From the NCBI GenBank assembly GCA_009692205.1, contig SHZR01000005.1, forward strand, positions 1 through 64,000: a stretch of DNA of 64,000 nt, given 5' to 3'. The position numbers were made by a program, and so were the translations under genes. Positions 1-64,000 of the stretch are shown piece after piece. A model generated the notes under the pieces. The model was not told the origin of the DNA and made no database searches. It worked only from the letters and a program-made list of their open reading frames with translations. Every line of letters begins with the position of its first letter. Positions within the stretch are counted from its first letter, which is position 1. Source of the DNA: Gemmatimonadota bacterium. Its GTDB lineage: Bacteria; Gemmatimonadota; Gemmatimonadetes; Longimicrobiales; Gaopeijiaceae.

Positions 1-120
1 GTGGCGGAGAAACAGTTCCGCAGGTTGGACGCACCCCACCTGCTCAGCGATGTGTTCGAGGGTAGGAAGTTCGTGGACGGAAAGCCCGTCCCGTCACAGC
101 AGCGGAAGGCAGCCGCCTGA
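1..120 (+). pseudogene. C-terminal end of an IS256-type transposase (partial)
   Basis: The first 39 codons of the window form an open frame that enters from the left edge and stops at 118-120. The residues include AEKQFRRLDAPHLL and a later FVDGKPV, which resemble the C-terminal tail of mutator/IS256 transposases. The DDE catalytic core would lie outside the window. The sequence just downstream (about 121-150, with an ACACACCTATTGAC-like stretch) could be the end of the element, but no inverted-repeat partner is visible. The family call rests on a short tail and is tentative. Confidence 0.45.
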
Positions 121-300
121 CTCGTTTACACACCTATTGACCCGACCTCGTCGAACCCAGGAGAACGATACGAAAGAAGCCTGCCAGCACCCCGGGCACC
201 AAAGGACCTCGCCATCTCGTACATCAGGGGCTGATTGCCAAGGCGGATATACCGCTCGAGCAATCAGTCGCCACGGAGTGCGCCCTTGACAACCTCTCTC

Positions 301-415
301 ATAGAACTCCTTTGCACTCTGCTGCCGCAGCATCATGCACCCGCGAGGCGCGAGCTGCAAGGCGAGCGCCGAAAATCCAGCAGCTTACGCGGTCAGCAGC
401 AATTCAGGGTTAGAT
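301..415 (-). other. attC-like site A (distal end of the HigBA cassette)
   Basis: Minus-strand cores are ATCTAAC (415-409) and a degenerate GTTCTAT (307-301). The inner arms are imperfectly complementary: plus-strand CTCTGCTGCCGC near 317-328 against GCGGTCAGCAGCAATT near 389-404. The right arm is almost the same as that of site B (GCTTAC, then CAGCAGCAATTC). The HigA stop codon lies a few bases outside the site. Because the outer core is degenerate, this is probably the last site of the array. Confidence 0.6.
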
Positions 416-419
416 GGCC

Positions 420-752
420 TCAGCCGGTAAGTCGAACTTTGACTCGGGCGTGTTCACGAGTTCGCGACCGTCTCTTGACGACGATCTCGACGTCGCGGTC
501 CAGAGCAGTAAGGAAGCGAACGAGGCGCTCTAGGGAGAAGCCGCTGATCTGGCCCCTAAGGAGGTTGGATACTACGGGCTGTGTGGCACCGAGCAGCCGC
601 GCCGCCTGGGCCTGAGTAAGGTTGCGACCCTTGATGATCTCACCGATACGTCGCATGAGCTGCGCCTTGCTCAACAATTCCTCGGCATCGGGTAGCCCCA
701 AGTCTGCGAACACATTCCCGCTTCCTTCCTCAACCAGGTGCTCCCTGCTCAT
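420..752 (-). CDS. higA: HigA-type antitoxin, Xre family
   Basis: This 110-residue protein has a helix-turn-helix of the Xre/Cro type at about residues 31-85: 'NLTQAQAARLLGATQPVVSNLL' is cut here to its core TQAQAARLLG and PVVSNLLRG. A basic tail follows (RRSRTREHARVKV). It is the second gene of a pair: its ATG shares four bases (ATGA) with the stop of the HigB-like toxin gene upstream. The toxin-first order and the GP49-like partner are typical of HigBA. The expected role is to bind and neutralise HigB and to repress the operon. It ends four bases before attC site A, as expected of a cassette gene. Confidence 0.85.
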   Translation of the reverse strand: MSREHLVEEGSGNVFADLGLPDAEELLSKAQLMRRIGEIIKGRNLTQAQAARLLGATQPVVSNLLRGQISGFSLERLVRFLTALDRDVEIVVKRRSRTREHARVKVRLTG

Positions 753-1123
753 GGGGTACCTCCGTGCGTCTGATAGTGAGCTTCGGCGGACTTGTATCGC
801 GCCCGAATTAGGTCAATCTCGTGCTGCGGCGTCTTCGCGCCGCGCCTGGACTTCTTCTGAAACGCGTGCAGCACGTAGATCGCGTCGCGAAACCGTATCG
901 TGTACACCAATCGAAACGCGTTACCGTCGTGCCTCTCCACGATTTCCAGGATACCCGATCCCGTCACAATGCCCTTGAGTGACTTTGTCTGGGGTGCCTG
1001 CTCGCCCAACTGGGCCAGCCAGAGACCGTAGCCTACGTCAGCCTGGACCTCCTCCGGGAAGCTCTTGAGATCGGCCCGCGACGAGGCGACCCAGCGGACG
1101 GGTGTCGACTGATCGTGCGTCAT
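749..1123 (-). CDS. higB: HigB/RelE-superfamily toxin (Gp49-like)
   Basis: This 124-residue protein has the phage Gp49/HigB layout. An early 'WVASSRADLKSFPEEV' helix is followed by 'KSLKGIVTGSGILEIVE', then 'FRLVYTIRFRDAIYVLHAF' with a conserved Arg and the basic FQKKSR end that is typical of ribosome-dependent RNases. The family is known to cleave mRNA on the ribosome; that role is inferred here. A longer in-frame extension begins at 1174, but the start at 1123 was chosen because a good -10 (TATACT) lies seven bases before this ATG. It overlaps higA by four bases and is carried on an integron cassette. Confidence 0.82.
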   Translation of the reverse strand: MTHDQSTPVRWVASSRADLKSFPEEVQADVGYGLWLAQLGEQAPQTKSLKGIVTGSGILEIVERHDGNAFRLVYTIRFRDAIYVLHAFQKKSRRGAKTPQHEIDLIRARYKSAEAHYQTHGGTP

Positions 1124-1130
1124 GCCCCAG

Positions 1131-1159
1131 AGTATACAAGATCCCGTATACGAAGACAA
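1131..1159 (-). promoter_or_regulatory. Promoter of higBA with repeated GTATAC operator, leaderless start
   Basis: The minus strand has TTGTCT (1159-1154), a 17-base spacer and TATACT (1136-1131), a good sigma-70-type match. The higB ATG starts seven bases after the -10, so the transcript should begin at or beside the start codon. Two GTATAC palindromes (1151-1146 and 1137-1132) sit 14 bases apart over the spacer and -10, a fitting place for HigA autorepression. Confidence 0.65.
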
Positions 1160-1200
1160 CGAGGCTTGCGCCACCCGACCAGTTCGACGCTACCGAGGCC

Positions 1201-1377
1201 ATCTAACGGTTCGGAATTCTGCTGCCGGGCCCGGTCGGTAAGCAACCTATGACGCCGCGCCCACCCACCGCTCGTGTCTACCCGCACGGAAGGCCCGAAC
1301 GGGCCGCTGTCCACCTCGCTGAGCGATCGGAGACATGTCGAGCAGCTTACCCGGACAGCAGCAATTCTTTGTTATAC
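1201..1377 (-). other. attC-like site B, between the two cassettes
   Basis: Minus-strand cores are GTATAAC (1377-1371) and GTTAGAT (1207-1201), the second a full GTTRRRY match. The arms are long imperfect complements: plus-strand GAATTCTGCTGCC with GGTCGGTAAGC on the left, GCTTACCCGGAC with AGCAGCAATTC on the right. The middle holds a further variable stem. The stop codon TAA of the upstream antitoxin-like gene lies inside the GTATAAC core. The fold and cores fit attC, and the direction of the better core fits an array running on the minus strand. Confidence 0.7.
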
Positions 1378-1890
1378 AGCAGCCTTCGCTCGAGCGCCAC
1401 GCCGCCGCCGGGTGGCGCTCCCCGACCGGTGCTTCGGCAGCACAACCACGTCCACTTCTCGACCAAGCAGGTGAAGCAGCGCGATCAGCTGGCCGACGGA
1501 CTTGGTTCGATTTGCTGGATCCAGGAGGCGATAGAACTGGCTCGCCGAGGTGCCGAGGGTGCGTATGAGCTCCCGCTTACTGATGTAAGAGGCCTTCACC
1601 GCCTTCTGTGCCTCTACCGTCAAGCGGTGCAGCAGCAGGTCGTTTAGGTAAGCGGGATCTCGATTGTACTCGAGCACCGCGTCGGCATGAATGGTGTCCT
1701 CCCGTCCATCCGTGAGGCGATACGTGAAGCCCTCACCGCCGAGTTCATCGTCCGGATACGCCTCCTCAACCCGATTGTCTGCGCCGGGCTGCAAGCTAAG
1801 AAGGGCGTACGGGAAGGTGTAGGCCGCAGAGGTTGTCTCGATCTCAAAAGCCCTCTTCCGATTGTTCGCCGTCACCGTCTTGATTTTCAT
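1372..1890 (-). CDS. Xre-like putative antitoxin, partner of the DUF4160 protein
   Basis: This 172-residue protein has two parts. Residues 1-90 form an unassigned beta-rich domain that begins MKIKTVTANNRKRAFEIET. Residues about 95-150 look like a helix-turn-helix: SKRELIRTLGTSASQFYRLL, then KSVGQLIALLHLLGREVDVV. A basic Arg/Ala tail ends the protein. It follows the DUF4160 gene with an ATGA overlap. Context (cassette, overlap, DNA-binding C-terminus) suggests an antitoxin and autoregulator. No family name is certain for the N-terminal domain. The stop codon lies inside attC site B. Confidence 0.7.
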   Translation of the reverse strand: MKIKTVTANNRKRAFEIETTSAAYTFPYALLSLQPGADNRVEEAYPDDELGGEGFTYRLTDGREDTIHADAVLEYNRDPAYLNDLLLHRLTVEAQKAVKASYISKRELIRTLGTSASQFYRLLDPANRTKSVGQLIALLHLLGREVDVVVLPKHRSGSATRRRRGARAKAAV

Positions 1891-2081
1891 AGCAGCCCCC
1901 CCTCGCGAAGCTCAGCGATGAGCCGCAGGATCCGGCGAGTGGCCGCGCCCTTCATGGCCACGTCGTTCTCGAGATCCCACTTCACTACGAGGCTACCGTC
2001 GCGATAGACGTGCACATGGTAAGGACTGTGGTCTCCCTTCCACGTGACGAAGACGAAGCCGCCTCGCCGAAACTTGCCCAC
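1887..2081 (-). CDS. DUF4160-like small protein (putative toxin)
   Basis: This 64-residue protein carries the DUF4160 hallmark HVHVYRDG within a beta-rich fold, followed by VVKWDLEND and a C-terminal helix. DUF4160 genes often sit beside antitoxin-like genes (DUF2442, Xre), so a toxin role is inferred; the biochemical activity is not known. The start is GTG at 2081; no in-frame ATG fits. There is no ribosome binding site, but a promoter ends six bases before the GTG, so translation is probably leaderless. The gene overlaps the Xre-like gene by four bases. Confidence 0.75.
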   Translation of the reverse strand: MGKFRRGGFVFVTWKGDHSPYHVHVYRDGSLVVKWDLENDVAMKGAATRRILRLIAELREGGLL

Positions 2082-2087
2082 CGCGTA

Positions 2088-2117
2088 ATGTTACCACATA
2101 CGGTAACGCTAAGGCAA
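2088..2117 (-). promoter_or_regulatory. Promoter and palindromic operator of the DUF4160 cassette
   Basis: The minus strand has TTGCCT (2117-2112), an 18-base spacer and TAACAT (2093-2088); the GTG start follows after six bases. A perfect inverted repeat GTTACC-N6-GGTAAC (2090-2107) covers the -10 and part of the spacer. The layout matches the higBA cassette: weak sigma-70-type promoter, symmetric motif on top of it, leaderless gene. Confidence 0.55.
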
Positions 2118-2142
2118 GTACCGTCCGTACGCTGCGGCTGCT

Positions 2143-2260
2143 GTCTAACGACTGGGGTTGTGCTGCACGAGCAACATGGTCGCACCGCGTGGTGAGGTGC
2201 AAGCCGAACCGCGCGGGCCCATGAGTCGACCGAAGTGTCAGCACCAACCGGTTGTTAGCG
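2143..2260 (-). other. attC-like site C (proximal site)
   Basis: Minus-strand cores are CGCTAAC (2260-2254) and GTTAGAC (2149-2143), the second a perfect GTTRRRY. The arms pair well: CTAACAACCGG with TGGTGCTGACAC on one side, CTAACGACTGGGG with TTGTGCTGCAC (plus strand) on the other. The stretch between this site and the intI fragment (2261-2503) is G+C-rich, and no gene or attI motif was recognised in it. Confidence 0.65.
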
Positions 2261-2503
2261 CAGCGACGAAGCGGACGCCCGGCGTCGCGGCTCGCAGCGA
2301 GGATCCCAGCGGGCACCCCTTGGATCGCGAGATGAAGGACCCGGCGGCCGTAGGAGTCAGACCCCGGCGGCGCCCCGCCGAACGAGAAGGAAGAGCGACG
2401 AGCGACGTGCGGAAGCGAGCCGCTCTTCGGGAGCTGGAGGGATAGCGAGGGCTCGAGGGAAGCGGGGGGCGGAGTGAAAGGGGAGCCCGGGGAAGCGGAC
2501 GCG

Positions 2504-2728
2504 AGTGGATACGCTGACGGATCTTTCGTTCGCGAGGTGGGACAGGAAAGCCGCCGCTTCGTCCGTCCCCATCGCGGCGGGGTGGCGCATGCCGTGGTGC
2601 CGCACAGACCGCCGGATCCACGCGACGTACGCCTCTTCGGTGCGCGGGCTGAAGTGTCTGCTTCTGGCGCACCGTCGGACCTGCTCGAGCAGCTTGGGCC
2701 CCCGGCGGGCCGTCCGGTCATCGGTCAT
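2504..2728 (-). pseudogene. intI: Integron integrase IntI, N-terminal fragment
   Basis: The first 75 residues match the N-terminal core-binding (SAM-like) domain of integron integrases: LLEQVRRCARSRHFSPRTEE, then AYVAWIRRSVRHHGMRHP and AAAFLSHLANERSVSVST. After ST the frame stays open to 2357, but the residues are Arg/Pro-rich and no longer integrase-like. The catalytic domain with the Arg, His and Tyr residues is absent, and the 240 bases before attC site C are too few to hold it. A deletion has therefore removed about three quarters of the gene. It lies on the same strand as the cassettes. Confidence 0.8.
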
Positions 2729-2793
2729 GCCGGACGTTCACCCGCTCGGGCGGGCGCTCACATGTCCAGAAGGGACTGCGTGGTGCCCCCCCG

Positions 2794-3261
2794 CTACTCG
2801 GTGACGGTCACCTTCTTCATGACGACGTCCTCGGCGGGCCGGTCGCCCCTCGCGGTCTCGAGCTTGCCGATGGCTTTCACCACATCCATGCCGACGGTGA
2901 CCTTCCCGAAGATGGCGTGCTTGCCGTCGAGCCACGGCGTCGCAGCCAGGGTGATGAAGAACTGCGATCCCCCGGTGTTGGGCCCGGAGTTGGCCATGGA
3001 GAACATCCCGGCGTGGGTATGCGCGAGACCGGGCGCGAACTCATCCTTAATAGTGTGGCCTGGGCCGCCGCGACCGGTGCCGGTGGGGTCGCCGCCCTGG
3101 ATCATGAACCCGTCGATGATCCGGTGGAAGATCACGCCGTCGTAGAAGCCCTTCTTGGCCAGCTCGATGAAGTTGCCGGCGGTCTTGGGCGCCTTGTCCA
3201 CGAACATCTCGGCCTTGATGGTCCCGTGGTTGGTCTCGATGGTGACGGTCGGGTTCGCCAT
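2794..3261 (-). CDS. ppiB: Peptidyl-prolyl cis-trans isomerase, cyclophilin type
   Basis: This 155-residue protein is a complete single-domain cyclophilin. Visible hallmarks are the catalytic Arg region [14 protein letters not shown], the substrate-pocket stretches [16 protein letters not shown] and [12 protein letters not shown], and a C-terminal strand. It should speed up proline isomerisation during folding. No signal peptide is seen, so it is probably cytoplasmic. Its length is usual for bacterial PpiB. It stands alone, with the small zinc-ribbon gene upstream on the same strand. Confidence 0.95.
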
Positions 3262-3325
3262 GCTCGCTCCGTTCGGGTAAGCGTATCGCGCGCAAAGTCG
3301 GGCCGACGGGCGATGCGGGCAACCC

Positions 3326-3550
3326 TCACGCGTGGCCGGGCTCGCGTCGGTCCAGGACCGCCGTGCGGTGACAGGACGGACAGACGAGCCACACGCGGTC
3401 GCGCACGTAGGACACGTCCGCGCGCGGCGGCACGGCCTGCTCGTCGAGCGCCACCGCGCACACCGGACACTCGGGGCGCCCCCCCTTCCGAACGTCTACG
3501 GCGAGGGTGGCCAGCTGGTCGCGGTTGAACGCGCTGGGGGTCTTCATCAT
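3326..3550 (-). CDS. Small zinc-ribbon protein, function unknown
   Basis: The protein has 74 residues with two CxxC pairs: CPVC at about residue 30 and CPSC about 30 residues later. This fits a small zinc ribbon. The start at 3550 was preferred to an in-frame extension at 3697 because an AGGA-type ribosome site lies just before the two adjacent ATG codons (3550, 3547) and the extension is Arg-rich. The gene is upstream of the cyclophilin on the same strand with a gap of about 65 bases. No function can be assigned. Confidence 0.6.
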
Positions 3551-3677
3551 CCTGGGTTCCTGGCGCCGAAGCCGATTATTGCCCGTCCGGGCGGGGTGTC
3601 TTAAGGTAGGCGCGGAGACAACTCGAACACGGTGTCGAGAGGCGGGTGTCCAACGACGCGACAGAGCTGGTGTGGGT

Positions 3678-3716
3678 TCTCTAAAGTCTGTCGGCAAACG
3701 TCTCTAAATTCTGTCG
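3678..3716. repeat. Paired 16-base repeats, IS-end-like
   Basis: TCTCTAAAGTCTGTCG (3678-3693) and TCTCTAAATTCTGTCG (3701-3716) differ at one base and have a period of 23. Repeated boxes of this kind occur at the ends of several IS families. No transposase gene is adjacent. The pair lies 20 bases beyond the broken 3' end of the rhs gene. The rest of 3551-3735 shows nothing else. Confidence 0.45.
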
Positions 3717-3735
3717 TGTCTGGGCATCCCCAAGT

Positions 3736-4308
3736 CTAGGATTCGCGCCTTTCAGCCGGGAGGCGCAGGAGGATGCTCAGGATGATCGACCGACATGCAG
3801 TGAAAGCGGTGGTAGGGGCGGGCCGGACGACGACGATGGGATCTTGCTGGGTGAACTGCCCCGCGGCGGGATCGTAGTAGCGGTTGCGTTTGTAGGCGAG
3901 CCCGGTCGCGTCGGTCATGTCGAACGTGAGGGAGCCGTACCAGGTGTGGAGGTTCCGAGGGTCGGGATCTCCCATCCTGGAGTTCCAGCTCACGCCCGGC
4001 CAGGGCACGCCGGAACCGACTCTCGCACCGGCGTCGTTCGTGGCGTCGACGACGAGCCCCCGCCAGTTCCGGTGCAAGACCACGAGGCTGTTGTTCAGGA
4101 TCACCGCGACCGGCCGGTCGAGTGCGCCGACGTGCACGTAGCCGGCAACGCCGGTCTGATCGCCCCCGCTCGGCACCGCTGTATCACCCGCATCGGCCTG
4201 CCTCGTCTCCCACAGGATCTGGTCGCCGTCCCACACGTACCGCTCGATCGAGCTGTAGCAGCGGCTCGAGTGCGTACAGACCGGCGTCTCCTGGCGGCTC
4301 CGCTTCAT
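3736..4308 (-). pseudogene. Rhs protein, C-terminal fragment (after in-frame stop)
   Basis: This is the third piece of the broken rhs gene. Upstream of the ATG, 12 further codons in the same frame (EEYWYDALGRRV) run back to the TAA that ends the middle piece, so a single nonsense codon separates them. The fragment has a Trp/Tyr-rich Rhs stretch (YVWDGDQILWETRQ) and the Rhs-associated core signature LAYKRNRYYDPAAGQFTQQD. The core normally continues with GLxGGxNxYxY and a variable toxin tip. Here it passes directly into about 35 unrelated residues, so the 3' end has been lost. IS-like repeats begin 20 bases downstream. Confidence 0.75.
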
Positions 4309-4344
4309 GACCCGCCGCCCGAGCGCGTCGTACCAGTACTCCTC

Positions 4345-6987
4345 TTAGGCACCCCAGGGCGCCCCGTAGTACACGTTCGGATCGTTGCGGTAGTCGACCG
4401 AGTCGCGGTTCACCTGATGTACCCGCAGCTTGCCGTCCGCCGACCAGTAGCTCTTGGCGTAGCTCCGGTACTCCGTCACCAGCTCCGCGTACGCGTAGCC
4501 CTCGTCGCCTCCGTAGTAGCTCCACGTCCACTTGTCCTCGTAGGTCCCGCTCGCGTGGCCGCGCACGTCGTACCAGCGCTCCATCTGACTCGGACTCCAG
4601 CCGGTCGGCTGGGCAATCGAGCCGAACTCCCAGTCCTCCTCGCTGTACCAGAGCCGGCCGCCGAGCCGGGCCGGGTGATCGTGCAGCCATTTCGTACCCG
4701 GCGCCTGAGGGGTCTGGCCCGGGATCCAGTTCTGCTCGATCAGCGCGTTGCCGAACGCGTCGCGCCCGAAGTACTCGACGTCGACGAAGTTGCCCACCGA
4801 CGCCACCTTCAGCTGTCCCATCCCGTCGTACTCGCCTGAGCTCGCGATCCGTTCCGCCACGTCGTAGCTCACCCCGTCGTTGACGACCAGGCCGAGGGTT
4901 CCGGTTCGGGCCCGCGTCGTCGTCATCTTGCCGTCGTTGTCGTACCACAGGCTGTCGACCCCGGAGGGGAACGTCATCACCGTGGGCTGATCGCTCGCGT
5001 TGTACGTGAACGCATACACGTCCCCGAGCGGGTCCCTCACGCTCGTGAGCCGCCCGGTCGTGCCGCTATACGTGTACTCGGTCCGGTCCGTGCCGGGCGA
5101 GAGCGACGTCGGATGGTTCAGCGCCACGCGCGCGCCGTCCCGGTTGTAGAGGTGCGACAGGCTGAACACGTGCGTCGAGAACGAGCTCGAGCCGTACTCC
5201 TTGATCGCTTGCTGCTCGGTGCTCAGCGCCCCGTTCAGCGCGTACGTGCGCGTGACCTGGGCGTACGGGTTGTTCGCCGTGAGCACGTTCCCCATCACGT
5301 CGTACGTGAACGTGTCGCTGGCGGCGTCGATCGTGAGCCCGGACGTCGCGAACGCGGGGAAGTTCCAGCCGAACGAACCCTCACCGTACGAGTAGGACCT
5401 CTGCGACGTGCGCCGGCTGAGCAGTCGGCCGAGCGCGTCGTACGTCATCGACACCGTGTCGCCGTTGCTGATCGTCTTCGTGAGCTGGCCCGCGAGGTCG
5501 TACTGCATGGTATCGGCCGAGACGGGCGTCCTGGCGACCGTCACCCGCCCGAGGTCGTCGTAGAACCACTCCGATGCGCCGATCGAGTCCGTCGGAGCCC
5601 CTGTGTCCGTTCCGCCCCACGACTCGACCTTCGTTCGCTCGCCCGTGTTCGTGTCGTACGTCGTCGCCGTGCTGTCCCAGACGTAGTCCCAGTCATTCCT
5701 CCGCACGCTCGTCGTCGGCCGACCCAACACGTCGAAGCGCTGCTTCACCCGAATCGAGTCGCCTTGGTTGTTCGTCGCCGACACCACCAGCGTGTCCCGC
5801 CCGAGGTAGTCGCGCAGGTAGCGCGTGCGGTGGTCGAGCGGGTCCTCCTGCCACTGGAGGTTCCCGTAGCTGTCGTGGCCGAACTGCGACACGTGGCCCA
5901 TGGGGTCGACCGCCGCGTCGACCAGGTAGCTGCCGCTGTAGTGCACCGAGTCCTTGAACGTCCCGTACGTGCGCGTCGTCTGGTTCCCGTTCCCGTCGTA
6001 CGTCAACGTGGTCACGATCCCCTCGGGGCTCGTCACGGTCGCCGGCTGGCGCCACGTCGTGTTCCACGTGTAGGTGGTCAGCGCACCCATCGATCGGTCG
6101 ATGATCGTGTCGGGGAGTCCGCCCGCCGTGTAGGCCGTCGTCATCTGCCAGCCGTTCGGGTGGCGGACCCGTGTGGGCAGCGCCGGGAACGAGGCGTCCT
6201 GGCGGTCGATCCAGGTCTCGCGCCCGAGCGCGTCGCGCGTACCCCGCACCGCACCCCACCCCGTCGTGAAGATGCGCGTCGTGTCCGCCGACCCCGAGAC
6301 AGGACCGTCGATGCGCGAGGACACCTGGTCCGTGCGCCTGGGGACCGACCAGCCGCTCGTCCCACGCCCGACGAGCGAGGAGCCTTGATAGTCCAACACC
6401 ACGTCCGACACGTCCGCCGTCTTCACTCGGACTTCCGTGACCTTGTAGTAGGTGTAGGTGACGGAGGTCGTGTCGCCTCGTGGGCCGTAGACGTCGCTGA
6501 TCTGCCCGTTTTGCCCGCTGAACCGCGTCTTGATCCCGTCGGGAGACGTGATCGAGTCGATGTGCAGGCCCTGTCCGGAGATGTCCCTGGAGTGGACGCG
6601 GTAGCGATCCCACCCGGCCGATGCGCCCCGCACTCGCACGCTGTCCAGTCCCCCGTTCGAGGAGTTGTAGTGCAGCGTGTAGACGGTGTCCGTCCCGCTC
6701 GTCTTGGGGAGCTCCACGGAGCTCAGGCGCGACGCACTTGCTACCGTGGCGTAGTTGAACCGTGTTTCCTTGCCGTTCCTGTCGACGGTCTTGTCGTGGA
6801 ACCCCGTGCTCGTGAAGTAGACCTGCCCGCCGCCGAGCGGTCTCCGGATGTAGTTGCTGCCGCTCTGCACGATCGTGTCGGCGAGCGTACGTGATGGCTG
6901 ACGGACCCAGACGCTCCCGCTCTTCAGGTAGGCCGCGCGACTCGCGTCCCCTCCCGTCCAGATCAACGTGTCGGTCCCGTGCACGAG
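4345..6987 (-). pseudogene. Rhs/YD-repeat protein, middle part
   Basis: About 880 codons encode the beta-cage of an Rhs/YD-repeat protein. Repeats such as YDGNGNQTTRTYG, YDALGRLLSRRT, YDLAGQLTKTIS and FTYDVMGNVLTAN recur about every 20 residues, ending in YAYAELVTEY and NVYYGAPWGA before TAA at 4345-4347. The frame is open upstream to 8523, but above about 6987 that reading is a shadow of the N-terminal part in another frame. The join to the N-terminal part is a one-base frameshift near 6985-6995. Such proteins are exported shells that can enclose a toxin, adhesin or wall-active domain. Confidence 0.8.
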
Positions 6988-8543
6988 AGCTTTTCCAGCC
7001 CGGCCACCCACCACGAGCGGGGCAGCATGGTGCGTTGATCGATGCTGACGAAGCGACCCGAGGTGCTCACCGACGTGCCCGGTGAGCCGCCCGCCCACGG
7101 CTGGAGCGTCACGTCGTACTTGAAGAGCTGCTCTCCGGCCGAGTACGAGTAGTTGTCGAAGTCGAACGCGATGCGGGTCTTCTCGCCGGGCGCGTAGAGC
7201 GACGACGCGTACGACTGCGTTCGGATCGTCGTGCCCGAGACAACGAGCGTCGCCTTGATGCTGTCGGGCTCGCCCGCCCCGGGCGGTAGCACGAAGTCGG
7301 CCCCGATGACGCCGACGGGACCCCGTAGGCTGCTGTCGTAGATCAGCCTCAGCTGTCGGGCTCGGTTCATTCTCGCGACCGGGGTGAACGGATAGACGTA
7401 CTGGAAGTCGTCGCACACGATCGCGCCCGCGCCCGCGGCCACCGTCAGGCAGTCGCCGCGATCGACCTCCATCTCGGGGTTGGCGTCCTTCACGCTCAGC
7501 AGCGTGGCGCTCGTCGCGATGACCTGGAGCGCACCCGCCTGGCTCACCCACGACGAGCCCACCTTCGCTGCCGTCAGCGTCACCGCGCTCGTGTCCCCGT
7601 TCGCGCCGGCGGTGTATGTCACCCGCACGTTCACCGGACTGTCGCCCACGTTGCTCGTGTCGGCCGAGGAGTTCACCAAGCAGCTCCGGGCCTTCGAGCC
7701 ACCCGGACAGCTCACCGACATCGCGAACGAGGTCGCGCTCTGGCCCGGGAACCGCACCACGAACGTGTCCGTGCGCTGCACGTCGGGTACCGCGTAGATC
7801 TCTGCCTTCTCCGCCACCGCGTTCACCGACAGGAACTCCGACACCGTCACGCTCTGCTGGTCCGAGTCCGTGTCGCTCCCGCTCGTCGCCGTGAGCTCCA
7901 GGTCGTAGCTCGCTGGGATCGCGCCCGCGTCGCATGTCACCGTCACGACCGTGTCCTGCGCGTTCGCGACGTAGGCGGACGCCGGGCTCGGCGCGCAGCT
8001 CCCCGCCCCCCACTCGCACGTCATCGTGTACGTCTTCGCCGACCCGCTCGTGTTCGTCACCGTGAACGTCCCGACCTGGTCCTGGCTGTGCTGGATCACC
8101 GACGACGGCACGCTCAGCGGGTCGACCGACACCGGCAGAGTGATCGTGTAGCTCCGCGAGCCCTGGTCGGTGAACGACGTCGCCCACCCGTACGAGTACT
8201 GGTTCACGTACCCCGTCCCGGTCGACGTACTCGTGCTGAACGTCACGTCCACGTTCTGCGGCGAGTTCGGGTACAGCTGGATCGACGACTGCACCGAGCA
8301 CTGGATCCCCTGCGTCCCGTCGCACCAGAGGCTGAACGTCTCCGGGTCGTCGAACTCGTCCGCCGCGTACGTGATCGAGAACGACGCCGTGTGCCCGCTC
8401 GTGTTCACGTACTTGGTGCCGCTCGACTCGTCGTCCGGTGTGATGGTCACCGAGTAGGGCGTTCGGCTCACCGCCATCGAGGTGAACGCCACCAGCGCCA
8501 TCGAACCGACGATGATGAGCCACGTCCAGAGTCGTGCGCGCAT
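6963..8543 (-). pseudogene. Rhs protein, secreted N-terminal part (before frameshift)
   Basis: The ATG at 8543 follows a GGGGGGA ribosome site and encodes a signal peptide (MRARLWTWLIIVGSMALVAF). Ser/Thr-rich beta-sandwich modules follow, with TFTVTNTSGSAKTYTMTC-type repeats and paired cysteines, resembling bacterial Ig-like or CARDB-like domains. The end, LPRSWWVAGLEKL, is the usual lead-in to an Rhs cage. It should continue as LVHGTDTLIWTGGD, found one frame away, but the present frame stops at 6963. One base has probably been lost in or near AAAAGCTCTCG. Rhs at 8543-3736 would be about 1,600 residues if repaired. Confidence 0.75.
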
Positions 8544-8679
8544 GAGCCGTCCCCCCGAAGGTGCGTGTACGCGATCGGGGGTCCGCCTATCATGGACCGT
8601 GCCACTGACCATCGACAGCTAAGTCGCCGTCAGCACACGACTTGCCGAACGGTTCCAACTTCAAACAGTCCCACTTTCT

Positions 8680-8697
8680 CAGTCCCGCGTGGGACTG
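8680..8697. other. Small hairpin upstream of rhs
   Basis: CAGTCCC (8680-8686) and GGGACTG (8691-8697) form a perfect seven-base stem with a GCGT loop. It lies in the 227-base gap between the rhs start and the end of the DUF4143 gene. There is no T run on either side. The rest of the gap shows no gene. Confidence 0.3.
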
Positions 8698-8770
8698 GGA
8701 CGAGAATTGGGACGGCCGGGACGTCGGCCTCACGGCCCCAGGCTCCGGGCGACGCGCGACCCGCGGAAGG

Positions 8771-10045
8771 TCAGGGTCCGAGCAGGGCGGCAGGGATTAC
8801 GGCGATGCCATCCTTACGGCGATAGGCCTGCGGCCCGGTGTTGATCACGATGCCGTCGAGGTAGTCTCCTCCGAGCTGGTCGCGAAGCCAGAGTAGATGC
8901 TTCACATCGTCATCTCGGACGGTCGCTCCGAGCTTGACCTCGATGGCCACGACTCGCTGGTCGGCACGCTCGACGATGAGATCAACCTCGCGACGGTTGT
9001 TCTGGAGTCGAAGATGTTTCACCGAGGCTTCGGCCGCCTGCGCGTAGACCCGAACGCAGAGGGTCACGAGCGACTCGAAGAGGGAGCCGAGTAGAGCGCC
9101 ATCCCGGGCGATCGGAGGGCTGTGCTCTTCACCCCGCAGCAATGCGTCGGCGTCGAGGCCGAGGAGCCGGACGGCGAGCGCTGGGTCCGCCAAGTGGTGT
9201 TTCGGAGGCTGGGAGAGGCGATTGATTTGGTTGCGCGATGGAATCCAGGCTGGGAGGGAGTCGATGAGCCAGAGACGTTGGAGCACGTCCCTGTACGCTT
9301 GCACCGTGGTCTTCGCAGGCTTCTCGCCCTCGCCGCTCGTCGCGGCGTCTCGGATCGTCTCGAGGGAAGCGGCTGTTCCCGTTGCAGCCGCATAGGCTGT
9401 CATCCACCGCAAGAGTGCTTCAGGCCGGCGAACCTTGAGGCCCTGCTCCTCAAAATCGCGATCCACGACATGGCGGACGTATCCGTCGAGTTGAGAGCGC
9501 AGAGCCCGTCCGCCTAACCCCCGGAGTCCCGGAAGACCCGAGGCCACGATTTCGCGCACGTAGTCGCGTAGAGTGACGTGGGTGGTGCCCTCGACCGAGG
9601 GCCGCCCGCCTCTGACCAGCTCCCTCATGCTGATCCCACCTTCGACGACACCGCGTTCCCAGAGCGTCAGCGGTCTCATGCGAACGGTGATGATGCGTCC
9701 CGCGCCGGAGTGCCTCGGCGGCGGGGAGGGCGCGGCGGATCCCGTCAGCAGGTATTGGTTCGGTGTGCGGTCACGGTCAACCGCCCGCCTCACGGCGTCC
9801 CACACAGCGGGCACGTGCTGCCACTCGTCGAGCAGGATCGGCGTCGGTGCTTCCAGGACCTGCGCCGGGTCCGCGTTGACGATCGCGAGCGTTGCAGGGT
9901 CGTCGAGCTGGTACACAGTTCTCGCGCGGCGTCTGGCGGTCTCCGTCTTGCCCACACCCTTCGGACCCTCGATCGCTACAGCCGGCAACTCTCGAAGCAG
10001 CTCATCGAGCTCCTCGTCGACGACCCGGGGCAGGTAGCGCATCAC
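8771..10045 (-). CDS. AAA+ ATPase with C-terminal DUF4143 domain
   Basis: This 424-residue protein has an N-terminal AAA domain with Walker A GPKGVGKTET (about residues 28-37) and a Walker B-like ILLDEWQHV, then a sensor-like YLLTGSAAP. The C-terminal half is DUF4143, with the PD-(D/E)xK-like stretch REVDLIVER...VVAIEVKLG. Proteins with this layout are widespread in archaea and bacteria and their function is poorly known; a nuclease-like fold suggests nucleic-acid or TA-related roles, which is inference. It has no partner gene within 90 bases. A second ATG at 10042 is an equal start. Confidence 0.88.
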   Translation of the reverse strand: MMRYLPRVVDEELDELLRELPAVAIEGPKGVGKTETARRRARTVYQLDDPATLAIVNADPAQVLEAPTPILLDEWQHVPAVWDAVRRAVDRDRTPNQYLLTGSAAPSPPPRHSGAGRIITVRMRPLTLWERGVVEGGISMRELVRGGRPSVEGTTHVTLRDYVREIVASGLPGLRGLGGRALRSQLDGYVRHVVDRDFEEQGLKVRRPEALLRWMTAYAAATGTAASLETIRDAATSGEGEKPAKTTVQAYRDVLQRLWLIDSLPAWIPSRNQINRLSQPPKHHLADPALAVRLLGLDADALLRGEEHSPPIARDGALLGSLFESLVTLCVRVYAQAAEASVKHLRLQNNRREVDLIVERADQRVVAIEVKLGATVRDDDVKHLLWLRDQLGGDYLDGIVINTGPQAYRRKDGIAVIPAALLGP

Positions 10046-10142
10046 GATCTTCCATGGCTGTAGACTCCTATCATGCCAACGTCTACGATATCATTCCGCC
10101 CGTATCTACGCTACTGCTACGCCAAGACCCCAGGCTCCGCGT

Positions 10143-10442
10143 TCAGAGCCCCAGCGACGCCCTCACGAGGGGGCTGATGCGCGCGGGCGTCCACGGCGGA
10201 TCGAAGGTGAGTTCCACTTCGACCTTGCCGACGCCCTCGACGCCCTCGATCGCCTTCTTGGCGTCCTCGACGATCTGGCCCGCCACGGGGCACATCGGCG
10301 ACGTCAACGAGATCTTGGCCTTCACGTCCGCGTCGCTCACGGCAATGTCGTAGACGAGCCCGAGCACGACGAGGTCGAGGTGGAGTTCGGGGTCCTTCAC
10401 GCGCTTGAGCGCGTTGCGTACGTCCTTCTCTGTAACCGCCAT
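10143..10442 (-). CDS. MIP18/PaaD-family Fe-S cluster assembly factor (SufT-like)
   Basis: This 99-residue protein is a single MIP18 (DUF59) domain: DVRNALKRVKDPELHLDLVV at the start, LTSPMCPVAGQIVEDAKKAI with the conserved cysteine in the middle, and VELTFDPPWTPARISP at the end. Members help load Fe-S clusters onto client proteins. The length is normal. Its ATG lies three bases after the stop of the SpoIIE-like phosphatase gene, so the two are co-transcribed. Confidence 0.9.
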   Translation of the reverse strand: MAVTEKDVRNALKRVKDPELHLDLVVLGLVYDIAVSDADVKAKISLTSPMCPVAGQIVEDAKKAIEGVEGVGKVEVELTFDPPWTPARISPLVRASLGL

Positions 10443-10445
10443 GGG

Positions 10446-11270
10446 TTATCGCGTCATCCGGGTGATCACCGCACCGCTCAGGTCGGACGAGGGGCCCGCC
10501 TCCCCGCGCTCGGGGTCGACCCGAGCGAAGAGCTTGTTCAAGGCGTCCCTCGAGCTGGACGTATACCCACCAGTGATCACCGAGGTCACCAGCCCGACCG
10601 AATCGGTGGGGCGCCCGGAGAGGAGGATCACCTTGTCTCTCGCCCCGAGCGGGAGAACGACCGACTCGTAGACGTGCTCGGCCTTCTCCGCGGCGGCCAC
10701 CGGTTCAGAGGGGAGCTCCTCGATCGCGCCGCCGGCACGCACGAGCACGCCGCACGGGTCTCCGGCACCGACCCACTCCATCGCCCCGTCGGCCAGTGCG
10801 ACCATGCCACACGCCACCGACCCGGAGAGCCCCTCCACCCAACCCGACCGCACGCCACGGCTCGCCTGGGTGAGCAGCGACCCCAGCGTCGCGTGCGGCT
10901 CGGTGGTGAGGCCGCGCAGGAGCGTCCTGAGCGCCACGAGCCGCTGCGCCGAGAAGATGTCGCTACGCACCGAGCGCATCACCGCGAATACCGGCCTGCC
11001 ATCCGGGAGCAGGAACCAGTCCCAGGCCGACGCCCCAGGACCTTGCCGCGGAGCCAGCGTCGAGGCCGCCAAGTCGTAGCCGGTCACACGGGGTGTGATG
11101 CGAGGCAGGAGGCGCGACCTGAGGAGACGGTTGAAGTCGGCCAACGCCTCGTGCGGCGCCTCCGTCTGGACCTGCTGAGCCTGCTTCGACGCCAGACGCA
11201 CCGACGTCGCCCAGAGGGACTTCGAGAGGTTCCTGAGGAGGCGCACCGCCAGGGTGTCGCCGCCGAGCAT
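10446..11270 (-). CDS. SpoIIE/PP2C-like phosphatase domain protein
   Basis: The SpoIIE-like part begins at LLRSRLLPRITPRVTGYDLA and continues with WDWFLLPDGRPVFAVM, MVALADGAMEWVGAGDPCGV and a VILLSGRPTDSVG-like end. Members dephosphorylate anti-sigma antagonists. The first metal-binding motif is weak (ASAWDWFLLPDGR lacks the usual GGD), so activity is uncertain. The start is unclear: ATG 11270 has no good ribosome site, and the frame stays open to 11486 but there overlaps an HD-GYP gene on the other strand. The 5' end may have been cut by a rearrangement near 11300. Confidence 0.6.
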   Translation of the reverse strand: MLGGDTLAVRLLRNLSKSLWATSVRLASKQAQQVQTEAPHEALADFNRLLRSRLLPRITPRVTGYDLAASTLAPRQGPGASAWDWFLLPDGRPVFAVMRSVRSDIFSAQRLVALRTLLRGLTTEPHATLGSLLTQASRGVRSGWVEGLSGSVACGMVALADGAMEWVGAGDPCGVLVRAGGAIEELPSEPVAAAEKAEHVYESVVLPLGARDKVILLSGRPTDSVGLVTSVITGGYTSSSRDALNKLFARVDPERGEAGPSSDLSGAVITRMTR

Positions 11271-11322
11271 CTCGCCGAACGCCTGCCCGGCTCGCAGCAC
11301 GGCGAGCTTCGAGGAAACGCTC

Positions 11323-12066
11323 GTGAAGAAGAACAAGTTGCCGCCCGTCATGGAGTCGCAGGTCAAAGCCCGCTTCACGCTCATCAAGAAGACCCTCGAG
11401 GCCGACGCGGCGCATGCGCGGGCAACCATCATCACAGAAAAGGGCGCGCAGGGTGCGGCGGCCGACCTCGCCGCGATCGATGCCAAGTTGGCCGAGAACT
11501 ACGCGACGCTTCAGCAGTATTGGGCGGCGGTCCAGGAGGCGAACATCCCCAAGGTGCTCCCCGAGGAAGCGGCGTCTGTGCTCGACGAGATCGCGAGGAA
11601 CACGTTCAAGGATCCGGAAGGCGCCGAGCAGGCGTACATCACGCCGCACGAGCTGCATTTCCTCCAGATCAGAAAGGGCAGCCTGGACGAGAACGAGCGC
11701 CGGCAGATCGAGTCCCACGTGGTCCACTCGTACGACTTTCTGCTGAACATCCCGTGGACCGAGGAACTCAGTCGCATCGCCGAGATCGTGCGCGGGCACC
11801 ACGAGAAGCTGAACGGGACGGGGTATCCAGACGGCGTGACGGCAGAACACCTGTCGCTCGAGACGCGCATCATGACCGTGTGCGACATCTTCGACGCGCT
11901 CACCGCGTCGGACCGTCCCTACAAGAAGGCGATGCCCGTCGAAAAGGCGCTCCAGATCCTGGAGTGGGAGGCCCGCGACGGCATGCTCGACAAGGACGTC
12001 GTCGAGCTCTTCATCAAGAGCAAGGCCTACCGCAGGGTCCTCGAGCGCGACTGGCGCGACTTCTAG
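11323..12066 (+). CDS. HD-GYP domain protein, 5'-truncated
   Basis: The protein has 247 residues and matches the C-terminal two thirds of an HD-GYP domain. Seen are VKKNKLPPVMESQVKARF, TFKDPEGAE, HVVHSYDFLLNIPWT, the HHE and GYP signatures (HHEKLNGTGYPDG, residues 159-171), and DIFDALTASDRPYKKA. The catalytic HDxGK motif that should precede KKNKLPP is missing. A GTG at 11323 with GAGGA just upstream is a plausible start. Without the HD pair it should not hydrolyse cyclic di-GMP. The stop codon shares a CTAG with the stop of the convergent HupE-like gene. Confidence 0.72.
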   Translation: MKKNKLPPVMESQVKARFTLIKKTLEADAAHARATIITEKGAQGAAADLAAIDAKLAENYATLQQYWAAVQEANIPKVLPEEAASVLDEIARNTFKDPEGAEQAYITPHELHFLQIRKGSLDENERRQIESHVVHSYDFLLNIPWTEELSRIAEIVRGHHEKLNGTGYPDGVTAEHLSLETRIMTVCDIFDALTASDRPYKKAMPVEKALQILEWEARDGMLDKDVVELFIKSKAYRRVLERDWRDF

Positions 12067-13433
12067 GCCGAGGCGTCGGGCGCGTCCTCCACGCTCCGGG
12101 GCCCGCCCCCCGAATGGCGCCGCGCGAGCGCCCCGAACGCCCCTCTGAGGATCCACAGGGCGCCGACGATGATGAGCGCCAGCATGAGCCACCTCAGGAG
12201 CGTGGCCGCGAGCATCAGGTCCAGGGCGGGCGCGCTGAAGTCGTACTGGAGCAGCGCCGCGCCGCGCTCGGTCATCCAGTGCCACCCCGTGTGCGCCAGG
12301 AACGCTGACAGCACGATCATCCCCATCAGCTCGGGCAGCCAACGGCGGAAGAGTAGGCTGAGGAGCGGAACTGTGATGGCGAGCACGAAGACCTGCCCGA
12401 GCTCGACACCCACGTTGAATGACAGAAGCGACGTGAGCAGGTGCGCGCCCGCGAACTGGAGTGACTCCGAAAGCGCGAACGAGAAGCCGAATCCGTGCAC
12501 GAGACCGAATCCGAAGGCGATAATCCAACGTCGCTCGAGCTTGGCGCCGATGATGTTCTCGAACGCCATGAACACGATCGAGAGCGCGATCAGGGTCTCG
12601 ATGAGCGGCGGGAACCACAGCGCGCTGGGAGCCAGCCCGAGCGCGGCCGCGATCAGAGTGATCGAGTGCGCGATCGTGAACGAGGAGATGATCGGTACCA
12701 GCGTCCAGAACCTGCGGAACGGTACGATCAGGCAGAACAGGAACAGCAGGTGGTCGATGCCGTCCAGGATGTGCTCGAACCCGAGGATGACGAAGCGCAG
12801 CGCCGCTTGATGCCAACGGGGGTCGAGGCGCACCAGCCCGGGGTCGTCGCTGAACTGGAAGGCCCGCTCCGACCCTCCGGCCGGCAGGAAGCGGAGCACG
12901 GTCACCGTCCGGATGCCCAGCTGCGCCCAGCGCGCGTCGATCGAGAAGTCGGAGTTCTCCGAAGTGATCGGCCACTCGAGCAGCACGTCGAACATCGCCT
13001 GCTGCAGCGGCAGGTCGATGTCGCTGGCCAGCGGCGCCGAGAGCACGCCCGCCAATGCGGTCTCGTAGCTCTGGAATGCGCGGTCCCCCGGAATCGCGAC
13101 GCGCACCGCCGCCACTTCCGGGAAGCCGAGGTTCACATCCCCCTCGTGCATCTCCACGAAATTCCGAATCCACTGGACGGCAGCCTCCTGGCCCATCACG
13201 GTGGCTTCGGGGATCTCGAGGTACCCGGGCGCCCGGACGAGCCAGTTGTAGTCGCGCATCGCCGGGAGCGGCACGCGCACCACGACCCGCATGGTTTGGC
13301 CCTCGGGCTTCACGAAGGCCTGCACGATCACATCCGCCGGGATCTCGTGAGCTTGCCCAGACCACGTGGGCAGCAGGAGCACCAGCGCGACGAGGAGGAC
13401 AGCGGTGCGACGGACGCGGATCGGATCGGACAT
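12063..13433 (-). CDS. HupE/UreJ-2 family membrane protein
   Basis: This 456-residue protein has a signal peptide (TAVLLVALVLLLPTWSGQA), a periplasmic domain of about 200 residues, then a multi-pass C-terminal domain. The latter has HupE/UreJ-2 hallmarks: FEHILDGIDHLLFL, SSFTIAHSITL and FGFGLVHGFGFSF, with conserved His and Asp residues likely to bind a metal. The family is linked to nickel or other metal transport beside hydrogenase and urease genes, but none lie near, so the substrate is unknown. ATG 13433 was chosen because it starts the signal peptide; upstream sequence is intergenic. Confidence 0.82.
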   Translation of the reverse strand: MSDPIRVRRTAVLLVALVLLLPTWSGQAHEIPADVIVQAFVKPEGQTMRVVVRVPLPAMRDYNWLVRAPGYLEIPEATVMGQEAAVQWIRNFVEMHEGDVNLGFPEVAAVRVAIPGDRAFQSYETALAGVLSAPLASDIDLPLQQAMFDVLLEWPITSENSDFSIDARWAQLGIRTVTVLRFLPAGGSERAFQFSDDPGLVRLDPRWHQAALRFVILGFEHILDGIDHLLFLFCLIVPFRRFWTLVPIISSFTIAHSITLIAAALGLAPSALWFPPLIETLIALSIVFMAFENIIGAKLERRWIIAFGFGLVHGFGFSFALSESLQFAGAHLLTSLLSFNVGVELGQVFVLAITVPLLSLLFRRWLPELMGMIVLSAFLAHTGWHWMTERGAALLQYDFSAPALDLMLAATLLRWLMLALIIVGALWILRGAFGALARRHSGGGPRSVEDAPDASA

Positions 13434-13499
13434 GGGCGGTAAGCTATCGCGGCCAGAGCGCATGGGTCTACTCTCGGCGACGGGCCATCCCTGATTGCA

Positions 13500-13527
13500 G
13501 GATAGCCTACCGCACTGTAGGCTATCC
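13500..13527. promoter_or_regulatory. Perfect 11-base inverted repeat between divergent genes
   Basis: GGATAGCCTAC (13500-13510) and GTAGGCTATCC (13517-13527) are exact complements with a six-base spacer. The element sits midway between the HupE-like gene start (13433, minus) and the NHL gene start (13575, plus). It has no T run, so an operator for a dimeric regulator is more likely than a terminator. Confidence 0.5.
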
Positions 13528-13574
13528 GTCCTGGGCCAACTTGGCCCTGCCATTTTCGACCAGGGAGAGGGGAT

Positions 13575-14804
13575 ATGCAGAAGCGCAACCTGACCTTCGG
13601 TCTGGCGCTCGTCGGCGTGATCGTGGTCGTCGGGAGTGCAGCCGAGGCGATGGACAACGTGGCGGAGGACCAGGCCGGCTCGGTACCTCTGTTCGAGGTC
13701 GACCCGTTCTGGCCGAAGCCGCTGCCAAACCACTGGCTCGTCGGCCCCATGATCGGCATCACGACCGACGCGAACGGCGGCGTCTGGATCGTGCAGCGGA
13801 ATACGGACGATCAGTTCGTGGCCCGCACCGAAATCGGTGCCGCCCAGGCACCGCCGCTGAGCGAATGCTGCCGGCCCGGACCCCCGATCCTGCACTTCGA
13901 CGCGGAGGGTAACCTGCTACACGCCTGGGGCGGCCCGGGCACCGAGACGGGTGCCTACACGTGGCCGGTGTCGAATCACGGCATCACGATCGACGGCCAG
14001 GGCAACGTCTGGATCGGCGGCAACGGCGGCACGGATCGCCACATCCTCAAGTTCACGGCTGATGGTCGGTTCCTCGCGCAGTACGGCACACCCGGCGCGG
14101 AGCCCAGCAGCACGAGCCGGACGAACTTCAACCAGGTGGCCAAGGTCAGCTTCGTTCCCGAGTTGAACGAGATCTTCGTGGCTGACGGCTACGGCAACCA
14201 TCGCGTCGCGGTCCTGGACGCCTCGACGGGCGCCATGAAGCGCTTCTGGGGAGCGCGTGGCAACGTGCCGAACGACACGCCATCTCCGGCCTATCAGCCG
14301 GGCGAGACGCCGCCCCCGCAGTTCCGTACGCCGGTGCACTGCGCCGACCGTGCCAAGGACGGGCTCGTGTACGTCTGCGACCGTCCCTCCAACCGTATCT
14401 CCGTCTTCCGGACGGACGGCACGTTCGTGAAGGAGACTGTCATCGCTCCGGCCACGCTGTCGCAGGGCTCGGTGTGGGACGTGGCGTTCTCCCCGGACGC
14501 GCAGCAGCAGTTCATGTACCTGGCCGACGGCCAGAACATGAAGGTCTACGTCATGAACCGTCAGACGCTCGAGATCCTTTACAGCTTCGGTGACGGTGGC
14601 CGCCAACCCGGCCTCTTCTTCGCCGTGCACTCGATCGCGACGGACGCGCAGGGCAACATCTTCACGACCGAGACGTACGAGGGCTCGCGCCTGCAGAAGT
14701 TCCGTTACATGGGCATGGGCCCCCGCCCCGCGCAGCGGGACATGGGTGCTGCGTGGCCGCAGGCTCGCAGGAGTGGTGGCTTCGGCTGGAGCTTCGGCCG
14801 CTAG
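13575..14804 (+). CDS. Secreted NHL-repeat beta-propeller protein
   Basis: This 409-residue protein has a signal peptide (residues 1-25) and then NHL-like blades: GITTDANGGVWIVQR, GITIDGQGNVWIGG, IFVADGYGNHRVAVLD, GLVYVCDRPSNRISVF, FMYLADGQNMKVYVMNR and SIATDAQGNIFTTE. The likely form is a six-bladed periplasmic propeller that binds a protein or small ligand; peptidyl-alpha-hydroxyglycine lyase-like enzymes share the fold, so a catalytic role is possible. A strong GGGAGAGG ribosome site precedes the ATG. A clear terminator follows 48 bases after the stop. It is divergent from the HupE-like gene. Confidence 0.85.
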   Translation: MQKRNLTFGLALVGVIVVVGSAAEAMDNVAEDQAGSVPLFEVDPFWPKPLPNHWLVGPMIGITTDANGGVWIVQRNTDDQFVARTEIGAAQAPPLSECCRPGPPILHFDAEGNLLHAWGGPGTETGAYTWPVSNHGITIDGQGNVWIGGNGGTDRHILKFTADGRFLAQYGTPGAEPSSTSRTNFNQVAKVSFVPELNEIFVADGYGNHRVAVLDASTGAMKRFWGARGNVPNDTPSPAYQPGETPPPQFRTPVHCADRAKDGLVYVCDRPSNRISVFRTDGTFVKETVIAPATLSQGSVWDVAFSPDAQQQFMYLADGQNMKVYVMNRQTLEILYSFGDGGRQPGLFFAVHSIATDAQGNIFTTETYEGSRLQKFRYMGMGPRPAQRDMGAAWPQARRSGGFGWSFGR

Positions 14805-14852
14805 CCACAAGCTGGCATTGGTAGCCGGCCGTCGGAGCCGGCACCGCGCAAA

Positions 14853-14882
14853 CGGCCCCACCCGCGAGGGTGGGGCCGTTTT
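14853..14882 (+). terminator. Rho-independent terminator after the NHL gene
   Basis: CGGCCCCACCC (14853-14863), loop GCGA and GGGTGGGGCCG (14868-14878) form a perfect 11-base stem, followed by TTTT. Confidence 0.9.
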
Positions 14883-14985
14883 GCGTTCGATTGACGCGAC
14901 CCCCCGCTGGCTCCACTCTAAGCCAGCCCAGCAACACGAGGAGTAGCGGTGGGTCTTTGGGGAGAGGTCAAGCAACGACGCATCA

Positions 14986-15657
14986 CGCAGATCGTTAGTC
15001 GCGCTCTTCCTGATCGGCATGGGGCACGCGCTGCTCTTCCCCGGCGATGTCCTCATGATCTACGCCGAACTCGGATTGGTGCTGTTGGCGTTTGGGAGAG
15101 TGCCGCCGCGCGTTCTGCTGGGTCTCGCGCTCGCGCTGTTGGCGGTGTTTCCGTTGGGGCGAGCCGCAAACGCCGCCGTGACACCCAGTGCGGTCGTGAC
15201 GGAGCGAGATGTCGACCTCGCACGGGCTCAGGCCGTGAACGAGGAGCTGCGCAACACCCATCCGTACGCGGTGGGCTCCGTGATGGACGTGATGCGTGCG
15301 AACGCCCAAGTGATTCCCGCCAATCCTTTGGGCAGCCCACTCGGCGCGGAGTCGGGGCTGGGGTTCTTCGCGATGTTCCTCCTTGGCCTCTACGCGGGCA
15401 AGCGAGAGATCTTCCTCGATATCGACCGCCACATCTTGCTCATTCGCCTTGGAGCGCTGTGGGGCCTCTCCCTCGGGATCGCCGCGATGGTGGTGGAACG
15501 CGCGATTTCCCTCGGTTTGGGCTACGACGTCGAGGGAGAGTCAGGGCCGGGTCCCGGCCTAGGCGTGCTGCGAGACCTGCGTCTAGCTCCCGAAGACCAG
15601 GATCGCCACCACCACGGCGACCACCACGGCGACGGCGACCACGGCCGTCACCGGTAG
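14986..15657 (+). pseudogene. DUF418 (YeiB-like) membrane protein remnant
   Basis: The frame has a recognisable middle part of a DUF418 protein: RSLVALFLIGMGHALLFPGD, VLMIYAELGLVLLAF, and later FFAMFLLGLYAGKREIF and LGIAAMVVERA, all hydrophobic segments. A full member has about 350-400 residues; here the first 100 or so and the last third are absent. The first ATG in frame is 15019. The end runs over the 3' end of the PP2C gene on the other strand and becomes His/Asp-rich, which is shadow sequence. It is best read as a gene fragment. Confidence 0.6.
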
Positions 15658-16521
15658 CCCACGGACGAACGCGCCCTCCTCGGCCGCGACCGCGGCGGTC
15701 ACTTGGTCGACCTCCCGCGGGAGCGGCGCGGCGGCGCTCTCGGTACTCTCAGCGCCTACCGCGTTCGCGTCGAAGGTCGGGACCTGAGTCTTCGGTGCCT
15801 CGTCTCGAGGCACCTGGCCGTACTCAGCGATCGCGACCGAAATATTGTCGTCGCTCCCACCGTCGAACGCCGCCGTCACCATGGCCTGGGCCGCTCCACG
15901 CGGACCGCCAGACTGCACGAAGAGATCGCGCAGATCGTCGTCAGAAAGCGTCTTGTAGAGTCCATCGGAGCAGACGACGAAGGCCGAGTCGCCCTCCAAC
16001 GGGAACGGCCCGAAGACGTCGACCTCGACCTCCTCGTCGGTCCCGATCGAGCGGGTGAGCGCATCCCGCCACGGCGTGGCCATCGCCTCCGCCTTGGACT
16101 GGCCCCGCTTCATCGCCTCGGCGACGAACGAGTGGTCCTCGGTCACTTGGCGAATGCCGCTCGCAGAGATCAGGTAGATCCGGCTGTCGCCGACGTTCGC
16201 CACGCGGAACTGGGCACCATCGATGAGGACGGCAACCATCGTCGTCCCCATGCCCTGCTTGCCGGGCTCCGTCGCCATCTGGTGGACGCGCTCGTTGGCC
16301 CGTCGGAAGGCATCACCGAGCTCCGCGCCCTCCGCCAGCGCGTCCTGGAGCGTGCGAAGCGCGAGAGCGCTCGCGACCTCACCCGCCGCATGTCCGCCCA
16401 TGCCGTCGGCGACCGCCACCAGCGCACGACCGTCGGACAGGAGATCGGCGAAGACCGAGTCCTCTTGGTAAGGCCGTTTGCCCGGGATCGACTCGACCGC
16501 GATGCGAGGCTGTTGCGCCAC
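15583..16521 (-). CDS. PP2C-family Ser/Thr protein phosphatase with membrane tail
   Basis: This 312-residue protein has the PP2C domain at about residues 5-235. Metal-site motifs are QEDSVF, VADGMGGHAAGE, VCSDGLYKTLSDDD and GSDDNISV; GMGTTMV and RVANVGDSRIYLI are also typical. An acidic Thr/Ala linker follows, then a C-terminal membrane helix made of Val/Ala repeats (about 290-310). It should dephosphorylate targets of Hanks-type kinases at the inner membrane; no kinase gene is in the window. Its length with a C-terminal anchor is like Stp/PrpC relatives such as PstP. Confidence 0.92.
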   Translation of the reverse strand: MAQQPRIAVESIPGKRPYQEDSVFADLLSDGRALVAVADGMGGHAAGEVASALALRTLQDALAEGAELGDAFRRANERVHQMATEPGKQGMGTTMVAVLIDGAQFRVANVGDSRIYLISASGIRQVTEDHSFVAEAMKRGQSKAEAMATPWRDALTRSIGTDEEVEVDVFGPFPLEGDSAFVVCSDGLYKTLSDDDLRDLFVQSGGPRGAAQAMVTAAFDGGSDDNISVAIAEYGQVPRDEAPKTQVPTFDANAVGAESTESAAAPLPREVDQVTAAVAAEEGAFVRGLPVTAVVAVAVVVAVVVAILVFGS

Positions 16522-16604
16522 CTACGAACCTCTCTTGGCGAGAGCGGAAACTGCTCAAGTATCTACAGATAGGCCGCAGGAAGGCCAGGAGCAAGACGGA
16601 GCGC

Positions 16605-17639
16605 TCAGCTCGGCGTTCGAGCCTTGTTGATTACCGTCTGGGTCGGGAACGGAATCTCGATGCCCTCGCGGGCGTAGCGACGATGGAGACGCTTGATGAA
16701 CTCGTGGCGGACCGCGCCCTGACTCTGGAAGTCCCGCACCTTCAGGCGCACAACGAAGTCGATGCTCGACGACCCGAATTCCCGGTAGAACAGCTGCGGC
16801 GGTTCCTCGGGCATGCCGCCCTCCACGCTCGTGAGCACGTCGCGAGCCACTTCGACCGTAACGCGTTGCACGTGGTCCAGATCGCTGTCGTAGCTGACGC
16901 CCACGTTCACGCTGACCCACAGCTCGGTCGTGGGCAGCGTGTAGTTCTTCACGATGGAGGAAGCCAGGACCGAGTTGGGCACGGCGAGGAGGCTCCCATC
17001 GGGAACCGTCTCGATGGTCGTGTTGCGTGCCCTCACGTCCGTGACGCGCCCCTCCTCGCCCGAGGAGAGCCGAACGAAGTCCCGCGGGCGCACCTGCCGC
17101 GAGAGAATGATCTGGACGCCGGCGAATAAATTGCCGAGCGTGTCCTGGAGCGCCAAAGCGACCGCCAGGCCTCCGATCCCGAGTGCGGTGATCAGCGGCG
17201 TGATGTTGATCCCCAGATTCTGGAGCACGAGGATCACGGCGAGCGACGCGATCGCGAGGCGCACCAGGTTCACGACCAGCGTGGGGGACTGCATGGTCCC
17301 CGTGGCCTGCGCCGATACGATCTCGACCGCGCCCCCCGCGAGGCGCATGAGCGCGAGCGCCACCGAGCCGACCAGCACGATCGTGAGCGCCGCTCGCAGC
17401 CACGCGCCCGGCTCCACGCCGGCGACCGTCAGCGCCAGGTAGAGGCCGCCGGTCCCGAGCCAGATGGTGGGGAGCCCGCGCACCGACCTGAGCAACAAGT
17501 CGTCCCACTTGAAGCGCGTCGTCTCGGCGAAGCGGCGGATCCGAGCCACCACGAGGCGCTCCACGAGCCGGCCCAGCAGGAGGCCGCCGACCGCGAACGC
17601 AACGCGTTGAACCCAAGGAAGCTGCAGGAACTCGATCAT
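16605..17639 (-). CDS. MscS-family mechanosensitive channel
   Basis: This 344-residue protein has four predicted membrane segments in the first 190 residues, then the pore-lining helix and beta domain of MscS: ITALGIGGLAVALALQDTLG, NLFAGVQIILSRQVRPRDFV, GRVTDVRARNTTIETVPDGS and PNSVLASSIVKNY. It should open under membrane tension and release solutes. The C-terminal alpha/beta domain ends in FPTQTVINKART. It stands 83 bases upstream of the PP2C gene on the same strand. Confidence 0.93.
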   Translation of the reverse strand: MIEFLQLPWVQRVAFAVGGLLLGRLVERLVVARIRRFAETTRFKWDDLLLRSVRGLPTIWLGTGGLYLALTVAGVEPGAWLRAALTIVLVGSVALALMRLAGGAVEIVSAQATGTMQSPTLVVNLVRLAIASLAVILVLQNLGINITPLITALGIGGLAVALALQDTLGNLFAGVQIILSRQVRPRDFVRLSSGEEGRVTDVRARNTTIETVPDGSLLAVPNSVLASSIVKNYTLPTTELWVSVNVGVSYDSDLDHVQRVTVEVARDVLTSVEGGMPEEPPQLFYREFGSSSIDFVVRLKVRDFQSQGAVRHEFIKRLHRRYAREGIEIPFPTQTVINKARTPS

Positions 17640-17730
17640 GGCATCGGGCCGGGGAGTACGTCACGGAGCTTCTGCCCCAAACATGGCCCGCCGCCGGCCG
17701 AAGCAGTAGATGGAGTCGCTCGCTCGCGCG

Positions 17731-18180
17731 TCAGGCGCCGCCCATACCCAGCGCGCGGGCAGCCCACACGAGTACGCCGTAGCGAGTCGCGGTGCCGCCG
17801 AGGCCCGCGAGTGCGAACACCAGGAACGGGACGCGGAGCACGCCGCTCGCCAGCGTGACCAGGTAGAACGGCGGTACGGACACCGCAGATCCGAAGAAGA
17901 CCGCGGCCGCCAGGAGCGCGGGGCGCTTTCTGTAGCGCTCCGCCCGCCCCAACGCGGCCCGTGCGCGCTTCGGCAGCCGCTCGGGGGCCCAGCGCGTGAG
18001 GCCGTAGAGCGACGCCTTGGCGGCCATCTGTCCGAACGCGCATGCGAGGACCAGCGGCAGCAGCGCCTCCGACGGCAGCACGACCGCGGCGGCGAGGAGG
18101 AAGAGCTCGGCGTTGACCCAGGGGAGGATGCCGCCAACCACGCACCCCACCGCCGCGCCGAAGACGACGCCGGCGTCCAT
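17731..18180 (-). CDS. Small VTT/DedA-like membrane protein
   Basis: This 149-residue protein has four or five hydrophobic segments with a VTT (SNARE-associated) pattern: WVNAELFLLAAAVVLP, LACAFGQMAAKASLYGL, FFGSAVSVPPFYLVTLASGV and a C-terminal helix. It is shorter than DedA (about 200). The ATG at 18180 begins clear membrane coding; the frame is open further upstream to 18360 but with Arg-rich shadow sequence. Its start overlaps the end of the membrane-protein gene before it, where a frameshift seems to lie. Confidence 0.7.
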   Translation of the reverse strand: MDAGVVFGAAVGCVVGGILPWVNAELFLLAAAVVLPSEALLPLVLACAFGQMAAKASLYGLTRWAPERLPKRARAALGRAERYRKRPALLAAAVFFGSAVSVPPFYLVTLASGVLRVPFLVFALAGLGGTATRYGVLVWAARALGMGGA

Positions 18181-18182
18181 TT

Positions 18183-18851
18183 CCCTCCGGCCCCGACCCG
18201 TGCCCGACTCGCATCCGGCACCCCCCGAACAATCAGGTAGAAGCTCACGCCCATGAGCGCGTGGGCCATGTCGATGTGGTTGAACCAGCGACCTAGGGAG
18301 AGTTCGAACACGTACACGCGGCCGGTCAGCAACGACACCATCAGCCCCGACGCCACCCAACCCCCGCGGTCATCCCTGCCTCGCTGAGCGAGCGCCTCCA
18401 CGACGATCACCGGGATCAGGCCGACGGCGGTGTGGGCGATGAGCAGCAGCATCTCCGGACCCAGCGCCACGTTCGCCGCCAAGAAGAGCGCCGCTTGGGC
18501 GCCAGCCACCCACTCGAGCCGGCTCCTCGTCACCGACTGCGCACGCGACGCGATCGTGGCTCGTTGGGCGAAGTAGACCGCGGCGCCGGTCGCGAGGCTC
18601 GAGGTCCAGAGCATCGACGCCAGCACACCGCCCCCGAGCAGGTGCCGAAGTCCGTGCTTCGGAACGCCCGCGAGCGTCGCGAGTGCCATCGCGGCGAAGA
18701 AGAGCGTCCACCCTGTCCGCCGCTCGGAGCCCGCGCCCCTTAGATGGCGCGCATAATATGCGCACTGAAGCGCCACAATGAGATTCGTTCCGGCGGTGAC
18801 CGGAGATCTGATCGTCACGCCCCACACTTCGATCCAGGTCGTCGTGTCCAC
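18183..18851 (-). CDS. Multi-pass membrane protein, function unknown (3' end unclear)
   Basis: From GTG 18851 about 220 residues of membrane protein are read: VDTTTWIEVWGVTIRSPVTA, NLIVALQCAYYARHL, FFAAMALATLAGVPKHGLRH, a further three or four helices, and FNHIDMAHALMGVSFYLIV. Several histidines lie near helix ends. The frame does not stop at the end of this unit: it stays open to 17661 through Ser/Arg-rich residues that are a shadow of the VTT gene. A one-base change near 18190 probably removed the true stop. It starts 39 bases after the epimerase gene, so they are likely co-transcribed. Confidence 0.6.
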
Positions 18852-18889
18852 GGTCAGTTCCCCGCCGCCGCAGCCGCGTGGTTCACCTT

Positions 18890-19873
18890 TTACCAGCGGA
18901 ACGCGTCCGTGAGGCCGACCTCCGGGAGCAGCGCAGGAGCCCAGCCGAGCTCGCGACGGGCGCGCTCGGACGTGAAGGGGTTGCCTCGCGTGAGCATGTC
19001 GAGCGTGCCACGAGCGTGGCGAGCGAGGTCGCTCCGCCCGAGCCCCCGCACGACCCAACCGAGGGCGCAGAAGCCGGCGCGACCCGCACTCGCGGGCACG
19101 TCCGGCGCCCAGATGCGGCGCTCGAGCCCGGCTTCGGCGCATCGCACGAGGTCGGTCACGGTCACGGAGTGATCATTCGTGAGCAGGTAGACGCGCCCGG
19201 CAGCAGCCTCCGTCGTGCCTGCGAGAACGGCTCCTTCGGCCACACTCGACGCATGCACGACCGTGAGCGGGATGCGCCCCCCCGCGATGCGAGGAAAGAA
19301 GCCCCGGGCGAGCACCGGCCCGACCCGAGGGGCGAACTGGCGGTCGCGGCGGCCATACATCACGGGCGGACGCACGATGGCCGCCCAGACCCGGCCGTCC
19401 TCGTGGGCCTGGAGAACGAGCCGCTCCGCCTCCTGCTTGGAGCGCCCGTAGACGTCGTGCTCGGGCAGGACCGGCAGCGGCGCCCACTCGTCGGTCGGCT
19501 CGGGCCGGTAGCGCTCGCCGCCGTACACCGCCGTGCTGCTCACATGCACGAGGCGGGCACCGGCCACCTCCGCGGCGCGGACGACGTGCTCCGTCCCCTC
19601 CACGTTGCCCTGGCGAAACGCCTCCCAGTCCCCGCCCGACCCGATCACGGCGGCGGCGTGGAAGACGACATCGCACCCCGCGGCGGCGCGAACCATCGAG
19701 TCCGCGTCCTCGATGCGCCCCTCCACCACCTCGGCGCCGTTCTCCTCGAGCCACGACCCCGCGGCCTTCGTGCGCGTGAGCGCCCGCACCTTCCAGCCGC
19801 CGACCGCGAGGCGCTCCACGAGGTAGGAGCCCAGCATGCCCGTGGCGCCGGTCACGAGCGCGCGAGGGCTCAT
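18890..19873 (-). CDS. NAD-dependent epimerase/dehydratase (extended SDR)
   Basis: This 327-residue protein has an N-terminal Rossmann motif (LVTGATGMLGSYLVERL), an HAAAVIG strand and the active-site pattern STAVYG followed by YGRSKQEAE (Tyr-x3-Lys), then PPVMYGRRDRQF. This is the extended SDR family that acts on nucleotide sugars or sterol-like substrates; the exact substrate cannot be read. The ATG at 19873 overlaps the stop of the PQQ dehydrogenase gene by four bases (ATGA), so the two are translationally coupled. An Arg-rich extension to 20059 was rejected. Confidence 0.9.
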   Translation of the reverse strand: MSPRALVTGATGMLGSYLVERLAVGGWKVRALTRTKAAGSWLEENGAEVVEGRIEDADSMVRAAAGCDVVFHAAAVIGSGGDWEAFRQGNVEGTEHVVRAAEVAGARLVHVSSTAVYGGERYRPEPTDEWAPLPVLPEHDVYGRSKQEAERLVLQAHEDGRVWAAIVRPPVMYGRRDRQFAPRVGPVLARGFFPRIAGGRIPLTVVHASSVAEGAVLAGTTEAAAGRVYLLTNDHSVTVTDLVRCAEAGLERRIWAPDVPASAGRAGFCALGWVVRGLGRSDLARHARGTLDMLTRGNPFTSERARRELGWAPALLPEVGLTDAFRW

Positions 19874-21861
19874 CGGGCCGCCTCCCTCGCCCCGAGCGCT
19901 TCGGGCGCGGGCAGCGCGAACGCGATCAGGTGGTCCCCAAGGCTCGAGCGGATCCCATCGTGGCCGCCCGCGGCGATCACCACGAACTGCCGCCCGCCCG
20001 GACGCGCCCGATAGGTCAGGGGAGACGCCTGGGCGGACGCGGGCAGCTTCCCGGTCCAAACGACCTCACCGGTGGCCAGGTCGAACGCGCGCAGCCGCCG
20101 ATCCATCGTCGCCGCGATGAAGATCAGCCCGCCGGTCACGAGCGGCCCGCCCATGTTGGGCGAGCCCCACCGCATTGGCGTCGGCACCTTGGTGAGGTCG
20201 GTCAGCCTCCCGAGGGGAACCTCCCATGCGAGCTCGCCCGTCCTCATGTCGACCGCGTGCAGCATGCCCCACGGCGGCGGACTGCACGGAATGCCCAGGG
20301 GCGAAAGCAGCGGCTCGCGGCGCACCGCATACGGGGTGCCCGCCTGGCCGGCGAGCGAGGACTTCCCGTCCGTTGCGGGCGCGGCCGTGTCCGCGACCTC
20401 TCGCGGGATCAGCGTGGCGACCATCGCCACCCTGTTCGTGTTCGTGACGAGCAGTCCGCTGCGTGGGTCGAACGCGACGCCGCCCCACTCCATCCCCCCG
20501 ATGAAGCCAGGGTAGGCGATCGTGCCGCGAATGCTGGGCGGAGCATAGACGCCGTCGGAGCGGAGCGCGTCGATACGGCTGCGACACGCGGCTCGATCGA
20601 ACGGCGTGAGCCCCCAGGCATCCTCCGGACCGAGCCCCTGCGGCGCGAGCGGACGCGGGAGCACCAGCATCGGCTGGGTCGGCGAGACGAGCTCACCAGG
20701 TACATCGCTCGCGGGAACCGGCTGCTCCACGATCGGGAAGAGCGGCTCGCCCGTCTCGCGATGGAAGACGAACAGGTAGCCCATCTTCGTGGCCTGAACC
20801 ACCGCGGGAATGAGCACGCCGTCCCGCTCGAGCTCGATCAACGCCGGGGGGCTAGGGAGGTCGTAGTCCCAGAGATCGTGGTGCACCATCTGGAAGTGCC
20901 AGACCACCTCGCCCGTGGAGGCGCGCAGCGCGACAAGCGAGTTCGCGAACCCGTTGTCGCCGGGCCTGAGACCGCCGAAGTGATCCGGGCTCGGGCTGCC
21001 CGTCGGCACGAACACGAGGTCGCGCTCCGCGTCCGCGGTGATCGTGGCCCACGTGTTCGCGGCGCCCGCCGGAGTCCAATCGCCATCCTGCGCGGCGGCG
21101 CCGACGCCAGGAAGTGGCTCCCACGACCACCGCACGGCACCCGTGCGAGCGTCGAACGCTCGCACCACGCCGCTCGGCGCGTCGGCGAAGTGACTGTCGA
21201 AGATCGAGGAGCCGACCACCACGAGTCTGTTCACAACCGCCGGGGGCGCGGTCTGCGTGTACTGGGCGCGACACCCCTCGATGCGGGCGACGCCCTCTCC
21301 GAGGTCGACACTTCCGCCCCCCGCGAAGTCCGAGCACGGCATCCCCGTGGCCGCGTCCAACGAGAAGAGCCGCCCGTCATACGCCGCCAGGAAGATCCGG
21401 CTCGCGCATTCGTCGGGGGCGGCGCGCTCGGGATCCGTCCAGTGCGACAGCCCCCTCGACGTAACCATCGAGTGGAGCCGGTCGGTCCGGTCGAGTTCAG
21501 GGTCGAACGCCCACAGTGCGGCACCCGTCTCCGCGTCCAACGCGATGGCGCGACTGTAGGGCGTGGACACGTAGAGCACGCCGTCCACCATGATCGGCGT
21601 GGCCTCGAACGCGGTCCCCGCCTTCCCGTCCTCGTGGCCGTGCACATCCCCGGTTCGGTAGGTCCACGCCACCTCCAGGTGACCCACGTTCTCCGGGGTG
21701 ATATCGGCGAGCGGCGAGTAGTGGTTACCGACGACGCCGTCCGCGGTGGGCCATGCGGCGGGCTCGAGGCCGGGAACGAACCGCGGCACGCCTTCTCTCG
21801 AGGCCGCGGTGGCGACCAGTGCGAACACCGCAGCGATCACGAGCCATCCCATGCGAGACAT
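19870..21861 (-). CDS. Secreted PQQ-dependent (quinoprotein) dehydrogenase
   Basis: This 663-residue protein has a signal peptide (LVIAAVFALVATAAS) and an eight-bladed quinoprotein propeller. Typical blade sequences are HYSPLADITPENVGHLEVAW, YVSTPYSRAIALDAETGA, TPAGAANTWATITADAE, DLWDYDLPSPPALIEL and LRAFDLATGEVVWTGKLP. It is close to glucose/sugar-type PQQ dehydrogenases without the N-terminal membrane domain, acting in the periplasm and feeding electrons to quinone or cytochrome c. The substrate is unknown. The coupled epimerase downstream hints at sugar or alcohol oxidation. It is divergent from a propeller/cytochrome-like pair. Confidence 0.92.
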   Translation of the reverse strand: MSRMGWLVIAAVFALVATAASREGVPRFVPGLEPAAWPTADGVVGNHYSPLADITPENVGHLEVAWTYRTGDVHGHEDGKAGTAFEATPIMVDGVLYVSTPYSRAIALDAETGAALWAFDPELDRTDRLHSMVTSRGLSHWTDPERAAPDECASRIFLAAYDGRLFSLDAATGMPCSDFAGGGSVDLGEGVARIEGCRAQYTQTAPPAVVNRLVVVGSSIFDSHFADAPSGVVRAFDARTGAVRWSWEPLPGVGAAAQDGDWTPAGAANTWATITADAERDLVFVPTGSPSPDHFGGLRPGDNGFANSLVALRASTGEVVWHFQMVHHDLWDYDLPSPPALIELERDGVLIPAVVQATKMGYLFVFHRETGEPLFPIVEQPVPASDVPGELVSPTQPMLVLPRPLAPQGLGPEDAWGLTPFDRAACRSRIDALRSDGVYAPPSIRGTIAYPGFIGGMEWGGVAFDPRSGLLVTNTNRVAMVATLIPREVADTAAPATDGKSSLAGQAGTPYAVRREPLLSPLGIPCSPPPWGMLHAVDMRTGELAWEVPLGRLTDLTKVPTPMRWGSPNMGGPLVTGGLIFIAATMDRRLRAFDLATGEVVWTGKLPASAQASPLTYRARPGGRQFVVIAAGGHDGIRSSLGDHLIAFALPAPEALGAREAAR

Positions 21862-21878
21862 CGAGGCCTCCGGAGCGA

Positions 21879-21899
21879 GAAGTCGTTTGGGTCGACTTC
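21879..21899. other. Small inverted repeat in the divergent PQQ/propeller intergenic region
   Basis: GAAGTCG (21879-21885) and CGACTTC (21893-21899) are exact complements separated by seven bases, just upstream of the PQQ dehydrogenase start. It may be an operator. The remaining 180 bases to 22080 show no gene. Confidence 0.3.
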
Positions 21900-22079
21900 A
21901 CGATGCCGCGGCGGGCCCGCGCGCTCCCTCCGTCATGCGGCCGAGATGCCGCCTCGCCGCTAGGTAGGAAGTCCGCCTCGTGACGTAGGTCGAGGGAGTC
22001 GCAGGCCCGCACCACCTGGCATTTTGGGCACGCGGGCGCTAATTCCCACCGCGTTGGAGTCACTCAGCCCCGAGGTGCG

Positions 22080-23108
22080 ATGATGACCAGCGCTAGCCTG
22101 CGCCGACTGCTTGTCCTCGCTGTAGGATTCCTAGTCGTCGCGCCGCCCTTGAGCGCCCAGGCGGGGCGCGTCCGCATCATCCAGACGAACGCCGGCGGCG
22201 ACAACGTCCACCTGATCGACCCGACCACCCAACAGGTCGTCGACGTCATCATGGGGATCCAGATTCCGCACGGGGTCACCGCCGCGCCTGACGGCAGCGA
22301 GCTCTACATCACCAATGAGGTCGACCACACCGTCGACGTGGTGTCGACCGCGACGCTGCGCGTGACGGCCAAGATCCCGCTCTCCGACAACCCGAATAAC
22401 CTGGCGATCACGCCCGACGGCCGAAAACTCTACGTCGCCATCGCCGGGGCTCCGTGGGTCGACGTCATCGACACGCAGCAGCAGCGCCGCCTCACGCGAA
22501 TCCCGATGCTGAGCGGGGTGCACAACACGTACGTGACGCCGGACGGTCTCTTCGCCGTGGCGGGCATGATCGGCGCGCGCACCATGACCGTGATCGACAC
22601 GCAGACCGACATGCCGGTTTGGTCCGTCCACTTCGACGGAGGAGTTCGACCGATCGGGTTCGAGCGAAATCCCGATGGCTCGACCAAGCGAGCGTTCGTG
22701 CAGATCTCCGACTACCACGGATTCTATGTGGTCGACTGGGCCACGCGGAGCATCGTCGAGAGGATCCGAGCGCCCGAGCTACCGCTCTCGCAAGTGAGCA
22801 ACGACGCGCTCCAGGGCTCGCCCTCGCACGGGTTCGCGGTGTCTCCGGACGGAACGCAGCTGTGGACGACCAGCAAGCCGAACAGTCACCTCTACGTGTA
22901 CTCCCTACCCGACCTCCGCCTGCTCGGGGGCGTCGAGGTGGGACACGATCCGGACTGGCTCACCATGACCCCTGACGGACGCTTCGTATACTCGGCCAAC
23001 GCCGGCTCGAACAACGTGTCGGTCATCGACACGCGTGAAATCCGCGAGGTCGCGCGAATTCCGGTGGGCAACGTCCCGAAGCGGAACCACACGGTGGTGA
23101 TCCGATGA
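22080..23108 (+). CDS. YncE-like (YVTN) seven-bladed beta-propeller, secreted
   Basis: This 342-residue protein has a signal peptide ending near PPLSAQA and YVTN/cytochrome-D1-like blades: VVDVIMGIQIPHGVTAAPDG, LYITNEVDHTVDVV, NLAITPDGRKLYVA, WLTMTPDGRFVYSANAGSNN and VSVIDTREIREVARIPVG. Such proteins are periplasmic and may bind redox partners or a metal. The start is one of two adjacent ATG codons (22080 or 22083) after GAGGTG. The stop overlaps the start of the di-haem protein gene by four bases (ATGA), so the two proteins are made together. Confidence 0.88.
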   Translation: MMTSASLRRLLVLAVGFLVVAPPLSAQAGRVRIIQTNAGGDNVHLIDPTTQQVVDVIMGIQIPHGVTAAPDGSELYITNEVDHTVDVVSTATLRVTAKIPLSDNPNNLAITPDGRKLYVAIAGAPWVDVIDTQQQRRLTRIPMLSGVHNTYVTPDGLFAVAGMIGARTMTVIDTQTDMPVWSVHFDGGVRPIGFERNPDGSTKRAFVQISDYHGFYVVDWATRSIVERIRAPELPLSQVSNDALQGSPSHGFAVSPDGTQLWTTSKPNSHLYVYSLPDLRLLGGVEVGHDPDWLTMTPDGRFVYSANAGSNNVSVIDTREIREVARIPVGNVPKRNHTVVIR

Positions 23109-23950
23109 TCGTCCGTCGCCTCGTAGGACTCGCCGCAGGTGCGCTGGTGCTGGCCTCGATTCTTCCTTCGTCGACGGCTGCGCAGGCGCAGCGGCCGCTC
23201 AGCTTCGATCGTTACAAGGATGAAATCGAGGGAATCTTCATCGCACCCAGAGGCGGTCACGGACCGAGCCGCTCCCCGTGCGCGACCTGTCACATCGAGA
23301 GTGGCACGCCGCTCAAGCTGCAGCCGCTCCAGACGCGTCCGGACGGTACCGTGTTTTGGACCGAAGAGCAGTCGCGCCAGAATTTCGAGATCGTTTCGCG
23401 GCTCGTCGTGCCCGGGCAGCCGGAGCGGAGTCGTCTGTTGCTCAAGGCGCTCGCGGTGCAGGCGGGCGGGGCGCCCTTCCACGTGGGGGGCAAGTTCTTC
23501 CAGGGCCAGAATGACTCCGAGTGGCAACGCATGGCCGCATGGGTGCGCGACGCCGCCCCAGACCCCGCCGCCGCGGCCAGGACCCCACCCGCCCTCGACT
23601 TTGAGTTCTTCGAGTCGTGCGTTCAGCAGGTCTTCCAGAGCAAACGCCCGGGACGTATGGAGTGCGTTCACTGCCATGGCGGCGGCGGGAACAACTTCGC
23701 CCGCGAGATCGAAGACGGACGCGCGTACTGGAGCCTCGAGGAGTCACGCCAGAATTTCGAGGTGCTCAGGCGCTACATCGAGCCGGGGTACCCGCTCATG
23801 AGCCGCTTCCTGACGCACCCACTCTCCCCGGAAGCCGGTGGCGATCCCTACCACGGCGGCGGGCGTAGGTGGACGTCGCAGGAAGACCCGGAATGGATGA
23901 TGCTCGCGGCTTGGGTGGGGGGGGAGTCGCCTTCGTGTAGGGTGGGGTAA
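23105..23950 (+). CDS. Di-haem cytochrome-c-like protein with duplicated domain
   Basis: This 281-residue protein has a signal peptide and two CxxCH haem-attachment motifs, CATCH (59-63) and CVHCH (187-191). Each is followed by a matching block: EEQSRQNFEIVSRLVVPGQP with WQRMAAWV in the first half, LEESRQNFEVLRRYIEPGYP with WMMLAAWV in the second. The protein is therefore an internal duplication. It resembles planctomycete-type cytochrome c domains. A role in periplasmic electron transfer, perhaps from the PQQ enzyme encoded next door, is inferred from context. Confidence 0.85.
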   Translation: MIVRRLVGLAAGALVLASILPSSTAAQAQRPLSFDRYKDEIEGIFIAPRGGHGPSRSPCATCHIESGTPLKLQPLQTRPDGTVFWTEEQSRQNFEIVSRLVVPGQPERSRLLLKALAVQAGGAPFHVGGKFFQGQNDSEWQRMAAWVRDAAPDPAAAARTPPALDFEFFESCVQQVFQSKRPGRMECVHCHGGGGNNFAREIEDGRAYWSLEESRQNFEVLRRYIEPGYPLMSRFLTHPLSPEAGGDPYHGGGRRWTSQEDPEWMMLAAWVGGESPSCRVG

Positions 23951-24164
23951 ACCGCGACGCGCGGGGCCCCTCCCACGCTCGGCCCGCTCGCTCACTCTTG
24001 GTCGGTATTTCTGGGGGCTCGCTTACGACGCGGCTCTTAGACTGGCCGGCTCACGCGCGCATGTGCCACGCCGCGTCGATGACCTCGCCAGGGAGGGGCC
24101 CCGCGCGTCGCGGCGGGAGGCTCGATACGTCCTCAACTTTACGCGCCGAACCATTCAGCGAGTC

Positions 24165-24184
24165 CCGAGAGGGATGCCCCTCTC
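24165..24184. other. Hairpin in the long intergenic region before pfk
   Basis: CGAGAGGG, loop ATGC, CCCTCTCG: a perfect eight-base stem with no T run. It lies in the 498-base gap 23951-24448. No gene could be supported in that gap, but it may hold a terminator for the upstream operon and the pfk promoter. Confidence 0.35.
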
Positions 24185-24400
24185 GAAAGAGCGACGGGGG
24201 CCCGGTGGGGGCGTCCGCTCGGAGGGCGCATCGGGAGGAGCCCACACGAGCGCAAACGGGTCTGCCTGGCCGGGGCTCCGACAGCTAGCGCCCGGAGAGC
24301 GGACGCGACCGGTGCAGGCGTCCGCGTGTTCGGGATGGAGTTCAGGGGCACGGTGCGCGCGTCGTTCTGACGGTGCCTTAACCCCCCCCGAGTCGCTACA

Positions 24401-24430
24401 ATGGGCGTCCGGCAGTGGCCGGGCGCCCAT
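24401..24430 (+). promoter_or_regulatory. Strong hairpin in the pfk leader
   Basis: ATGGGCGTCCGGC (24401-24413), loop AGTG and GCCGGGCGCCCAT (24418-24430) form a 13-base stem with one G-U pair. It ends 18 bases before the pfk start codon, followed by TTCGTTTG. A TACAAT hexamer directly before it could be a -10, but no clear -35 fits. It could be an attenuator or mRNA-stability element. Confidence 0.4.
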
Positions 24431-24448
24431 TCGTTTGCACGAGAGCCC

Positions 24449-25534
24449 ATGACCGAGATCCGACGCATCGCAGTGAACACCGGCGGCGGCGACGCGCCTG
24501 GTCTGAACGCGGTGATCCGCGCTGTCGTCCTCGCCGCCGAGCGGCTGGGTTGGGAGGTCTTCGGGATCACCGACAGCTACGACGGGCTCCTGCGTGAAGA
24601 CCAGCTCGTACGACTCGACCGGAAGGCGGTCCGGGGGATCACCCACCTCGGTGGGACGATCCTGGGCACGACGAACCGCGGCAACCCGCTCAAGTATCCC
24701 GTGACCGACGCGTCGGGTCGCGTCACGTTCGTCGACCGGTCCCAGGATGTCGTGGATGCGCTGACCCGTCACCGGATCGACGCGCTCATCGCCATCGGTG
24801 GCGACGGCTCGCTGGACATCGCGCACCAGCTCTCGAAGAAGGGCGTGAACGTCGTGGGCGTGCCGAAGACGATCGACAACGATCTCGCGGCCACGGAGCT
24901 CACCTTCGGCTTCACGACCGCGGTGGAGACCGCGACCGACGCGATCGACAAACTGCACTCGACCGCGGAGGCACACGAGCGGGTCATGGTCGTGGAGCTG
25001 ATGGGCCGCAATGCGGGCTGGATCGCGCTGCACGCCGGTCTGGCCGGAACCGCCGACGTCATCCTTATTCCCGAGATCCCGTACCATCTCGACGTGGTGT
25101 GCGAGAAGATCGAGCGCCGGTACGCAGACGGTCGCAACTTCGCCATCGTGGTGGTCGCGGAGGGCGCGTATGCCGTCGGCGGCGAGCCACTCTTCAAGCA
25201 GACGCGGGACGGCCAGCAGCGCCTCGGCGGCATGGCCGAAGTCGTGGCCCGGGAGATCAATGAAGGCACCGGTCGGGAGACGCGCGAGCTCGTGCTCGGC
25301 CACCTGCAGCGCGGTGGCGGCCCGAACGCTTACGATCGCCTCTTGGCACTCCGCTTCGGGGCCGCCGCGGTACGACTCGTTCAGGAAGGTGCGTTCGGTA
25401 CCATGGTCGCGCTCGACCCTCCCGACGTCATCGGCGTGCCGCTCGGCGACGCGATCGCGCGGCTGAAGACCGTCCCGGTAGACGGCGACGAGGTGCGCAC
25501 CGCGCGCGCGATGGGCATCTGTCTCGGTGATTGA
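24449..25534 (+). CDS. pfkA: 6-phosphofructokinase (mixed-type, group III-like)
   Basis: This 361-residue protein has the PFK-A fold: NTGGGDAPG near the start, GTTNRGNP, IGGDGS (116-121), PKTIDNDL (139-146, catalytic Asp143) and MGRNAGWIALHAG. At the E. coli Gly104 position there is Gly (GGDG) and at the Gly124 position Lys (PKTIDND). Pyrophosphate enzymes have Asp and Lys there; E. coli-type ATP enzymes have Gly and Gly. The Gly/Lys mix is known in actinobacterial ATP-using members, so ATP is the likelier donor. ATG 24449 is preferred to 24401, which is inside a hairpin. Confidence 0.93.
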   Translation: MTEIRRIAVNTGGGDAPGLNAVIRAVVLAAERLGWEVFGITDSYDGLLREDQLVRLDRKAVRGITHLGGTILGTTNRGNPLKYPVTDASGRVTFVDRSQDVVDALTRHRIDALIAIGGDGSLDIAHQLSKKGVNVVGVPKTIDNDLAATELTFGFTTAVETATDAIDKLHSTAEAHERVMVVELMGRNAGWIALHAGLAGTADVILIPEIPYHLDVVCEKIERRYADGRNFAIVVVAEGAYAVGGEPLFKQTRDGQQRLGGMAEVVAREINEGTGRETRELVLGHLQRGGGPNAYDRLLALRFGAAAVRLVQEGAFGTMVALDPPDVIGVPLGDAIARLKTVPVDGDEVRTARAMGICLGD

Positions 25535-25544
25535 GTAGCGCCGC

Positions 25545-25673
25545 ATGACACCCGACCACCCCACCCCGGTCCGAGGTCCGTCGCGGTTCCGCGCTACGCT
25601 TCTCCGCGTGCTCATCGTGCAGGCCGTGGCGCTCGCGCTGCTCGGCCTGATCCAAGTTCTCTACAACGCGTAG
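25545..25673 (+). CDS. 42-residue single-pass membrane protein (symporter partner?)
   Basis: The reading frame gives a basic, Pro-rich N-terminus (MTPDHPTPVRGPSRF) then one membrane helix (LRVLIVQAVALALLGLIQVL) and a YNA end. It begins 10 bases after the pfk stop and ends nine bases before the symporter start, so it belongs to the same transcript. Several sodium:solute symporters have a small co-encoded membrane subunit, which is the suggested role. No ribosome site is strong. The case rests on helix, charge pattern and tight spacing. Confidence 0.6.
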   Translation: MTPDHPTPVRGPSRFRATLLRVLIVQAVALALLGLIQVLYNA

Positions 25674-25682
25674 GCGTCTCGC

Positions 25683-27356
25683 GTGCATTGGATCAACTGG
25701 GCGATCGTGATCGCGTATCTCGTCTACGTGGTCGTGGATGGGATCCGCATGTCGAAGGACACCGACACGCTTTCGGGCTACTTCGCCGCCAACAAGAGCC
25801 TCTCGTGGTGGGTCGTGGGCCTGAGCGTGATGGCCACGCAGCTCTCCGCCGTGACGATGATCGGGACGACCGGTCAGGGCGCGACCGACGGCCTACGCTT
25901 CATCCAGATCTACCTCGGGCTTCCGCTCGCCATGGTGATCCTCGGGGTCACGATCGTGCCGATGCTGCACGGCTCGAACGTGTACACCGCGTACGAGTAC
26001 CTGGAGCGCCGTTTCGACGCGAAGACGCGGTCGCTCACGTCGCTCCTCTTCCTGCTGTCGCGGGGCATGTCGTGCGGAACGATCATCGCCGCGCCCGCCG
26101 TCGTGTTCAGCGCGATCTTCGGCATCCCGGTTTCATGGAGCGTCGCTCTCATCGGGGTCCCCACGGTGATCTACACGATGGTCGGCGGGGTGCAGGCCGT
26201 CGCGTGGACCGACGTGAAGCAGATGGTCCTCATCGTCGTCGCGCTGGTCGCAATCATGGTCGTGCTGCTCGTGCAGATGCCGGTGAGCCCGCACGAGGGC
26301 CTGCGCATCGCGGGGGCGACCGGCCGGCTCCAGGCGTTCGACTTCTCCTTCGACCTGAACGAGACCTACACGTTCTGGTCGGGCGTGATCGGCGGCACGT
26401 TCCTCATGCTGTCGTACTTCGGCACCGATCAGAGCCAGGTCCAGCGCTTCCTCGCGGCGAAGTCCGTCGACGAAGCCAAGAGCTCGCTCCTCATGAGCGC
26501 CTACTGGAAGATTCCCCTGCAGGCGCTCGTGCTGTTCGTCGGCGTGGGCGTGTTCGTCTACTACCAGTTCGTGCGCCCACCCCTGCTCTACAACCCGGCC
26601 CAAGAGGCCGCTGTGATGGCCGAGCGCGGCGACGCGTACGCCGCCCTGGACGAGCGGTACGGGCAAGCGTTCACCGAGCGTGAGACCGCGGCGGTTGCCG
26701 TCGCCGACGCGGACGACGAGGCCGTCGCAGCCGCCGCCATGGCGACATTTAGGGCGCGTGAGGCCGACGTGCAGGCCATTCGCGCCGAAGCGCGGGACCT
26801 CGCAGGAGAGGTGACCGGCGAGCCGACCGGGGACGTGAACTACATCATTCCGCGCTTCGTGCTCACGGAGCTCCCTCTCGGGCTGGCGGGACTCTTCATC
26901 GCGGGCGTGATGGCCGCCGCGATGTCGAGCATCGCAGCCGAGCTCAACTCGCTGGCGACCGCGAGCGTGATCGACTTCTACCAACGTTGGTGGCGCCGTG
27001 AGGCGACCGACGCCCACTACCTCCGCATCTCCAAGGGCGCGACCGCGTTCTGGGGTGTGTTCGCCTGCTTCGTGGCTACATACGCGGCCACGCTGGGATC
27101 GCTCATCGAGGTCGTGAACCAGTTCGGCTCGTTCTTCTACGGCTCGATCCTCGGTGTCTTCCTGCTGGCGATGGTGCCGCGCGCACGCGCACGCGGAGCC
27201 TTCATCGGCCTGATCGCGGGGATGGGCGTCGTGGGCTTCGTCGCCTTCCGCACCGAGATCGCCTATCTGTGGCAGAACGTGATCGGCGCCGTGGTCGTGG
27301 TGGGCGTTGGTGTGGCGCTGAGCGGCGGCGCGCGACCGGAGGTCGAGGCGGCCTAG
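25683..27356 (+). CDS. Sodium:solute symporter (SSS family)
   Basis: This 557-residue protein has about 13 predicted membrane segments and the SSS pattern: GYFAANKSLSWWVVGLSVMA, TAYEYLERRFDAKTRSLTSL, GGVQAVAWTDVKQMVL and a YFGTDQSQVQRFLAAK motif. The start is GTG at 25683. About residues 300-385 form a hydrophilic Ala/Glu/Asp-rich insertion between two membrane helices (DEAVAAAAMATFRARE), which is unusual for the family and may form a coiled coil. The substrate cannot be read; sugars, amino acids or sialic acid-like compounds are all possible. Confidence 0.9.
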   Translation: MHWINWAIVIAYLVYVVVDGIRMSKDTDTLSGYFAANKSLSWWVVGLSVMATQLSAVTMIGTTGQGATDGLRFIQIYLGLPLAMVILGVTIVPMLHGSNVYTAYEYLERRFDAKTRSLTSLLFLLSRGMSCGTIIAAPAVVFSAIFGIPVSWSVALIGVPTVIYTMVGGVQAVAWTDVKQMVLIVVALVAIMVVLLVQMPVSPHEGLRIAGATGRLQAFDFSFDLNETYTFWSGVIGGTFLMLSYFGTDQSQVQRFLAAKSVDEAKSSLLMSAYWKIPLQALVLFVGVGVFVYYQFVRPPLLYNPAQEAAVMAERGDAYAALDERYGQAFTERETAAVAVADADDEAVAAAAMATFRAREADVQAIRAEARDLAGEVTGEPTGDVNYIIPRFVLTELPLGLAGLFIAGVMAAAMSSIAAELNSLATASVIDFYQRWWRREATDAHYLRISKGATAFWGVFACFVATYAATLGSLIEVVNQFGSFFYGSILGVFLLAMVPRARARGAFIGLIAGMGVVGFVAFRTEIAYLWQNVIGAVVVVGVGVALSGGARPEVEAA

Positions 27357-27372
27357 TCCCCAACGCGCCGCC

Positions 27373-30033
27373 TCATCGGCGCGCTGTGTACGCTCTCCAG
27401 GCGGCGGGATCCAGCGAGATCAGATTGGCGAAGAGCCGGTATGCCCCGGGTACAGCGTCCGCCCACTGCCGGAAGAACGAGAGCGCCGTGTAGACGAACA
27501 CGCCCTCGCCCACGGATGCGACCAGCAGGGATCCGCGCTGTGGATCCTCGCCGGGGTCGTTCATCTCGAGGAGCGGCATGTACGCGGCGTCCCACTGCTC
27601 GCCGAAGTAGAGCCCTCGCTCCTGCACCCAGCCGCCGAAGTCCGCCTGCCCAATGCGATTCGGCGTGGTGAAGACCGGCGCATCGGGCGCGAGGATGCGC
27701 ACCGGAGCGGTCTCGTCGGCCACGCGCGGAGATGCATTCCCCACCTCGAGCGGCCGGGGAGGTAGGCTGCCGAGCGACTCGCGGTTGTACTGAGCGACCA
27801 CCGTTCCCCCCGCGCGCGCGAAGTCGAGCACCTGCTCGGAGGCCGCCCGCAGGTCGGCGCGGGCTTCGTACGCACGCACACCCAGCACAATCACATCGAA
27901 CCCCTCGAAATCACCCTCCCGCAGGCGGTCCTCGTCGATCAACTCGACCGTCGCACCCATCTGACGGATCGCGTCGGGACCGTCGTCCCCCGAGCCCATG
28001 ACGTAGCCCACTTGGAGGCCCTCCGCGACGACCACAGGAACGACCGTCACCCGTGCCTCCGCGGGCGCGAACAGCGCCGCACGCTCGATGTGCTCGTAGT
28101 CGATGAGCGTGTATCCTTCGACGTACTGTCGGGCGCCTTCGGCGCGGGCCACGACGGCGAACACGTGCTCCCCCGCCGACGCGGCACCCGTGGGACGGAT
28201 GTCGAACGTGAGCGTGCGCTCCGCCCCCGCCTCAGCGAGCTCATAAGGCTGGCTCGGAGGCGTGACGGCCCACCCCGCGGGAGCCCGCACCGCAACATCG
28301 CCGCGGCTCCCGGCATCCCCCTCCGTCCGCACGACGACCGCGATGGAGCGCGAGTCGCCACGCGCCTGGGGCCACACGAGCCCATCCGGGGTCACGCGCA
28401 CGGACACCGCGGGGACGACCAGCACCGGGCGCTCGAACTCGCCGCGCGTGGGCTCGACCGCGACGTACCGCCACGGCCGCACAGCGACTACACCGGCGGT
28501 GAGTGGCAGCTCCCCATGCGAGGGCGCGAACGCGAGGGAGGCGAACAGGCGCGCGGGATCGCGCGGCAGGCCCCACAGGCCGGGCTCGGCGGGCCAGCGG
28601 TACACGGCCCCATCCCGCTCCTGCCGCAGATAGTAGAGGCGATCTGGGGTCGCGGCGGGGGGGACCGTCACGTCGAATGTCCACGCCGCGAGCGCGCCTG
28701 GTTCTACGCTCCCGTCGGCGGCGAACCCCTCGACAGACACCTGCGTGACCTGCCAAGCCGGCGCCGATTCGACCGCCAGCTCGGGCCGCTCGATGCGGAG
28801 CGCGCCGCCGTTCCAGAGGAGCGCGCGCACGCGGACCGTCTGGCCCGGCACGAGGAGGTCATCCTCGGCGCGCACCTCGAACGTCACTCCGGCCGCCGAC
28901 AAGAACGCGGCCATCGCCAACTCGGTCTTGTGCGCGAGCGCGAGCCGTAGCTCCGTGGGAGCGGATGGACCCGCGCTCGCCTGGGCCATCCGAATCCGCG
29001 CGATCGCCTCCGCGAGATCGTCCACGATGGCCGAGGGGTCCAGCCCCATCTCACTCTGCGCGAGCGCCACCGCGCTCCGGTAGGCCTCGAGATGCGAGCG
29101 CGTGGCCGCTCTCGGGGCGCTGGGCAGCGAAGCGGTCAGACCCACCAGGGTCGTGTCGATCCCAGAGAAGATCCCTTCACCATCCCCGACCCGGCTCTGC
29201 ACCAGGAGGACGCCCGTGCTCCGGGGCCCCTGCGCCTGGGCTGCACCCATCTCTTGCGAGCGGTGTTGACTGCGACTCTCCGCCGAGAGCTGCTGGAGCG
29301 AGCGCCCGAGCAGTGGGTCCAACTGGCCGGTCTCGACCCGGAGCACCCCTTCGGGCACGGGGCCGCCCCGCCCGCCGAACGCGCGTACGGACTGGTAGAG
29401 CTTGGCCGGCGCCCACGCCTCCACCCCGCGCGCGAGCTGCTCGGGGAAACGCGTCGGGTCGCCCGCCGCGCGAAACGCCTCCTGTGCGACGATCCCCGCG
29501 GCCTGGTGCTGCCCGTGCCCATCCCTCGGCGTGCCGCTCCAGACGGAGACGATCACCTGGGGACGGTACGAGCGGATCACCCAGACGACGTCCGCGAGAA
29601 GGTCTTCATGCGGCCAGAGCGTGAACGCCTCGTCGGCGCTCTTGGAGAACCCGTAGTCGAAGGCGCGCGTGAAGAACTGTTGTGCCCCGTCGAGCCGCCG
29701 CGCGGCATCGAGCTCTCCGGTCCTCACCACGCCGAGCCCCTCCCAAAGCTCGGGCCCGATGGCGTTCTGGCCGCCGTCGCCGCGCGTGAGCGAGAGGTAC
29801 GCCGTCTCGGCGCCCCACCCACGAGCGAGCGTGGTGAGGAGGCTCGTGTCCTCGTCGTCGGGGTGGGCCGCGATCATGAGGACGCGCTTCACGCCGTCGA
29901 GCTGCCGCAGGCGCAGCCCTACCGCTACCGCGCCCACGCCGTCGAGAGACTGCGCGGCGAGCGGCGCCGCGCCAGGCCACAGACATACCGTCGCCAGCGT
30001 GACTCCCCAGACGTGTCGAATCGCCTTCCGCAT
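27373..30033 (-). CDS. Large secreted PIG-L/LmbE-type deacetylase
   Basis: This 886-residue protein has a signal peptide (residues 1-28) and an LmbE/PIG-L domain whose metal motif AHPDDE is at 56-61, with SLTRGDGGQN and VWSGTPRDGHGQHQAAG following. The family removes acetyl groups from GlcNAc-type sugars with zinc. The last 600 residues are beta-rich, with an Ig-like region near the middle and a C-terminal part (FDVIVLGVRAYEAR, GGTVVAQYNRE) that looks like a glutamine-amidotransferase-like fold. It is exported, so the substrate is probably an outside glycan. It follows the ABC transporter genes after a 98-base gap. Confidence 0.87.
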   Translation of the reverse strand: MRKAIRHVWGVTLATVCLWPGAAPLAAQSLDGVGAVAVGLRLRQLDGVKRVLMIAAHPDDEDTSLLTTLARGWGAETAYLSLTRGDGGQNAIGPELWEGLGVVRTGELDAARRLDGAQQFFTRAFDYGFSKSADEAFTLWPHEDLLADVVWVIRSYRPQVIVSVWSGTPRDGHGQHQAAGIVAQEAFRAAGDPTRFPEQLARGVEAWAPAKLYQSVRAFGGRGGPVPEGVLRVETGQLDPLLGRSLQQLSAESRSQHRSQEMGAAQAQGPRSTGVLLVQSRVGDGEGIFSGIDTTLVGLTASLPSAPRAATRSHLEAYRSAVALAQSEMGLDPSAIVDDLAEAIARIRMAQASAGPSAPTELRLALAHKTELAMAAFLSAAGVTFEVRAEDDLLVPGQTVRVRALLWNGGALRIERPELAVESAPAWQVTQVSVEGFAADGSVEPGALAAWTFDVTVPPAATPDRLYYLRQERDGAVYRWPAEPGLWGLPRDPARLFASLAFAPSHGELPLTAGVVAVRPWRYVAVEPTRGEFERPVLVVPAVSVRVTPDGLVWPQARGDSRSIAVVVRTEGDAGSRGDVAVRAPAGWAVTPPSQPYELAEAGAERTLTFDIRPTGAASAGEHVFAVVARAEGARQYVEGYTLIDYEHIERAALFAPAEARVTVVPVVVAEGLQVGYVMGSGDDGPDAIRQMGATVELIDEDRLREGDFEGFDVIVLGVRAYEARADLRAASEQVLDFARAGGTVVAQYNRESLGSLPPRPLEVGNASPRVADETAPVRILAPDAPVFTTPNRIGQADFGGWVQERGLYFGEQWDAAYMPLLEMNDPGEDPQRGSLLVASVGEGVFVYTALSFFRQWADAVPGAYRLFANLISLDPAAWRAYTARR

Positions 30034-30131
30034 ACGCGCTCCAGCCTTGGGCCGCCCTCGGGCGGTAACTATAGACCTCCAGCCTCGAACCAGGACACCC
30101 GCAGGCCCTCCCGTGCTCGGAGGCTCCTGCC

Positions 30132-31058
30132 TCAGCCCCGCCGCGGCCAAGGCAAAGCCAGGGCTGCGGGTGCACGCGTGCGACCGAGCCAGCCCGCGAG
30201 CGCCGCCAACGTGAGCAGATAGGGGAACGCCAGGAAGAGCTGATACGGCAGGTCGACTCCGACGGCCTGGAGCAGGAACTGGAGCGCAGAGGCCGCCCCG
30301 AAGAGGAGTGCTGCCAGGAGCACGAGCGGCGGATTCCAGCGGCCGAGCGCGACGACCGCGATCGCGATGAAGCCGCGCCCCGCGCTCATGTTCTCCGCGA
30401 ACGTGCCCGCGTGCGCGAGCGCGAGATGCGCACCTGCGATCCCCGCGAGGGCGCCGCCGAACAGCGTGGCCAACACCCGGACGCGCCGCACGCGCACGCC
30501 CGCCGCCTGCGCGGCGTCCGGGTTCTCACCGACCGCGCGCAGCTCGAGCCCCCACTCGGTCCGGAACAAGAAGTACCAGAGCGCCGGCGCGAGCAGGTAG
30601 GCCAAGTAGGCGGTGGGCGCCTGCGCGAACAGCGCGCTCCCGAGCCACGGAATGTCGGCGAGCCCCGGAATCGGCAGGGGGGCGAGCGTCGGCAACGTGA
30701 GCGCGGTGCCGGTGGCGCCGAACCGTGCCTGGTACACCGCTCCGGTGAACCCCAGCCCGCCCAAGGTGACTGCGGTGCCGGTGATGATCTGGTCCGTCCC
30801 GAGGCCCACCGCGAACGCCGCGAACACCAGGGCCGCCAGCACGCCCGCGGCCGCGCCACCGAGCACGCCCGCCTCGGCACTCCCGAACGCTAGAGCGGCC
30901 AGGGCTCCACCGAGAGCACCGGCGATCAGCGAACCCTCCAGGCCGATGTTGATGACGCCAGACCGTTCCGTGATGGCTTCGCCCATCGCCGCGAGCGCGA
31001 GCGGCACTCCGAGCCGCACCGACGCCTCCAGGAAGAGGACGAGGTCCGCCTCAGACAC
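30132..31058 (-). CDS. BMP-type ABC transporter permease 2 (nucleoside)
   Basis: This 308-residue protein has eight to nine membrane segments and the branched-chain/nucleoside permease signature: AITERSGVINIGLEGSLIAG, DQIITGTAVTLGGLGFTGAV and ELRAVGENPDAAQAAGV with the EAA-like loop. The start is GTG 31058 (VSEADLVLF), which overlaps the end of permease 1 by eight bases; Arg-rich sequence upstream was rejected. With the ATPase, permease 1 and the BMP lipoprotein it forms a full importer. Confidence 0.9.
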   Translation of the reverse strand: MSEADLVLFLEASVRLGVPLALAAMGEAITERSGVINIGLEGSLIAGALGGALAALAFGSAEAGVLGGAAAGVLAALVFAAFAVGLGTDQIITGTAVTLGGLGFTGAVYQARFGATGTALTLPTLAPLPIPGLADIPWLGSALFAQAPTAYLAYLLAPALWYFLFRTEWGLELRAVGENPDAAQAAGVRVRRVRVLATLFGGALAGIAGAHLALAHAGTFAENMSAGRGFIAIAVVALGRWNPPLVLLAALLFGAASALQFLLQAVGVDLPYQLFLAFPYLLTLAALAGWLGRTRAPAALALPWPRRG

Positions 31059-32103
31059 CAGACGCCTCCGATCCCGCGCGGTGCCGCACCCGATCCAAGG
31101 CGAGCACCGCCAGGATGACGAGCGACTGCGCCGCGACAGCCCACACTGCCGGCACGCCCGCGTCGCGCTGCATAGCCGCGGCTCCCGCCTCGAGAGCGCC
31201 GAACAAGACCGCCGTCGCGAGCACCCCGATGGGGTTGAGCGCGGCGAGCAGCGCGACCGCGATGGCGGTGTAACCCCAGCCGGGCGACAGACCCTCGTAG
31301 AGGGCGTAGGTGACGCCGGCCACCTGGACGCCGCCCGCGAGCCCCGCCAGCGCACCCGAGCCCAGGAAGGCGATGAGCACCACCTTCCGCGTGTCGATGC
31401 GACCCGCGATGCGCGCCGCATCGCTCGACGCGCCCACCGCGCGCATCTGGAAGCCGATCCGCGTCCGCCGGAAGAGCCACGAGAGCCCAGCCGCGGCGAC
31501 CAGCGCGAGCACGACGCCCACGTGGAGCCGCGTCCCCGGCACGAGCACCGGGAGGCGCGCGCCTTCGGCGATCGGACCGGTCTGGGGGAAGACGCCGCGC
31601 GGCTCCTGAAGCGGACCGTGGACCATGTAGGCCGCCAGGTAGATCGCCACGAAGTTCATGAGCAACGTCGTGATGACCTCGCCGACGCCGAGGCGGAGCT
31701 TCATGAGGGCCGGCGCGAGCGCCCAGAGCGCCCCGGCGACCCCCGCCGCGCCGAGCACCGCCGGAACGAGGAGCAAGGCCGGCAGCGACCCGCCTTCGAG
31801 TCCCACCCATACTGCCGCGACCGCGCCGGCGTAGAGCTGGCCTTCGGCGCCCACGTTCCAGACCCCAGCTCGGAACGCCACGGCGATGGCCAGGCCGGTG
31901 AGGATCAGCGGTACGGAGCGGACCAGCGTGATCGACAGAAGCGCGTCTCGAGTGCCGAAGGCGCCCAGCGCGGCCGCGCGCGCGGCGGCGAGCGGATCGT
32001 AGCCGCCCGCCCAGAGCAGAACCGCGCCGAGCATCGCCGTCAGCAGCACCGCACCCGTCGCGACGGCGAGCGGCCCTCCCATCACGCGCTCAGGCCACCG
32101 CAT
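31051..32103 (-). CDS. BMP-type ABC transporter permease 1 (nucleoside)
   Basis: This 350-residue protein has about ten membrane segments and the pattern of the first permease of the family: GLAIAVAFRAGVWNVGAEGQ, GVGEVITTLLMNFVAIYLAA, GFQMRAVGASSDAARIAGR. It overlaps the ATPase gene by 14 bases at its start and permease 2 by eight at its end. The order lipoprotein-ATPase-permease-permease is that of known nucleoside importers such as BmpA-NupABC. Confidence 0.9.
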   Translation of the reverse strand: MRWPERVMGGPLAVATGAVLLTAMLGAVLLWAGGYDPLAAARAAALGAFGTRDALLSITLVRSVPLILTGLAIAVAFRAGVWNVGAEGQLYAGAVAAVWVGLEGGSLPALLLVPAVLGAAGVAGALWALAPALMKLRLGVGEVITTLLMNFVAIYLAAYMVHGPLQEPRGVFPQTGPIAEGARLPVLVPGTRLHVGVVLALVAAAGLSWLFRRTRIGFQMRAVGASSDAARIAGRIDTRKVVLIAFLGSGALAGLAGGVQVAGVTYALYEGLSPGWGYTAIAVALLAALNPIGVLATAVLFGALEAGAAAMQRDAGVPAVWAVAAQSLVILAVLALDRVRHRAGSEASGV

Positions 32104-33598
32104 CCGCGCCCCCGAGCATCAGGGCACCGACGCCCTCTCTCGTCCGCACGCCTTCCGCGATCTCATGCACACGGCCCCGCGACAAGACGAGCACGCGATC
32201 CGAGAGTGCGAGCACCTCGTCCAGGTCGCTCGAGATCAGTACGACACCCGGCCCCGTGACGGCGTCCGTGACCTGCCTCAGTTCGCCGTGCACGAATGCC
32301 GTCGCCGATACATCGAGTCCTCGCGTGGGGTTCTCCGCCACGAGCAGGTCTGTCGCCACCAGCAGCTCTCGCCCCACCACCAAACGCTGCTGGTTGCCTC
32401 CCGAGAGAGCGCCCCCCCTGGTATCGATCCCTGGAGCGACGATACCGAAGCGTACTCGCACTCTATCCGCCTCTGTGCGAATGTCGCGCCATCGAAGCAG
32501 CGAGCGCCCACCGAAGCGCGCATCTGCGTGCAGCGCGAGGGCGACGTTCTCCGTCAGGTCGAACTCCCCGATCAGGCCCTCGAGCGTGCGGTCCTGCGGG
32601 ATGAAGCCCACTCCGTCGGGGATGCGCGCGGAGCCCGTGTCCGGCGTGAGCCGTCCCGCGAGCAGGAGCGCGAGCTCCCGCTGTCCGTTCCCGTCCACCC
32701 CGGCGATGCCGAGGATCTCCCCGCGGCCGACGGCGAGTGATACGCCGTCCACGCCCACCCGGCCGGAGGCGTCGCGAGCCCGCGCGTCCACGAGGGCCGC
32801 GACTTCCTGCCCCCGCGCGCGGCGCGGCGCGGTCGCTTGGCCCGGCGACCATACCGATACGCGATCGGCCGCCTCGCCACCCACTATCGCCCGCACGAGC
32901 GACGTGGCGTCGACGCTCGCTCGCAGCTCCGTGAGCGTCGTCCGCCCTCGACGGAGCACCGTCACCCGGTCCGCAACTGCGAGCACCTCGTCGATCTTGT
33001 GCGCAACGAGCACGACCGCACGGCCCTCGGCAGCGAGGTCCCGTAGGAGCGCGAATAGCGATGCGACTTCGGCCGGGGCGAGCGCCGCCGTCGGCTCGTC
33101 GAGCACCAGGATGCGTGGATCGCGAAGGAGCGCCCTGAGGATCTCGACGCGCTGCTTCTGGCCCACGCTCAGGCTCTCGACCCGCACGTCCAGGGGCACG
33201 TCGAGTCCCGTCCGCTCCATGAGGCGCGAGGCGTCGGATCTCACGTGCGCGTGGGTCCGACTCAGTCGCCCGGGGGTCGACCGCCGTCCGAGGGCGAGGT
33301 TCTCCAGGACGGACAGCGCCGGAACGAGCATGAAGTGTTGATGGACGAGGCCGACTCCTCGCGCCCACGCGTCCCCCGGACTCGACAGCGTGACCGGCGT
33401 CCCGTCGATCTCCACGGTCCCCTCATTCGGGCGGAGGATGCCGCCGAGGATGCCGAGCAGCGTGGTCTTCCCGGCTCCATTCTCGCCGAGGACGGCGTGG
33501 ACCTCCCCCTCGAGGACCTCCAGATCCGCTCCCGCGAGCGCCTCCACCGACCCGAACCGCCGCACGACGCCGCTGAGCCGCGCGAGCACCCGCGTCAT
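32090..33598 (-). CDS. BMP-type ABC transporter ATPase (two nucleotide-binding domains)
   Basis: This 502-residue protein has two ABC domains. The first has Walker A GENGAGKTT (38-46), signature LSVGQKQR and Walker B ILVLDEPTAAL. The second has a degenerate Walker A (GIAGVDGNGQRELALLLAG), signature LSGGNQQRLVVGRELL and VAENPTRGLDVSA, which is normal for this family, where one site is inactive. Its ATG overlaps the stop of the binding-protein gene by four bases. Confidence 0.94.
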   Translation of the reverse strand: MTRVLARLSGVVRRFGSVEALAGADLEVLEGEVHAVLGENGAGKTTLLGILGGILRPNEGTVEIDGTPVTLSSPGDAWARGVGLVHQHFMLVPALSVLENLALGRRSTPGRLSRTHAHVRSDASRLMERTGLDVPLDVRVESLSVGQKQRVEILRALLRDPRILVLDEPTAALAPAEVASLFALLRDLAAEGRAVVLVAHKIDEVLAVADRVTVLRRGRTTLTELRASVDATSLVRAIVGGEAADRVSVWSPGQATAPRRARGQEVAALVDARARDASGRVGVDGVSLAVGRGEILGIAGVDGNGQRELALLLAGRLTPDTGSARIPDGVGFIPQDRTLEGLIGEFDLTENVALALHADARFGGRSLLRWRDIRTEADRVRVRFGIVAPGIDTRGGALSGGNQQRLVVGRELLVATDLLVAENPTRGLDVSATAFVHGELRQVTDAVTGPGVVLISSDLDEVLALSDRVLVLSRGRVHEIAEGVRTREGVGALMLGGADAVA

Positions 33599-34620
33599 CG
33601 CACTTCGGGCTCCACGAACTCCACGCGCGGCACGGTCAACTCACCCGCCCGGATGCGGCCGCGGGCCGTGTCGATCGCTGCCACGAGCTCCGCCGGCACG
33701 CGAGACGCCAGCGCGGGATTCAGGACGAAGTCGATGACACCCTCGGACGCGCCCGCGTAGATCGGGCGGCCGCCCAGCTCGCCGGCCTGCCACGCGAGCG
33801 CCGTCTCGAGGAACGCCTCGGGAATGCGGATCACCGCGCTCCCCAGGATCACGTCGGGCGCCACGTCGTTCTGGTCGCGGTTCATCCCGAGCGCCCAGGC
33901 CGTGCGCCCCGTGGCCACCGCCTCGCGCACCGCCTGGAAGACCCCGAAAGAGGCCGCATCCACGTTGTGGATGATCACGTCTGCACCGCGCGCAAGCTGC
34001 GCGCCCGCGGCCTCCTTGGCGGCCGCGACGTCGTCCCAGGTCCCGGTGAACGACTCGAGGATGTCCACGTCGGGATCGACGGCGCGTGCCCCGGCTTCGA
34101 ACGCGCGGAACGTGCCCTCGACGGGAGGAATCTCCACGCCGCCCACCATGCCGATCGTCCCGGACTCGCTCATGCCGGCCGCGAGCATGCCGGCGAGGTA
34201 GCTCGCTTCCTCGAGCTCGAAGATCAGCGGCACTACGTTCGCCGCGAACCGTCCTCCGCCCGAGACGACGATCGTCGTGGCCGGGAATCGCTCACCCGCG
34301 CGGATCGCGGCGTCCTGGTACTCGAAGCCGTGCGCGAAGATCAGGTCGTAGCCCGAGGATCCGTAGGAGAGGAACGCCTCGTCGAACTCGGCCGGCGTGC
34401 GCGTCTGCTGGCGGCTAACTTCGGCTCCGAGCGAGTCGCGCAGGAGCATCAATCCCTCGTACGCCCCCGCGTACCAACCGGCGTCGCTGACCGGGCCGGC
34501 GGTGAGCAATGCCGCCCGGAACGGGGCCTCGGCCTCGCCGCCGCTGTCAGACTCGGCTCCCCCGCACGCCACGAGAGCGAGCACGCACATCGATAGCGAT
34601 TGACGGAACTGACGTCGCAT
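33595..34620 (-). CDS. BMP-family substrate-binding lipoprotein
   Basis: This 341-residue protein has a lipobox (LALVACGG, Cys19) and the BMP/Med domain: AALLTAGPVSDAGWYAGAYE, GYDLIFAHGFEYQDAAIRAG, VVSGGGRFAANVVPLIFELE and EGVIDFVLNPAL. It should bind a purine nucleoside or related ligand outside the inner membrane and pass it to the two permeases. First gene of a four-gene operon, all with overlapping ends. Confidence 0.92.
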   Translation of the reverse strand: MRRQFRQSLSMCVLALVACGGAESDSGGEAEAPFRAALLTAGPVSDAGWYAGAYEGLMLLRDSLGAEVSRQQTRTPAEFDEAFLSYGSSGYDLIFAHGFEYQDAAIRAGERFPATTIVVSGGGRFAANVVPLIFELEEASYLAGMLAAGMSESGTIGMVGGVEIPPVEGTFRAFEAGARAVDPDVDILESFTGTWDDVAAAKEAAGAQLARGADVIIHNVDAASFGVFQAVREAVATGRTAWALGMNRDQNDVAPDVILGSAVIRIPEAFLETALAWQAGELGGRPIYAGASEGVIDFVLNPALASRVPAELVAAIDTARGRIRAGELTVPRVEFVEPEVR

Positions 34621-34739
34621 GGCAGGGGTTGAGGGTCGGGGTGAGGGGACTCCCAGTCTAAGCCGCTTCCGTGGGTTCTCCTAGCGGCTGTCCCGGCCGG
34701 CGGCGCACAATCAGAGGGTCAACAAGGAGGGTGCCGCGA

Positions 34740-37091
34740 GTGTCCCCTCACCGTCGTTTTGCCCTCGCCTCAGGTAGCCCATTGAAAAAGATCGATCTGC
34801 CCGGCCTGGTGGCCCTCTGCGCTCTCATCCTCACGGCGCTCCCCACGTCGGCGACGGCCCAGGAGCCGATCGCGCAGCTTCCGAGTCCAGAATCGTTGGG
34901 CCTCCGGCCGGGGCGTCCCCGCGTGAGTCCGACGCGGACGAGTACCCCTCCCCGCATCGATGGCGTCCTCGACGACCCCATCTGGCGGGACGCCGCGCAC
35001 ATCGTGGAGTTCACGCAGCAACAACCCCTCGACGGCGCCCCCGCGAGCGAGGCGACCGACATGTGGGTCGCCTACGACCGCGATCACCTGTACTTCGCGT
35101 TCCACGCCCACTACAAAGACCCGTCGATCATGAGAGCGAACCGCGTCGAGCGCGATCGCGCCATGGCGGACGACCTCATGACGATCTACCTCGACACTTT
35201 CCTCGACCAGCAGCGCGGCTACGACTTCGACGTCAACGCCTACGGCGTGCAGGGGGACGGCGTCATGGCGGCAGGCGGGCGGGGGGGCGGCGGCGGGCGA
35301 GGAGGCGGCGGTGGCGCTCAAGCGATTCCGCCGGCGGACCGCTCCTGGAACGCGCTGTTCGATACGGGCGCGCAGATCGTACCGGACGGGTACACAGCCG
35401 AGATGGCGGTCCCGTTCAAAAGCCTGCGCTATCCGTCCCCCCCCGACGGGGAGCCGCACCGCTGGGGCTTCCAGGTCGTGCGCGAGGTGAAGAGCAAGGA
35501 CCAGGAGAACCAGGTCTGGGCGCCGATGTCGCGAGACGAGACGAGCTTCTTCGCGCAGATGGGTCTGATCGAGGGCATGACCGACCTCTCCACGAGCCGC
35601 AACATCGAGATGCTCCCGACCGTGACCGCGGTGCAATTCGGGGATATCGATCCCACCCGGCCCGCGTTCGTGAACCACGACCCGGATCCAGACGTCGGCA
35701 TGAACGTGAAGTACGGCGTCACGTCGAACATGACGGCGGACTTCACCATCAACCCCGACTTCTCCCAGATCGAGTCGGACCAGCCGCAGATCCAGTCCAA
35801 CCAGCGCTTCCCACTCTTCTTCAACGAACTCCGGCCGTTCTTCGTCGAGGGGGCGGAGATCTTCGCAATCACGGCGCCCGTCACGTTCGTGCACACGCGC
35901 ACGATCGTCGATCCCGACTACGGTGCGAAGCTCACGGGCCAAGTCGGGAGGCTGTCGCTCGGCGTCCTCACCGCGAACGACCGGGCGCCCGGCAATATTC
36001 CCGACCCGAGCGCTCCCGCGTTCCAGAAGACCGCGCAGACGTTCATCGGCAGGGCGCTCTTCGACCTTGGACCCGAGTCCAACGTCGGGGCGACCCTCAC
36101 CGACCGTGAGTTCCTCGACGGGCACAGTCGCACATTCGGACTCAACACGAACCTGCGCTTCACGCCAGCGATTTCGGGCGACCTCACGGTGGTCGGCTCG
36201 TGGCTGAAGGACCCCGGAGACACGCCCGAAGACGGGCACATGATCTCGACCCGGCTCGGCCGCAACGGCCGGAGTCTGGGCTGGTCAGTCAACGCCTATC
36301 AGATCTCGCCGGACTTCGACACCGAGGTCGGCTTCGTGCGACGACGGGATCAACGGCAGATAAGCAGCAACGTGTCTTACCGGTTTTGGCCGCAGAGCTG
36401 GATCATCAACTGGGGTCCGCAGGTCAGCTACGCTAGGATCTACGACTTCGACGAGATCTTACAGGACGAGAACCTCGGCTTCCGACTCAACTTCTCCTTC
36501 GCGAGGAGCATAGGCCTCAACGGCGGCTACGACATCGATATGGAGCGCTGGCGGGGCGTCGAGTACGAAAAGACAGGCTTCTCGTTCGGGGGGCGCGTCA
36601 ACACGAACCGCCGGTACGAGTTCTCTGGCAACCTGTCGCTGAGTGACGAGGTCTACTACGCCGGCCCATACCTCGGCAAGCAGCGACACTGGAACGTGAG
36701 CAGCACGTTGCGGCCGACCGACGCGCTGCAGACGAACCTAAACTTCAGCTCCACGCGTCTCACGGATCCCGCGAACGGGGACGCCGAGATCTTCGACATC
36801 AAGATCATCCGCGCCAGCACCAACCTTCAGCTGACTGATCGTCTCGGCGTGCGCAACATCACCGAGTTCAACACCGAGGATAAGACATTCGATCTGAACG
36901 CCCTCTTCAACTACCGCGTGAACGCGGGGACCGTCTTCTACCTCGGCTACGACGATCACTACCAGCAAGGCGATCTGATCGAGGGAGACCGGGACGGGGA
37001 CGGCATCGACGATCAGCTCTACTTCGGTCAGACGCTCCGGCGCACCAACCGTGCGATCTTCGCCAAGTTCCAGTACCTCCTCCGGCTCTGA
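34740..37091 (+). CDS. DUF5916 protein with N-terminal CBM9-like domain
   Basis: This 783-residue protein starts at GTG 34740, nine bases after AGGAGG. A signal peptide (LVALCALILTALPTSATAQ) is followed by a CBM9-like domain (PRIDGVLDDPIWRDAAHIVE; DHLYFAFHAHYKD). DUF5916 follows, with NVKYGVTSNMTADFTINPDF, SQIESDQPQIQSNQRFPLFF and FFVEGAEIF, and repeated amphipathic strands to the end that suggest an outer-membrane barrel. The last residues (FAKFQYLLRL) end in a Leu instead of the usual aromatic. A Gly-rich run at about 179-195 (GGRGGGGGRGGGGG) is odd. The function of the family is unknown. Confidence 0.87.
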   Translation: MSPHRRFALASGSPLKKIDLPGLVALCALILTALPTSATAQEPIAQLPSPESLGLRPGRPRVSPTRTSTPPRIDGVLDDPIWRDAAHIVEFTQQQPLDGAPASEATDMWVAYDRDHLYFAFHAHYKDPSIMRANRVERDRAMADDLMTIYLDTFLDQQRGYDFDVNAYGVQGDGVMAAGGRGGGGGRGGGGGAQAIPPADRSWNALFDTGAQIVPDGYTAEMAVPFKSLRYPSPPDGEPHRWGFQVVREVKSKDQENQVWAPMSRDETSFFAQMGLIEGMTDLSTSRNIEMLPTVTAVQFGDIDPTRPAFVNHDPDPDVGMNVKYGVTSNMTADFTINPDFSQIESDQPQIQSNQRFPLFFNELRPFFVEGAEIFAITAPVTFVHTRTIVDPDYGAKLTGQVGRLSLGVLTANDRAPGNIPDPSAPAFQKTAQTFIGRALFDLGPESNVGATLTDREFLDGHSRTFGLNTNLRFTPAISGDLTVVGSWLKDPGDTPEDGHMISTRLGRNGRSLGWSVNAYQISPDFDTEVGFVRRRDQRQISSNVSYRFWPQSWIINWGPQVSYARIYDFDEILQDENLGFRLNFSFARSIGLNGGYDIDMERWRGVEYEKTGFSFGGRVNTNRRYEFSGNLSLSDEVYYAGPYLGKQRHWNVSSTLRPTDALQTNLNFSSTRLTDPANGDAEIFDIKIIRASTNLQLTDRLGVRNITEFNTEDKTFDLNALFNYRVNAGTVFYLGYDDHYQQGDLIEGDRDGDGIDDQLYFGQTLRRTNRAIFAKFQYLLRL

Positions 37092-37215
37092 CGAGCACCA
37101 GCGTCCGCGCCCTGTGCGCCGGCACCCCGGCTCCCGCGTCCCGCGTGGTTACGGCCTCGCCGGGCGCCGCCCGTAGACTGCGGAACCATGGCGCGGCCGA
37201 AGTAGTCCAACAGCA

Positions 37216-38217
37216 ATGCGTGTTCTCTCCAGCGCCCTCGCCCTCTGTACGCTGGTCGGCGTATCCGAGCCCGCCGCGCTCATCGCGCAGGAGCCGGTAA
37301 CACTGATCGGGCTGGTGCGCGACTCCGCCGATCGTCCGCTCGCCGAGGTTCTCGTATTCGTAGACGACGGGTCGGCGGCTATCCTCACCGATGCGTTCGG
37401 CGCGTTTCGACTCGAGGGAGTCGCTCCGGACGCGCGCGCAGTGAGCTACCGGAAGTCCGGCTATGTCCCACGCTCGTTCTCTCTCGGCACGACAGTGGCC
37501 CGGACCACTCTCGACCTCGGAGTGGTCGCCCTCCAGCCCGGGCCGGATCCGATCGCGACGCTACTCGGAACGGTCACGGAAAGAATCGGCGGCCAGCCCC
37601 TCGCGGGTGCCACGATCGAACTCAACGGAGAGACCCTCAGCGTTACCGACAGCCTCGGGGCCTTCGAGGTCCCGTCGGCGGCGGTTCGATGGGGCCCGAA
37701 CACCGTGATCGTTCGGCACCGCTCGTTCGCCGAAACCACCGCCGGGGACGCGTTCTGGGTCACGAACAGCGGCACCATCCTCGACTTCTCCGTTGCGCTC
37801 GACGTGGCGCCGCTCGGCCTACCGGGAGTCGATGTGCCGGTCGGATCCCCGGTGCTCGAAGCAACGGGCTTCTACGAGCGTCGGGAAGAGGGGAACGGGG
37901 TCTTCATGACGCAAGAGGAGATCATCGCCAAGGATGCACGCCGAACGGAGGACCTCTTCTGGGGCATGGGCCTGCTGACCAACCCCCTCAACCGGGCGGC
38001 AAGCACCTTTGGCCTCGCCGACGACGGAGAACCCTGCACGCCCCTCCTCTTCCTCGATGGGCTGCGCGTGGACCGACTCTCCATGAGAGACTTGAACCAG
38101 ATCCTGGGCCCCGAAGACATCGAGGGACTCGAGATCTATGAGACCGTCGGGTCGCTGCCCGCTCGGTTCTCACCGGTCGGGGCCGCCTGCGGCGTCATCA
38201 TCATCTGGACGCACTGA
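37216..38217 (+). CDS. Carboxypeptidase-regulatory/plug-like protein without barrel (A)
   Basis: This 333-residue protein has a signal peptide, then two CarboxypepD_reg-like beta-sandwich domains (about 28-100 and 110-200: LIGLVRDSADRPLAEVLVFV and LLGTVTERIGGQPLAGATIE). The C-terminal 130 residues resemble a TonB-receptor plug: GFYERREEGNGVFMTQEEI, TPLLFLDGLRVDRLSMRDLN, EDIEGLEIYETVGSLPARFS and a final GVIIIWTH. There is no barrel after the plug. The function is unknown. It is one of three such proteins in the window. Confidence 0.8.
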   Translation: MRVLSSALALCTLVGVSEPAALIAQEPVTLIGLVRDSADRPLAEVLVFVDDGSAAILTDAFGAFRLEGVAPDARAVSYRKSGYVPRSFSLGTTVARTTLDLGVVALQPGPDPIATLLGTVTERIGGQPLAGATIELNGETLSVTDSLGAFEVPSAAVRWGPNTVIVRHRSFAETTAGDAFWVTNSGTILDFSVALDVAPLGLPGVDVPVGSPVLEATGFYERREEGNGVFMTQEEIIAKDARRTEDLFWGMGLLTNPLNRAASTFGLADDGEPCTPLLFLDGLRVDRLSMRDLNQILGPEDIEGLEIYETVGSLPARFSPVGAACGVIIIWTH

Positions 38218-38228
38218 GCTGGCGACCC

Positions 38229-40136
38229 CTACCGCTGCACTCCCTCCGGCGCCGGCGGCGGCAGGATCCCCTGCTCGAGCCACTTGTACTCGCCGGCGAG
38301 CACGCCCTGCGCAAGGCGGTACGCGTCGCGGTCGGTGTCGTCGAAGAGGCGCTTGAACAGGTCGTTCACGCGCTTGCGCGACTGGCGGCAGAAGAGGTCG
38401 GCCAGACGCACGGGGCTCGTGTCCGCCGGGTTGGCCTTCACCATCGCGGTCGCCTGCACGCACGTCGCGCACAGGGCCAAGAGCTCGGCCCCGATGTCCA
38501 CGAGGCGGAAGAGCACCGCCTGGCGGCGCTCGAGCTTCGGCCCGTGGCGCGCCATCGCCACCGCGATCCCGCGCGCGAGGCGGTGGGCGGACCGATCGGC
38601 GAACGCCACGTGTCCGGACAGGTCGCCGTAGCGGCCGTACGCCGGCTTCCGGCTCCACCCGAGTAGGTTCTGGCCGACCCAGCCGGCCATGTGCACGCCC
38701 AGCCCGACGGCGTCCTTCGCCTTGTCGGCGAGCGGGGCGTCCGCGTCGGCCACGGCACCCGCCTTCTCGAGGTGCGGGTCCACCGCCTCGCGCGCGATGA
38801 ACAGCCGCATGATCTCCGACGAGCCCTCGAAGATCCGGTTGATGCGCATCGAGCGGAGCGCGCGCTCCACGCCGATGGGGGCCTCGCCGCGCGCCGCGAG
38901 CGACTCGGCGGTCTCGTAGCCCCTCCCACCGCGGATCTGCATCGTGCGGTCCACGACGCGCCAGCCGGTCTCAGAGTTGAAGAGCTTGCCCATCGCCGCC
39001 TCGAGCCGGATGTCGAACTTGCCCGAGTCTGCGAGCGCGACGCCGAGGTCCGATACGGCCTCCATCGCAAAGGTGTCGGACGCGATCGAGGAGATCATGT
39101 GCGCCACGGCCTCGTGCTTGCCGATGGGCGCGCCCCACTGCTTCCGCACGCCGGCCCACTCGCGCACGACCTGGAGGCACCACTTGCCGGTGGCCGCGCA
39201 CGTGACCGGAATGCCGAGCCGCCCCGTGTTCAGCGTGACGAGCGCGAGCTTGAGGCCACGCCCCTCCTCGAGCAGCCGGTCCTCCACGGGGATGCGCACG
39301 TTCTCGAAGTGCACCACGCCGTTCTCGATCCCCGGGAGCCCCATGAACGAGCAGCGGTGCGTGACCGATACGCCCTTGGAGCTCATCTCCACGATGAACG
39401 CGGTGATGCCCCCCTTCTTGCCCTCCCCCGCAGGCGTGCGCGCCATGACGACCAGGAGCTCGGCAATCGGGGCGTTCGTGCACCAGAGCTTGGTGCCGTT
39501 GAGGACGTACTCCTTGCCGTCGGCGCTCAGGACCGCCTCGCAGCGCATGCGCGCCGGATCGCTTCCCACGTCGGTCTCCGTGAGCGCGAACCCGGAGATC
39601 GCGCCTTTGGCGAGGCGCGGGAGATACCTCCGCTTCTGCTCCTCGGTGCCGAACACCACGAGCGGCTGCGGCACCCCGATCGACTGGTGGGCCGACAGCG
39701 TCGAGGAGATCGTCGAGCTGTGCGTGCCGCAGAGCGAGAGAGCCTGCGTGTACGTGCGGTGCGATAGCCCCAGCCCGCCATACTCCTGAGGGATCTTCAT
39801 GCCGAATGCGCCGAGGGCCGCGAGCGCGGCGTGTACATCGCGAGGCATGCCGGGAACACTGTCGAGCGCATCGCCGTCGACGGTGCGAAGATACGCCTCG
39901 AGCTTCTTCAGAAACTCGCGTCCGCGCTCTCCGTCCTCGTGCTCAGGGGCCGGGAAAGGATCGATCAGGTCCATGCGCAGGCGCCCGAGATAGAGCTCCC
40001 GCACGAAGCTCGGCAGTGTCCACTCCTTCTCGCGCGCCGCTTCGGCGACTTGCCGCGCCTCCTTCTCGGAGACCTCGCGGTGGACCGGGGGCGTGCGCCG
40101 CGCGGACTCGACCGCGTCGACTCCTGGGCTACTCAT
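38229..40136 (-). CDS. Acyl-CoA dehydrogenase (FadE-like, extended)
   Basis: This 635-residue protein has the acyl-CoA dehydrogenase core from about residue 90 to 480: FGMKIPQEYGGLGLSH, GFALTETDVGSDPARM, GTKLWCTNAPIAELLVVMAR, MQIRGGRGYETAESLA and RINRIFEGSSEIMRLF. The N-terminal 90 residues and the C-terminal 150 are extra domains found in the long prokaryotic class. It should oxidise fatty acyl-CoA with FAD in the cytoplasm. The ATG 40136 was chosen over an Arg/Gly-rich upstream extension. It ends 12 bases from the convergent plug-like gene. Confidence 0.93.
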   Translation of the reverse strand: MSSPGVDAVESARRTPPVHREVSEKEARQVAEAAREKEWTLPSFVRELYLGRLRMDLIDPFPAPEHEDGERGREFLKKLEAYLRTVDGDALDSVPGMPRDVHAALAALGAFGMKIPQEYGGLGLSHRTYTQALSLCGTHSSTISSTLSAHQSIGVPQPLVVFGTEEQKRRYLPRLAKGAISGFALTETDVGSDPARMRCEAVLSADGKEYVLNGTKLWCTNAPIAELLVVMARTPAGEGKKGGITAFIVEMSSKGVSVTHRCSFMGLPGIENGVVHFENVRIPVEDRLLEEGRGLKLALVTLNTGRLGIPVTCAATGKWCLQVVREWAGVRKQWGAPIGKHEAVAHMISSIASDTFAMEAVSDLGVALADSGKFDIRLEAAMGKLFNSETGWRVVDRTMQIRGGRGYETAESLAARGEAPIGVERALRSMRINRIFEGSSEIMRLFIAREAVDPHLEKAGAVADADAPLADKAKDAVGLGVHMAGWVGQNLLGWSRKPAYGRYGDLSGHVAFADRSAHRLARGIAVAMARHGPKLERRQAVLFRLVDIGAELLALCATCVQATAMVKANPADTSPVRLADLFCRQSRKRVNDLFKRLFDDTDRDAYRLAQGVLAGEYKWLEQGILPPPAPEGVQR

Positions 40137-40326
40137 CGTCCCTCCTCGCGTGAGCCGGGTCGCGAAAAGATAACCGTCGTCACGTCCAGCGACTCGCGTG
40201 CCTGCGTCCAGAACGGCGGGCCCCCCGCCCCGAGGGCCTCCACGAGCGCTCCGAGGGCCCCTGGCCGCCATCGGAGGGGTCGGGCTTGTCCCCCCCCTCA
40301 CTCGCCAGGGAGGGCCAGTCCTCCGG

Positions 40327-40905
40327 TCATTCGGCCTGCTCGATGCGCACGACCATCTTGCCGATGTTGGCGCCCTTGAACAGACCGATGAACGCGTCGG
40401 GCGCCGACTCGATGCCGTCCATGACGGTCTCGCGGTACGTAACGCGGCCCGCGGCGAGCCAAGCCCCCATATCCATCAGGAAGTCCGGGCGCATGTGCGC
40501 ATAGCGGCGCACCAGGAACCCGCGCATGTTCAGCCCCCTTTCTGTCATCCTGGGCAGGTTGGTGATCCCCGCAGACGGCTCGGTATCGTTGTACATCGAG
40601 ATCGACCCGCAGAGCGCGATCCGCCCGAACTCGCGCATGTGCCCGATGGCAGCTTGCAGGTGCTCGCCACCCACGTTGTCGAAGTAGACGTCGAGCCCCT
40701 CGGGGGCGCCCTCGCGTAGGCCTTCGCGCAGCTTGTCCCCGCGATAGTCGATCGCACAGTCGCATCCCAGCTCCGTGAGATAGCGCACCTTGTCAGCGCC
40801 GCCCGCGCTGCCGACCACCCGGCACCCCTTCACCACGATGCGGAAGTCGTCTCGCGAGGGCACGCCGACGGGGCGCCGGGCGAGCTTCACCTCGCGGCCC
40901 TTCAT
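40327..40905 (-). CDS. MDR-family NADP oxidoreductase with internal deletion
   Basis: The 192-residue product joins the first about 24 residues of a YncB/CurA-type medium-chain reductase (REVKLARRPVGVPSRDDFRI) directly to the middle of its Rossmann domain (VKGCRVVGSAGGADKVRYLT). The rest follows normally: DVYFDNVGGEHLQAAIGHM, ALCGSISMYND, VMDGIESAPDAFIGLFKGAN. A full member has about 335 residues; about 140, including the GroES-like domain and the GAAGAVG nucleotide loop, are missing without a frameshift. The protein should be inactive. Sequence from 40137 to 40326 holds no other gene. Confidence 0.78.
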   Translation of the reverse strand: MKGREVKLARRPVGVPSRDDFRIVVKGCRVVGSAGGADKVRYLTELGCDCAIDYRGDKLREGLREGAPEGLDVYFDNVGGEHLQAAIGHMREFGRIALCGSISMYNDTEPSAGITNLPRMTERGLNMRGFLVRRYAHMRPDFLMDMGAWLAAGRVTYRETVMDGIESAPDAFIGLFKGANIGKMVVRIEQAE

Positions 40906-40960
40906 CGCTCGGCTCTTGGTCCTGGGCGCGTGATGGTCCCTCCTGTGATCGGCGCCCCTA

Positions 40961-41764
40961 TCAAGCTCCGAGGAGCTTGGACAGCGCCAAGAAATCGTTC
41001 GTGTTGCAGTCGAAGCGCTCGTCGGGAGTCGTATCCACGTCACGCGCGGGGCCGTACTCGAGCGGCCGATGCACGAGCGCCGTCCTCAACCCGAGATCCT
41101 TGGCCGCAGCCAAATCGCCGCGGTGCGCCGCGACCATCATCACGCGTTCGGGCGGCAGGCTGAGCAGGTCGCACGCCTTCAGGTACACCTCCGGATCCGG
41201 CTTGTAGTGCCCCGACAGCTCGGCCGAGAGCACGCAGTCCCAGGGGAGACCCGCGTGCTTGGCCATGTTCGTCAGCAGCGACACGTTGCCGTTCGAGAGC
41301 GGAGCGATCACGAAGCGTGACTTGAGGCGGTGCAGGCCCGGTACTGCATCCGGCCAGGGGATGAGCCGGTGCCAGACGCGGTTCAGATTCTCGATCTCCT
41401 GCTCGGAGAGCGCGACGATCGACAAGTCGATGATGAGCTGGTCGAGAATCATGCGGTGCAAGTCGTCGAGCTTCGCCCATGGCAGCTCACCCGAGCGGAC
41501 GCGTTCCATGGCGGGGCCGTATCCGTTGCGCCACCGGTCCGCGAAGTCCGCCCAGTCCACGTCGAGCGCGTGCATGCGACCGAGCAGCTGTCCCTCGCGG
41601 ATGATCGAGGTGCGCCAGTCCACGACGGTCCCGAACGTGTCGAACACGAGTGCCTCCACCTCCGGCGCCGCCTGGCGTGGAACGTCGGCGCCCACATCCG
41701 TCTGGCCGAGCGCGGCTCCCGCGAGCGACAGCCCTCCCGCCGACAGGAACTCCCGGCGCGCCAT
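40961..41764 (-). CDS. Haloacid dehalogenase-like hydrolase, Tat-type signal
   Basis: This 267-residue protein begins with a twin-arginine signal (MARREFLSAGGLSLAGAALG), then a type II haloacid dehalogenase: nucleophile strand ALVFDTFGTVVDWR, a cap domain, PLSNGNVSLLTNMAKHAGLP, KPDPEVYLKACDLL and MMVAAHRGDLAAAKDLG. Such enzymes hydrolyse C-halogen or C-O bonds of 2-substituted acids. Export by Tat is unusual for this family and the substrate is unknown. It starts five bases after the metallo-hydrolase gene on the same strand. Confidence 0.9.
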   Translation of the reverse strand: MARREFLSAGGLSLAGAALGQTDVGADVPRQAAPEVEALVFDTFGTVVDWRTSIIREGQLLGRMHALDVDWADFADRWRNGYGPAMERVRSGELPWAKLDDLHRMILDQLIIDLSIVALSEQEIENLNRVWHRLIPWPDAVPGLHRLKSRFVIAPLSNGNVSLLTNMAKHAGLPWDCVLSAELSGHYKPDPEVYLKACDLLSLPPERVMMVAAHRGDLAAAKDLGLRTALVHRPLEYGPARDVDTTPDERFDCNTNDFLALSKLLGA

Positions 41765-41769
41765 GCCTG

Positions 41770-42645
41770 TCACCGGTACTCCTCGTACGCGGCCCTCACC
41801 CAACGCTCCGTGCCCGCGCTCGGCTCCGCGTATCCGCGAGCGGGGTTGGCCGCGACGACCTGATCGGGCGTGTGCCCCTGGGCGGCATGCTCGCGGATCC
41901 TATCGCGAATGACCACGAGCTTCGCGTGGTGATCGAGCAGGTCCGTGCGAGTCGACAGCGGGCCGTGGCCCGGAATCACGCGCGTGCCGTCGTCGATCAG
42001 GCCGGCCATGGTCCATGCGGCCTCGATGATCCCGTCGAGGGTACCGCCGTTGGGCTGGTCGATGAACGGCAGCGGGCCACGGGTGAAGGTGTCGCCGGTG
42101 TGCAGGACGTTCGTGTCGCGGAAGTAGACTGCCGCGTCGCCGTCGGTGTGGGCGTTCCGCATGTGGATCACGTCGATCACGTCCCCGTTGAAATGGAAGC
42201 GCATCGACTGGTAGAACGTGATCTTCGGAAGGCCGTCGGGGCCGTACGCTTCTTGCACTCGGTTGCTGAGCGACACCACGTGCGTGCCCATCATGCGCGC
42301 GCGCGCGTTTTCGTGCGCGACGATGATCGCGCCGGCCCGCCCGAAGTTGGTGTTGCCGTCGGTGTGGTCGTAGTGCCAGTGCGTGTTGATCACGAAGTCG
42401 ACCGGGCTGGGCGTCAGCGCGGCGATCGCCGTCTGGATCTTCCCGGTCAGCGGCGCGAACTGATCGTCCACCATGAGCGTTCCGTCGTCGCCGACGGAGA
42501 GGCCGATGTTCCCCCCGCTCCCCTGCAGCATGTAGATCGATCCCGCGACGGGCGTCGTGGTGACCTGGATCGAATCGAAGTTCTGCGCGATCCCCACGGA
42601 CGGGACGGCGAGGACGAAGAGGACGGCCGATATTCCGCGTCGCAT
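41770..42645 (-). CDS. Secreted metallo-beta-lactamase-fold hydrolase
   Basis: This 291-residue protein has a signal peptide (residues 1-20) and the MBL motif THWHYDHTDG (His89, His91, Asp93, His94), followed by MRNAHTDGDAAVYFRDTNVL and VIPGHGPLSTRTDLLDHHAK. The form is like quorum-quenching lactonases, subclass B3-like or other Zn hydrolases; a beta-lactamase role cannot be concluded. It is co-directional with the dehalogenase, with a five-base gap, so an exported two-enzyme operon is likely. ATG 42645 begins the signal peptide. Confidence 0.88.
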   Translation of the reverse strand: MRRGISAVLFVLAVPSVGIAQNFDSIQVTTTPVAGSIYMLQGSGGNIGLSVGDDGTLMVDDQFAPLTGKIQTAIAALTPSPVDFVINTHWHYDHTDGNTNFGRAGAIIVAHENARARMMGTHVVSLSNRVQEAYGPDGLPKITFYQSMRFHFNGDVIDVIHMRNAHTDGDAAVYFRDTNVLHTGDTFTRGPLPFIDQPNGGTLDGIIEAAWTMAGLIDDGTRVIPGHGPLSTRTDLLDHHAKLVVIRDRIREHAAQGHTPDQVVAANPARGYAEPSAGTERWVRAAYEEYR

Positions 42646-42771
42646 GGTTCGGGGTCTCCGGGGTTCCTGGGGCAGGTCAGCCACGGCCTGGGCCGCGGGT
42701 CTTGGGAGGGTATTCTGGCCCGCAGCGGCGGGCCGCGCCAGGCAACGCCGACCCCCACGTTAGAGCCCGCC

Positions 42772-45700
42772 TCAAACCTCCGGAGTGGTCTCCGGAACCG
42801 GTCCGAGGCGCAGGAGCAGATCCCCGGCCTCGACCGATTCGCCCTGGCGCACGAGGACGTCCTCCACGACGGCGTGCCGGGGGGACCGCAGGCTCGTTTC
42901 CATCTTCATCGCCTCGGTGACGAGCAGGTCGGCGCCCTTGGCCACGAGGTCGCCTGGCTTCACGAGGATCTTGAGCACCTTGCCCGGCATCGAGGCGCCC
43001 ACCTCGTGCCAGTCGTCGGGCTCCGCCTTGGCCCGCACCGCCGCGGACACGGCCACCTCGACATCTCGCACGCGTACTTCCCGCGCGTGCCCGTTCAGCT
43101 CGAAGACCACCGGGCGCGTCCCGTCCGCGTGCACGTCGCCGACCGAGATCATGCGGATGAGGAGCGTCTTGCCGCGCTCGATGTCCACCGCCACCCGCTC
43201 GCCCGGGCTCGGCCCGTAGAAGAAGGTCGGGGTGTCGAGCCCCGACGTGTCGCCGTACTCGGAGCGGTGCTTCGCGAAGTCGCGGTACACCTCCGGGAAC
43301 AACACGCGAGACAGGACCTCTCGGTCGGCCACCGGCCGCTCGACGGGCTCTCCCTTCACGAGGTCCCGCACCTCTAAGCGCACGGCCTCGAAATCGACAG
43401 GCGCCAAGTACGCACCGGGCCGATCATCGAGCGGCTTCTCGTCCCCCAGCACCGCGGCCTGCAACTCCGGCGGAAAGCCGTAGGGCGGTCGGCCGAGTCT
43501 GCCCTTCAGGAGCCCGACGACCGACTCGGGGAAGGAGAGCTCATGGGCACGCCGCAGCAGCGCCTCGCCGTCCAGGTCGTTCTGGACCATGAATAGCGCG
43601 AGGTCCCCGACCGCCTTGGAGGACGGCGTGACCTTGATCAGCTCCCCGAGCAGCGCATCCGCCTCGCGGTAGCGCTCGACGATCTCGCGCCACTGCCCGA
43701 GCAGCCCGAGCGCCTCGGCCTGGTGCTTCAGGTTGGTGATCTGCCCACCCGGCACCTGCGTGCGGAACACGTGGGCGTCCGGGGCCGCGGAGCCTCGCTC
43801 CAGAAAGCGATAGTACGCGCGCACGGACGACCAGTACTCGTTGAGCGGCTCCAGCGCGTCGAGATCGAGGTCGGGCTCCCGCTCGCTGCCCTGCAGAGCC
43901 GCCGCGATCGAGCGGAGGCTGGGCTGCGACGTCCCGGCCGCGAGCGCGTCGATGCACCCGTCGACGATCGCCGCACCCGAGAGCGCACCCTGTACGCACG
44001 TGGCGACGCCGACCCCGGTGCTGTCATGCGTGTGCAGGTGCACAGGCAGGTCCGTGGCATCCCGCAGCGCTTCCACGAGCAGGCGGGCGGCCCCGGGCTT
44101 GAGCAGGCCCGCCATATCCTTGATCGCGAGGATGTGCGCCCCGGCGGCCTCGATCTCTTGGGCGAGCTTCACGTAGTAGGCGAGGTCGTACTTCTTCCGG
44201 CTCCGGTCGAGCACGTCGCCCGTGTAGCACAGCGCGACCTCGGCGACCTTGCCCTGCGCTCGCACCGCGTCGATCGCGACGCGCATGTTCGGCACCCAGT
44301 TGAGCGCGTCGAAGATGCGGAACACGTCGATGCCCGCGCTGGCAGACTCACGCACGAACGCCTCGACCACATTGTCCGAGTACGCGGAGTAGCCCACGAG
44401 GCTCTGACCACGGAGCAGCATCTGCAGCAGGACGTGCGGTACACTCTCGCGCAGCGCGACCAGCCGCTCCCAGGGATCCTCCCGGAGGAAGCGGTACGCG
44501 GTGTCGAACGTCGCGCCGCCCCACACCTCCATGGAGAAGAGATTGGGCGCGAGTCGGCCCGTGTCGCTCGCCACACGCAGGATGTCGTAGCTCCGCATCC
44601 GCGTCGCGAGAAGCGATTGGTGTGCATCGCGAAACGTGGTGTCCGTGAAAAGGACGCGCTTCTGACTGCGCACCCGCTCCACGAGCGCCTCGGGCCCTTC
44701 CGTATCCAACGTCCGCTTGAGCGTGTCCGTCGGTGGCTTCCAACCAGGGGCCGGCAGGGGCAACGGTGGCGCGGAGAAGTCTGGTTTCGCCCGGCTCTTG
44801 GGCCCCTCGATCTGGCCGTTCACCGCGATGTGGCCCAGGTAGCGCAGCAGCCGCGTCCCGCGGTCGCGCCGGGGGCGGAACGCGAGCAGCTCGGGATGCG
44901 AGGCAATGAAGCCCGTGTCGGCGCGTCCTGCGGCGAAATCCGGGTGTGTCACCACGTTCTCGAGAAAGCGCAGATTGGTCTTCAGTCCACGCAGCCTGAA
45001 CTCCATCAGTGCGCGGTGCATCTTGCTGATGGCGTCCTCGAAGCGCAGCGCGTGCGTGCAGACCTTCACGAGCAGCGAGTCGTAATGCGGGCTCACGACC
45101 GCGCCCGTGAAGGCCGTCGCTCCGTCGAGCCGCACGCCGAACCCGCCGGGCGAGCGGTAGTGCGTGATCCTGCCGGCGTCGGGCAGGAAGTCGTTCTCCG
45201 GATCCTCGGTCGTGACCCGGCACTGGATCGCATAGCCACGGGGCTCGGGGATCTTCGCGGGCAATCCGATCTGCTCGAGCGTCCATCCCTCGGCGACGCG
45301 GATCTGGGCCTGCACGAGATCGATCCCCATCACCAGCTCGGTGACGGTGTGCTCGACCTGGATGCGCGGATTCACCTCGATGAAGTAGAAGTCCCCACCC
45401 GGCTCGAGCAGGAACTCCACCGTGCCCGCGTTCCGGTAACCCGCGGTCGTCATCAGGTGCTTCGCGGCGGCGCAGATCTTTGCCCGGATGGCGGGATCGA
45501 GGCCGACAGCCGGCGCGACCTCGACGACCTTCTGGTGACGCCGCTGGATGGAGCAATCCCGCTCCCAGAGGTGCTCGACCCGGCCGTGGGCGTCGGCGAG
45601 GATTTGTACCTCGATGTGGCGCGGGTCGCGCACGAGCTTCTCGACGTAGAGATCGCCGCGGCCGAACGCGGTCGTCGCCTCGCGGCGGGCCACGGGAAGC

Positions 45701-46245
45701 ACCTGCCGGAGCTCGGCCGGGTCGCGAGCCACACGCATGCCCCGGCCGCCGCCACCGGCCGCAGCCTTCACCATCACAGGGAAGCCGATCCGCTCGGCGA
45801 ACGCCAAGGCTTCCTGGTCGTCCACGGGCTCCGGTGTACCCGGCACGACCGCCAGGCCCGCGCGCTCGGCGAGCTTCCGCGCGCGGATCTTGTCGCCGAA
45901 CAGGTCCAGCTGCTCCGGCGGCGGGCCGATGAAGACCATGCCCGCCTCGGCGCACCGGCGCGCGAAGTCCGCGTTCTCGGACAGGAATCCGTAGCCGGGG
46001 TGGATCGCGTCCACCCCCTTCTCGACGGCCAGCGCGACGATCGATTCGATGTCGAGATAGGCGGCCACGGGGCCGAGCTTCGAGGGCAGCAAGTACGCCT
46101 CGTCGGCCTTGTAGCGATGCAGGGCGAGCGCGTCCTCCTCGCTGTACACCGCCACGGTACGCTTGCCGAGTTCGGTGCACGCACGAAAGACGCGAATGGC
46201 GATCTCGCCACGGTTTGCCGCCAGCACGCGCTCGAAGCCTTTCAC
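42772..46245 (-). CDS. pyc: Pyruvate carboxylase
   Basis: This 1157-residue protein has all domains of a single-chain pyruvate carboxylase. Biotin carboxylase (1-450) has VMVKAAAGGGGRGMRVA and FYFIEVNPRIQVEHTVTE. The carboxyltransferase domain (about 525-800) has TTFRDAHQSLLATRMR, FSMEVWGGATFDTAYRFL and HLHTHDSTGVG. The C-terminal biotinyl domain has EAMKMET with the biotin Lys at about 1114. It should make oxaloacetate from pyruvate, filling the TCA cycle. Length is usual. It stands alone on its strand, with a palindrome just upstream. Confidence 0.97.
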   Translation of the reverse strand: MKGFERVLAANRGEIAIRVFRACTELGKRTVAVYSEEDALALHRYKADEAYLLPSKLGPVAAYLDIESIVALAVEKGVDAIHPGYGFLSENADFARRCAEAGMVFIGPPPEQLDLFGDKIRARKLAERAGLAVVPGTPEPVDDQEALAFAERIGFPVMVKAAAGGGGRGMRVARDPAELRQVLPVARREATTAFGRGDLYVEKLVRDPRHIEVQILADAHGRVEHLWERDCSIQRRHQKVVEVAPAVGLDPAIRAKICAAAKHLMTTAGYRNAGTVEFLLEPGGDFYFIEVNPRIQVEHTVTELVMGIDLVQAQIRVAEGWTLEQIGLPAKIPEPRGYAIQCRVTTEDPENDFLPDAGRITHYRSPGGFGVRLDGATAFTGAVVSPHYDSLLVKVCTHALRFEDAISKMHRALMEFRLRGLKTNLRFLENVVTHPDFAAGRADTGFIASHPELLAFRPRRDRGTRLLRYLGHIAVNGQIEGPKSRAKPDFSAPPLPLPAPGWKPPTDTLKRTLDTEGPEALVERVRSQKRVLFTDTTFRDAHQSLLATRMRSYDILRVASDTGRLAPNLFSMEVWGGATFDTAYRFLREDPWERLVALRESVPHVLLQMLLRGQSLVGYSAYSDNVVEAFVRESASAGIDVFRIFDALNWVPNMRVAIDAVRAQGKVAEVALCYTGDVLDRSRKKYDLAYYVKLAQEIEAAGAHILAIKDMAGLLKPGAARLLVEALRDATDLPVHLHTHDSTGVGVATCVQGALSGAAIVDGCIDALAAGTSQPSLRSIAAALQGSEREPDLDLDALEPLNEYWSSVRAYYRFLERGSAAPDAHVFRTQVPGGQITNLKHQAEALGLLGQWREIVERYREADALLGELIKVTPSSKAVGDLALFMVQNDLDGEALLRRAHELSFPESVVGLLKGRLGRPPYGFPPELQAAVLGDEKPLDDRPGAYLAPVDFEAVRLEVRDLVKGEPVERPVADREVLSRVLFPEVYRDFAKHRSEYGDTSGLDTPTFFYGPSPGERVAVDIERGKTLLIRMISVGDVHADGTRPVVFELNGHAREVRVRDVEVAVSAAVRAKAEPDDWHEVGASMPGKVLKILVKPGDLVAKGADLLVTEAMKMETSLRSPRHAVVEDVLVRQGESVEAGDLLLRLGPVPETTPEV

Positions 46246-46254
46246 GGCGGGAAT

Positions 46255-46283
46255 CCTAACCGCCGTGCCGTGGCGGTTCTAGG
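46255..46283. promoter_or_regulatory. Palindrome between pyc and the divergent plug lipoprotein gene
   Basis: AACCGCC and GGCGGTT are exact complements seven bases apart, and flanking CCT and AGG extend the symmetry. It lies 10 bases upstream of the pyc start and could be an operator. Confidence 0.35.
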
Positions 46284-46358
46284 GAAGCGGGAGCTAGTTT
46301 GCCGAGAGGCGAGCGGCTTCGGCTGCACCGTGCCACAACACTCCCATGGAGGGGCCTC

Positions 46359-46784
46359 ATGAGCCGACACACTTCGCGCGGTCTGCGACGCGCCAGCCGG
46401 GGCATCCTTCTCCTCGTGGCGTTGCTTCTCGTCGATGGATGTGCTTCGTCAGGGACGGGGGGCGGAGCCGTTCGCGGTGGCGCCAACGTCATCACGCGTG
46501 ATCAACTCAGCCAGGATGACGAAAACGCGTTCCTCATCGTCCGGCGGCTCCGTCCGGCCTGGCTCCGCCCGCGCAGTCAGCAGACACCCGGAAGGTCGGA
46601 CCCTGCCTTTGCGCAGGTGTTCCTGGACGACCAGCAGGTCGGGGACGTCGACTACCTCTATCGCATATCAGCGGCCCAAATCGACCGCATCGAGTACATG
46701 AGTGCGCTCGACGCGACCACGCGGTACGGCACGGGCTACGCGGGCGGGCTGATCATCGTGAGGACCGTCAACAGCGCGCGCTGA
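46359..46784 (+). CDS. Plug-like lipoprotein without barrel (B)
   Basis: This 141-residue protein has a lipobox (LLVDGCASS) and a short plug-like domain: VITRDQLSQDDENAFLIVRR, then AQVFLDDQQVGDVDYLYRIS, AAQIDRIEYMSALDATTRYG and a final GGLIIVRTV. These match the last plug strands of TonB-dependent receptors, but the barrel is absent and the protein would be anchored in a membrane by lipid. Start chosen for the ribosome site GGAGGGG. It is convergent with plug protein C, with a gap of nine bases. Confidence 0.75.
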   Translation: MSRHTSRGLRRASRGILLLVALLLVDGCASSGTGGGAVRGGANVITRDQLSQDDENAFLIVRRLRPAWLRPRSQQTPGRSDPAFAQVFLDDQQVGDVDYLYRISAAQIDRIEYMSALDATTRYGTGYAGGLIIVRTVNSAR

Positions 46785-46792
46785 CCGGCGTG

Positions 46793-47515
46793 TCAGTTCC
46801 CCGCCCCCAATCCGTGAATGGTCTCGATCAGGATGACCCCGTTCGCGCCATTCGAGTAACCTGACGAGTAACCTGACACGCCCGCCGCGCCCTTGATCAC
46901 GCGGATACGAGACACGACCTCCGCGGAGATCATGTCCAAGGCGTGGATCGATTTGATGCCGGTCTGCTGACTGTCGATGCGCACGCCATCCACCAACACC
47001 ATGGGTGCGCCGTCCGACCGGAACGAGTTGACACCACGTATCACGATGGCCGCTCCGTTGGCCAAACCACCCCCCCGCCGCACCGTGACACCCGGTACCT
47101 GGTCTTCCAGCAGGTCGAGGGCGCTCTGCCACGGCCGGTCGCTCGGCGACCGACCGGCGATCACCAGGATATGGTCGAGGACGGCAGCCATGGGATCGAG
47201 CCGGACCTGCAAGAAGTCCGACGCCGCGATTTCGAGCTGCTCGACGACGTCCACGTATCCGAGCGCCTCGAACTTGACCTCCTGGCTCCCCATAGGAAGG
47301 CCCTCGAGCAGGAACTGCCCGGCTTCGTTCGTGAGCGCTTCCACTCGGAGCTCGGGGAGCGGCACGACGGCCATGGCCAATGGCAGGCCGCTCAAGTCGT
47401 CAACGATCGTGCCCGCGAAGGAGCCCAACTCCTGCGCTTCCAGGGCGGCGCCCGAGCCGAGGCTCAGCATGAGCCCGAAAAAGCCGACGGATAAAGCCCG
47501 CAACCTACGTGTCAT
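46793..47515 (-). CDS. Carboxypeptidase-regulatory plus plug protein without barrel (C)
   Basis: This 240-residue protein has a signal peptide, a CarboxypepD_reg domain (SFAGTIVDDLSGLPLAMAVV, about 28-115) and a plug domain (SALDLLEDQVPGVTVRRGGG, AAIVIRGVNSFRSDGAPMVL, VDGVRIDS, then a final GANGVILIETI). This is the exact start of a SusC-like receptor, but the protein stops where the barrel would begin. It may be a truncated receptor or a functional small protein; two like cases nearby argue for the latter. Confidence 0.78.
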   Translation of the reverse strand: MTRRLRALSVGFFGLMLSLGSGAALEAQELGSFAGTIVDDLSGLPLAMAVVPLPELRVEALTNEAGQFLLEGLPMGSQEVKFEALGYVDVVEQLEIAASDFLQVRLDPMAAVLDHILVIAGRSPSDRPWQSALDLLEDQVPGVTVRRGGGLANGAAIVIRGVNSFRSDGAPMVLVDGVRIDSQQTGIKSIHALDMISAEVVSRIRVIKGAAGVSGYSSGYSNGANGVILIETIHGLGAGN

Positions 47516-47578
47516 CCTTTAACATACCCCGGAGCTACATCCGCGAGCCCATGGCCTCGACGGTGCCCAGTTCATGCC

Positions 47579-48607
47579 TCATCGGCGCCCCTGGGAGAGG
47601 TCCGGGCACGTCGCTCGGAACAACGTCACGTCCGCCGCGCCGAGCGTCGGAGTGCTCGCCGAGCCATCGCCCGTATCATGCTGCGCGCCCATGACGGCAT
47701 CGCCGCTGGGAAGGTGGCCGAGGCCGAGCGCGTGACCCAGCTCGTGGGCCGCGACCACCTGGAGTTCGTCCTCGCTCGCGAACCGATAGATGCGAATCTC
47801 TCGGCTGATGCCGGCGACCCGCCCGCCGATCTTCTGGACCGCCTCACGGTATTCGCCCGACGCGACCGGCGTGGGCGGAAAGTCCCGCGCCAGTCTTTCG
47901 CCCAGACGGTTGTGGTCTCGGGCCTCGCGGTTGAACCGCTCCTCCGCATCTCGGATCGCTCCGCTCTCTTCGTCCAGTGCTCGCGCGAGCGCCTCCATCT
48001 CCAGCCGCTCCGCCGCGAGCCCGTCCCCGATGGCACCGAGTTCCTGCCCCACCTCGGGCGGCGCTCCGCCCCTCTCGTTCCATGCGCGGACCGCGGCATT
48101 GTGGTCGGCGACGCGCTGCTCGAACGCCCGTAGGCGCTCCGCGGAACGCTGGACCGCCTCCGCGTGTCGCGCGGCCGTCGCAGTGAGTTCCACACGCACG
48201 GCCTCCGCGCGCTCCCCTGCCGCATCCACCTCAGCCTGCCGACGGATTCGCTGCTGAGTCATCTCCTGGCGCTCGTCGTAGACGAGTCGGACGGGGAAGC
48301 CGCCGCCCTCGTCGTGCACGAAGAGCCCTGGGCCGAGGACGTCCTCCCAGAGCGCCGTCGCCTCCAGAACGACCGCGGTCGCCGCCGCGATGTCCATTCC
48401 GAACTCGGGGTCGACCCGGGTGACCCGCCAAGCCAGCGGGGCCGCGCAGGGCGCCTCGGATCCGCCCCCAGCGCTCTGCTGGACCGCGTCGGGACGGTCC
48501 GCGTCGCCCGTGAGCACCGCTGGACGGTCGAGCGGGCTCCACGCGAGGAACAGGACGAAACCCGAGAGCGGCAGCGCGGCGCCGCTGATGGCGAAACGGG
48601 CTCTCAT
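47579..48607 (-). CDS. Exported matrixin-like zinc metalloprotease with coiled coil
   Basis: This 342-residue protein has an N-terminal membrane/signal segment (SGFVLFLAWSPL). An early WRVTRVDPEFG strand begins a split protease fold, then a long Glu/Arg/Ala-rich coiled coil (about 112-240), and then the zinc motif AAHELGHALGLGH (HExxHxxGxxH; His288, Glu289, His292, His298), followed by a Met turn (DAVMGAQ). The matrixin type is clear. The coiled coil placed between the first strand and the zinc helix is unusual. It is divergent from the TonB/TPR gene pair. Confidence 0.8.
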   Translation of the reverse strand: MRARFAISGAALPLSGFVLFLAWSPLDRPAVLTGDADRPDAVQQSAGGGSEAPCAAPLAWRVTRVDPEFGMDIAAATAVVLEATALWEDVLGPGLFVHDEGGGFPVRLVYDERQEMTQQRIRRQAEVDAAGERAEAVRVELTATAARHAEAVQRSAERLRAFEQRVADHNAAVRAWNERGGAPPEVGQELGAIGDGLAAERLEMEALARALDEESGAIRDAEERFNREARDHNRLGERLARDFPPTPVASGEYREAVQKIGGRVAGISREIRIYRFASEDELQVVAAHELGHALGLGHLPSGDAVMGAQHDTGDGSASTPTLGAADVTLFRATCPDLSQGRR

Positions 48608-48833
48608 GTCACACCTCCCTCCGCCCGCCCTACGAGGCCGTCGCAGGCATAAAAACGTACGCGGCCGGGTGGATCTCGGACAGGAGACTGACCGTCGCTC
48701 GGATGTTGCCCCCGCGGGTTGTGCGGTTCGCGGCAGGCACAGTATCCTACACTGACGCGGGGACGGCCTGCCCGCGTCATCGGGGCGCGAGGGTAAAAGG
48801 ATTGCGACGTACCCACCTACGCGGTCGACACGC

Positions 48834-49700
48834 ATGAGCGGTCGGGACGGCCGGGGCGTGAGCGCGGGCGAGCGCTTTCGGGCGAGGTGGCAGACGTACG
48901 TCAGGCGCGCGACGTTCATCGCCGTCGCGGCGCACGTGACTGCGCTCTTTCTCTCGCCCAGTTGGAGCGGTTCCACGCTTCTCATTCAGCCGCTCGAACC
49001 GGGTACCGGGGGTATCCTCCTCCTCGCGGCGTTTGCCGAGCTGCCGGCCGTGCCCTCGGGCGGGCTGCCCGCCGCGGTCTCGATCTTCGGGGACCCGGAC
49101 GGCACAGGGGCGGTGGCCGGCACCTTGGAGGGCCCCGTGGAGACCGGCGCCGACCCAGGCGCGCTGCGAGACGCCGTCGGGGACCGGCTCCGCCGTGGGC
49201 GGCCCATGCTACCGAGCATTGCGGTGCCCACGACCGTGCGCGAGCCCGAGGCGCCGGGCCTGGTGGAAGACGAGCTCGAGCCGGTCGAAGACGACGTTCG
49301 TGACATCAAGACCGACGTCACCACCATCGAGCTGGCGGACCTGCCCGCGTCGGACTCGCTCGACCTCGGCCGTCTCACCGGTCTTCGCCCCGAGCTGGCG
49401 TTCATGACCGCCTCGGCGTGGGTGCTGATCCGAAACCAGGAGGAGGTCGAGGCGTTCCTGCGTCGCACGTACCGGGAGGGAAGGCTCGACCGGAGCGTGG
49501 CGGGAACGGTCAGCGTGACGCTCTGGATCGACCAGAGCGGCTCGGTCGAGTGGGCTGAAGTGAGCCAGTCGAGCGGTCGGATCGACCTCGACGAGGTCGC
49601 GCTGGCCCTCTTCAACGAGGTCGCGGACTTCCGCGCCGCCCGGGAACGAGGCGCGACCATTTCTCGATCCGTGACGTTCTCGCTCAACTTCCCGTGGTAG
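48834..49700 (+). CDS. TonB-like energy transducer protein
   Basis: This 288-residue protein has an N-terminal membrane helix (ATFIAVAAHVTALFLSPS), a Pro/Glu-rich middle and a C-terminal TonB domain: GTVSVTLWIDQSGSVEWAEV, DEVALALFNEVADFRAARER, ending in SVTFSLNFPW. TonB proteins couple the proton gradient to outer-membrane receptors through a plug. The gene is followed after four bases by the TPR lipoprotein gene, so the two are one operon. The SusC receptor lies 3.3 kb further on, on the other strand. Confidence 0.82.
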   Translation: MSGRDGRGVSAGERFRARWQTYVRRATFIAVAAHVTALFLSPSWSGSTLLIQPLEPGTGGILLLAAFAELPAVPSGGLPAAVSIFGDPDGTGAVAGTLEGPVETGADPGALRDAVGDRLRRGRPMLPSIAVPTTVREPEAPGLVEDELEPVEDDVRDIKTDVTTIELADLPASDSLDLGRLTGLRPELAFMTASAWVLIRNQEEVEAFLRRTYREGRLDRSVAGTVSVTLWIDQSGSVEWAEVSQSSGRIDLDEVALALFNEVADFRAARERGATISRSVTFSLNFPW

Positions 49701-49704
49701 TTCC

Positions 49705-51078
49705 ATGAGGTGGACGGCGGCGACGAGCCGCCTCCTCGCCGTCCTCGCCCTGGCCTCCTGCGCGCCCAGCGTGGTTCCCGCGAGACGTGTCGTCTCTCCC
49801 ACCGGGATTGTGTACGAGGGGGGAACCCATCCGACCGAGACGCGCCGCTCCCAGACGGCGACGCTCTACCTCCGCCAGAATCGCGTCGACCTGGCGTTGG
49901 GTTTGGCCCTCGAGGGCATCGCGGCGGACTCGACGAACCCCATTCATTACTTCCTCGCGGGGGTGGCATCCGTACGGCTCGGCCAATACGGAGCCGCCGA
50001 CTCCCTGTTCGCCGATGCCGAGTGGATTTATCCCGCCTATGTCCTCGACATTGAGCCGGAGCGCGAAGCCGCATGGGTGCAAGCGTTCAACGCAGGCATC
50101 GAGGCGTTCGACGGCGGCGACTGGGAAACCACCATGGAGATCTGGACCCAGGCCACGCGGATCTACGACCTCCGGCCAGAGGCACACCTCAACCTCGCCA
50201 GCCTGCTCGGGGCCGACGCGCGCTACGAGGAGGCGATCGACGTGTACCGGCGGGGCCTACGGGGCCTCGAAGGCGTGCCGGTCACACGCGTCTTCCAGGA
50301 GGCGGACCTCTCGGACAGGGAGCGAGCGCGGAGCGACATGGAGGAGGGCTTGCTGGCGCTCCTGCTGTCGACGAGCCGCTTCGCGGAGGCGGAACCTCTG
50401 TTGCGGGCGCGGCTCGAGCGCGACCCCGCCGACGTCGAGCTGCGCACGGCGCTGGCCGCCGCGGTCGCCGGCCAGGGCCGTCAGGCCGAGGCCGTCGAGA
50501 TGTACTCGGGGCTGCTTTCCGAGGGAAGTCTCGCGCCGAGCGCGCTCTTCAACTTGGGCGTTCAGCTCTTCGGGTCGGGCGCGTTCGCGCAGGCCGCCGA
50601 GTCCTTCCGACGCCTGACCCAGCTCCAGCCCAGCTCGCGCGACGCATGGTTCAACTACGCCAACTCTCTCTTCGCCGCGGAGGCGTGGGAGCCTCTCGCG
50701 ACAGCCGGGAGCCGGCTCGTAGAGCTGGATCCGTTGGGAGAGAACGCTCAGCTCGTGACCGCCCGCGCGCAGCTCGAGATCGGGGACCGGCCCGCGGCGA
50801 TCGCGAGCCTGGATCGCGCCGACCGGGCGCCCGTCCACGTGGAAGGACTCCAGATGCAGCGCTCGGCGGCCGCGACTACCGTCTTCGGGCGAGTGGTCGG
50901 CAATGCAGCCGAGCCGGGCACGCCTCTCGCGCTCCGCTTCACCTTCTTCGGGGACGCCGGAGAGCCCGTGGCTGCGGACACGCTCACCGTGTCCGCACCG
51001 CCCCCCGAAGGGAGCGAGAGCTTCGAGGTAAGAGTCGATCGGGCGGCAGTGGCCTACCGCTACGAGCTGCTTCCCTAG
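49705..51078 (+). CDS. TPR-repeat lipoprotein
   Basis: This 457-residue protein has a lipobox (LAVLALASCAPS) and then TPR-like helical repeats: VDLALGLALEGIAADSTNPI, ARYEEAIDVYRRGLRGLE, AEPLLRARLERDPADVELRT and AQAAESFRRLTQLQPSSRDA. The last 100 residues form a beta domain (AAATTVFGRVVGNAAEPGTP). Members act as scaffolds at the envelope. It follows the TonB gene after four bases; the partnership is inferred from this operon. Confidence 0.85.
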   Translation: MRWTAATSRLLAVLALASCAPSVVPARRVVSPTGIVYEGGTHPTETRRSQTATLYLRQNRVDLALGLALEGIAADSTNPIHYFLAGVASVRLGQYGAADSLFADAEWIYPAYVLDIEPEREAAWVQAFNAGIEAFDGGDWETTMEIWTQATRIYDLRPEAHLNLASLLGADARYEEAIDVYRRGLRGLEGVPVTRVFQEADLSDRERARSDMEEGLLALLLSTSRFAEAEPLLRARLERDPADVELRTALAAAVAGQGRQAEAVEMYSGLLSEGSLAPSALFNLGVQLFGSGAFAQAAESFRRLTQLQPSSRDAWFNYANSLFAAEAWEPLATAGSRLVELDPLGENAQLVTARAQLEIGDRPAAIASLDRADRAPVHVEGLQMQRSAAATTVFGRVVGNAAEPGTPLALRFTFFGDAGEPVAADTLTVSAPPPEGSESFEVRVDRAAVAYRYELLP

Positions 51079-51104
51079 CGTCGTAGTTCGCGCGACAAGA
51101 AGAA

Positions 51105-51137
51105 AGCGGACCCGGGGCCTTCGGCCCCGGGTCCGCT
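51105..51137 (-). terminator. Terminator of the susCD operon
   Basis: A perfect 15-base stem with a three-base loop: AGCGGACCCGGGGCC (51105-51119) and GGCCCCGGGTCCGCT (51123-51137). Reading the minus strand it is followed by TTTCTTCTT, so it ends the susCD transcript. It may also stop the convergent TPR lipoprotein transcript. Confidence 0.85.
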
Positions 51138-51151
51138 CAACTCCCGTCCCA

Positions 51152-51183
51152 ATGCTCTACTAGAAGAATGCTCTACTAGAAGA
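51152..51183. repeat. 16-base tandem duplication at the SusD stop codon
   Basis: ATGCTCTACTAGAAGA occurs twice in direct tandem (51152-51167 and 51168-51183). The second copy contains the last codon and stop of the SusD gene on the minus strand, so the first copy carries the same stop again in the 3' region. Confidence 0.9.
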
Positions 51184-52912
51184 CTGGCCGCTCCGACACG
51201 TCGGCCGCCTGGGACGCCAACGCCGCCACGCAACCGCTGCCGCGAAGCGCAATGTTCAACGGCTGGAAGTTCACGTTCCGCTCGTACTCGTCGGTCGGGA
51301 ACGCCAGCCGCACGCCACCCTGCAGGCGATAGACACCCGCCGACGTGAAGCCCTGGAACCTCGGGAACCACATGAGGTCCGTGTTCTGGATCTTCCACTG
51401 CCACCAGCGGCCCGACTCACTGTAGAACTCCCGCCGTGCCTCCTCGAGGATCACGACCCGCATCTCGGCCTGGTCGTTCGCACCCGAGATCGAGGCGTCG
51501 TCCGTGCCGTTCGTGAGAGCGGTGTTCAGCGCGCCGGAGATGTTCGGCACGCAAGCCGCCGACACCGGCGTGCATGCGGCAGCACCGGGCCGCATGTTGT
51601 TGATGAGCGCGATGGCCGCGCCCTGATTGTTGCTCACCTCGTTCTCGAAGCGCGCGCGGATCAGCGTCAGCTCACGCCACGTCACGAGCGGAATGTCGTT
51701 CTCGACCGCCGAGAACTTGGTGGGCACCTCACGCTTCGCGGGACCCTGGATCGACTTATAGAGGTGCGTGATCCTGGGGTCCTGGACCGAGCCGTTGTTC
51801 AGCGATACCGCCGCCTCAGCCGGACTCGCGGTCGCCGGGCTGCGGATCTCCTGCGCCCACCGGACCGGCGTGTTGGTCGCCTCGAGCGTCCGGCCGTCCG
51901 GCTGGATCCCGAGGAAGATGTAGCCCGTGAACGGAATCGTGGCGGGCCAGAGCGCACCCGTCGCAGGGTTCGTATTCCGCGTCGCCCCGTTCCAGTACGT
52001 GTTGATTCCGAGCATGCCGGAGAACGCCGCGGCGGTGCCGGAGTCGTAGACCTTGTTCCGGCGCTGGGAGCCCGACTCGCGGGTGGCGTTGAATGTGAAC
52101 GCCGGGCTCGAGCCGAGCACGGTCACGGCGTCCGCGTTGGCTCCCGCGAGATCGCCCGCCGCCAGGCGAACCTGGGCTCGCAGAGCGATGACCGTGTTCG
52201 TCGGACTCGCGCCCGTCCCCGTCGTGGAGCCGTTCGGCATCGCAAACGTGCCGGCGAGCCCGATGTGCGGGAGCGCCTCGACCGTAAGCCACCGCTCGGC
52301 GAGCGCCAGGAACTGGGGTCCCGTGATCAGCTTCCCCTGGTCGAGCGCACCCTCACAGTAGAACTGCCCGAAGTGCGAGAGGCTCGCGCCCATGTAGATG
52401 GCCGAAATGGCCGCGAGTCGCTCCCCGACTCCGGGGAGCTGGGCAATCCAACCGTCGTCGACGAGCCGGTCGTAGACTCCCTTGACCTCACTCGACCCAC
52501 CGTAGTTGCCGAGCCTGGCGGGGTTGGTCGACACCATCTGTCGCGTGCCCATGATCTGGTCGAACCAGGCTCCGCTCGACTGACTTCCGTCGCAGCTGCC
52601 CGTGGGTCCGCTTCCGAGGTACACGTGCGCTCCACCGGCCACACCGGCGACCGATTCGAACACGTCCTCGTGGCCCAGCGCGATCCAGGACATCGAAGAC
52701 ATGCCGCACTCGAACAGCGCCTGCACCGAGTTCACCTGGATCTGGGCCGATGTAACGTCTTGGATCGCCGCATCCGTGAGGATGTGCGGCAGCTCCACCT
52801 CGAGCAGGCTGTCGCAGGCGCCAAGTGCGCCCACCGACACGCCGAGCACGAGGCTGCAAGCCGCCTTCCTCGCGATGCCCCTGGAACGATTTCCGTGTCG
52901 CATTGTCTTCAT
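51176..52912 (-). CDS. SusD/RagB-family outer-membrane lipoprotein
   Basis: This 578-residue protein has a lipobox (VSVGALGACDSLLEVELP) and a SusD-like helical fold: AISAIYMGASLSHFGQFYCE, ALRAQVRLAAGDLAGANADA, LTLIRARFENEVSNNQGAAI and MRVVILEEARREFYSESGRW. It should cap the SusC channel and bind the substrate at the cell surface. It is 100 bases after the SusC gene and ends just before a strong terminator. ATG 52912 and 52903 are both possible starts. Confidence 0.9.
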   Translation of the reverse strand: MKTMRHGNRSRGIARKAACSLVLGVSVGALGACDSLLEVELPHILTDAAIQDVTSAQIQVNSVQALFECGMSSMSWIALGHEDVFESVAGVAGGAHVYLGSGPTGSCDGSQSSGAWFDQIMGTRQMVSTNPARLGNYGGSSEVKGVYDRLVDDGWIAQLPGVGERLAAISAIYMGASLSHFGQFYCEGALDQGKLITGPQFLALAERWLTVEALPHIGLAGTFAMPNGSTTGTGASPTNTVIALRAQVRLAAGDLAGANADAVTVLGSSPAFTFNATRESGSQRRNKVYDSGTAAAFSGMLGINTYWNGATRNTNPATGALWPATIPFTGYIFLGIQPDGRTLEATNTPVRWAQEIRSPATASPAEAAVSLNNGSVQDPRITHLYKSIQGPAKREVPTKFSAVENDIPLVTWRELTLIRARFENEVSNNQGAAIALINNMRPGAAACTPVSAACVPNISGALNTALTNGTDDASISGANDQAEMRVVILEEARREFYSESGRWWQWKIQNTDLMWFPRFQGFTSAGVYRLQGGVRLAFPTDEYERNVNFQPLNIALRGSGCVAALASQAADVSERPVF

Positions 52913-53012
52913 CGTCCTGTCGAAGTTCTCGTGGATGGTTCCGCGGACCCGGCGTCCGGCGGCGTGGAGGTACTCATTCTCCGCGCCGCCGGACCGGGTC
53001 ACGAACGGTCGC

Positions 53013-56000
53013 TCAGAAGGTGACCCGCAGGGTCAAGTTGACACTCGACAACGGTGGCTGAGCATAGAAGTTGCCGCCGCCGCTGAGCGAGTTCGGATTC
53101 CCCATCTCGGGGTCCGTGATCACCTGACCGTAAATCCGCTTCTGTGCCTGCCAGATCGTGAAAACGTTGCGCGCGGAGAACGCGAGCGACGCGCGCGAGG
53201 CCCCGGTCACCGCGATGAGAGACTCCGGCAGGTTGTAGCGAACGCCGACCTCGCGGATCTTCCAGAAGTCCTGGTCGAACAGGCAATTGTAGAAGCTGCA
53301 TCCCGTTCCCATGGCGATATCGCCGGCCACCCAAGCCGCATCGTCCTGCACGCGGGAAACCGCCGAGTTGCGGTAGTTGTGACCCCACAAGTGGCCGCTG
53401 TCGTCACCGACGCGGCCATACTGGCCCTCGGCCATGGCGAACACCGACAGCTCACCATCGAGCATGGTGATCCGCGGCGACACGCTGAACGTGTGCGTGG
53501 CGAAGCCACGACCGGCGTAGATGTTCTGGTCCACGAAGCCCGGGGCACCGCACTGGCCGAGTACGCCACCTGGGTAACGGGAGTACCGGTTCACATTGGG
53601 GTCGGTGAGACCGCCAGGTGCCGAGGTCACTCCCTGGTCGCAGTAGGCATAGAGCAGCCGACCGAACGCGTTCTGGCCCCAGCGGCAGTTCGTGCCCGCC
53701 GCATACAGCGCCGTCGTGCAGTTAGCCAGCGCCGGATCGAACGCGGCGTTCACCACCAAGTCCTGGTTCGTGCGGTTCGGGAACGGATAGCCCTGCCGAA
53801 TGCTGGTGCTCCCGGAGAAGCACTTTTCGGTTCCCGACGAGGAGGAGCACAGGCTCTTGATCTCGTTATCGGTGTGGTCGGCCCCGAGATCGAGGTCGAA
53901 CGAGATCAGGTCGTTCTCATACACGCGAGCGGTCAGCGAGGCCTCCCAGCCCCAGTTGTTGATCTGGCCGATGTTCGTGTCCACCGCGCCCGGGAAACCC
54001 GTGCTCGACAGGTTCGCGATGCCGAGCAGGGACTGCTTGTTCTGCCGCTGATAGTGCGTGAACTCGCCGGACAGACGGTCGTCGAACAGAGCGATGTCGA
54101 AGCCGAGCTCGAGCTCCGTGCTAATCTCAGGCTCCACGGAGGTGTTGCCCGGTGCCGCCGCGCGAATGGCCGACGCACCGCCCGCTCCCGGGACCACCGC
54201 GTACACGTTGTACTGCGCCACCGCCGACGGCTGCCGTCCCGCCTTGCCCCACGCGCTGCGGAAGCGCAGCGAGTTGACCGCTTCGAGGGACCAGAAGCTC
54301 TCGTCCGACACCACCCACGTCGCCGCCACCTTCGGGTACTTCTGCGCCGGCGCGCTCTTGCCGAACGTCGAGTTGTCGTCGAAGCGGACAGCAGCGGTCA
54401 GGAAGATGCGGTCCGCGAAGTTGATCTCTTCCTGGACGTAGAAGCCCAGCGACCTGTTATCCACTCGCGAATAGCCCGTGGAGATGTTGGCCTGTGCGAT
54501 CTGGTTGATCGTCGAGGACGTGAACGACGCGAACCCCTGACCGCTGTTCGAGAAGTTGTCCTGCACCCTGCGGTAGTACTGCGCGCCTACCGACGTATTG
54601 AAGCCAAACGTGTCGTTCGGGCGGAGATTGGCCGTGAGAGCGTAGTCGAAGCTCAGGTTCGAGTTGATCGGACGCTCATACGACATCTCGCCGATGACCG
54701 TCTCGGTGTACACCGCGCTCCAGGAGGCCGGCGCGCACGTCGCAGGCCTGCCGAGCGCGACACGCTCTGCCGAGGCGCAGTAGTCGACCAGCCAAGTCGG
54801 CACGATGCCGTCCTCGCGGTAGAACAAGTTCCGGTTGGTGTCCCAGCCTTGGTCGAGGCCCGTGACAACGCGCTGCGAGACCGACGCGGTCATGCCACCG
54901 AGGTTGAAGTCGCCCGAGCTGTAGTTCAGCGTCGCCGACCCAGTGAACCGCTGATAGTGACGCGTCGCCACGACATCCTCAGCGATGTCGGACGGGACGT
55001 GCTCCTGGAAGCCACCCAGACGCGGGTTCGGGGCGCAGCCCGAGCCCGTGCATACGCCGGCGGTGCCGAAGGGGTTGTTGCGGTCCAGGTAGAAGCCGTT
55101 CGACCACACCAGGTCCTGCCACTCGGCGCCGTCGGAGACGGTGGCGGATCCGAAGGTCGTCATGCCATCTACGTATCCAGTGGAGACATCAAGGTTGACG
55201 TGGTCGCCGAACGCCACGCCCACGTTACCGCGGAGACGGAACGTCTTGTCCGTGTTGTAGAACACGAAGCCCGTCTCGTCGTCCCAGTTCGCCGACAGGA
55301 AGTACCGGAGAGCCTGCGCCCCGCCGCGCACGTCCAGGTTGTAGCTCTGGGTCGGCCCGTTCGAGTAGATGCGGGGGGTCTCCCAGGCACCGCCGTTACC
55401 GTAGCCAGCGGCGATGTACTTGTTCCCCTCCTCGTACATGTTGTAGGGCGCGAGCTGAGATCTGTCCGTGCAGGCCACGCCGATCGTCGAGCTCGGGGTC
55501 GGCTGCGTCGGGCAGTAGTACATCGTGCCGAGACGCCCCGCCGGGTCGATCATGAAGTTCTGACCCTGCCGGATCGAGATGTTGAACTCCGGAGCACCCT
55601 CACGACCCTTCTTCGTGATGATTTGGATCACGCCGGCCGTCGCTTCCGTGCCGTAGAGGCTCGCAGCCGCCGGCCCCTTGAGGATCTCGATGCTCTCGAT
55701 GTCTTCGGGGTTGAAGTCGTCTAGCGTGTTCGCTTCGTCGCCGCTGCCGATCGTCGGGCCGGCGCTCGCGTCGTTATTCACGCGCACGCCGTCCACGATG
55801 ATGATCGGGTTCGTTCCGAGGTTGAAGCTCGAGACGCCGCGGATCCTGAGCGGCGAACCCGTGCCCACCGTCCCGTTCATCACGTTGAACTGGAGGCCGG
55901 GGGTACGGCCCGCGAGCAGGTCCTGCATGCCCGAGATCGCCACGGCCTGCGTGGCGGCGGACACGTCGACCGACGTCACCGCGTTGCCGATGGCGCGACG

Positions 56001-56390
56001 CTGCGTGCCACCCGGTGTGCCGGTGATGATGATCTCGTCGAGCGCGAGGGCCTCTTCCGTGATGCGGAAGTCCAGCACGGCCGTCTGGCCGGCGGCCACC
56101 GTCACGTTCTGCGATACCTGCCGGTATCCGATCCGCTGCACCGTCACGCTCCGTGGGCCCGCGGGGACGTTCTGGAGGACGTACGCCCCGTTCTGCTGGG
56201 TCAGCACGCCGATGTCCAGGTCAGCAACGAAAACCTGGGCTGCGGGAATGGGTTGGCCGGAACCGCCGTCGACCACCCGTCCGGCTACCGAGCCGGTCTG
56301 GGCCGCGAGCCCACCGGGCGCCGCGAGCAGCGTAATCGCTGCCACCGTCCAGAGCGCTCGCGTCAAGCGCGAACGAACGAGCTTGTCCAT
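53013..56390 (-). CDS. SusC/RagA-family TonB-dependent outer-membrane receptor
   Basis: This 1125-residue protein has a signal peptide (residues 1-30), a CarboxypepD_reg domain (GSVAGRVVDGGSGQPIPAAQ), a plug (ISGMQDLLAGRTPGLQFNVM, LRIRGVSSFNLGTNPIIIVD, GTEATAGVIQIITKKGREGA) and a 22-strand barrel ending in SSVNLTLRVTF, the usual terminal Phe. It should import a large nutrient, such as glycan or peptide, with SusD. A GGGAGGGG ribosome site precedes the ATG. No glycoside hydrolase or peptidase gene lies next to it, so the substrate is unknown. Confidence 0.95.
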   Translation of the reverse strand: MDKLVRSRLTRALWTVAAITLLAAPGGLAAQTGSVAGRVVDGGSGQPIPAAQVFVADLDIGVLTQQNGAYVLQNVPAGPRSVTVQRIGYRQVSQNVTVAAGQTAVLDFRITEEALALDEIIITGTPGGTQRRAIGNAVTSVDVSAATQAVAISGMQDLLAGRTPGLQFNVMNGTVGTGSPLRIRGVSSFNLGTNPIIIVDGVRVNNDASAGPTIGSGDEANTLDDFNPEDIESIEILKGPAAASLYGTEATAGVIQIITKKGREGAPEFNISIRQGQNFMIDPAGRLGTMYYCPTQPTPSSTIGVACTDRSQLAPYNMYEEGNKYIAAGYGNGGAWETPRIYSNGPTQSYNLDVRGGAQALRYFLSANWDDETGFVFYNTDKTFRLRGNVGVAFGDHVNLDVSTGYVDGMTTFGSATVSDGAEWQDLVWSNGFYLDRNNPFGTAGVCTGSGCAPNPRLGGFQEHVPSDIAEDVVATRHYQRFTGSATLNYSSGDFNLGGMTASVSQRVVTGLDQGWDTNRNLFYREDGIVPTWLVDYCASAERVALGRPATCAPASWSAVYTETVIGEMSYERPINSNLSFDYALTANLRPNDTFGFNTSVGAQYYRRVQDNFSNSGQGFASFTSSTINQIAQANISTGYSRVDNRSLGFYVQEEINFADRIFLTAAVRFDDNSTFGKSAPAQKYPKVAATWVVSDESFWSLEAVNSLRFRSAWGKAGRQPSAVAQYNVYAVVPGAGGASAIRAAAPGNTSVEPEISTELELGFDIALFDDRLSGEFTHYQRQNKQSLLGIANLSSTGFPGAVDTNIGQINNWGWEASLTARVYENDLISFDLDLGADHTDNEIKSLCSSSSGTEKCFSGSTSIRQGYPFPNRTNQDLVVNAAFDPALANCTTALYAAGTNCRWGQNAFGRLLYAYCDQGVTSAPGGLTDPNVNRYSRYPGGVLGQCGAPGFVDQNIYAGRGFATHTFSVSPRITMLDGELSVFAMAEGQYGRVGDDSGHLWGHNYRNSAVSRVQDDAAWVAGDIAMGTGCSFYNCLFDQDFWKIREVGVRYNLPESLIAVTGASRASLAFSARNVFTIWQAQKRIYGQVITDPEMGNPNSLSGGGNFYAQPPLSSVNLTLRVTF

Positions 56391-56788
56391 ATGCCCCTCC
56401 CAATAAGTCGCGTGGCCGGTTGCCAAAACGGGCGCCGACAGACCGCGCGGCCCCCGAGTGCAGAGCAGAGTAGTGCGCCGGTCTGTGCAAGCGCAAGTGG
56501 AGGCTACCCTACTAGGTGCCCCTCGCGGCGGTCGTCCCGTTCCGCCCCACAACGTTCCCATGACCCGGAGGCCGCCAAAGCGTGTTCGTCTTGCCCCGGC
56601 GCTGGATTTAGGGCTCGCGTCGATCGGGACACGCCCTGCCCTTCCCTCCCGACCCGCGCGGATACCGTGATGTATGGCTCCACTCTCCCGGCGTGGGACC
56701 CCCGAGACCGTCGGCGTCGCACGAGTTGGCACCTTTCCTGCGTTGACCCCTTGCCGACTGAACACCACACCCTGGGGGGAGTCCTAGC

Positions 56789-57472
56789 ATGGGCACGATG
56801 AGAGGGAACTGGAGGGGGCTCGGCATCCTGTCCGCGCTGAGCCTTGCAGGCGCGGCCGGCGCCTGCAAGACGGTCAGCCCCGACGAGCTCGACGTGAGCC
56901 TCGCGGCGCTGCGTGACGAGATAACTCAGCAGATGCGGTCGGGGGACCAGGCGGTCTCCCAACAGCTCGGCGGCCGAATCGGAACGGTCGAGCAGCGGAC
57001 GGCAGCGCTCGAGACCGACCTCGGGCAGCTGGAGCAGGACTTCGAAGTCACGATCACGCGGCTGGAGAATCAGCTGCGCTTCGACGTCCCGGTCTACTTC
57101 GCGTTCAACGACGCGACGGTGGAGAAGGAAGACCAGGCGCTGCTCGACCGCTTCAGGGCCGTGGCTCAGGAGTACTATCCCCAGGCGCTGATCACGGTGG
57201 AGGGGTTCACCGATCCCGCCGGCAGCGCGGAGTTCAACATGGCCCTCGGGCTTCGCCGCGCAGGAGCCGTCCGCGAGTACCTGGTGGGCACGGGAGTGAC
57301 CGCGGATCGCATCCGCGCCATCAGTTACGGCGAGGACACGAAGCGGCTCGTCGCGCCCACGGGGACGGGCCCGGGCATGGCGGGCTGGGAGAACCGGAGG
57401 GTCGTGCTCGTCATCGACCACGACGGTCAGGCTCCCGCGATGCCGACGATCGCCGACGACGCGACCGAGTAG
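56789..57472 (+). CDS. OmpA-family peptidoglycan-binding lipoprotein
   Basis: This 227-residue protein has a lipobox (LAGAAGACKTV), a coiled-coil helix (residues 30-100, with VEQRTAALETDLGQLEQDFE) and a C-terminal OmpA domain: RFDVPVYFAFNDATVEKEDQ, ITVEGFTDPAGSAEFNMALG, RRAGAVREYLV and ENRRVVLVID. It should tie the outer membrane to peptidoglycan. The ATG at 56789 follows GGGGGGAG; a second ATG at 56798 is possible. No partner gene is adjacent. Confidence 0.9.
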   Translation: MGTMRGNWRGLGILSALSLAGAAGACKTVSPDELDVSLAALRDEITQQMRSGDQAVSQQLGGRIGTVEQRTAALETDLGQLEQDFEVTITRLENQLRFDVPVYFAFNDATVEKEDQALLDRFRAVAQEYYPQALITVEGFTDPAGSAEFNMALGLRRAGAVREYLVGTGVTADRIRAISYGEDTKRLVAPTGTGPGMAGWENRRVVLVIDHDGQAPAMPTIADDATE

Positions 57473-57499
57473 TCCGAGTCGTCCGCAGGAACGTAGGAC

Positions 57500-57533
57500 C
57501 GGGCCCGGGGCGGCGAGAGCCGTCTCGGGCCCG
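57500..57533. terminator. Hairpin between two convergent genes, possible bidirectional terminator
   Basis: A 15-base stem with two G-U pairs: CGGGCCCGGGGCGGC (57500-57514), loop GAGA, GCCGTCTCGGGCCCG (57519-57533). It lies between the OmpA-type gene (stop 57472) and the barrel gene (stop 57567). The T run is weak on both sides. Confidence 0.5.
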
Positions 57534-57566
57534 TCGTTGTCCGGCACCGGCTCGGTTTCATCAGTA

Positions 57567-58769
57567 TCAGTAGAGGTAGCCCAACCCGATGTAGACGGAG
57601 AGGTCCGACTCGGACGACCTGCCCGCGTCGACGGACGCGACGAAGTTCTCGCCCATCCCGAGGTGCACGCCGCCGCCGTAGCCCCGGTGGAGGTCGCTGA
57701 ACAACTCGTCGAACCGCACGCCGCCCATCCACACCCGACCCTGATCGAGGAACGCCGACAGGGCGATGTGGAAGGAACGGCCGGCCGCCTCGAAGTCCGT
57801 GGCGCGCCACCTCAGCTCCGAGTTCCAGACGAGCATGCCTCGACCCACGAAGCGGTTCTTGGGCAACCCGCGAACGGTCCTCGAGCCGCCCAATCCCTCG
57901 GCGGGCTTGAGGGACATCTCGACGCGCTGGAGCTCGTGGAGAGGCGCGCCCGCGCTCGTTCCCTGAAGGACGTAACGGTGCGCGAACACGACCCGGTCCG
58001 TGACGGAGTAGTACCTCCGGTCCGCGAAGGTGACGCGGGTGAAGCCTCGGTCCGCGCCCAGGCTCCGGTCGGCGCGCTGTAGCAAGATTTCAGTCCAGAC
58101 CCCCCGCCGCGGCGCGGACTCACGATCACGGGTATCCCATACGACTCCCCCGCGCAGGTAGTTGGTCCAGTAGGTCCGCTCGGTGGCACCGACATCGACG
58201 GCGTATACGGTGCTGCCGAGTTGCTCGGGAACCGGTGTGATGCGCGTGCTCACCAGGCCACCGCCGAAGAGCACTTTCAGCCGCAGGCCCGCGATGGGGC
58301 GTTGCAGATTGAAGAGAAGGCTCCGTCGGTGGCGGCCGAAGTCGTAGTAATGCGGATCCGGCCCATCCGGATCCTCGCGCCCTGGGTCGTAGACCGAGGC
58401 GTTTCCCAGCCCGTAGTAGGGGGTGGCGATCCGGCGCTCATCGCCTAGGTCAACGTCCATGCGCCATCCTCCGGGGAGCAGGTGCGGCGCATCGAAGAAG
58501 AGCGTCAGGTCCCGGCGCCCCCGGGTCGTGAAGAAGATCTTCGGCTGGAGCGTCCAGACGTACGGGGCGAAGTCACCGCTCCGGTAGCGGTACAGCTCGG
58601 CCAGCACTCCGTAGCCGAACCCTTCGTCCGAGTCGAAGTTGACGGCAGGCAGGCCCGAGACCTCGAGGGACTCCGTCGGCCCCGACTGTGCCGACGCCGC
58701 GATCGGCGGAGCGAGCGCCCACACCAAGGCGAAGAGCGGCACGCTTCGTCCGACCGAAGTGCGAGTCAT
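57567..58769 (-). CDS. Omp85/BamA-like beta-barrel protein without POTRA
   Basis: This 400-residue protein has a signal peptide (residues 1-28), then beta-strands with Omp85 surface-antigen features: FGYGVLAELYRYRSGDFA, RGGVVWDTRDRESAPRRGVW, GGSRTVRGLPKNRFVGRGML (the RGF/Y-like lid-loop motif) and a final SDLSVYIGLGYLY. No POTRA repeat is present, so it is a barrel-only member of the kind called surface antigen D15-like or patatin-associated. It should sit in the outer membrane; the role is unknown. Confidence 0.82.
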   Translation of the reverse strand: MTRTSVGRSVPLFALVWALAPPIAASAQSGPTESLEVSGLPAVNFDSDEGFGYGVLAELYRYRSGDFAPYVWTLQPKIFFTTRGRRDLTLFFDAPHLLPGGWRMDVDLGDERRIATPYYGLGNASVYDPGREDPDGPDPHYYDFGRHRRSLLFNLQRPIAGLRLKVLFGGGLVSTRITPVPEQLGSTVYAVDVGATERTYWTNYLRGGVVWDTRDRESAPRRGVWTEILLQRADRSLGADRGFTRVTFADRRYYSVTDRVVFAHRYVLQGTSAGAPLHELQRVEMSLKPAEGLGGSRTVRGLPKNRFVGRGMLVWNSELRWRATDFEAAGRSFHIALSAFLDQGRVWMGGVRFDELFSDLHRGYGGGVHLGMGENFVASVDAGRSSESDLSVYIGLGYLY

Positions 58770-58897
58770 GCTGCCGCCTTCCCGGTGAACTGGATGGGTG
58801 GGCCTCCAATCCTAGCGGAGGGACGCTTCGGATCGATACGCCGGCGCCCGAGCGCGGTCACTACCGAACCGTCCCCGATGCGGCCATCCTTTCGCGC

Positions 58898-59281
58898 ATG
58901 ACCCTTCTCGTGGTGGCTCTGGGCGGCGCGACCGGTGCGCTCGCCAGGTACCTCCTGTCCGGGTGGGTGCAGGCGACGAGCGGAGGATCGTTTCCGTGGG
59001 GGACGCTGCTCGTGAACGCGTCCGGCTGCCTCGCGCTCGGCTTCGTCGCCGTGTGGCTGCAGACGCTCGTCTCTGCGGCCGGGCTCCGCGAGCTCATCAT
59101 CATCGGATTCCTCGGATCCTTCACCACGTTCAGCGCGTTCAGCTACGAGGCGCTCACGCTCCTTCGCGCCGGAGAATGGTGGCGAGCCGGAGGCTATACG
59201 CTCGGCTCGGTGGCGATCGGGATCCTCGCGGTGGCGCTCGGCGTCGCGCTGGCCGGCTGGATCTTCCAGCGGCCTGCCTGA
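58898..59281 (+). CDS. crcB: Fluoride channel CrcB (Fluc)
   Basis: This 127-residue protein has four membrane helices and the Fluc signatures GGATGALARYLLSGW, FPWGTLLVNASGCLALGF and IIIGFLGSFTTFSAFSYE. Members form dual-topology dimers that let fluoride leave the cell. The ATG at 58898 gives the usual length; sequence upstream in frame is not channel-like. No fluoride riboswitch was recognised in the 128 bases before it. Confidence 0.93.
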   Translation: MTLLVVALGGATGALARYLLSGWVQATSGGSFPWGTLLVNASGCLALGFVAVWLQTLVSAAGLRELIIIGFLGSFTTFSAFSYEALTLLRAGEWWRAGGYTLGSVAIGILAVALGVALAGWIFQRPA

Positions 59282-59292
59282 AAGCGTTACGC

Positions 59293-60567
59293 CTAGGAGC
59301 AGTCGCTCGTGAGTGCGTCCGGCCCGGGATCCTGCGCGGTGGGATCGCCCACGAGGCCGACGAACAAGATCGTCCCGGAGAGCCTCTCGCGGATCGCGAA
59401 CACGAATGGACGATCGGCGACGAAGCCGTTGAACGACACTCGACCGACGCCCACCGCGGTGACCGCGGCGGCCCGCGTGCCGCGCTCGTCGACCTCGATG
59501 AACGTCTTCTGCCGCACGAAGTCGATGCAGAGCTGGTCGCCGATCGGCGACATGCGCGTGAAGTCCGCGCCCGGCTTGAACGCCGGGTCCATGCCCATGG
59601 CCTGGAGCGCGTCGTTCAAAAACGCGTCGTAGGTCAGCGTGAACTTTGGGATCGAGAGCAGGTCGAGATCCCTGGGGGCGAGCCCCGCGGTGAGCGCGTC
59701 CCACGCGCCCGCGTCGAGCGTGGCCAAGAAGTCGCGCGCACTCGTGCCCGGGTGCGGTAGCACGAGCACCATCGAGAACGCCTGCCCGCCGTAGGGTAGC
59801 TCCACCGCGGCGTAGGTCGCTCCGAACCCGACGGGCATCTCCACGTCGGTGAACGACATCATGTCGACGTTCACGGTGCTCGCGTTCTCACGCGTGAACG
59901 ACTGCGTGCGTGTATCCTGTGGATCGAACTGTGTGGTCCAGGCGCCGTCGAAGTAGATCGCGTTCACCAGGAGCATCACGAGCGCGGGGTCGAGTTGCTC
60001 GACAATCGTGTCGATCAGCCCGTCGGTGTGGCCCTCCACCCACGCGTTGATCGCCGCGAGCGTGGCCGGATCGGCGAAGTCTCTCGACTCCGAGCTGGCG
60101 TCGAACGCGGCCGCGACCGCGTCGAAGAACGCCTGGTGGAACGGCACGCCTTCGTTGGCCCAAATCGCGTTGGCGATCTCGAAGCGGACGTTGGGGTCGA
60201 GATCCGTGAGCAAGTCGATGAGGCCGCGATAGGAGGCGTTGATCTCGGCCTGCGTGAGGGAGCCGAAGCCCAAGGCGCCGCGCATCGCGTCGAAGGTGGC
60301 TCCGTCCGCGCCGTTGAGCGTCATGCCGAGCGCCATGGAAGCGCTCAGCGGCGAGAGCACCACGTTGGGGCGCGTGTCGGCCGCGGCCACGCGCGCGGCG
60401 AGATCGAGCCCGAAGACGTTCGAGGCCGCGATGACGGCCTGCTCACTCGTCGTGAGCGCGCGCGGAAGCTCGGTGATCTGCTCGACCCCGGGTCCGACGG
60501 CGTCGCTGCATGCGGCAACGACGAGCGCGGCCGCCAGCAGCGAGGAGCGCGTTGGTCGGGTCGGCAT
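59293..60567 (-). CDS. Serpin, lipoprotein type
   Basis: This 424-residue protein has a lipobox (LVVAACSDAVGPG) and a full serpin fold: NVVLSPLSASMALGMTLNGA, NAIWANEGVPFHQAFFDAVA, INAWVEGHTDGLIDTIVEQL, NAIYFDGAWTTQFD and FNGFVADRPFVFAIRE. The reactive-loop hinge VDERGTRAAAVTAVGVGRVS has small residues as in inhibitory serpins. It should trap a serine or cysteine protease at the cell surface. Its lipid anchor differs from the secreted serpins known best in bacteria. Confidence 0.94.
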   Translation of the reverse strand: MPTRPTRSSLLAAALVVAACSDAVGPGVEQITELPRALTTSEQAVIAASNVFGLDLAARVAAADTRPNVVLSPLSASMALGMTLNGADGATFDAMRGALGFGSLTQAEINASYRGLIDLLTDLDPNVRFEIANAIWANEGVPFHQAFFDAVAAAFDASSESRDFADPATLAAINAWVEGHTDGLIDTIVEQLDPALVMLLVNAIYFDGAWTTQFDPQDTRTQSFTRENASTVNVDMMSFTDVEMPVGFGATYAAVELPYGGQAFSMVLVLPHPGTSARDFLATLDAGAWDALTAGLAPRDLDLLSIPKFTLTYDAFLNDALQAMGMDPAFKPGADFTRMSPIGDQLCIDFVRQKTFIEVDERGTRAAAVTAVGVGRVSFNGFVADRPFVFAIRERLSGTILFVGLVGDPTAQDPGPDALTSDCS

Positions 60568-60664
60568 GGGCGGCTGGGTTCGGGGTGGGCTCGAACTGGC
60601 TACCCCTAGAACGCGCCGCCCGCCCCGTTCGTGACTGGCGGCGAGGTTACCGAGCCGGTGAGCG

Positions 60665-60688
60665 GCTCGGGGCCGATCGGCCCCGAGC
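60665..60688. terminator. Hairpin downstream of the tRNA genes
   Basis: GCTCGGGGCC (60665-60674), loop GATC and GGCCCCGAGC (60679-60688) form a perfect 10-base stem just beyond the tRNA-Val 3' end on the minus strand. There is no T run, so it may help processing or termination. Confidence 0.45.
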
Positions 60689-60696
60689 GATCGGCA

Positions 60697-60769
60697 TGGT
60701 CGCTGCAGGACTTGAACCTGCGACCCCCACGATGTGAACGTGGTGCTCTACCAGCTGAGCTAAGCGACC
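60697..60769 (-). tRNA. tRNA-Val (anticodon CAC)
   Basis: The 73-base minus-strand sequence folds as a cloverleaf: acceptor GGTCGCT/AGCGACC, D-arm GCTC...GAGC, anticodon stem CCACG/CGTGG with loop TTCACAT (anticodon CAC), T-arm GCAGG-TTCAAGT-CCTGC, discriminator A. The CCA end is not encoded. Confidence 0.95.
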
Positions 60770-60789
60770 TCGACGAGGCGCAACGCGCA

Positions 60790-60862
60790 TACCCCCACGG
60801 GGACTCGAACCCCGGTCTACGCCGTGAGAGGGCGTTATCCTAGGCCACTAGACGATGAGGGC
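60790..60862 (-). tRNA. tRNA-Glu (anticodon CTC)
   Basis: The 73-base minus-strand sequence has acceptor GCCCTCA pairing with TGGGGGT (two G-U pairs), anticodon stem ACGCC/GGCGT with loop CTCTCAC (anticodon CTC), T-arm CGGGG-TTCGAGT-CCCCG, discriminator A and no encoded CCA. It lies 20 bases upstream of tRNA-Val, so they are one transcript. Confidence 0.93.
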
Positions 60863-61000
60863 ATCTCCACTCCCGGTGGCAGGAAGGGGAGCAATCTTAA
60901 AGAGGCGTTGTCTCAAGCGTCAACCCTCAACGACTTGGCCCCCCGGCGTGTCATTGGTCGGGTGGAGCGGCACGATCCCACCACAACGGGGCGACAGAGA

Positions 61001-61309
61001 ATGGCAGGGACGCGAACGATCGAGAAGCTCGACACCGAATCGATCCGAGGCTGGCTCGCTTCCCATAAGGGATGGAAGCGACAGGCGAACAAGCTCACGA
61101 AGGACTTCGCGTTTTCGTCGTTCCGGGACTCGGTCGTATTCGTGAACCGCGTCGCGTCGGTCGCCGACAGCCACAACCACCACCCGGACATCGACGTCCG
61201 CTACTCCACGGTGACCGTGGCGGTCACCACGCACGATGCCGGCGGTATCACGGCCAAGGATTTCGCCCTCGCCGAGGAGATCGACTTCTCCACGTCGCGG
61301 GCCGAGTAA
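61001..61309 (+). CDS. Pterin-4a-carbinolamine dehydratase
   Basis: This 102-residue protein has the PCD motif: HNHHPDIDVRYSTVTVAVTT with the two His and later His-containing THDAGGIT, and WKRQANKLTKDFAFSSFRDS earlier. It should dehydrate 4a-hydroxytetrahydropterin, supporting aromatic amino acid hydroxylases or acting with molybdopterin. No hydroxylase gene is in the window. The ATG 61001 was chosen because the upstream extension runs into the tRNA-Glu gene. Confidence 0.93.
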   Translation: MAGTRTIEKLDTESIRGWLASHKGWKRQANKLTKDFAFSSFRDSVVFVNRVASVADSHNHHPDIDVRYSTVTVAVTTHDAGGITAKDFALAEEIDFSTSRAE

Positions 61310-61319
61310 GGGCGCGACC

Positions 61320-61982
61320 CTACGCGGGCGTGATGTCGAGGACGTCGGTGAGCGTCTCCAAGAAGTAGTCGGGCCGCTCGGCCTCGAGCGCCTGTCGGGC
61401 GAAGGCACCCCAAGGCGCTGCGGCGGTCCGAGTGCCCGCGGCGCGGCCGGCGCGTAGGTCGAAGGGCGAATCCCCGACGAAGAGAACGTCTGCGGGCGAC
61501 TCGTCGAGACCGAGAGCGGACAGCGCGTAGTGTACGGCCTCCGGATCCGGCTTACCCCGTTGGACGTGATCGCACGACACGACGAGCTCCACGTCGGCCG
61601 AGAGCCCGCACACCTCGATCGTGCGGCGCGCGACCTCGTCTCGCTTGCTGGTCACCACCGCAACGCGCGACCCTCGCGCTTTCAGGCCCTTGAGAACTTC
61701 CGCCGCCCCTGGAAAGGGCTTGACCATCTCATCGTGCACGCGCCGTTGGAACGTGGTGTAGGTGTCGAGCATGGCTGCCGCCTCGGCCGCGCTCTGCGCG
61801 AAATCCATGAGCTGGACTCGGAGCGGTGTGCCGAGCGTCGCCAGCCAGCGCTCGTCCGGCGGCGCCTCGCCCAAGTGCGTTCGCATCGTGTGGCGGTAGC
61901 TCATGAGAATGAGCTCGACCGTGTCCGCCAACGTGCCGTCGAGGTCGAAGAAGACGCCTCCCCACACGCGCGAACCCGTCAA
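61320..61982 (-). CDS. HAD-family hydrolase (phosphoglycolate phosphatase-like)
   Basis: This 220-residue protein has the HAD core: motif I FFDLDGTLADT (Asp13, Asp15), a helical cap, motif II VAVVTSKRDEV, motif III KPDPEAVHYAL and motif IV VLFVGDSPFDLRAGRAAG. The size and cap fit Gph/PpaX-like phosphatases. The substrate is not certain. Its ATG overlaps the stop of the lipase gene by four bases, the end of a coupled three-gene run. Confidence 0.9.
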   Translation of the reverse strand: MTGSRVWGGVFFDLDGTLADTVELILMSYRHTMRTHLGEAPPDERWLATLGTPLRVQLMDFAQSAAEAAAMLDTYTTFQRRVHDEMVKPFPGAAEVLKGLKARGSRVAVVTSKRDEVARRTIEVCGLSADVELVVSCDHVQRGKPDPEAVHYALSALGLDESPADVLFVGDSPFDLRAGRAAGTRTAAAPWGAFARQALEAERPDYFLETLTDVLDITPA

Positions 61983-62716
61983 TGTCGCGTGACCGTCGTG
62001 CCGGTTCGCTCCAGGAAGTCGACCACGAGGTAGAAGACTTCGTCGTGGCGCAGGAGGCCCTGGTGGGTCGGGCAGCAGACCGTGTGATCCTCGACCCCGG
62101 GGAGCGTGGCGCTCTCGCCAGGCACGACGCGTGTGTCGATCGGCGTGCGGATGGTCAGGGCCTCGATCCCGGCGGGAAGCGCGGGGCCGTGGTTCAGTGC
62201 TGCCAAGAACTCACTCTCCGGCATCATCTCCTCGCGGCCCTCGCCCCATGCGAGGTGGGCGGTGAGCGTGCCGCGGTGCGGAGAAGCGAGGAAGACGGCG
62301 CGGCGGACAGGCGCTCCCTCTCGCGTCTTCAGATACCAGCGGGTGGCGAGCCCTCCCATGGAGTGCGCGACGATGTCGACATCGGTCGCGCCGGTCTCCG
62401 CGAGCACCGTCGCCACGAGCGAGTCGACCTCCTCGGCGTGGTCGCGGTTGCTCCCCGTGGGGTCGCGGAACGTGAGCGTCTCTACATGCGACCAGCCCGC
62501 GGCCAGAAGCCGAATCCTGAGCGCCGCCAGCTCTCTCGCCGTGTCGAACCAACCCGGCACGAGCAGGACGGGAACGTCGGTGCGCGCCGGCGTCGGCGGC
62601 GTGGGCGCGCCAGCCGCGCCGGCCACCACGGCCAGCGGCAGCGCGACAGGAGCCGCGCCCGCCACTGCGACCCAAGCGACCACGGCGACGACCACGGACA
62701 GGACGCTCCGTCTCAC
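61979..62716 (-). CDS. Exported alpha/beta-hydrolase, lipase-like
   Basis: This 245-residue protein has a signal peptide (VVVAVVAWVAVAGAAPVA), the strand VPVLLVPGWFDTARELA and the nucleophile elbow IVAHSMGGLATRW (Ser119), as in class 2 lipases such as EstA/LipA. Further strands RRAVFLASPHRG and CCPTHQGLLRHDEVFY follow, the last with a His likely to be catalytic. It overlaps the aminotransferase gene by four bases at its start and the HAD gene by four at its end. Confidence 0.86.
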   Translation of the reverse strand: MRRSVLSVVVAVVAWVAVAGAAPVALPLAVVAGAAGAPTPPTPARTDVPVLLVPGWFDTARELAALRIRLLAAGWSHVETLTFRDPTGSNRDHAEEVDSLVATVLAETGATDVDIVAHSMGGLATRWYLKTREGAPVRRAVFLASPHRGTLTAHLAWGEGREEMMPESEFLAALNHGPALPAGIEALTIRTPIDTRVVPGESATLPGVEDHTVCCPTHQGLLRHDEVFYLVVDFLERTGTTVTRH

Positions 62717-64000
62717 GCCGGCGCTGCGATCGCTTTCACGAGAGCCTCCACCGCATAGTCGGCCTGTTCGTCGGTCAATGCGACCGAAGGAGTCAGTTCG
62801 ACGACCTGCCCCACGTCTCCGGCGGGGAGCACGATCACGCCCTCACGGAGGGCCGCTACTGCCACCCGCGCGGCAGCTCCCGCCGGCAGCGCGCTCCGGT
62901 CACCCGATACGAGCTCGATACCGAGCAGGAGCCCGAGGCCGCGCACTTCCCCTACACCGGGTACGCCTGAAAGTCGCGTCGCCAGGCGCGTCCGGAGGCT
63001 CTCGCCGAGCGCCTCCGCCCGCGTGAGCACGGACTCCGGGCCGTAGCGGTCGAGAGCGGCGAGCGCGGCGGCGCAGGCGAGCGGGTGGCCGAGGAACGTG
63101 CTGGTGTGCACCGCCTCACCGTCGCTCTCGGGCCAGGCGTCCATGACGGCGCGACGTCCTACACAAGCGGAGAGCGGCAGCCCGGCGCCCAGAGCCTTGC
63201 CGACGCACACGAGGTCGGGCTTGAGCCCCACGCGCGTGGAGGCGAGCATGGCGCCGCAGCGCCCCATCCCCGTCAGGATCTCGTCGGCGATGACGAGTGC
63301 GCCAGCCTCCGCCGCGAGCGCCGACACTTCAGCCATAAAGCCCGCGGGAGCCACGCGCGCGCCGGCCCTCCCCTGCACCGGCTCCACGATCACCGCCCCG
63401 ATCGGGTCGCCGTTGGGCGCGCCGTCCCTGAGCGCCCGCCGCACGAACTCGAGCGCCAGAGTCATGCTCGTGGCGCCGCGCGGGCCCGCCAGCGGATACG
63501 GCGCGAAGGCCACGCCCCGGTAGAGTCGTCGGACGAAGGGGCGTCTGAACGTCGAGCGCGCGGTCGTCGCGAGCGACCCCATGGTGAGGCCGTGATAGCC
63601 GCCCTCGAACGCGAGCACGCCAGGGTGACCCGTCGCGAGCTGCGCCGTCTTGAGCGCGATCTCCACGGCCTCCGAACCGGTAGACGCGAGCACCGCGCGG
63701 GCGTCGGGCCAGGGGCTCAGATCGCGGAGTCGCTCCAGCAGCTCGACGCGGATGCTCGGAGGGTGGACGTCGCCCATGCCGTGCGTGAGACGGAGCGCCT
63801 GGTCCGCGATCGCCGCCGACACGGCGGGGTGCGAGTGCCCTAGCAGCGCCACCCCGAACCCCGCGCACAGGTCGACGTAGACGTTGCCGTCCGCGTCGCG
63901 GACGTTGGCGCCCGCCGCCGACTCCCAGAAGATCGGCCAGTCGTCGGCCAGGTGCGTCACGTTGCGCGACTCGACGGCGCGGAGCCTGTCGGCCAGCGCC
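62713..64000 (-). CDS. Class III aminotransferase (5' end outside the window)
   Basis: At least 429 codons encode a PLP-dependent class III aminotransferase: YVDLCAGFGVALLGHSHPAV, ALKTAQLATGHPGVLAFEGG, YHGLTMGSLATTARS, LVIADEILTGMGRCGAM and CVGKALGAGLPLSACVG with the PLP-binding Lys. The frame continues upstream of the GTG at 63960 (ALADRLRAVESRN) to the window edge, so the true start lies beyond. It belongs to the 4-aminobutyrate/acetylornithine group; the amino donor is unknown. Its stop overlaps the lipase gene start. Confidence 0.92.
   Translation of the reverse strand, partial: ALADRLRAVESRNVTHLADDWPIFWESAAGANVRDADGNVYVDLCAGFGVALLGHSHPAVSAAIADQALRLTHGMGDVHPPSIRVELLERLRDLSPWPDARAVLASTGSEAVEIALKTAQLATGHPGVLAFEGGYHGLTMGSLATTARSTFRRPFVRRLYRGVAFAPYPLAGPRGATSMTLALEFVRRALRDGAPNGDPIGAVIVEPVQGRAGARVAPAGFMAEVSALAAEAGALVIADEILTGMGRCGAMLASTRVGLKPDLVCVGKALGAGLPLSACVGRRAVMDAWPESDGEAVHTSTFLGHPLACAAALAALDRYGPESVLTRAEALGESLRTRLATRLSGVPGVGEVRGLGLLLGIELVSGDRSALPAGAAARVAVAALREGVIVLPAGDVGQVVELTPSVALTDEQADYAVEALVKAIAAPA

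Follow-up and report, generated by a model that had tools for sequence, protein, structure and literature searches.

The window analysed here, 64 kb of a Gemmatimonadota genome, carries close to one end two consecutive gene cassettes and a truncated integron integrase, all on the minus strand. The cassette that concerns us holds a toxin gene, higB, and an antitoxin gene, higA, whose products are 124 and 110 residues long respectively, and the stop codon of higB and the start codon of higA overlap as ATGA. The features of the region are as follows, in the coordinates of the window.

301-415 (outer edge uncertain), minus strand: attC-like site after higA (half-repeat D1; 82% similar copies elsewhere in the genome and genus)
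307-1206 (left edge approximate), minus strand: HigBA integron cassette (arms 409-421 and 1195-1207, 13 nt, 100% complementary; homologous cassette in G395)
420-752, minus strand: higA antitoxin gene, HTH_37/PF13744, XRE-like (Pfam E 3.7e-30)
749-1123, minus strand: higB toxin gene, Gp49/PF05973, RelE-like HigB group (Pfam E 6e-22 over residues 18-111)
759-763, minus strand: Shine-Dalgarno site GGAGG of higA
1131-1136, minus strand: -10 element TATACT (direct reading and consensus scan; 5/6 match)
1132-1151, unstranded: candidate HigA operator GTATAC-N8-GTATAC, core TATAC-N8-GTATA at 1133-1150 (assigned from genome uniqueness, family dyad, orthologues and HigA covariation)
1154-1159, minus strand: -35 element TTGTCT (direct reading and consensus scan; 4/6 match)
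1201-1377, minus strand: attC-like site that precedes higBA (its R and L arms pair when the DNA is folded; half-copies repeated at 376-412)
1372-2148, minus strand: neighbouring cassette with a DUF4160 gene (2081-1887) and an HTH-like gene (1890-1372), own promoter and dyad
2501-2692, minus strand: integron integrase, truncated to the N-terminal 64 codons of the profile (TIGR02249 E 5.5e-16; NF011946 E 7.7e-21)

Judged by its sequence, the pair is a type II toxin-antitoxin module of the HigBA type (Gp49/HTH_37) in reverse order, that is, with the toxin gene first, an order shared by 79 of 80 loci. The solved chains closest to HigA are 2o38 and 2a6c, which are also the nearest solved folds to its AlphaFold model, and there is a weak match to MtHigA3 (6lty); a search of solved structures by sequence returned no relative of HigB. 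PADLOC gave weak HTH matches only, and Rfam no match. On inspection, the attC-like site comes next after higA, and no open reading frame resembling a (SecB-like) chaperone, the third component of a tripartite TAC module, was found.

The ATG at 1123 is the only plausible start of higB: orthologues begin at the same residue, and the next in-frame start comes only at codon 39, with none within 38 codons. A GTG at 1174 was considered and rejected, as the promoter would then fall inside the gene and the orthologues lend it no support. The minus strand leading up to the ATG reads ...GTTGTCTTCGTATACGGGATCTTGTATACTCTGGGGC-ATG, with 17 nt between the -35 and -10 elements. The original prediction had described this very arrangement, TTGTCT-17-TATACT ending seven bases before the higB ATG, and both direct reading and a consensus promoter scan confirm it; in the scan the higB promoter is one of 3 sites in 4 kb, where 0.5 are expected in shuffled sequence. 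No Shine-Dalgarno site precedes higB (duplex energy -0.9 kcal/mol, versus -10.8 kcal/mol for higA). A -10 element 5-8 nt from the start codon (here 7 nt) combined with the lack of a Shine-Dalgarno site is the layout of a leaderless gene, and we infer that higB transcription starts at A1123 or C1124.

Overlapping this promoter, GTATAC occurs at 1132-1137 and again at 1146-1151, the two centres lying 14 bp apart. The hexamer is found 5 times in the 64-kb window (1.7 expected). The pair GTATAC-N8-GTATAC occurs once without mismatch, where 0.19 occurrences are expected even with 2 mismatches allowed, and the core TATAC-N8-GTATA has a single occurrence in the whole 2.72-Mb genome. The same dyad sequence is present in two orthologues, L115 (GTATACTAGTTCTGGTATAC) and L148 (GTATACCAGTATTGGTATAC). 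Since GTATAC is self-complementary, the pair amounts to one 20-bp inverted repeat, as for a dimer operator, rather than to two independent operators. The earlier claim of two GTATAC palindromes 14 bases apart over the spacer and -10 is thus correct as to position, but not as to number: two separate operators are hard to reconcile with the relatives, in which the arms are mostly not self-complementary and yet the 8-bp spacing is fixed.

How general is this arrangement? We compared the upstream sequences of 79 relatives from many phyla (39-62% identity) and, for counts of the -35 element and of the gap between -10 and start codon, 80 pooled loci that bear the dyad; as the loci are related to each other, p-values are indicative only. 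A TATnn-N8-nnATA dyad with perfect 5-bp arms at spacer 8 is present in 35 of the 79 relatives against 0.15 expected in shuffles, and perfect 5-bp arms at every other spacer are found in 0-2 relatives; with at most one mismatch the family dyad is present in 65/79 (3.6 expected). Its right half forms part of the -10 element, which bears out the earlier placement of the operator on the promoter. A -35 TTG at a 17-nt spacer occurs in 46 of the 80 dyad-bearing loci, and the gap from -10 to start codon, 5-7 nt as a rule in the relatives, is 5-6 nt in 35 of them and 3-9 nt in 48. A Shine-Dalgarno 4-mer precedes higB in 14/79 relatives, compared with 73/79 for higA (paired p 1e-12). Recurrence of the same layout, lacking a Shine-Dalgarno site, across relatives backs the leaderless geometry that had been proposed for higB, and the comparison, with about 100 relatives in all, indicates that a leaderless-type promoter overlapped by its own dyad is the normal design of the family, not an oddity of this Gemmatimonadota genome.

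That leaderless starts are merely a habit of the host was rejected on a survey of 413 kb of the genome with crude gene calls, in which TANNNT lies 5-9 nt upstream of about 4% of first ATGs versus 0.5% of internal ATGs and Shine-Dalgarno sites predominate. Leaderless-type promoters are a minority there, so the leaderless layout belongs to the family, not to the host. The same scarcity counts against our preferred explanation, as does the -35 element with its 4/6 matches.

Leaderlessness is not universal in the family, since the gap exceeds 9 nt in 21 of the 80 loci; 10 of these 21 have a Shine-Dalgarno site, against 3 of the 48 with a gap of 3-9 nt (Fisher p 1.7e-4). Such loci lend some weight to an alternative in which promoter and operator are real but the 5' end lies a few bases further upstream, or most higB mRNA originates at another promoter, whether by read-through out of the adjacent cassette or from a platform promoter, so that higB would be translated from a short-leader or long mRNA. 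Read-through is possible in that the DUF4160 cassette lies upstream on the same strand. Set against this alternative are the missing Shine-Dalgarno site of higB, a 7-nt gap that is what a start at the ATG requires, and a mapped precedent in Synechocystis, where reverse-order toxin genes, including a Gp49 gene, have start points at the start codon (PMC4963859). We consider an upstream start unlikely.

Binding of the dyad by HigA would predict that recognition helix and half-site vary together. A covariation scan of 229 HigA and HigB columns against the two variable half-site bases, on a non-redundant set of 42, ranked HigA residues 60 and 57 as the top two columns (z 12.1 and 11.5), with the best HigB column at z 4.6. 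Lys60 accompanies C at the fifth half-site base in 34/34 loci and Asp60 accompanies G in 35/35, hence 69/69 in total, with T in one of the two halves at 5 of the Lys60 loci. The 69 comprise the first set and loci fetched afterwards from the phylum of the host, and the later loci obey the same rule. Mapped on a HigB tree, both traits show 8 changes each, and a greedy choice of branch-disjoint pairs gives 7, all of them concordant; branch support in this tree is poor, and only 1 pair falls on starred branches. The AlphaFold model (pLDDT 90.8) places residue 60 inside the predicted recognition helix, which spans 58-65, and residue 57 immediately before it. In MtHigA3 the aligned counterparts of residues 57 and 60 are Ser63 and Arg66, whose NMR signals vanish upon DNA titration (PMC7340258).

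The HigA of the window carries Val60 and so stands outside the Lys/Asp rule, and the case for this locus therefore rests on orthologues sharing TQP[VIS]VS[NK]. Those from the same family, genus or order with TQP[IS]VS[NK] have TATAC half-sites at L115, L148 and L124, and in one half at L114. A second HigBA module resides in the same genome (L002 1450-2210; G000 C35:20041-20385 plus flank); it has a leaderless-type promoter of its own, and its dyad, AATAGCAGTACTGCTATT, differs from the GTATAC one. Its HigA has QP-Asp and its half-sites are AATAG, matching the prediction of the rule, and by this reasoning the two modules should not cross-regulate.

The comparisons strongly support HigA as the ligand of the dyad, and the locus has what is expected of an autorepressed operon, an inverted repeat on the promoter specific to the cognate antitoxin (the dyad on the -10 element, together with the HigA covariation). 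XRE-family proteins commonly use such operators, and in principle the dyad could serve some other XRE protein, from host or phage, while HigA acts at a different site. This is very improbable given that changes in the half-site go with changes in the recognition helix of the HigA encoded next to it, that the top HigB column is far weaker, and that the C35 module pairs its own HigA with the half-site expected. It is scarcely credible that the GTATAC pair is no more than a fortuitous AT-rich stretch within an ordinary promoter and not the operator of HigA: AT-rich palindromes are common in promoters and TATACT is simply a good -10 element, but the exact spacing of 8 family-wide, the uniqueness in the genome, the conservation in orthologues and the covariation with HigA contact residues all argue against it.

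Complementary arms delimit the two consecutive cassettes with their attC-like sites, 13-nt arms bounding higBA and 14-nt arms (1371-1384 and 2136-2149) bounding its neighbour, so that both have the complementary R arms at either end that characterise integron cassettes. The attC fold energies are no better than those of shuffles, and it is thus the complementary arms that carry the attC claim. A functional integrase in cis, as a complete integron would have, was not found in the window, where only 64 N-terminal IntI codons are present, and the array is probably fixed at its present site. A cassette itself needs no integrase in cis. In the congener G395 a homologous higBA cassette is flanked by attC-like sites of a different type, and in G303, from another genus of the family, higBA directly follows the integrase gene, with integrase, higBA and attC on one strand. 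At the present locus promoter and operator fall within the 83 nt between cassette edge and ATG, and so travel with the cassette. The unit had been predicted to be self-contained, which agrees with a promoter inside the cassette and homologous cassettes in other arrays.

As the attC arms are symmetrical, we considered whether the cassette genes might run against the array; extra bases on one arm and the gene order in G303 favour genes running forward. The attC-like sites at 1201-1377 and 2143-2259 do have extra unpaired bases on the genes-forward arm, but these are the complements of the usual G and T, and the polarity is provisional for that reason. The integrase remnant (2501-2692) lies on the cassette strand, the order being the same in G303 (C74), and would probably be read in the direction of the array, opposite to the arrangement in class 1 integrons.

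The layout of the higBA cassette recurs in its DUF4160 neighbour, an unrelated cassette whose own promoter (about 2081-2115) consists of TTGCCT-18-TAACAT about 6 nt from a GTG start, with a dyad on its -10 element, GTTACC-N6-GGTAAC, that is unrelated to the GTATAC dyad. This layout is kept in relatives across the family of the host, the start being GTG or ATG in most; the G395 copy has the codon ACG at the start position.

We therefore return to the reading that we prefer, to which we assign a probability of about 0.82: an integron-borne HigBA cassette in which higB would have a self-promoted, leaderless start and HigA would repress its own operon through the dyad. The original interpretation is, on these sequence data, supported. 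The cassette would bring its own sigma-70-type promoter, from which RNA polymerase would initiate on the A of the higB ATG or on the base beside it, yielding a leaderless mRNA with HigB initiated from its 5'-terminal AUG. HigA, with its strong Shine-Dalgarno site and a start overlapping the higB stop, would be made in excess, and a HigA dimer, alone or with HigB, would bind the 20-bp dyad across spacer and -10 and block RNA polymerase; upon loss of HigA the promoter would open. With all parts inside about 83 nt from cassette edge to ATG, the unit should function at any insertion site, in whichever host.

Each element has published examples: leaderless Gp49 toxin transcripts, binding of HigA at a -10 box, and integron toxin-antitoxin cassettes with promoters of their own. 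The M. tuberculosis HigBA3 system (Rv3182-Rv3183) is also toxin-first, and its HigA dimer binds the -10 box, at a palindrome, TATAACCTAGAGGTTATACT, that shares the TATnn-N8-nnATA spacing and the TATACT -10 element, although in EMSA only the half duplex DNA2 was shifted (PMC7340258). It differs in that its HigA is distantly similar (phmmer E 0.004) and in not being described as an integron cassette. Synechocystis ssl7039-ssl7038 likewise has a Gp49 toxin first, a mapped start at the start codon, and a dyad, TTGTATC-N6-GATACAAT, on a -10 element 6 nt from the ATG; unlike the present module it has an antitoxin of PF21716, a toxin that BLASTP does not align and a dyad spacing of 6. In A. baumannii higBA2, again with a Gp49 toxin first, the antitoxin represses the operon promoter and the toxin strengthens repression (PMC5906591), but no leaderless start is reported there. 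N-terminal sequencing has proved a regulator gene of another toxin-antitoxin locus to be leaderless (PMC8630535). In Vibrio chromosomal integrons, too, toxin-antitoxin cassettes carry their own promoters (PMC11023631); host and integron differ there, and the present analysis adds the geometry of operator and start. Tn3-family transposons carry modules of the same toxin and antitoxin families, also toxin-first and on mobile elements, for which the existence of an own promoter was left open (PMC7157771). The promoter identified here by comparison bears on that question.

The most useful result is the set of family-wide regularities. Mobile toxin-antitoxin modules must function in unrelated hosts, and a promoter, operator and start codon within about 40 bp, together with the Shine-Dalgarno asymmetry, suggest how they may do so. 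Given the residue-to-half-site rule, simple reporters could test directly both operator specificity and cross-talk among HigBA modules that share a genome. We lean, if only slightly, towards a general control code for Gp49/HTH_37 modules, in which HigA residues 57 and 60 would dictate the half-site, thereby keeping modules in one genome insulated from each other, and the pairing of a leaderless toxin start with a Shine-Dalgarno antitoxin start would tilt translation towards the antitoxin in any host. No report of the rule or of the Shine-Dalgarno asymmetry was found in a literature search that mostly left subscription papers outside its reach, which is weak evidence of novelty.

Two further observations concern other loci. 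Positions 1-149 of the window are the end of a repeated element seen at several contig ends of the genome, probably an insertion sequence at which the assembly broke off. At L098 (about 3890-3935), a TACTAC-N8-GTAGTA dyad lies just upstream of a GTG gene start, with TANNNT 7 nt before the GTG; this is possibly another self-regulated gene.

Follow-up and report, generated by a model that had tools for sequence, protein, structure and literature searches.

Quinohaemoprotein amine dehydrogenase is composed of a seven-bladed propeller, a di-haem chain and a catalytic chain whose quinone cofactor is crosslinked. NosZ is likewise a seven-bladed propeller with histidines at the channel mouth, and its CuZ centre is bound by seven copper-binding histidines. 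In hydrazine synthase, a YVTN propeller (beta) lies beside a di-haem subunit (gamma); the beta subunit is described as having no known active site and the gamma subunit as CCP-like (PMC12758564). Thiocyanate dehydrogenase of Thioalkalivibrio is described as a periplasmic propeller passing electrons to a c-type cytochrome, c552 (PMC9456337). The haems of FoxE are reported to have axial methionine, and FoxE is encoded together with FoxY, described as an eight-bladed PQQ propeller protein (PMC10654088).

The window, i.e. the whole 64,000-nucleotide stretch analysed here, contains a seven-bladed YVTN/YncE-like propeller (22080–23108, forward strand, 342 aa) whose N-terminus looks exported, and a duplicated protein with two CxxCH motifs (23105–23950, forward strand, 281 aa), a predicted di-haem protein that is FoxE-like by profile. 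Their genes overlap by four bases (23105–23108). A PQQ-type quinoprotein dehydrogenase (19870–21861, reverse strand, 663 aa) overlaps by four bases (19870–19873) with an NAD-dependent epimerase-type gene (18890–19873, reverse strand), and the two pairs point away from a divergent intergenic region of 218 bases (21862–22079). The original prediction had the divergent layout and the places of the dehydrogenase, propeller and two-CxxCH genes right; the epimerase lies mostly beyond its limits of 19870–23950. The genes beside these four are presumably of the PP2C and DedA types. Signal peptides were assigned by eye.

The duplicated, predicted di-haem protein

The CxxCH motifs of the window protein are located at residues 59–63 (CATCH) and 187–191 (CVHCH), and two such motifs were present in all 44 distinct full-length loci. 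In family-profile searches the protein matched no family above its cut-off. The internal duplication proposed earlier was borne out: the two halves align over 121 residues with 36% identity, at a score of 215 compared with at most 42 in 200 shuffles, and the duplication was recovered in 30/30 family members scored (145 to 271, shuffles up to 56). The two CxxCH motifs, together with a CcmF encoded in the host genome, are suggestive of covalent haem attachment.

FoxE of Rhodobacter ferrooxidans (PDB 5MAB), which also carries its two CxxCH motifs in two related small domains, was the sole clear sequence relative of the di-haem domain in the PDB (E 5.2e-5 and 1.6e-7), the next chain being a reaction-centre cytochrome (E 0.0056). 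A good alignment with the repeat unit was obtained for the second FoxE domain alone; one step of this comparison took 18 of the 30 proteins. No methionine was invariant across the 30 members, so that the FoxE trait of axial methionine on both haems was not found among them. At the place of the FoxE methionine, one alignment column off, the family instead has the invariant histidine of an HxG motif (His126 and His250; Cys172 was also noted). The two haems would be held by the CxxCH motifs and the HxG histidines as predicted bis-His haems, each HxG ligand perhaps coming from the opposite repeat, as FoxE does with methionine. The predicted model, made from a four-sequence alignment, had a pLDDT of 37.6, too low to indicate the fold. 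Nothing in the window pair points to iron oxidation of the FoxE type, and its seven-bladed YVTN propeller differs from the eight-bladed PQQ protein FoxY.

The propeller and its channel mouth

YncE-like propellers occur widely, and for most of them no function is known. The window protein was correctly assigned to them: it exceeded the cut-offs of both TIGR02276 (YVTN repeats, 1.1e-28, 98.9 bits) and PF21783 (YNCE, 7.8e-10, 39 bits), and its predicted structure (pLDDT 80.6, below 50 for residues 207–220 immediately before H222) has seven blades. Six residues at the channel mouth, H64, H148, H250, R190, W293 and R335 in full-length numbering (H36, H120, H222, R162, W265 and R307 in the mature numbering used here), were kept in 26/26 propellers, the truncated L042 being excluded from the set of 27; the blade register of these residues was judged by eye. 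H120, R162, H222 and W265 were common to these 26 and to 10/10 outgroup propellers. Among nine other YVTN propellers, histidine was found at position 36 in six, at 120 in seven and at 222 in one, and none had histidine at all three. A channel-mouth histidine by itself is not rare, being a feature of other YVTN propellers too.

In the fold comparison the propeller matched a surface-layer propeller from an archaeon best (Z 40.5); scores above 30 were also reached by WD40 and designed propellers, and the fold neighbours included NosZ, thiocyanate dehydrogenase and hydrazine synthase beta. The matches to NosZ and thiocyanate dehydrogenase say little, because propellers have this fold in common. 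In a profile alignment with NosZ proteins (14 of 15 loci gave a usable frame, 13 of which were used by hhalign), H181 and H343 of NosZ fall on H120 and H222, whereas the remaining NosZ histidine positions are occupied by Asn, Arg, Trp/Leu or other residues. The window propeller thus has three invariant channel-mouth histidines compared with the seven of CuZ, is too short for a CuA domain, and scored far below the cut-offs of L-NosZ (NF052460; 55.3 bits, cut-off 700) and of the NosZ families (21.8 and 16.5 bits, cut-off 625). Thiocyanate dehydrogenase, compared at the level of the fold, is seven-bladed as well (Z 33, about 18% identity); it differs in its three-copper centre and in having a single-haem cytochrome. 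The pairing of propeller and di-haem protein is also like that in hydrazine synthase, to whose beta subunit the propeller has a sequence match (E 1.2e-25); no hydrazine synthase family was matched above cut-off. Quinohaemoprotein amine dehydrogenase was a Foldseek match (1jju_B) and differs by its third, catalytic chain, the window pair being without a constant third gene.

We consider the propeller most likely to be a constant redox subunit that would bind substrate or metal where the central channel opens, at a site to which successive blades contribute three His, two Arg and one Trp. The di-haem protein, which like the propeller is apparently exported, would serve as its dedicated electron carrier; the direction of electron flow between the two is one that we infer. 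A redox-enzyme view would put these propellers in line with NosZ and thiocyanate dehydrogenase. Going further, the three-His site with its two Arg and one Trp could define a new class of small metallo-propeller oxidoreductase with swappable carriers and a small-molecule substrate, a tentative proposal that we regard as rather unlikely; its carriers, with the same reservation, might be a duplicated di-haem cytochrome with bis-His ligation in one clade and, in the sister clade, a Rieske protein that is exported.

Conservation of the pair and exchange of the carrier

A di-haem match was found in 42 of 395 genomes of the phylum, all 42 of which also had a propeller match, and every propeller match above 200 bits fell within these di-haem genomes. 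Within the order, the two occurred together in 33/34 genomes. One genome (G004) had a di-haem piece only, another (G008) two pieces approximately 7 kb apart, and a third (G088) a second propeller piece without a di-haem match. Of the 73 loci considered, seven had a truncated or missing partner; the other 66 encoded both proteins in the required length, and 44 of these 66 were distinct. Gene order and strand were kept in 44/44, and the distance matrices of the two proteins were correlated with r = 0.976 (permuted maximum 0.25). The suggested coupling of propeller and two-CxxCH protein therefore holds, as a conserved unit. The pair was not found in viral contigs or plasmids, and a pattern scan of genome contigs, which reaches close relatives only, returned three loci, all from Gemmatimonadetes. 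Judged by title and abstract start, none of the open-licence PMC matches listed dealt with a propeller/di-haem or propeller/Rieske pair, and the pair appears to be an electron-transfer unit, so far undescribed, in Gemmatimonadota.

Sister propellers were present in eight genomes without the di-haem protein. A Rieske iron-sulfur gene adjoins the propeller gene in seven of them, and the eighth locus is cut by a contig end. The gap between the two genes was −4 to +5 bases in six loci, and in the remaining one (L160) the Rieske gene lies upstream; the Rieske proteins look Tat-exported by eye. The Rieske motif occurred in 0/9 loci of other YVTN propellers and in 0/41 di-haem loci. In the propeller tree, the di-haem set formed one side of a branch with support 100/99 and the Rieske set, together with the truncated locus, was supported at 100/98. 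Support for these two clades being sisters was moderate (83/78), and the branches are long. Two outgroup propellers, both in G056, had neither carrier nearby. Given the Rieske gene beside di-haem-free sister propellers, the propeller is therefore probably the constant core and the electron carrier exchangeable, the Rieske protein filling the carrier role in the sister clade. One subfamily of YncE-like propellers is now linked with a redox carrier dedicated to it, and a carrier type that differs between sister clades while most channel-mouth residues stay gives a testable reason to treat such propellers as redox enzymes. We would give an even chance to an independent redox unit with the propeller as constant subunit and the di-haem protein, or Rieske protein in the sister clade, as dedicated carrier.

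No third constant partner was found across 42 pair neighbourhoods of varying length, using a crude GC-based gene picker (poor in L035) plus the directly downstream genes; the neighbours that were found are limited to single lineages, and a conserved third partner was rejected. A DAO-type FAD enzyme lies directly downstream of the pair in eight loci of one genus, GSDH beside it in G111, and xanthine-dehydrogenase-type genes beside it in G089, G110 and G140. Such varied oxidoreductases would suit a non-catalytic propeller that acts in docking or assembly, in the manner of hydrazine synthase beta or an S-layer-type YVTN domain, with electron transfer from a range of dehydrogenases left to the di-haem protein; so would the surface-layer YVTN propeller as the top fold match. 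The channel-mouth residues are kept even with a Rieske partner, however, and the oxidoreductase neighbours occur in no more than a handful of genomes or within a single genus, which leaves docking possible but on the unlikely side. The three invariant histidines and the exchange of redox partners could also indicate that the pair is not a respiratory enzyme but serves as a metallochaperone or in metal sensing, the propeller binding a metal that the di-haem protein matures or reduces. No gene family recurs beyond single lineages in the 42 neighbourhoods, whose genes were partly identified, and we regard this explanation as very improbable.

The neighbouring quinoprotein pair

The dehydrogenase matches PF01011 (E=6e-224) and the epimerase PF01370 (3.9e-33). 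Against TIGR03074 the dehydrogenase scored 678 bits, under the cut-off of 832.65, with a match starting at profile position 164, and from its sequence it appears to be a TIGR03074-like quinoprotein without the membrane part. Its predicted coupling to the epimerase was confirmed, the two being adjacent in 7/7 orthologues with more than 60% identity. A search of 59 genomes for pqqC gave a match in two, and neither pqqC nor pqqE was found in the host genome; whether the dehydrogenase contains PQQ is therefore uncertain.

The original prediction drew one electron path through all four genes, from substrate to the PQQ dehydrogenase and on to the di-haem protein, with the propeller as partner. This would fit the divergent adjacency in the window and the encoding of FoxE, the nearest known di-haem relative, with the PQQ protein FoxY (PMC10654088). 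Each pair indeed recurs in other genomes, but the four-gene set did not in the genomes searched: the seven orthologues of the dehydrogenase lie on contigs other than that of the propeller pair (G089, G111, G091, G093 and G094) or in genomes without a di-haem match (G085 and G043), and no propeller or di-haem gene was found within the flanking stretches examined. The four-gene unit was rejected on these grounds, and with pqqC and pqqE missing from the host search as well, we consider such a path improbable and infer that the propeller pair is independent of the PQQ enzyme. On this reading, the window contains two units of two genes each, independent of one another, that happen to lie side by side, and the PQQ gene is most simply a chance neighbour. 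None of the other genomes examined showed the junction at 21862–22079.

The idea that quinoprotein genes generally accompany the pair was also considered and rejected. Within 3 kb of the pair, three quinoprotein genes were counted in 26 loci compared with 1.48 expected (P=0.19), i.e. no clear excess. Within 9 kb there were seven, in six loci, compared with 3.28 expected (P about 0.05, calculated by hand, several flanks ending at contig ends), a borderline and loose tendency to be slightly commoner than expected that speaks for the four-gene path and raises its probability a little. These counts used a profile built from quinoproteins gathered in this analysis. A different PF01011 gene adjoins the pair divergently in G110 and lies 2 kb from it in G111, which would also favour that path; these quinoproteins are 29–30% identical to that of the window. 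Quinoprotein genes are common in the host genome, with 19 PF01011 matches at E<=1e-40; the PF01011 counts covered 20 of the 34 genomes of the order that have a di-haem match and may be lower bounds where there were more than 39 candidates. In such quinoprotein-rich genomes gene neighbours can mislead, and the PQQ gene beside the propeller pair belongs to another conserved pair. In G089, an MscS-like gene and the gene next to it directly adjoin the propeller pair, whereas in the window the PQQ and epimerase genes lie between.

The four genes and the propeller/di-haem pair

The four genes lie where the original prediction placed them: an epimerase gene (18890-19873, minus strand) and a PQQ dehydrogenase gene (19870-21861, minus) diverge from a propeller gene (22080-23108, plus) and a gene for a two-CxxCH, predicted di-haem protein (23105-23950, plus), with a 4-base overlap inside each pair. 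The internal duplication proposed for the two-CxxCH protein was borne out by a half/half score that beat all shuffles in 30/30 members; its halves share 36% identity across 121 residues. No Pfam or NCBIfam family scored above the cut-off for this protein. Weak family matches among the 30 members were to PF13442 (the best; 15/30, E 3.3e-4) and SoxA (8/30, E 0.0044).

Within the order, a di-haem match was found in 34 of 154 genomes, 33 of which also had a propeller match; the remaining one (G004) is 67% complete and holds a di-haem piece only. Across the phylum, the di-haem profile matched 42 of 395 genomes, and the propeller profile matched 42/42 of these. The propeller gene adjoined the di-haem gene in 33/33 loci first fetched (two of them as pieces) and lay upstream on the same strand in 44/44 distinct full-length loci. 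Distance matrices of the two proteins had a correlation of 0.976, compared with at most 0.25 in 1000 permutations. Exceptions were G008, with pieces of the pair ~7 kb apart, G302, with the di-haem gene divided between contigs, and G088, with an additional propeller piece; the pieces in G140 (C30 and C123) each end at a contig boundary.

The window di-haem protein is closer to its counterparts in other genera (71-74% identity) than to those in its genus mates G109-G112 (39-42%), suggesting that the pair (22080-23950) was transferred or long ago duplicated as a unit. In G022 and G209, a phage-type integrase gene occupies the place of the propeller 5' part (PF00589 in locus L037, 10804-12594; a relative of the L037 gene in L101), and the pair there seems to be broken by an inserted element.

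The PQQ dehydrogenase and its uncertain cofactor

The window PQQ gene has seven other orthologues with >60% identity. The epimerase gene adjoined the PQQ gene in 7/7 of these and in 0/3 orthologues at 51-55% identity. None of the seven was located with the propeller pair: five genomes (G089, G111, G091, G093 and G094) carry both on different contigs, and two (G085 and G043) have no di-haem match. Hence, co-occurrence held for the propeller with the di-haem protein and for the PQQ gene with the epimerase, but not for all four together in the other genomes examined, and a four-gene unit was not supported. In G089, the pair is bordered immediately by an MscS-like gene and the gene next to it, whereas in the window the PQQ and epimerase genes lie in between.

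PF01011 quinoprotein genes are abundant in these lineages: each of the 20 genomes searched has 5 to 37, and the host has 19. Around the pair in 26 loci, 3 quinoprotein genes were observed within 3 kb versus 1.5 expected, and 7 within 9 kb versus 3.3 expected, which is borderline; those near the pair in G110 and G111 had 29-30% identity to the window PQQ protein. A single electron path from substrate through PQQ to the di-haem protein, with the propeller as partner, is unlikely.

The host belongs to the Gemmatimonadota; its genome comprises 61 contigs and 2.7 Mb, with a completeness of 97.9%. PqqE gave no match above the cut-off there, and two weak matches had their like in all 14 control genomes. 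PqqC was detected in 2 of 59 genomes searched, with no match in the host or in the four other genomes of its genus, although draft genomes can miss genes. The presence of PQQ itself is doubtful. As it stands, the quinoproteins of these lineages would need outside PQQ or be without PQQ. The host carries its 19 PF01011 genes yet no pqqC and no pqqE above the cut-off; its lineage may depend on PQQ from its surroundings or have quinoproteins that do without the cofactor. Both the WDY Asp and the quinoprotein Lys, residues with functional roles in quinoproteins, are present in the window PQQ protein (alignment with 1yiq).

Predicted haem ligands and the propeller channel mouth

Both CxxCH motifs, H126 and H250 (each in HxG) and C172 were invariant in 30/30 di-haem members. 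The only clear PDB relative was FoxE (E 5.2e-5 for the full profile, 1.6e-7 for a profile of one domain), whose axial ligands are reported to be Met residues, each contributed by sequence on the side of the other domain (PMC10654088). FoxE MPPG aligns with lHxG of the di-haem family, and the FoxE Met lies one column ahead of the family His. The di-haem protein is thus predicted to carry His-His haems, with ligands possibly crossed between the repeats as in FoxE.

The propeller model (pLDDT 80.6, built from 3 sequences) has seven blades. Based on strands read by eye in the model, H36, H120 and H222 (mature numbering) share one register at the start of the innermost strand in blades 2, 4 and 6, and R162, W265 and R307 take that position or the one after it in blades 5, 7 and 1; all six were invariant in 26/26 propellers. 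Nine other YVTN propellers, with no CxxCH protein seen in their loci, served as a control: six have His at position 36, seven at position 120 and one at position 222, and none has it at all three. When the propeller was aligned by profile with NosZ proteins from the class (E 3.8e-6, 87% probability), H120 matched NosZ H181, H222 matched H343, N78/N79 matched HH132/133, and L266, the residue after W265, matched H410. Fold neighbours were surface-layer 1l0q (Z 40.5), NosZ 1qni (33.7), hydrazine synthase beta (33.5) and thiocyanate dehydrogenase (33.3). Designed and WD40 propellers also matched at Z >30; fold likeness alone is weak evidence in this case.

A Rieske protein beside related propellers

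Nine genomes that lack the di-haem protein also matched the propeller profile, with scores of 130-197 bits versus 430-566 for full-length paired members. Propellers of eight such genomes formed one group (support 100/98), and in 7/8 (L155-L158, L160-L162) the immediate neighbour of the propeller gene encodes a Rieske [2Fe-2S] protein whose start looks Tat-like; the eighth locus, L159, is cut by a contig end. Gaps were -4 to +5 bases in six loci, and the Rieske gene lies upstream in L160. PF00355 was confirmed in 5/5 proteins scanned (E 1.4e-12 to 4.4e-16), and the remaining two were assigned by the Rieske motif. Neither the 41 di-haem neighbourhoods (649 kb) nor the 9 loci with other propellers (31 kb) contained this motif. 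The ninth genome (G056) has two propellers that are more distantly related and lie near neither carrier. Among the open-licence PMC articles listed, judged by title and abstract start, none dealt with a propeller/Rieske pair.

H120, R162, H222 and W265 were retained in 10/10 outgroup propellers and R307 in 9/10. The eight Rieske-clade propellers have Asp for His at position 36 and His for N79, which leaves three His at these channel-mouth positions. The di-haem and Rieske clades appear to be sisters, with moderate support (83/78, long branches). The best explanation of these comparisons would be that the propeller is the redox subunit that does the work and that its carrier is exchangeable, because the propeller is kept with either of two unrelated electron carriers and its polar channel mouth is conserved in both clades.

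Neighbouring genes gave no pointer to the substrate of the pair. In 8 loci of a single genus, g85 (L099-L101, L103-L105, L107 and L110), the stop codon of the di-haem gene is followed at -4 to 0 bases by a gene for a DAO-type FAD oxidoreductase (PF01266, tested on one cluster member). Three genomes have genes for xanthine-dehydrogenase-type molybdoenzymes next to the pair or in its vicinity (L034, assigned by Pfam; L112, L046 and L044, by clustering).
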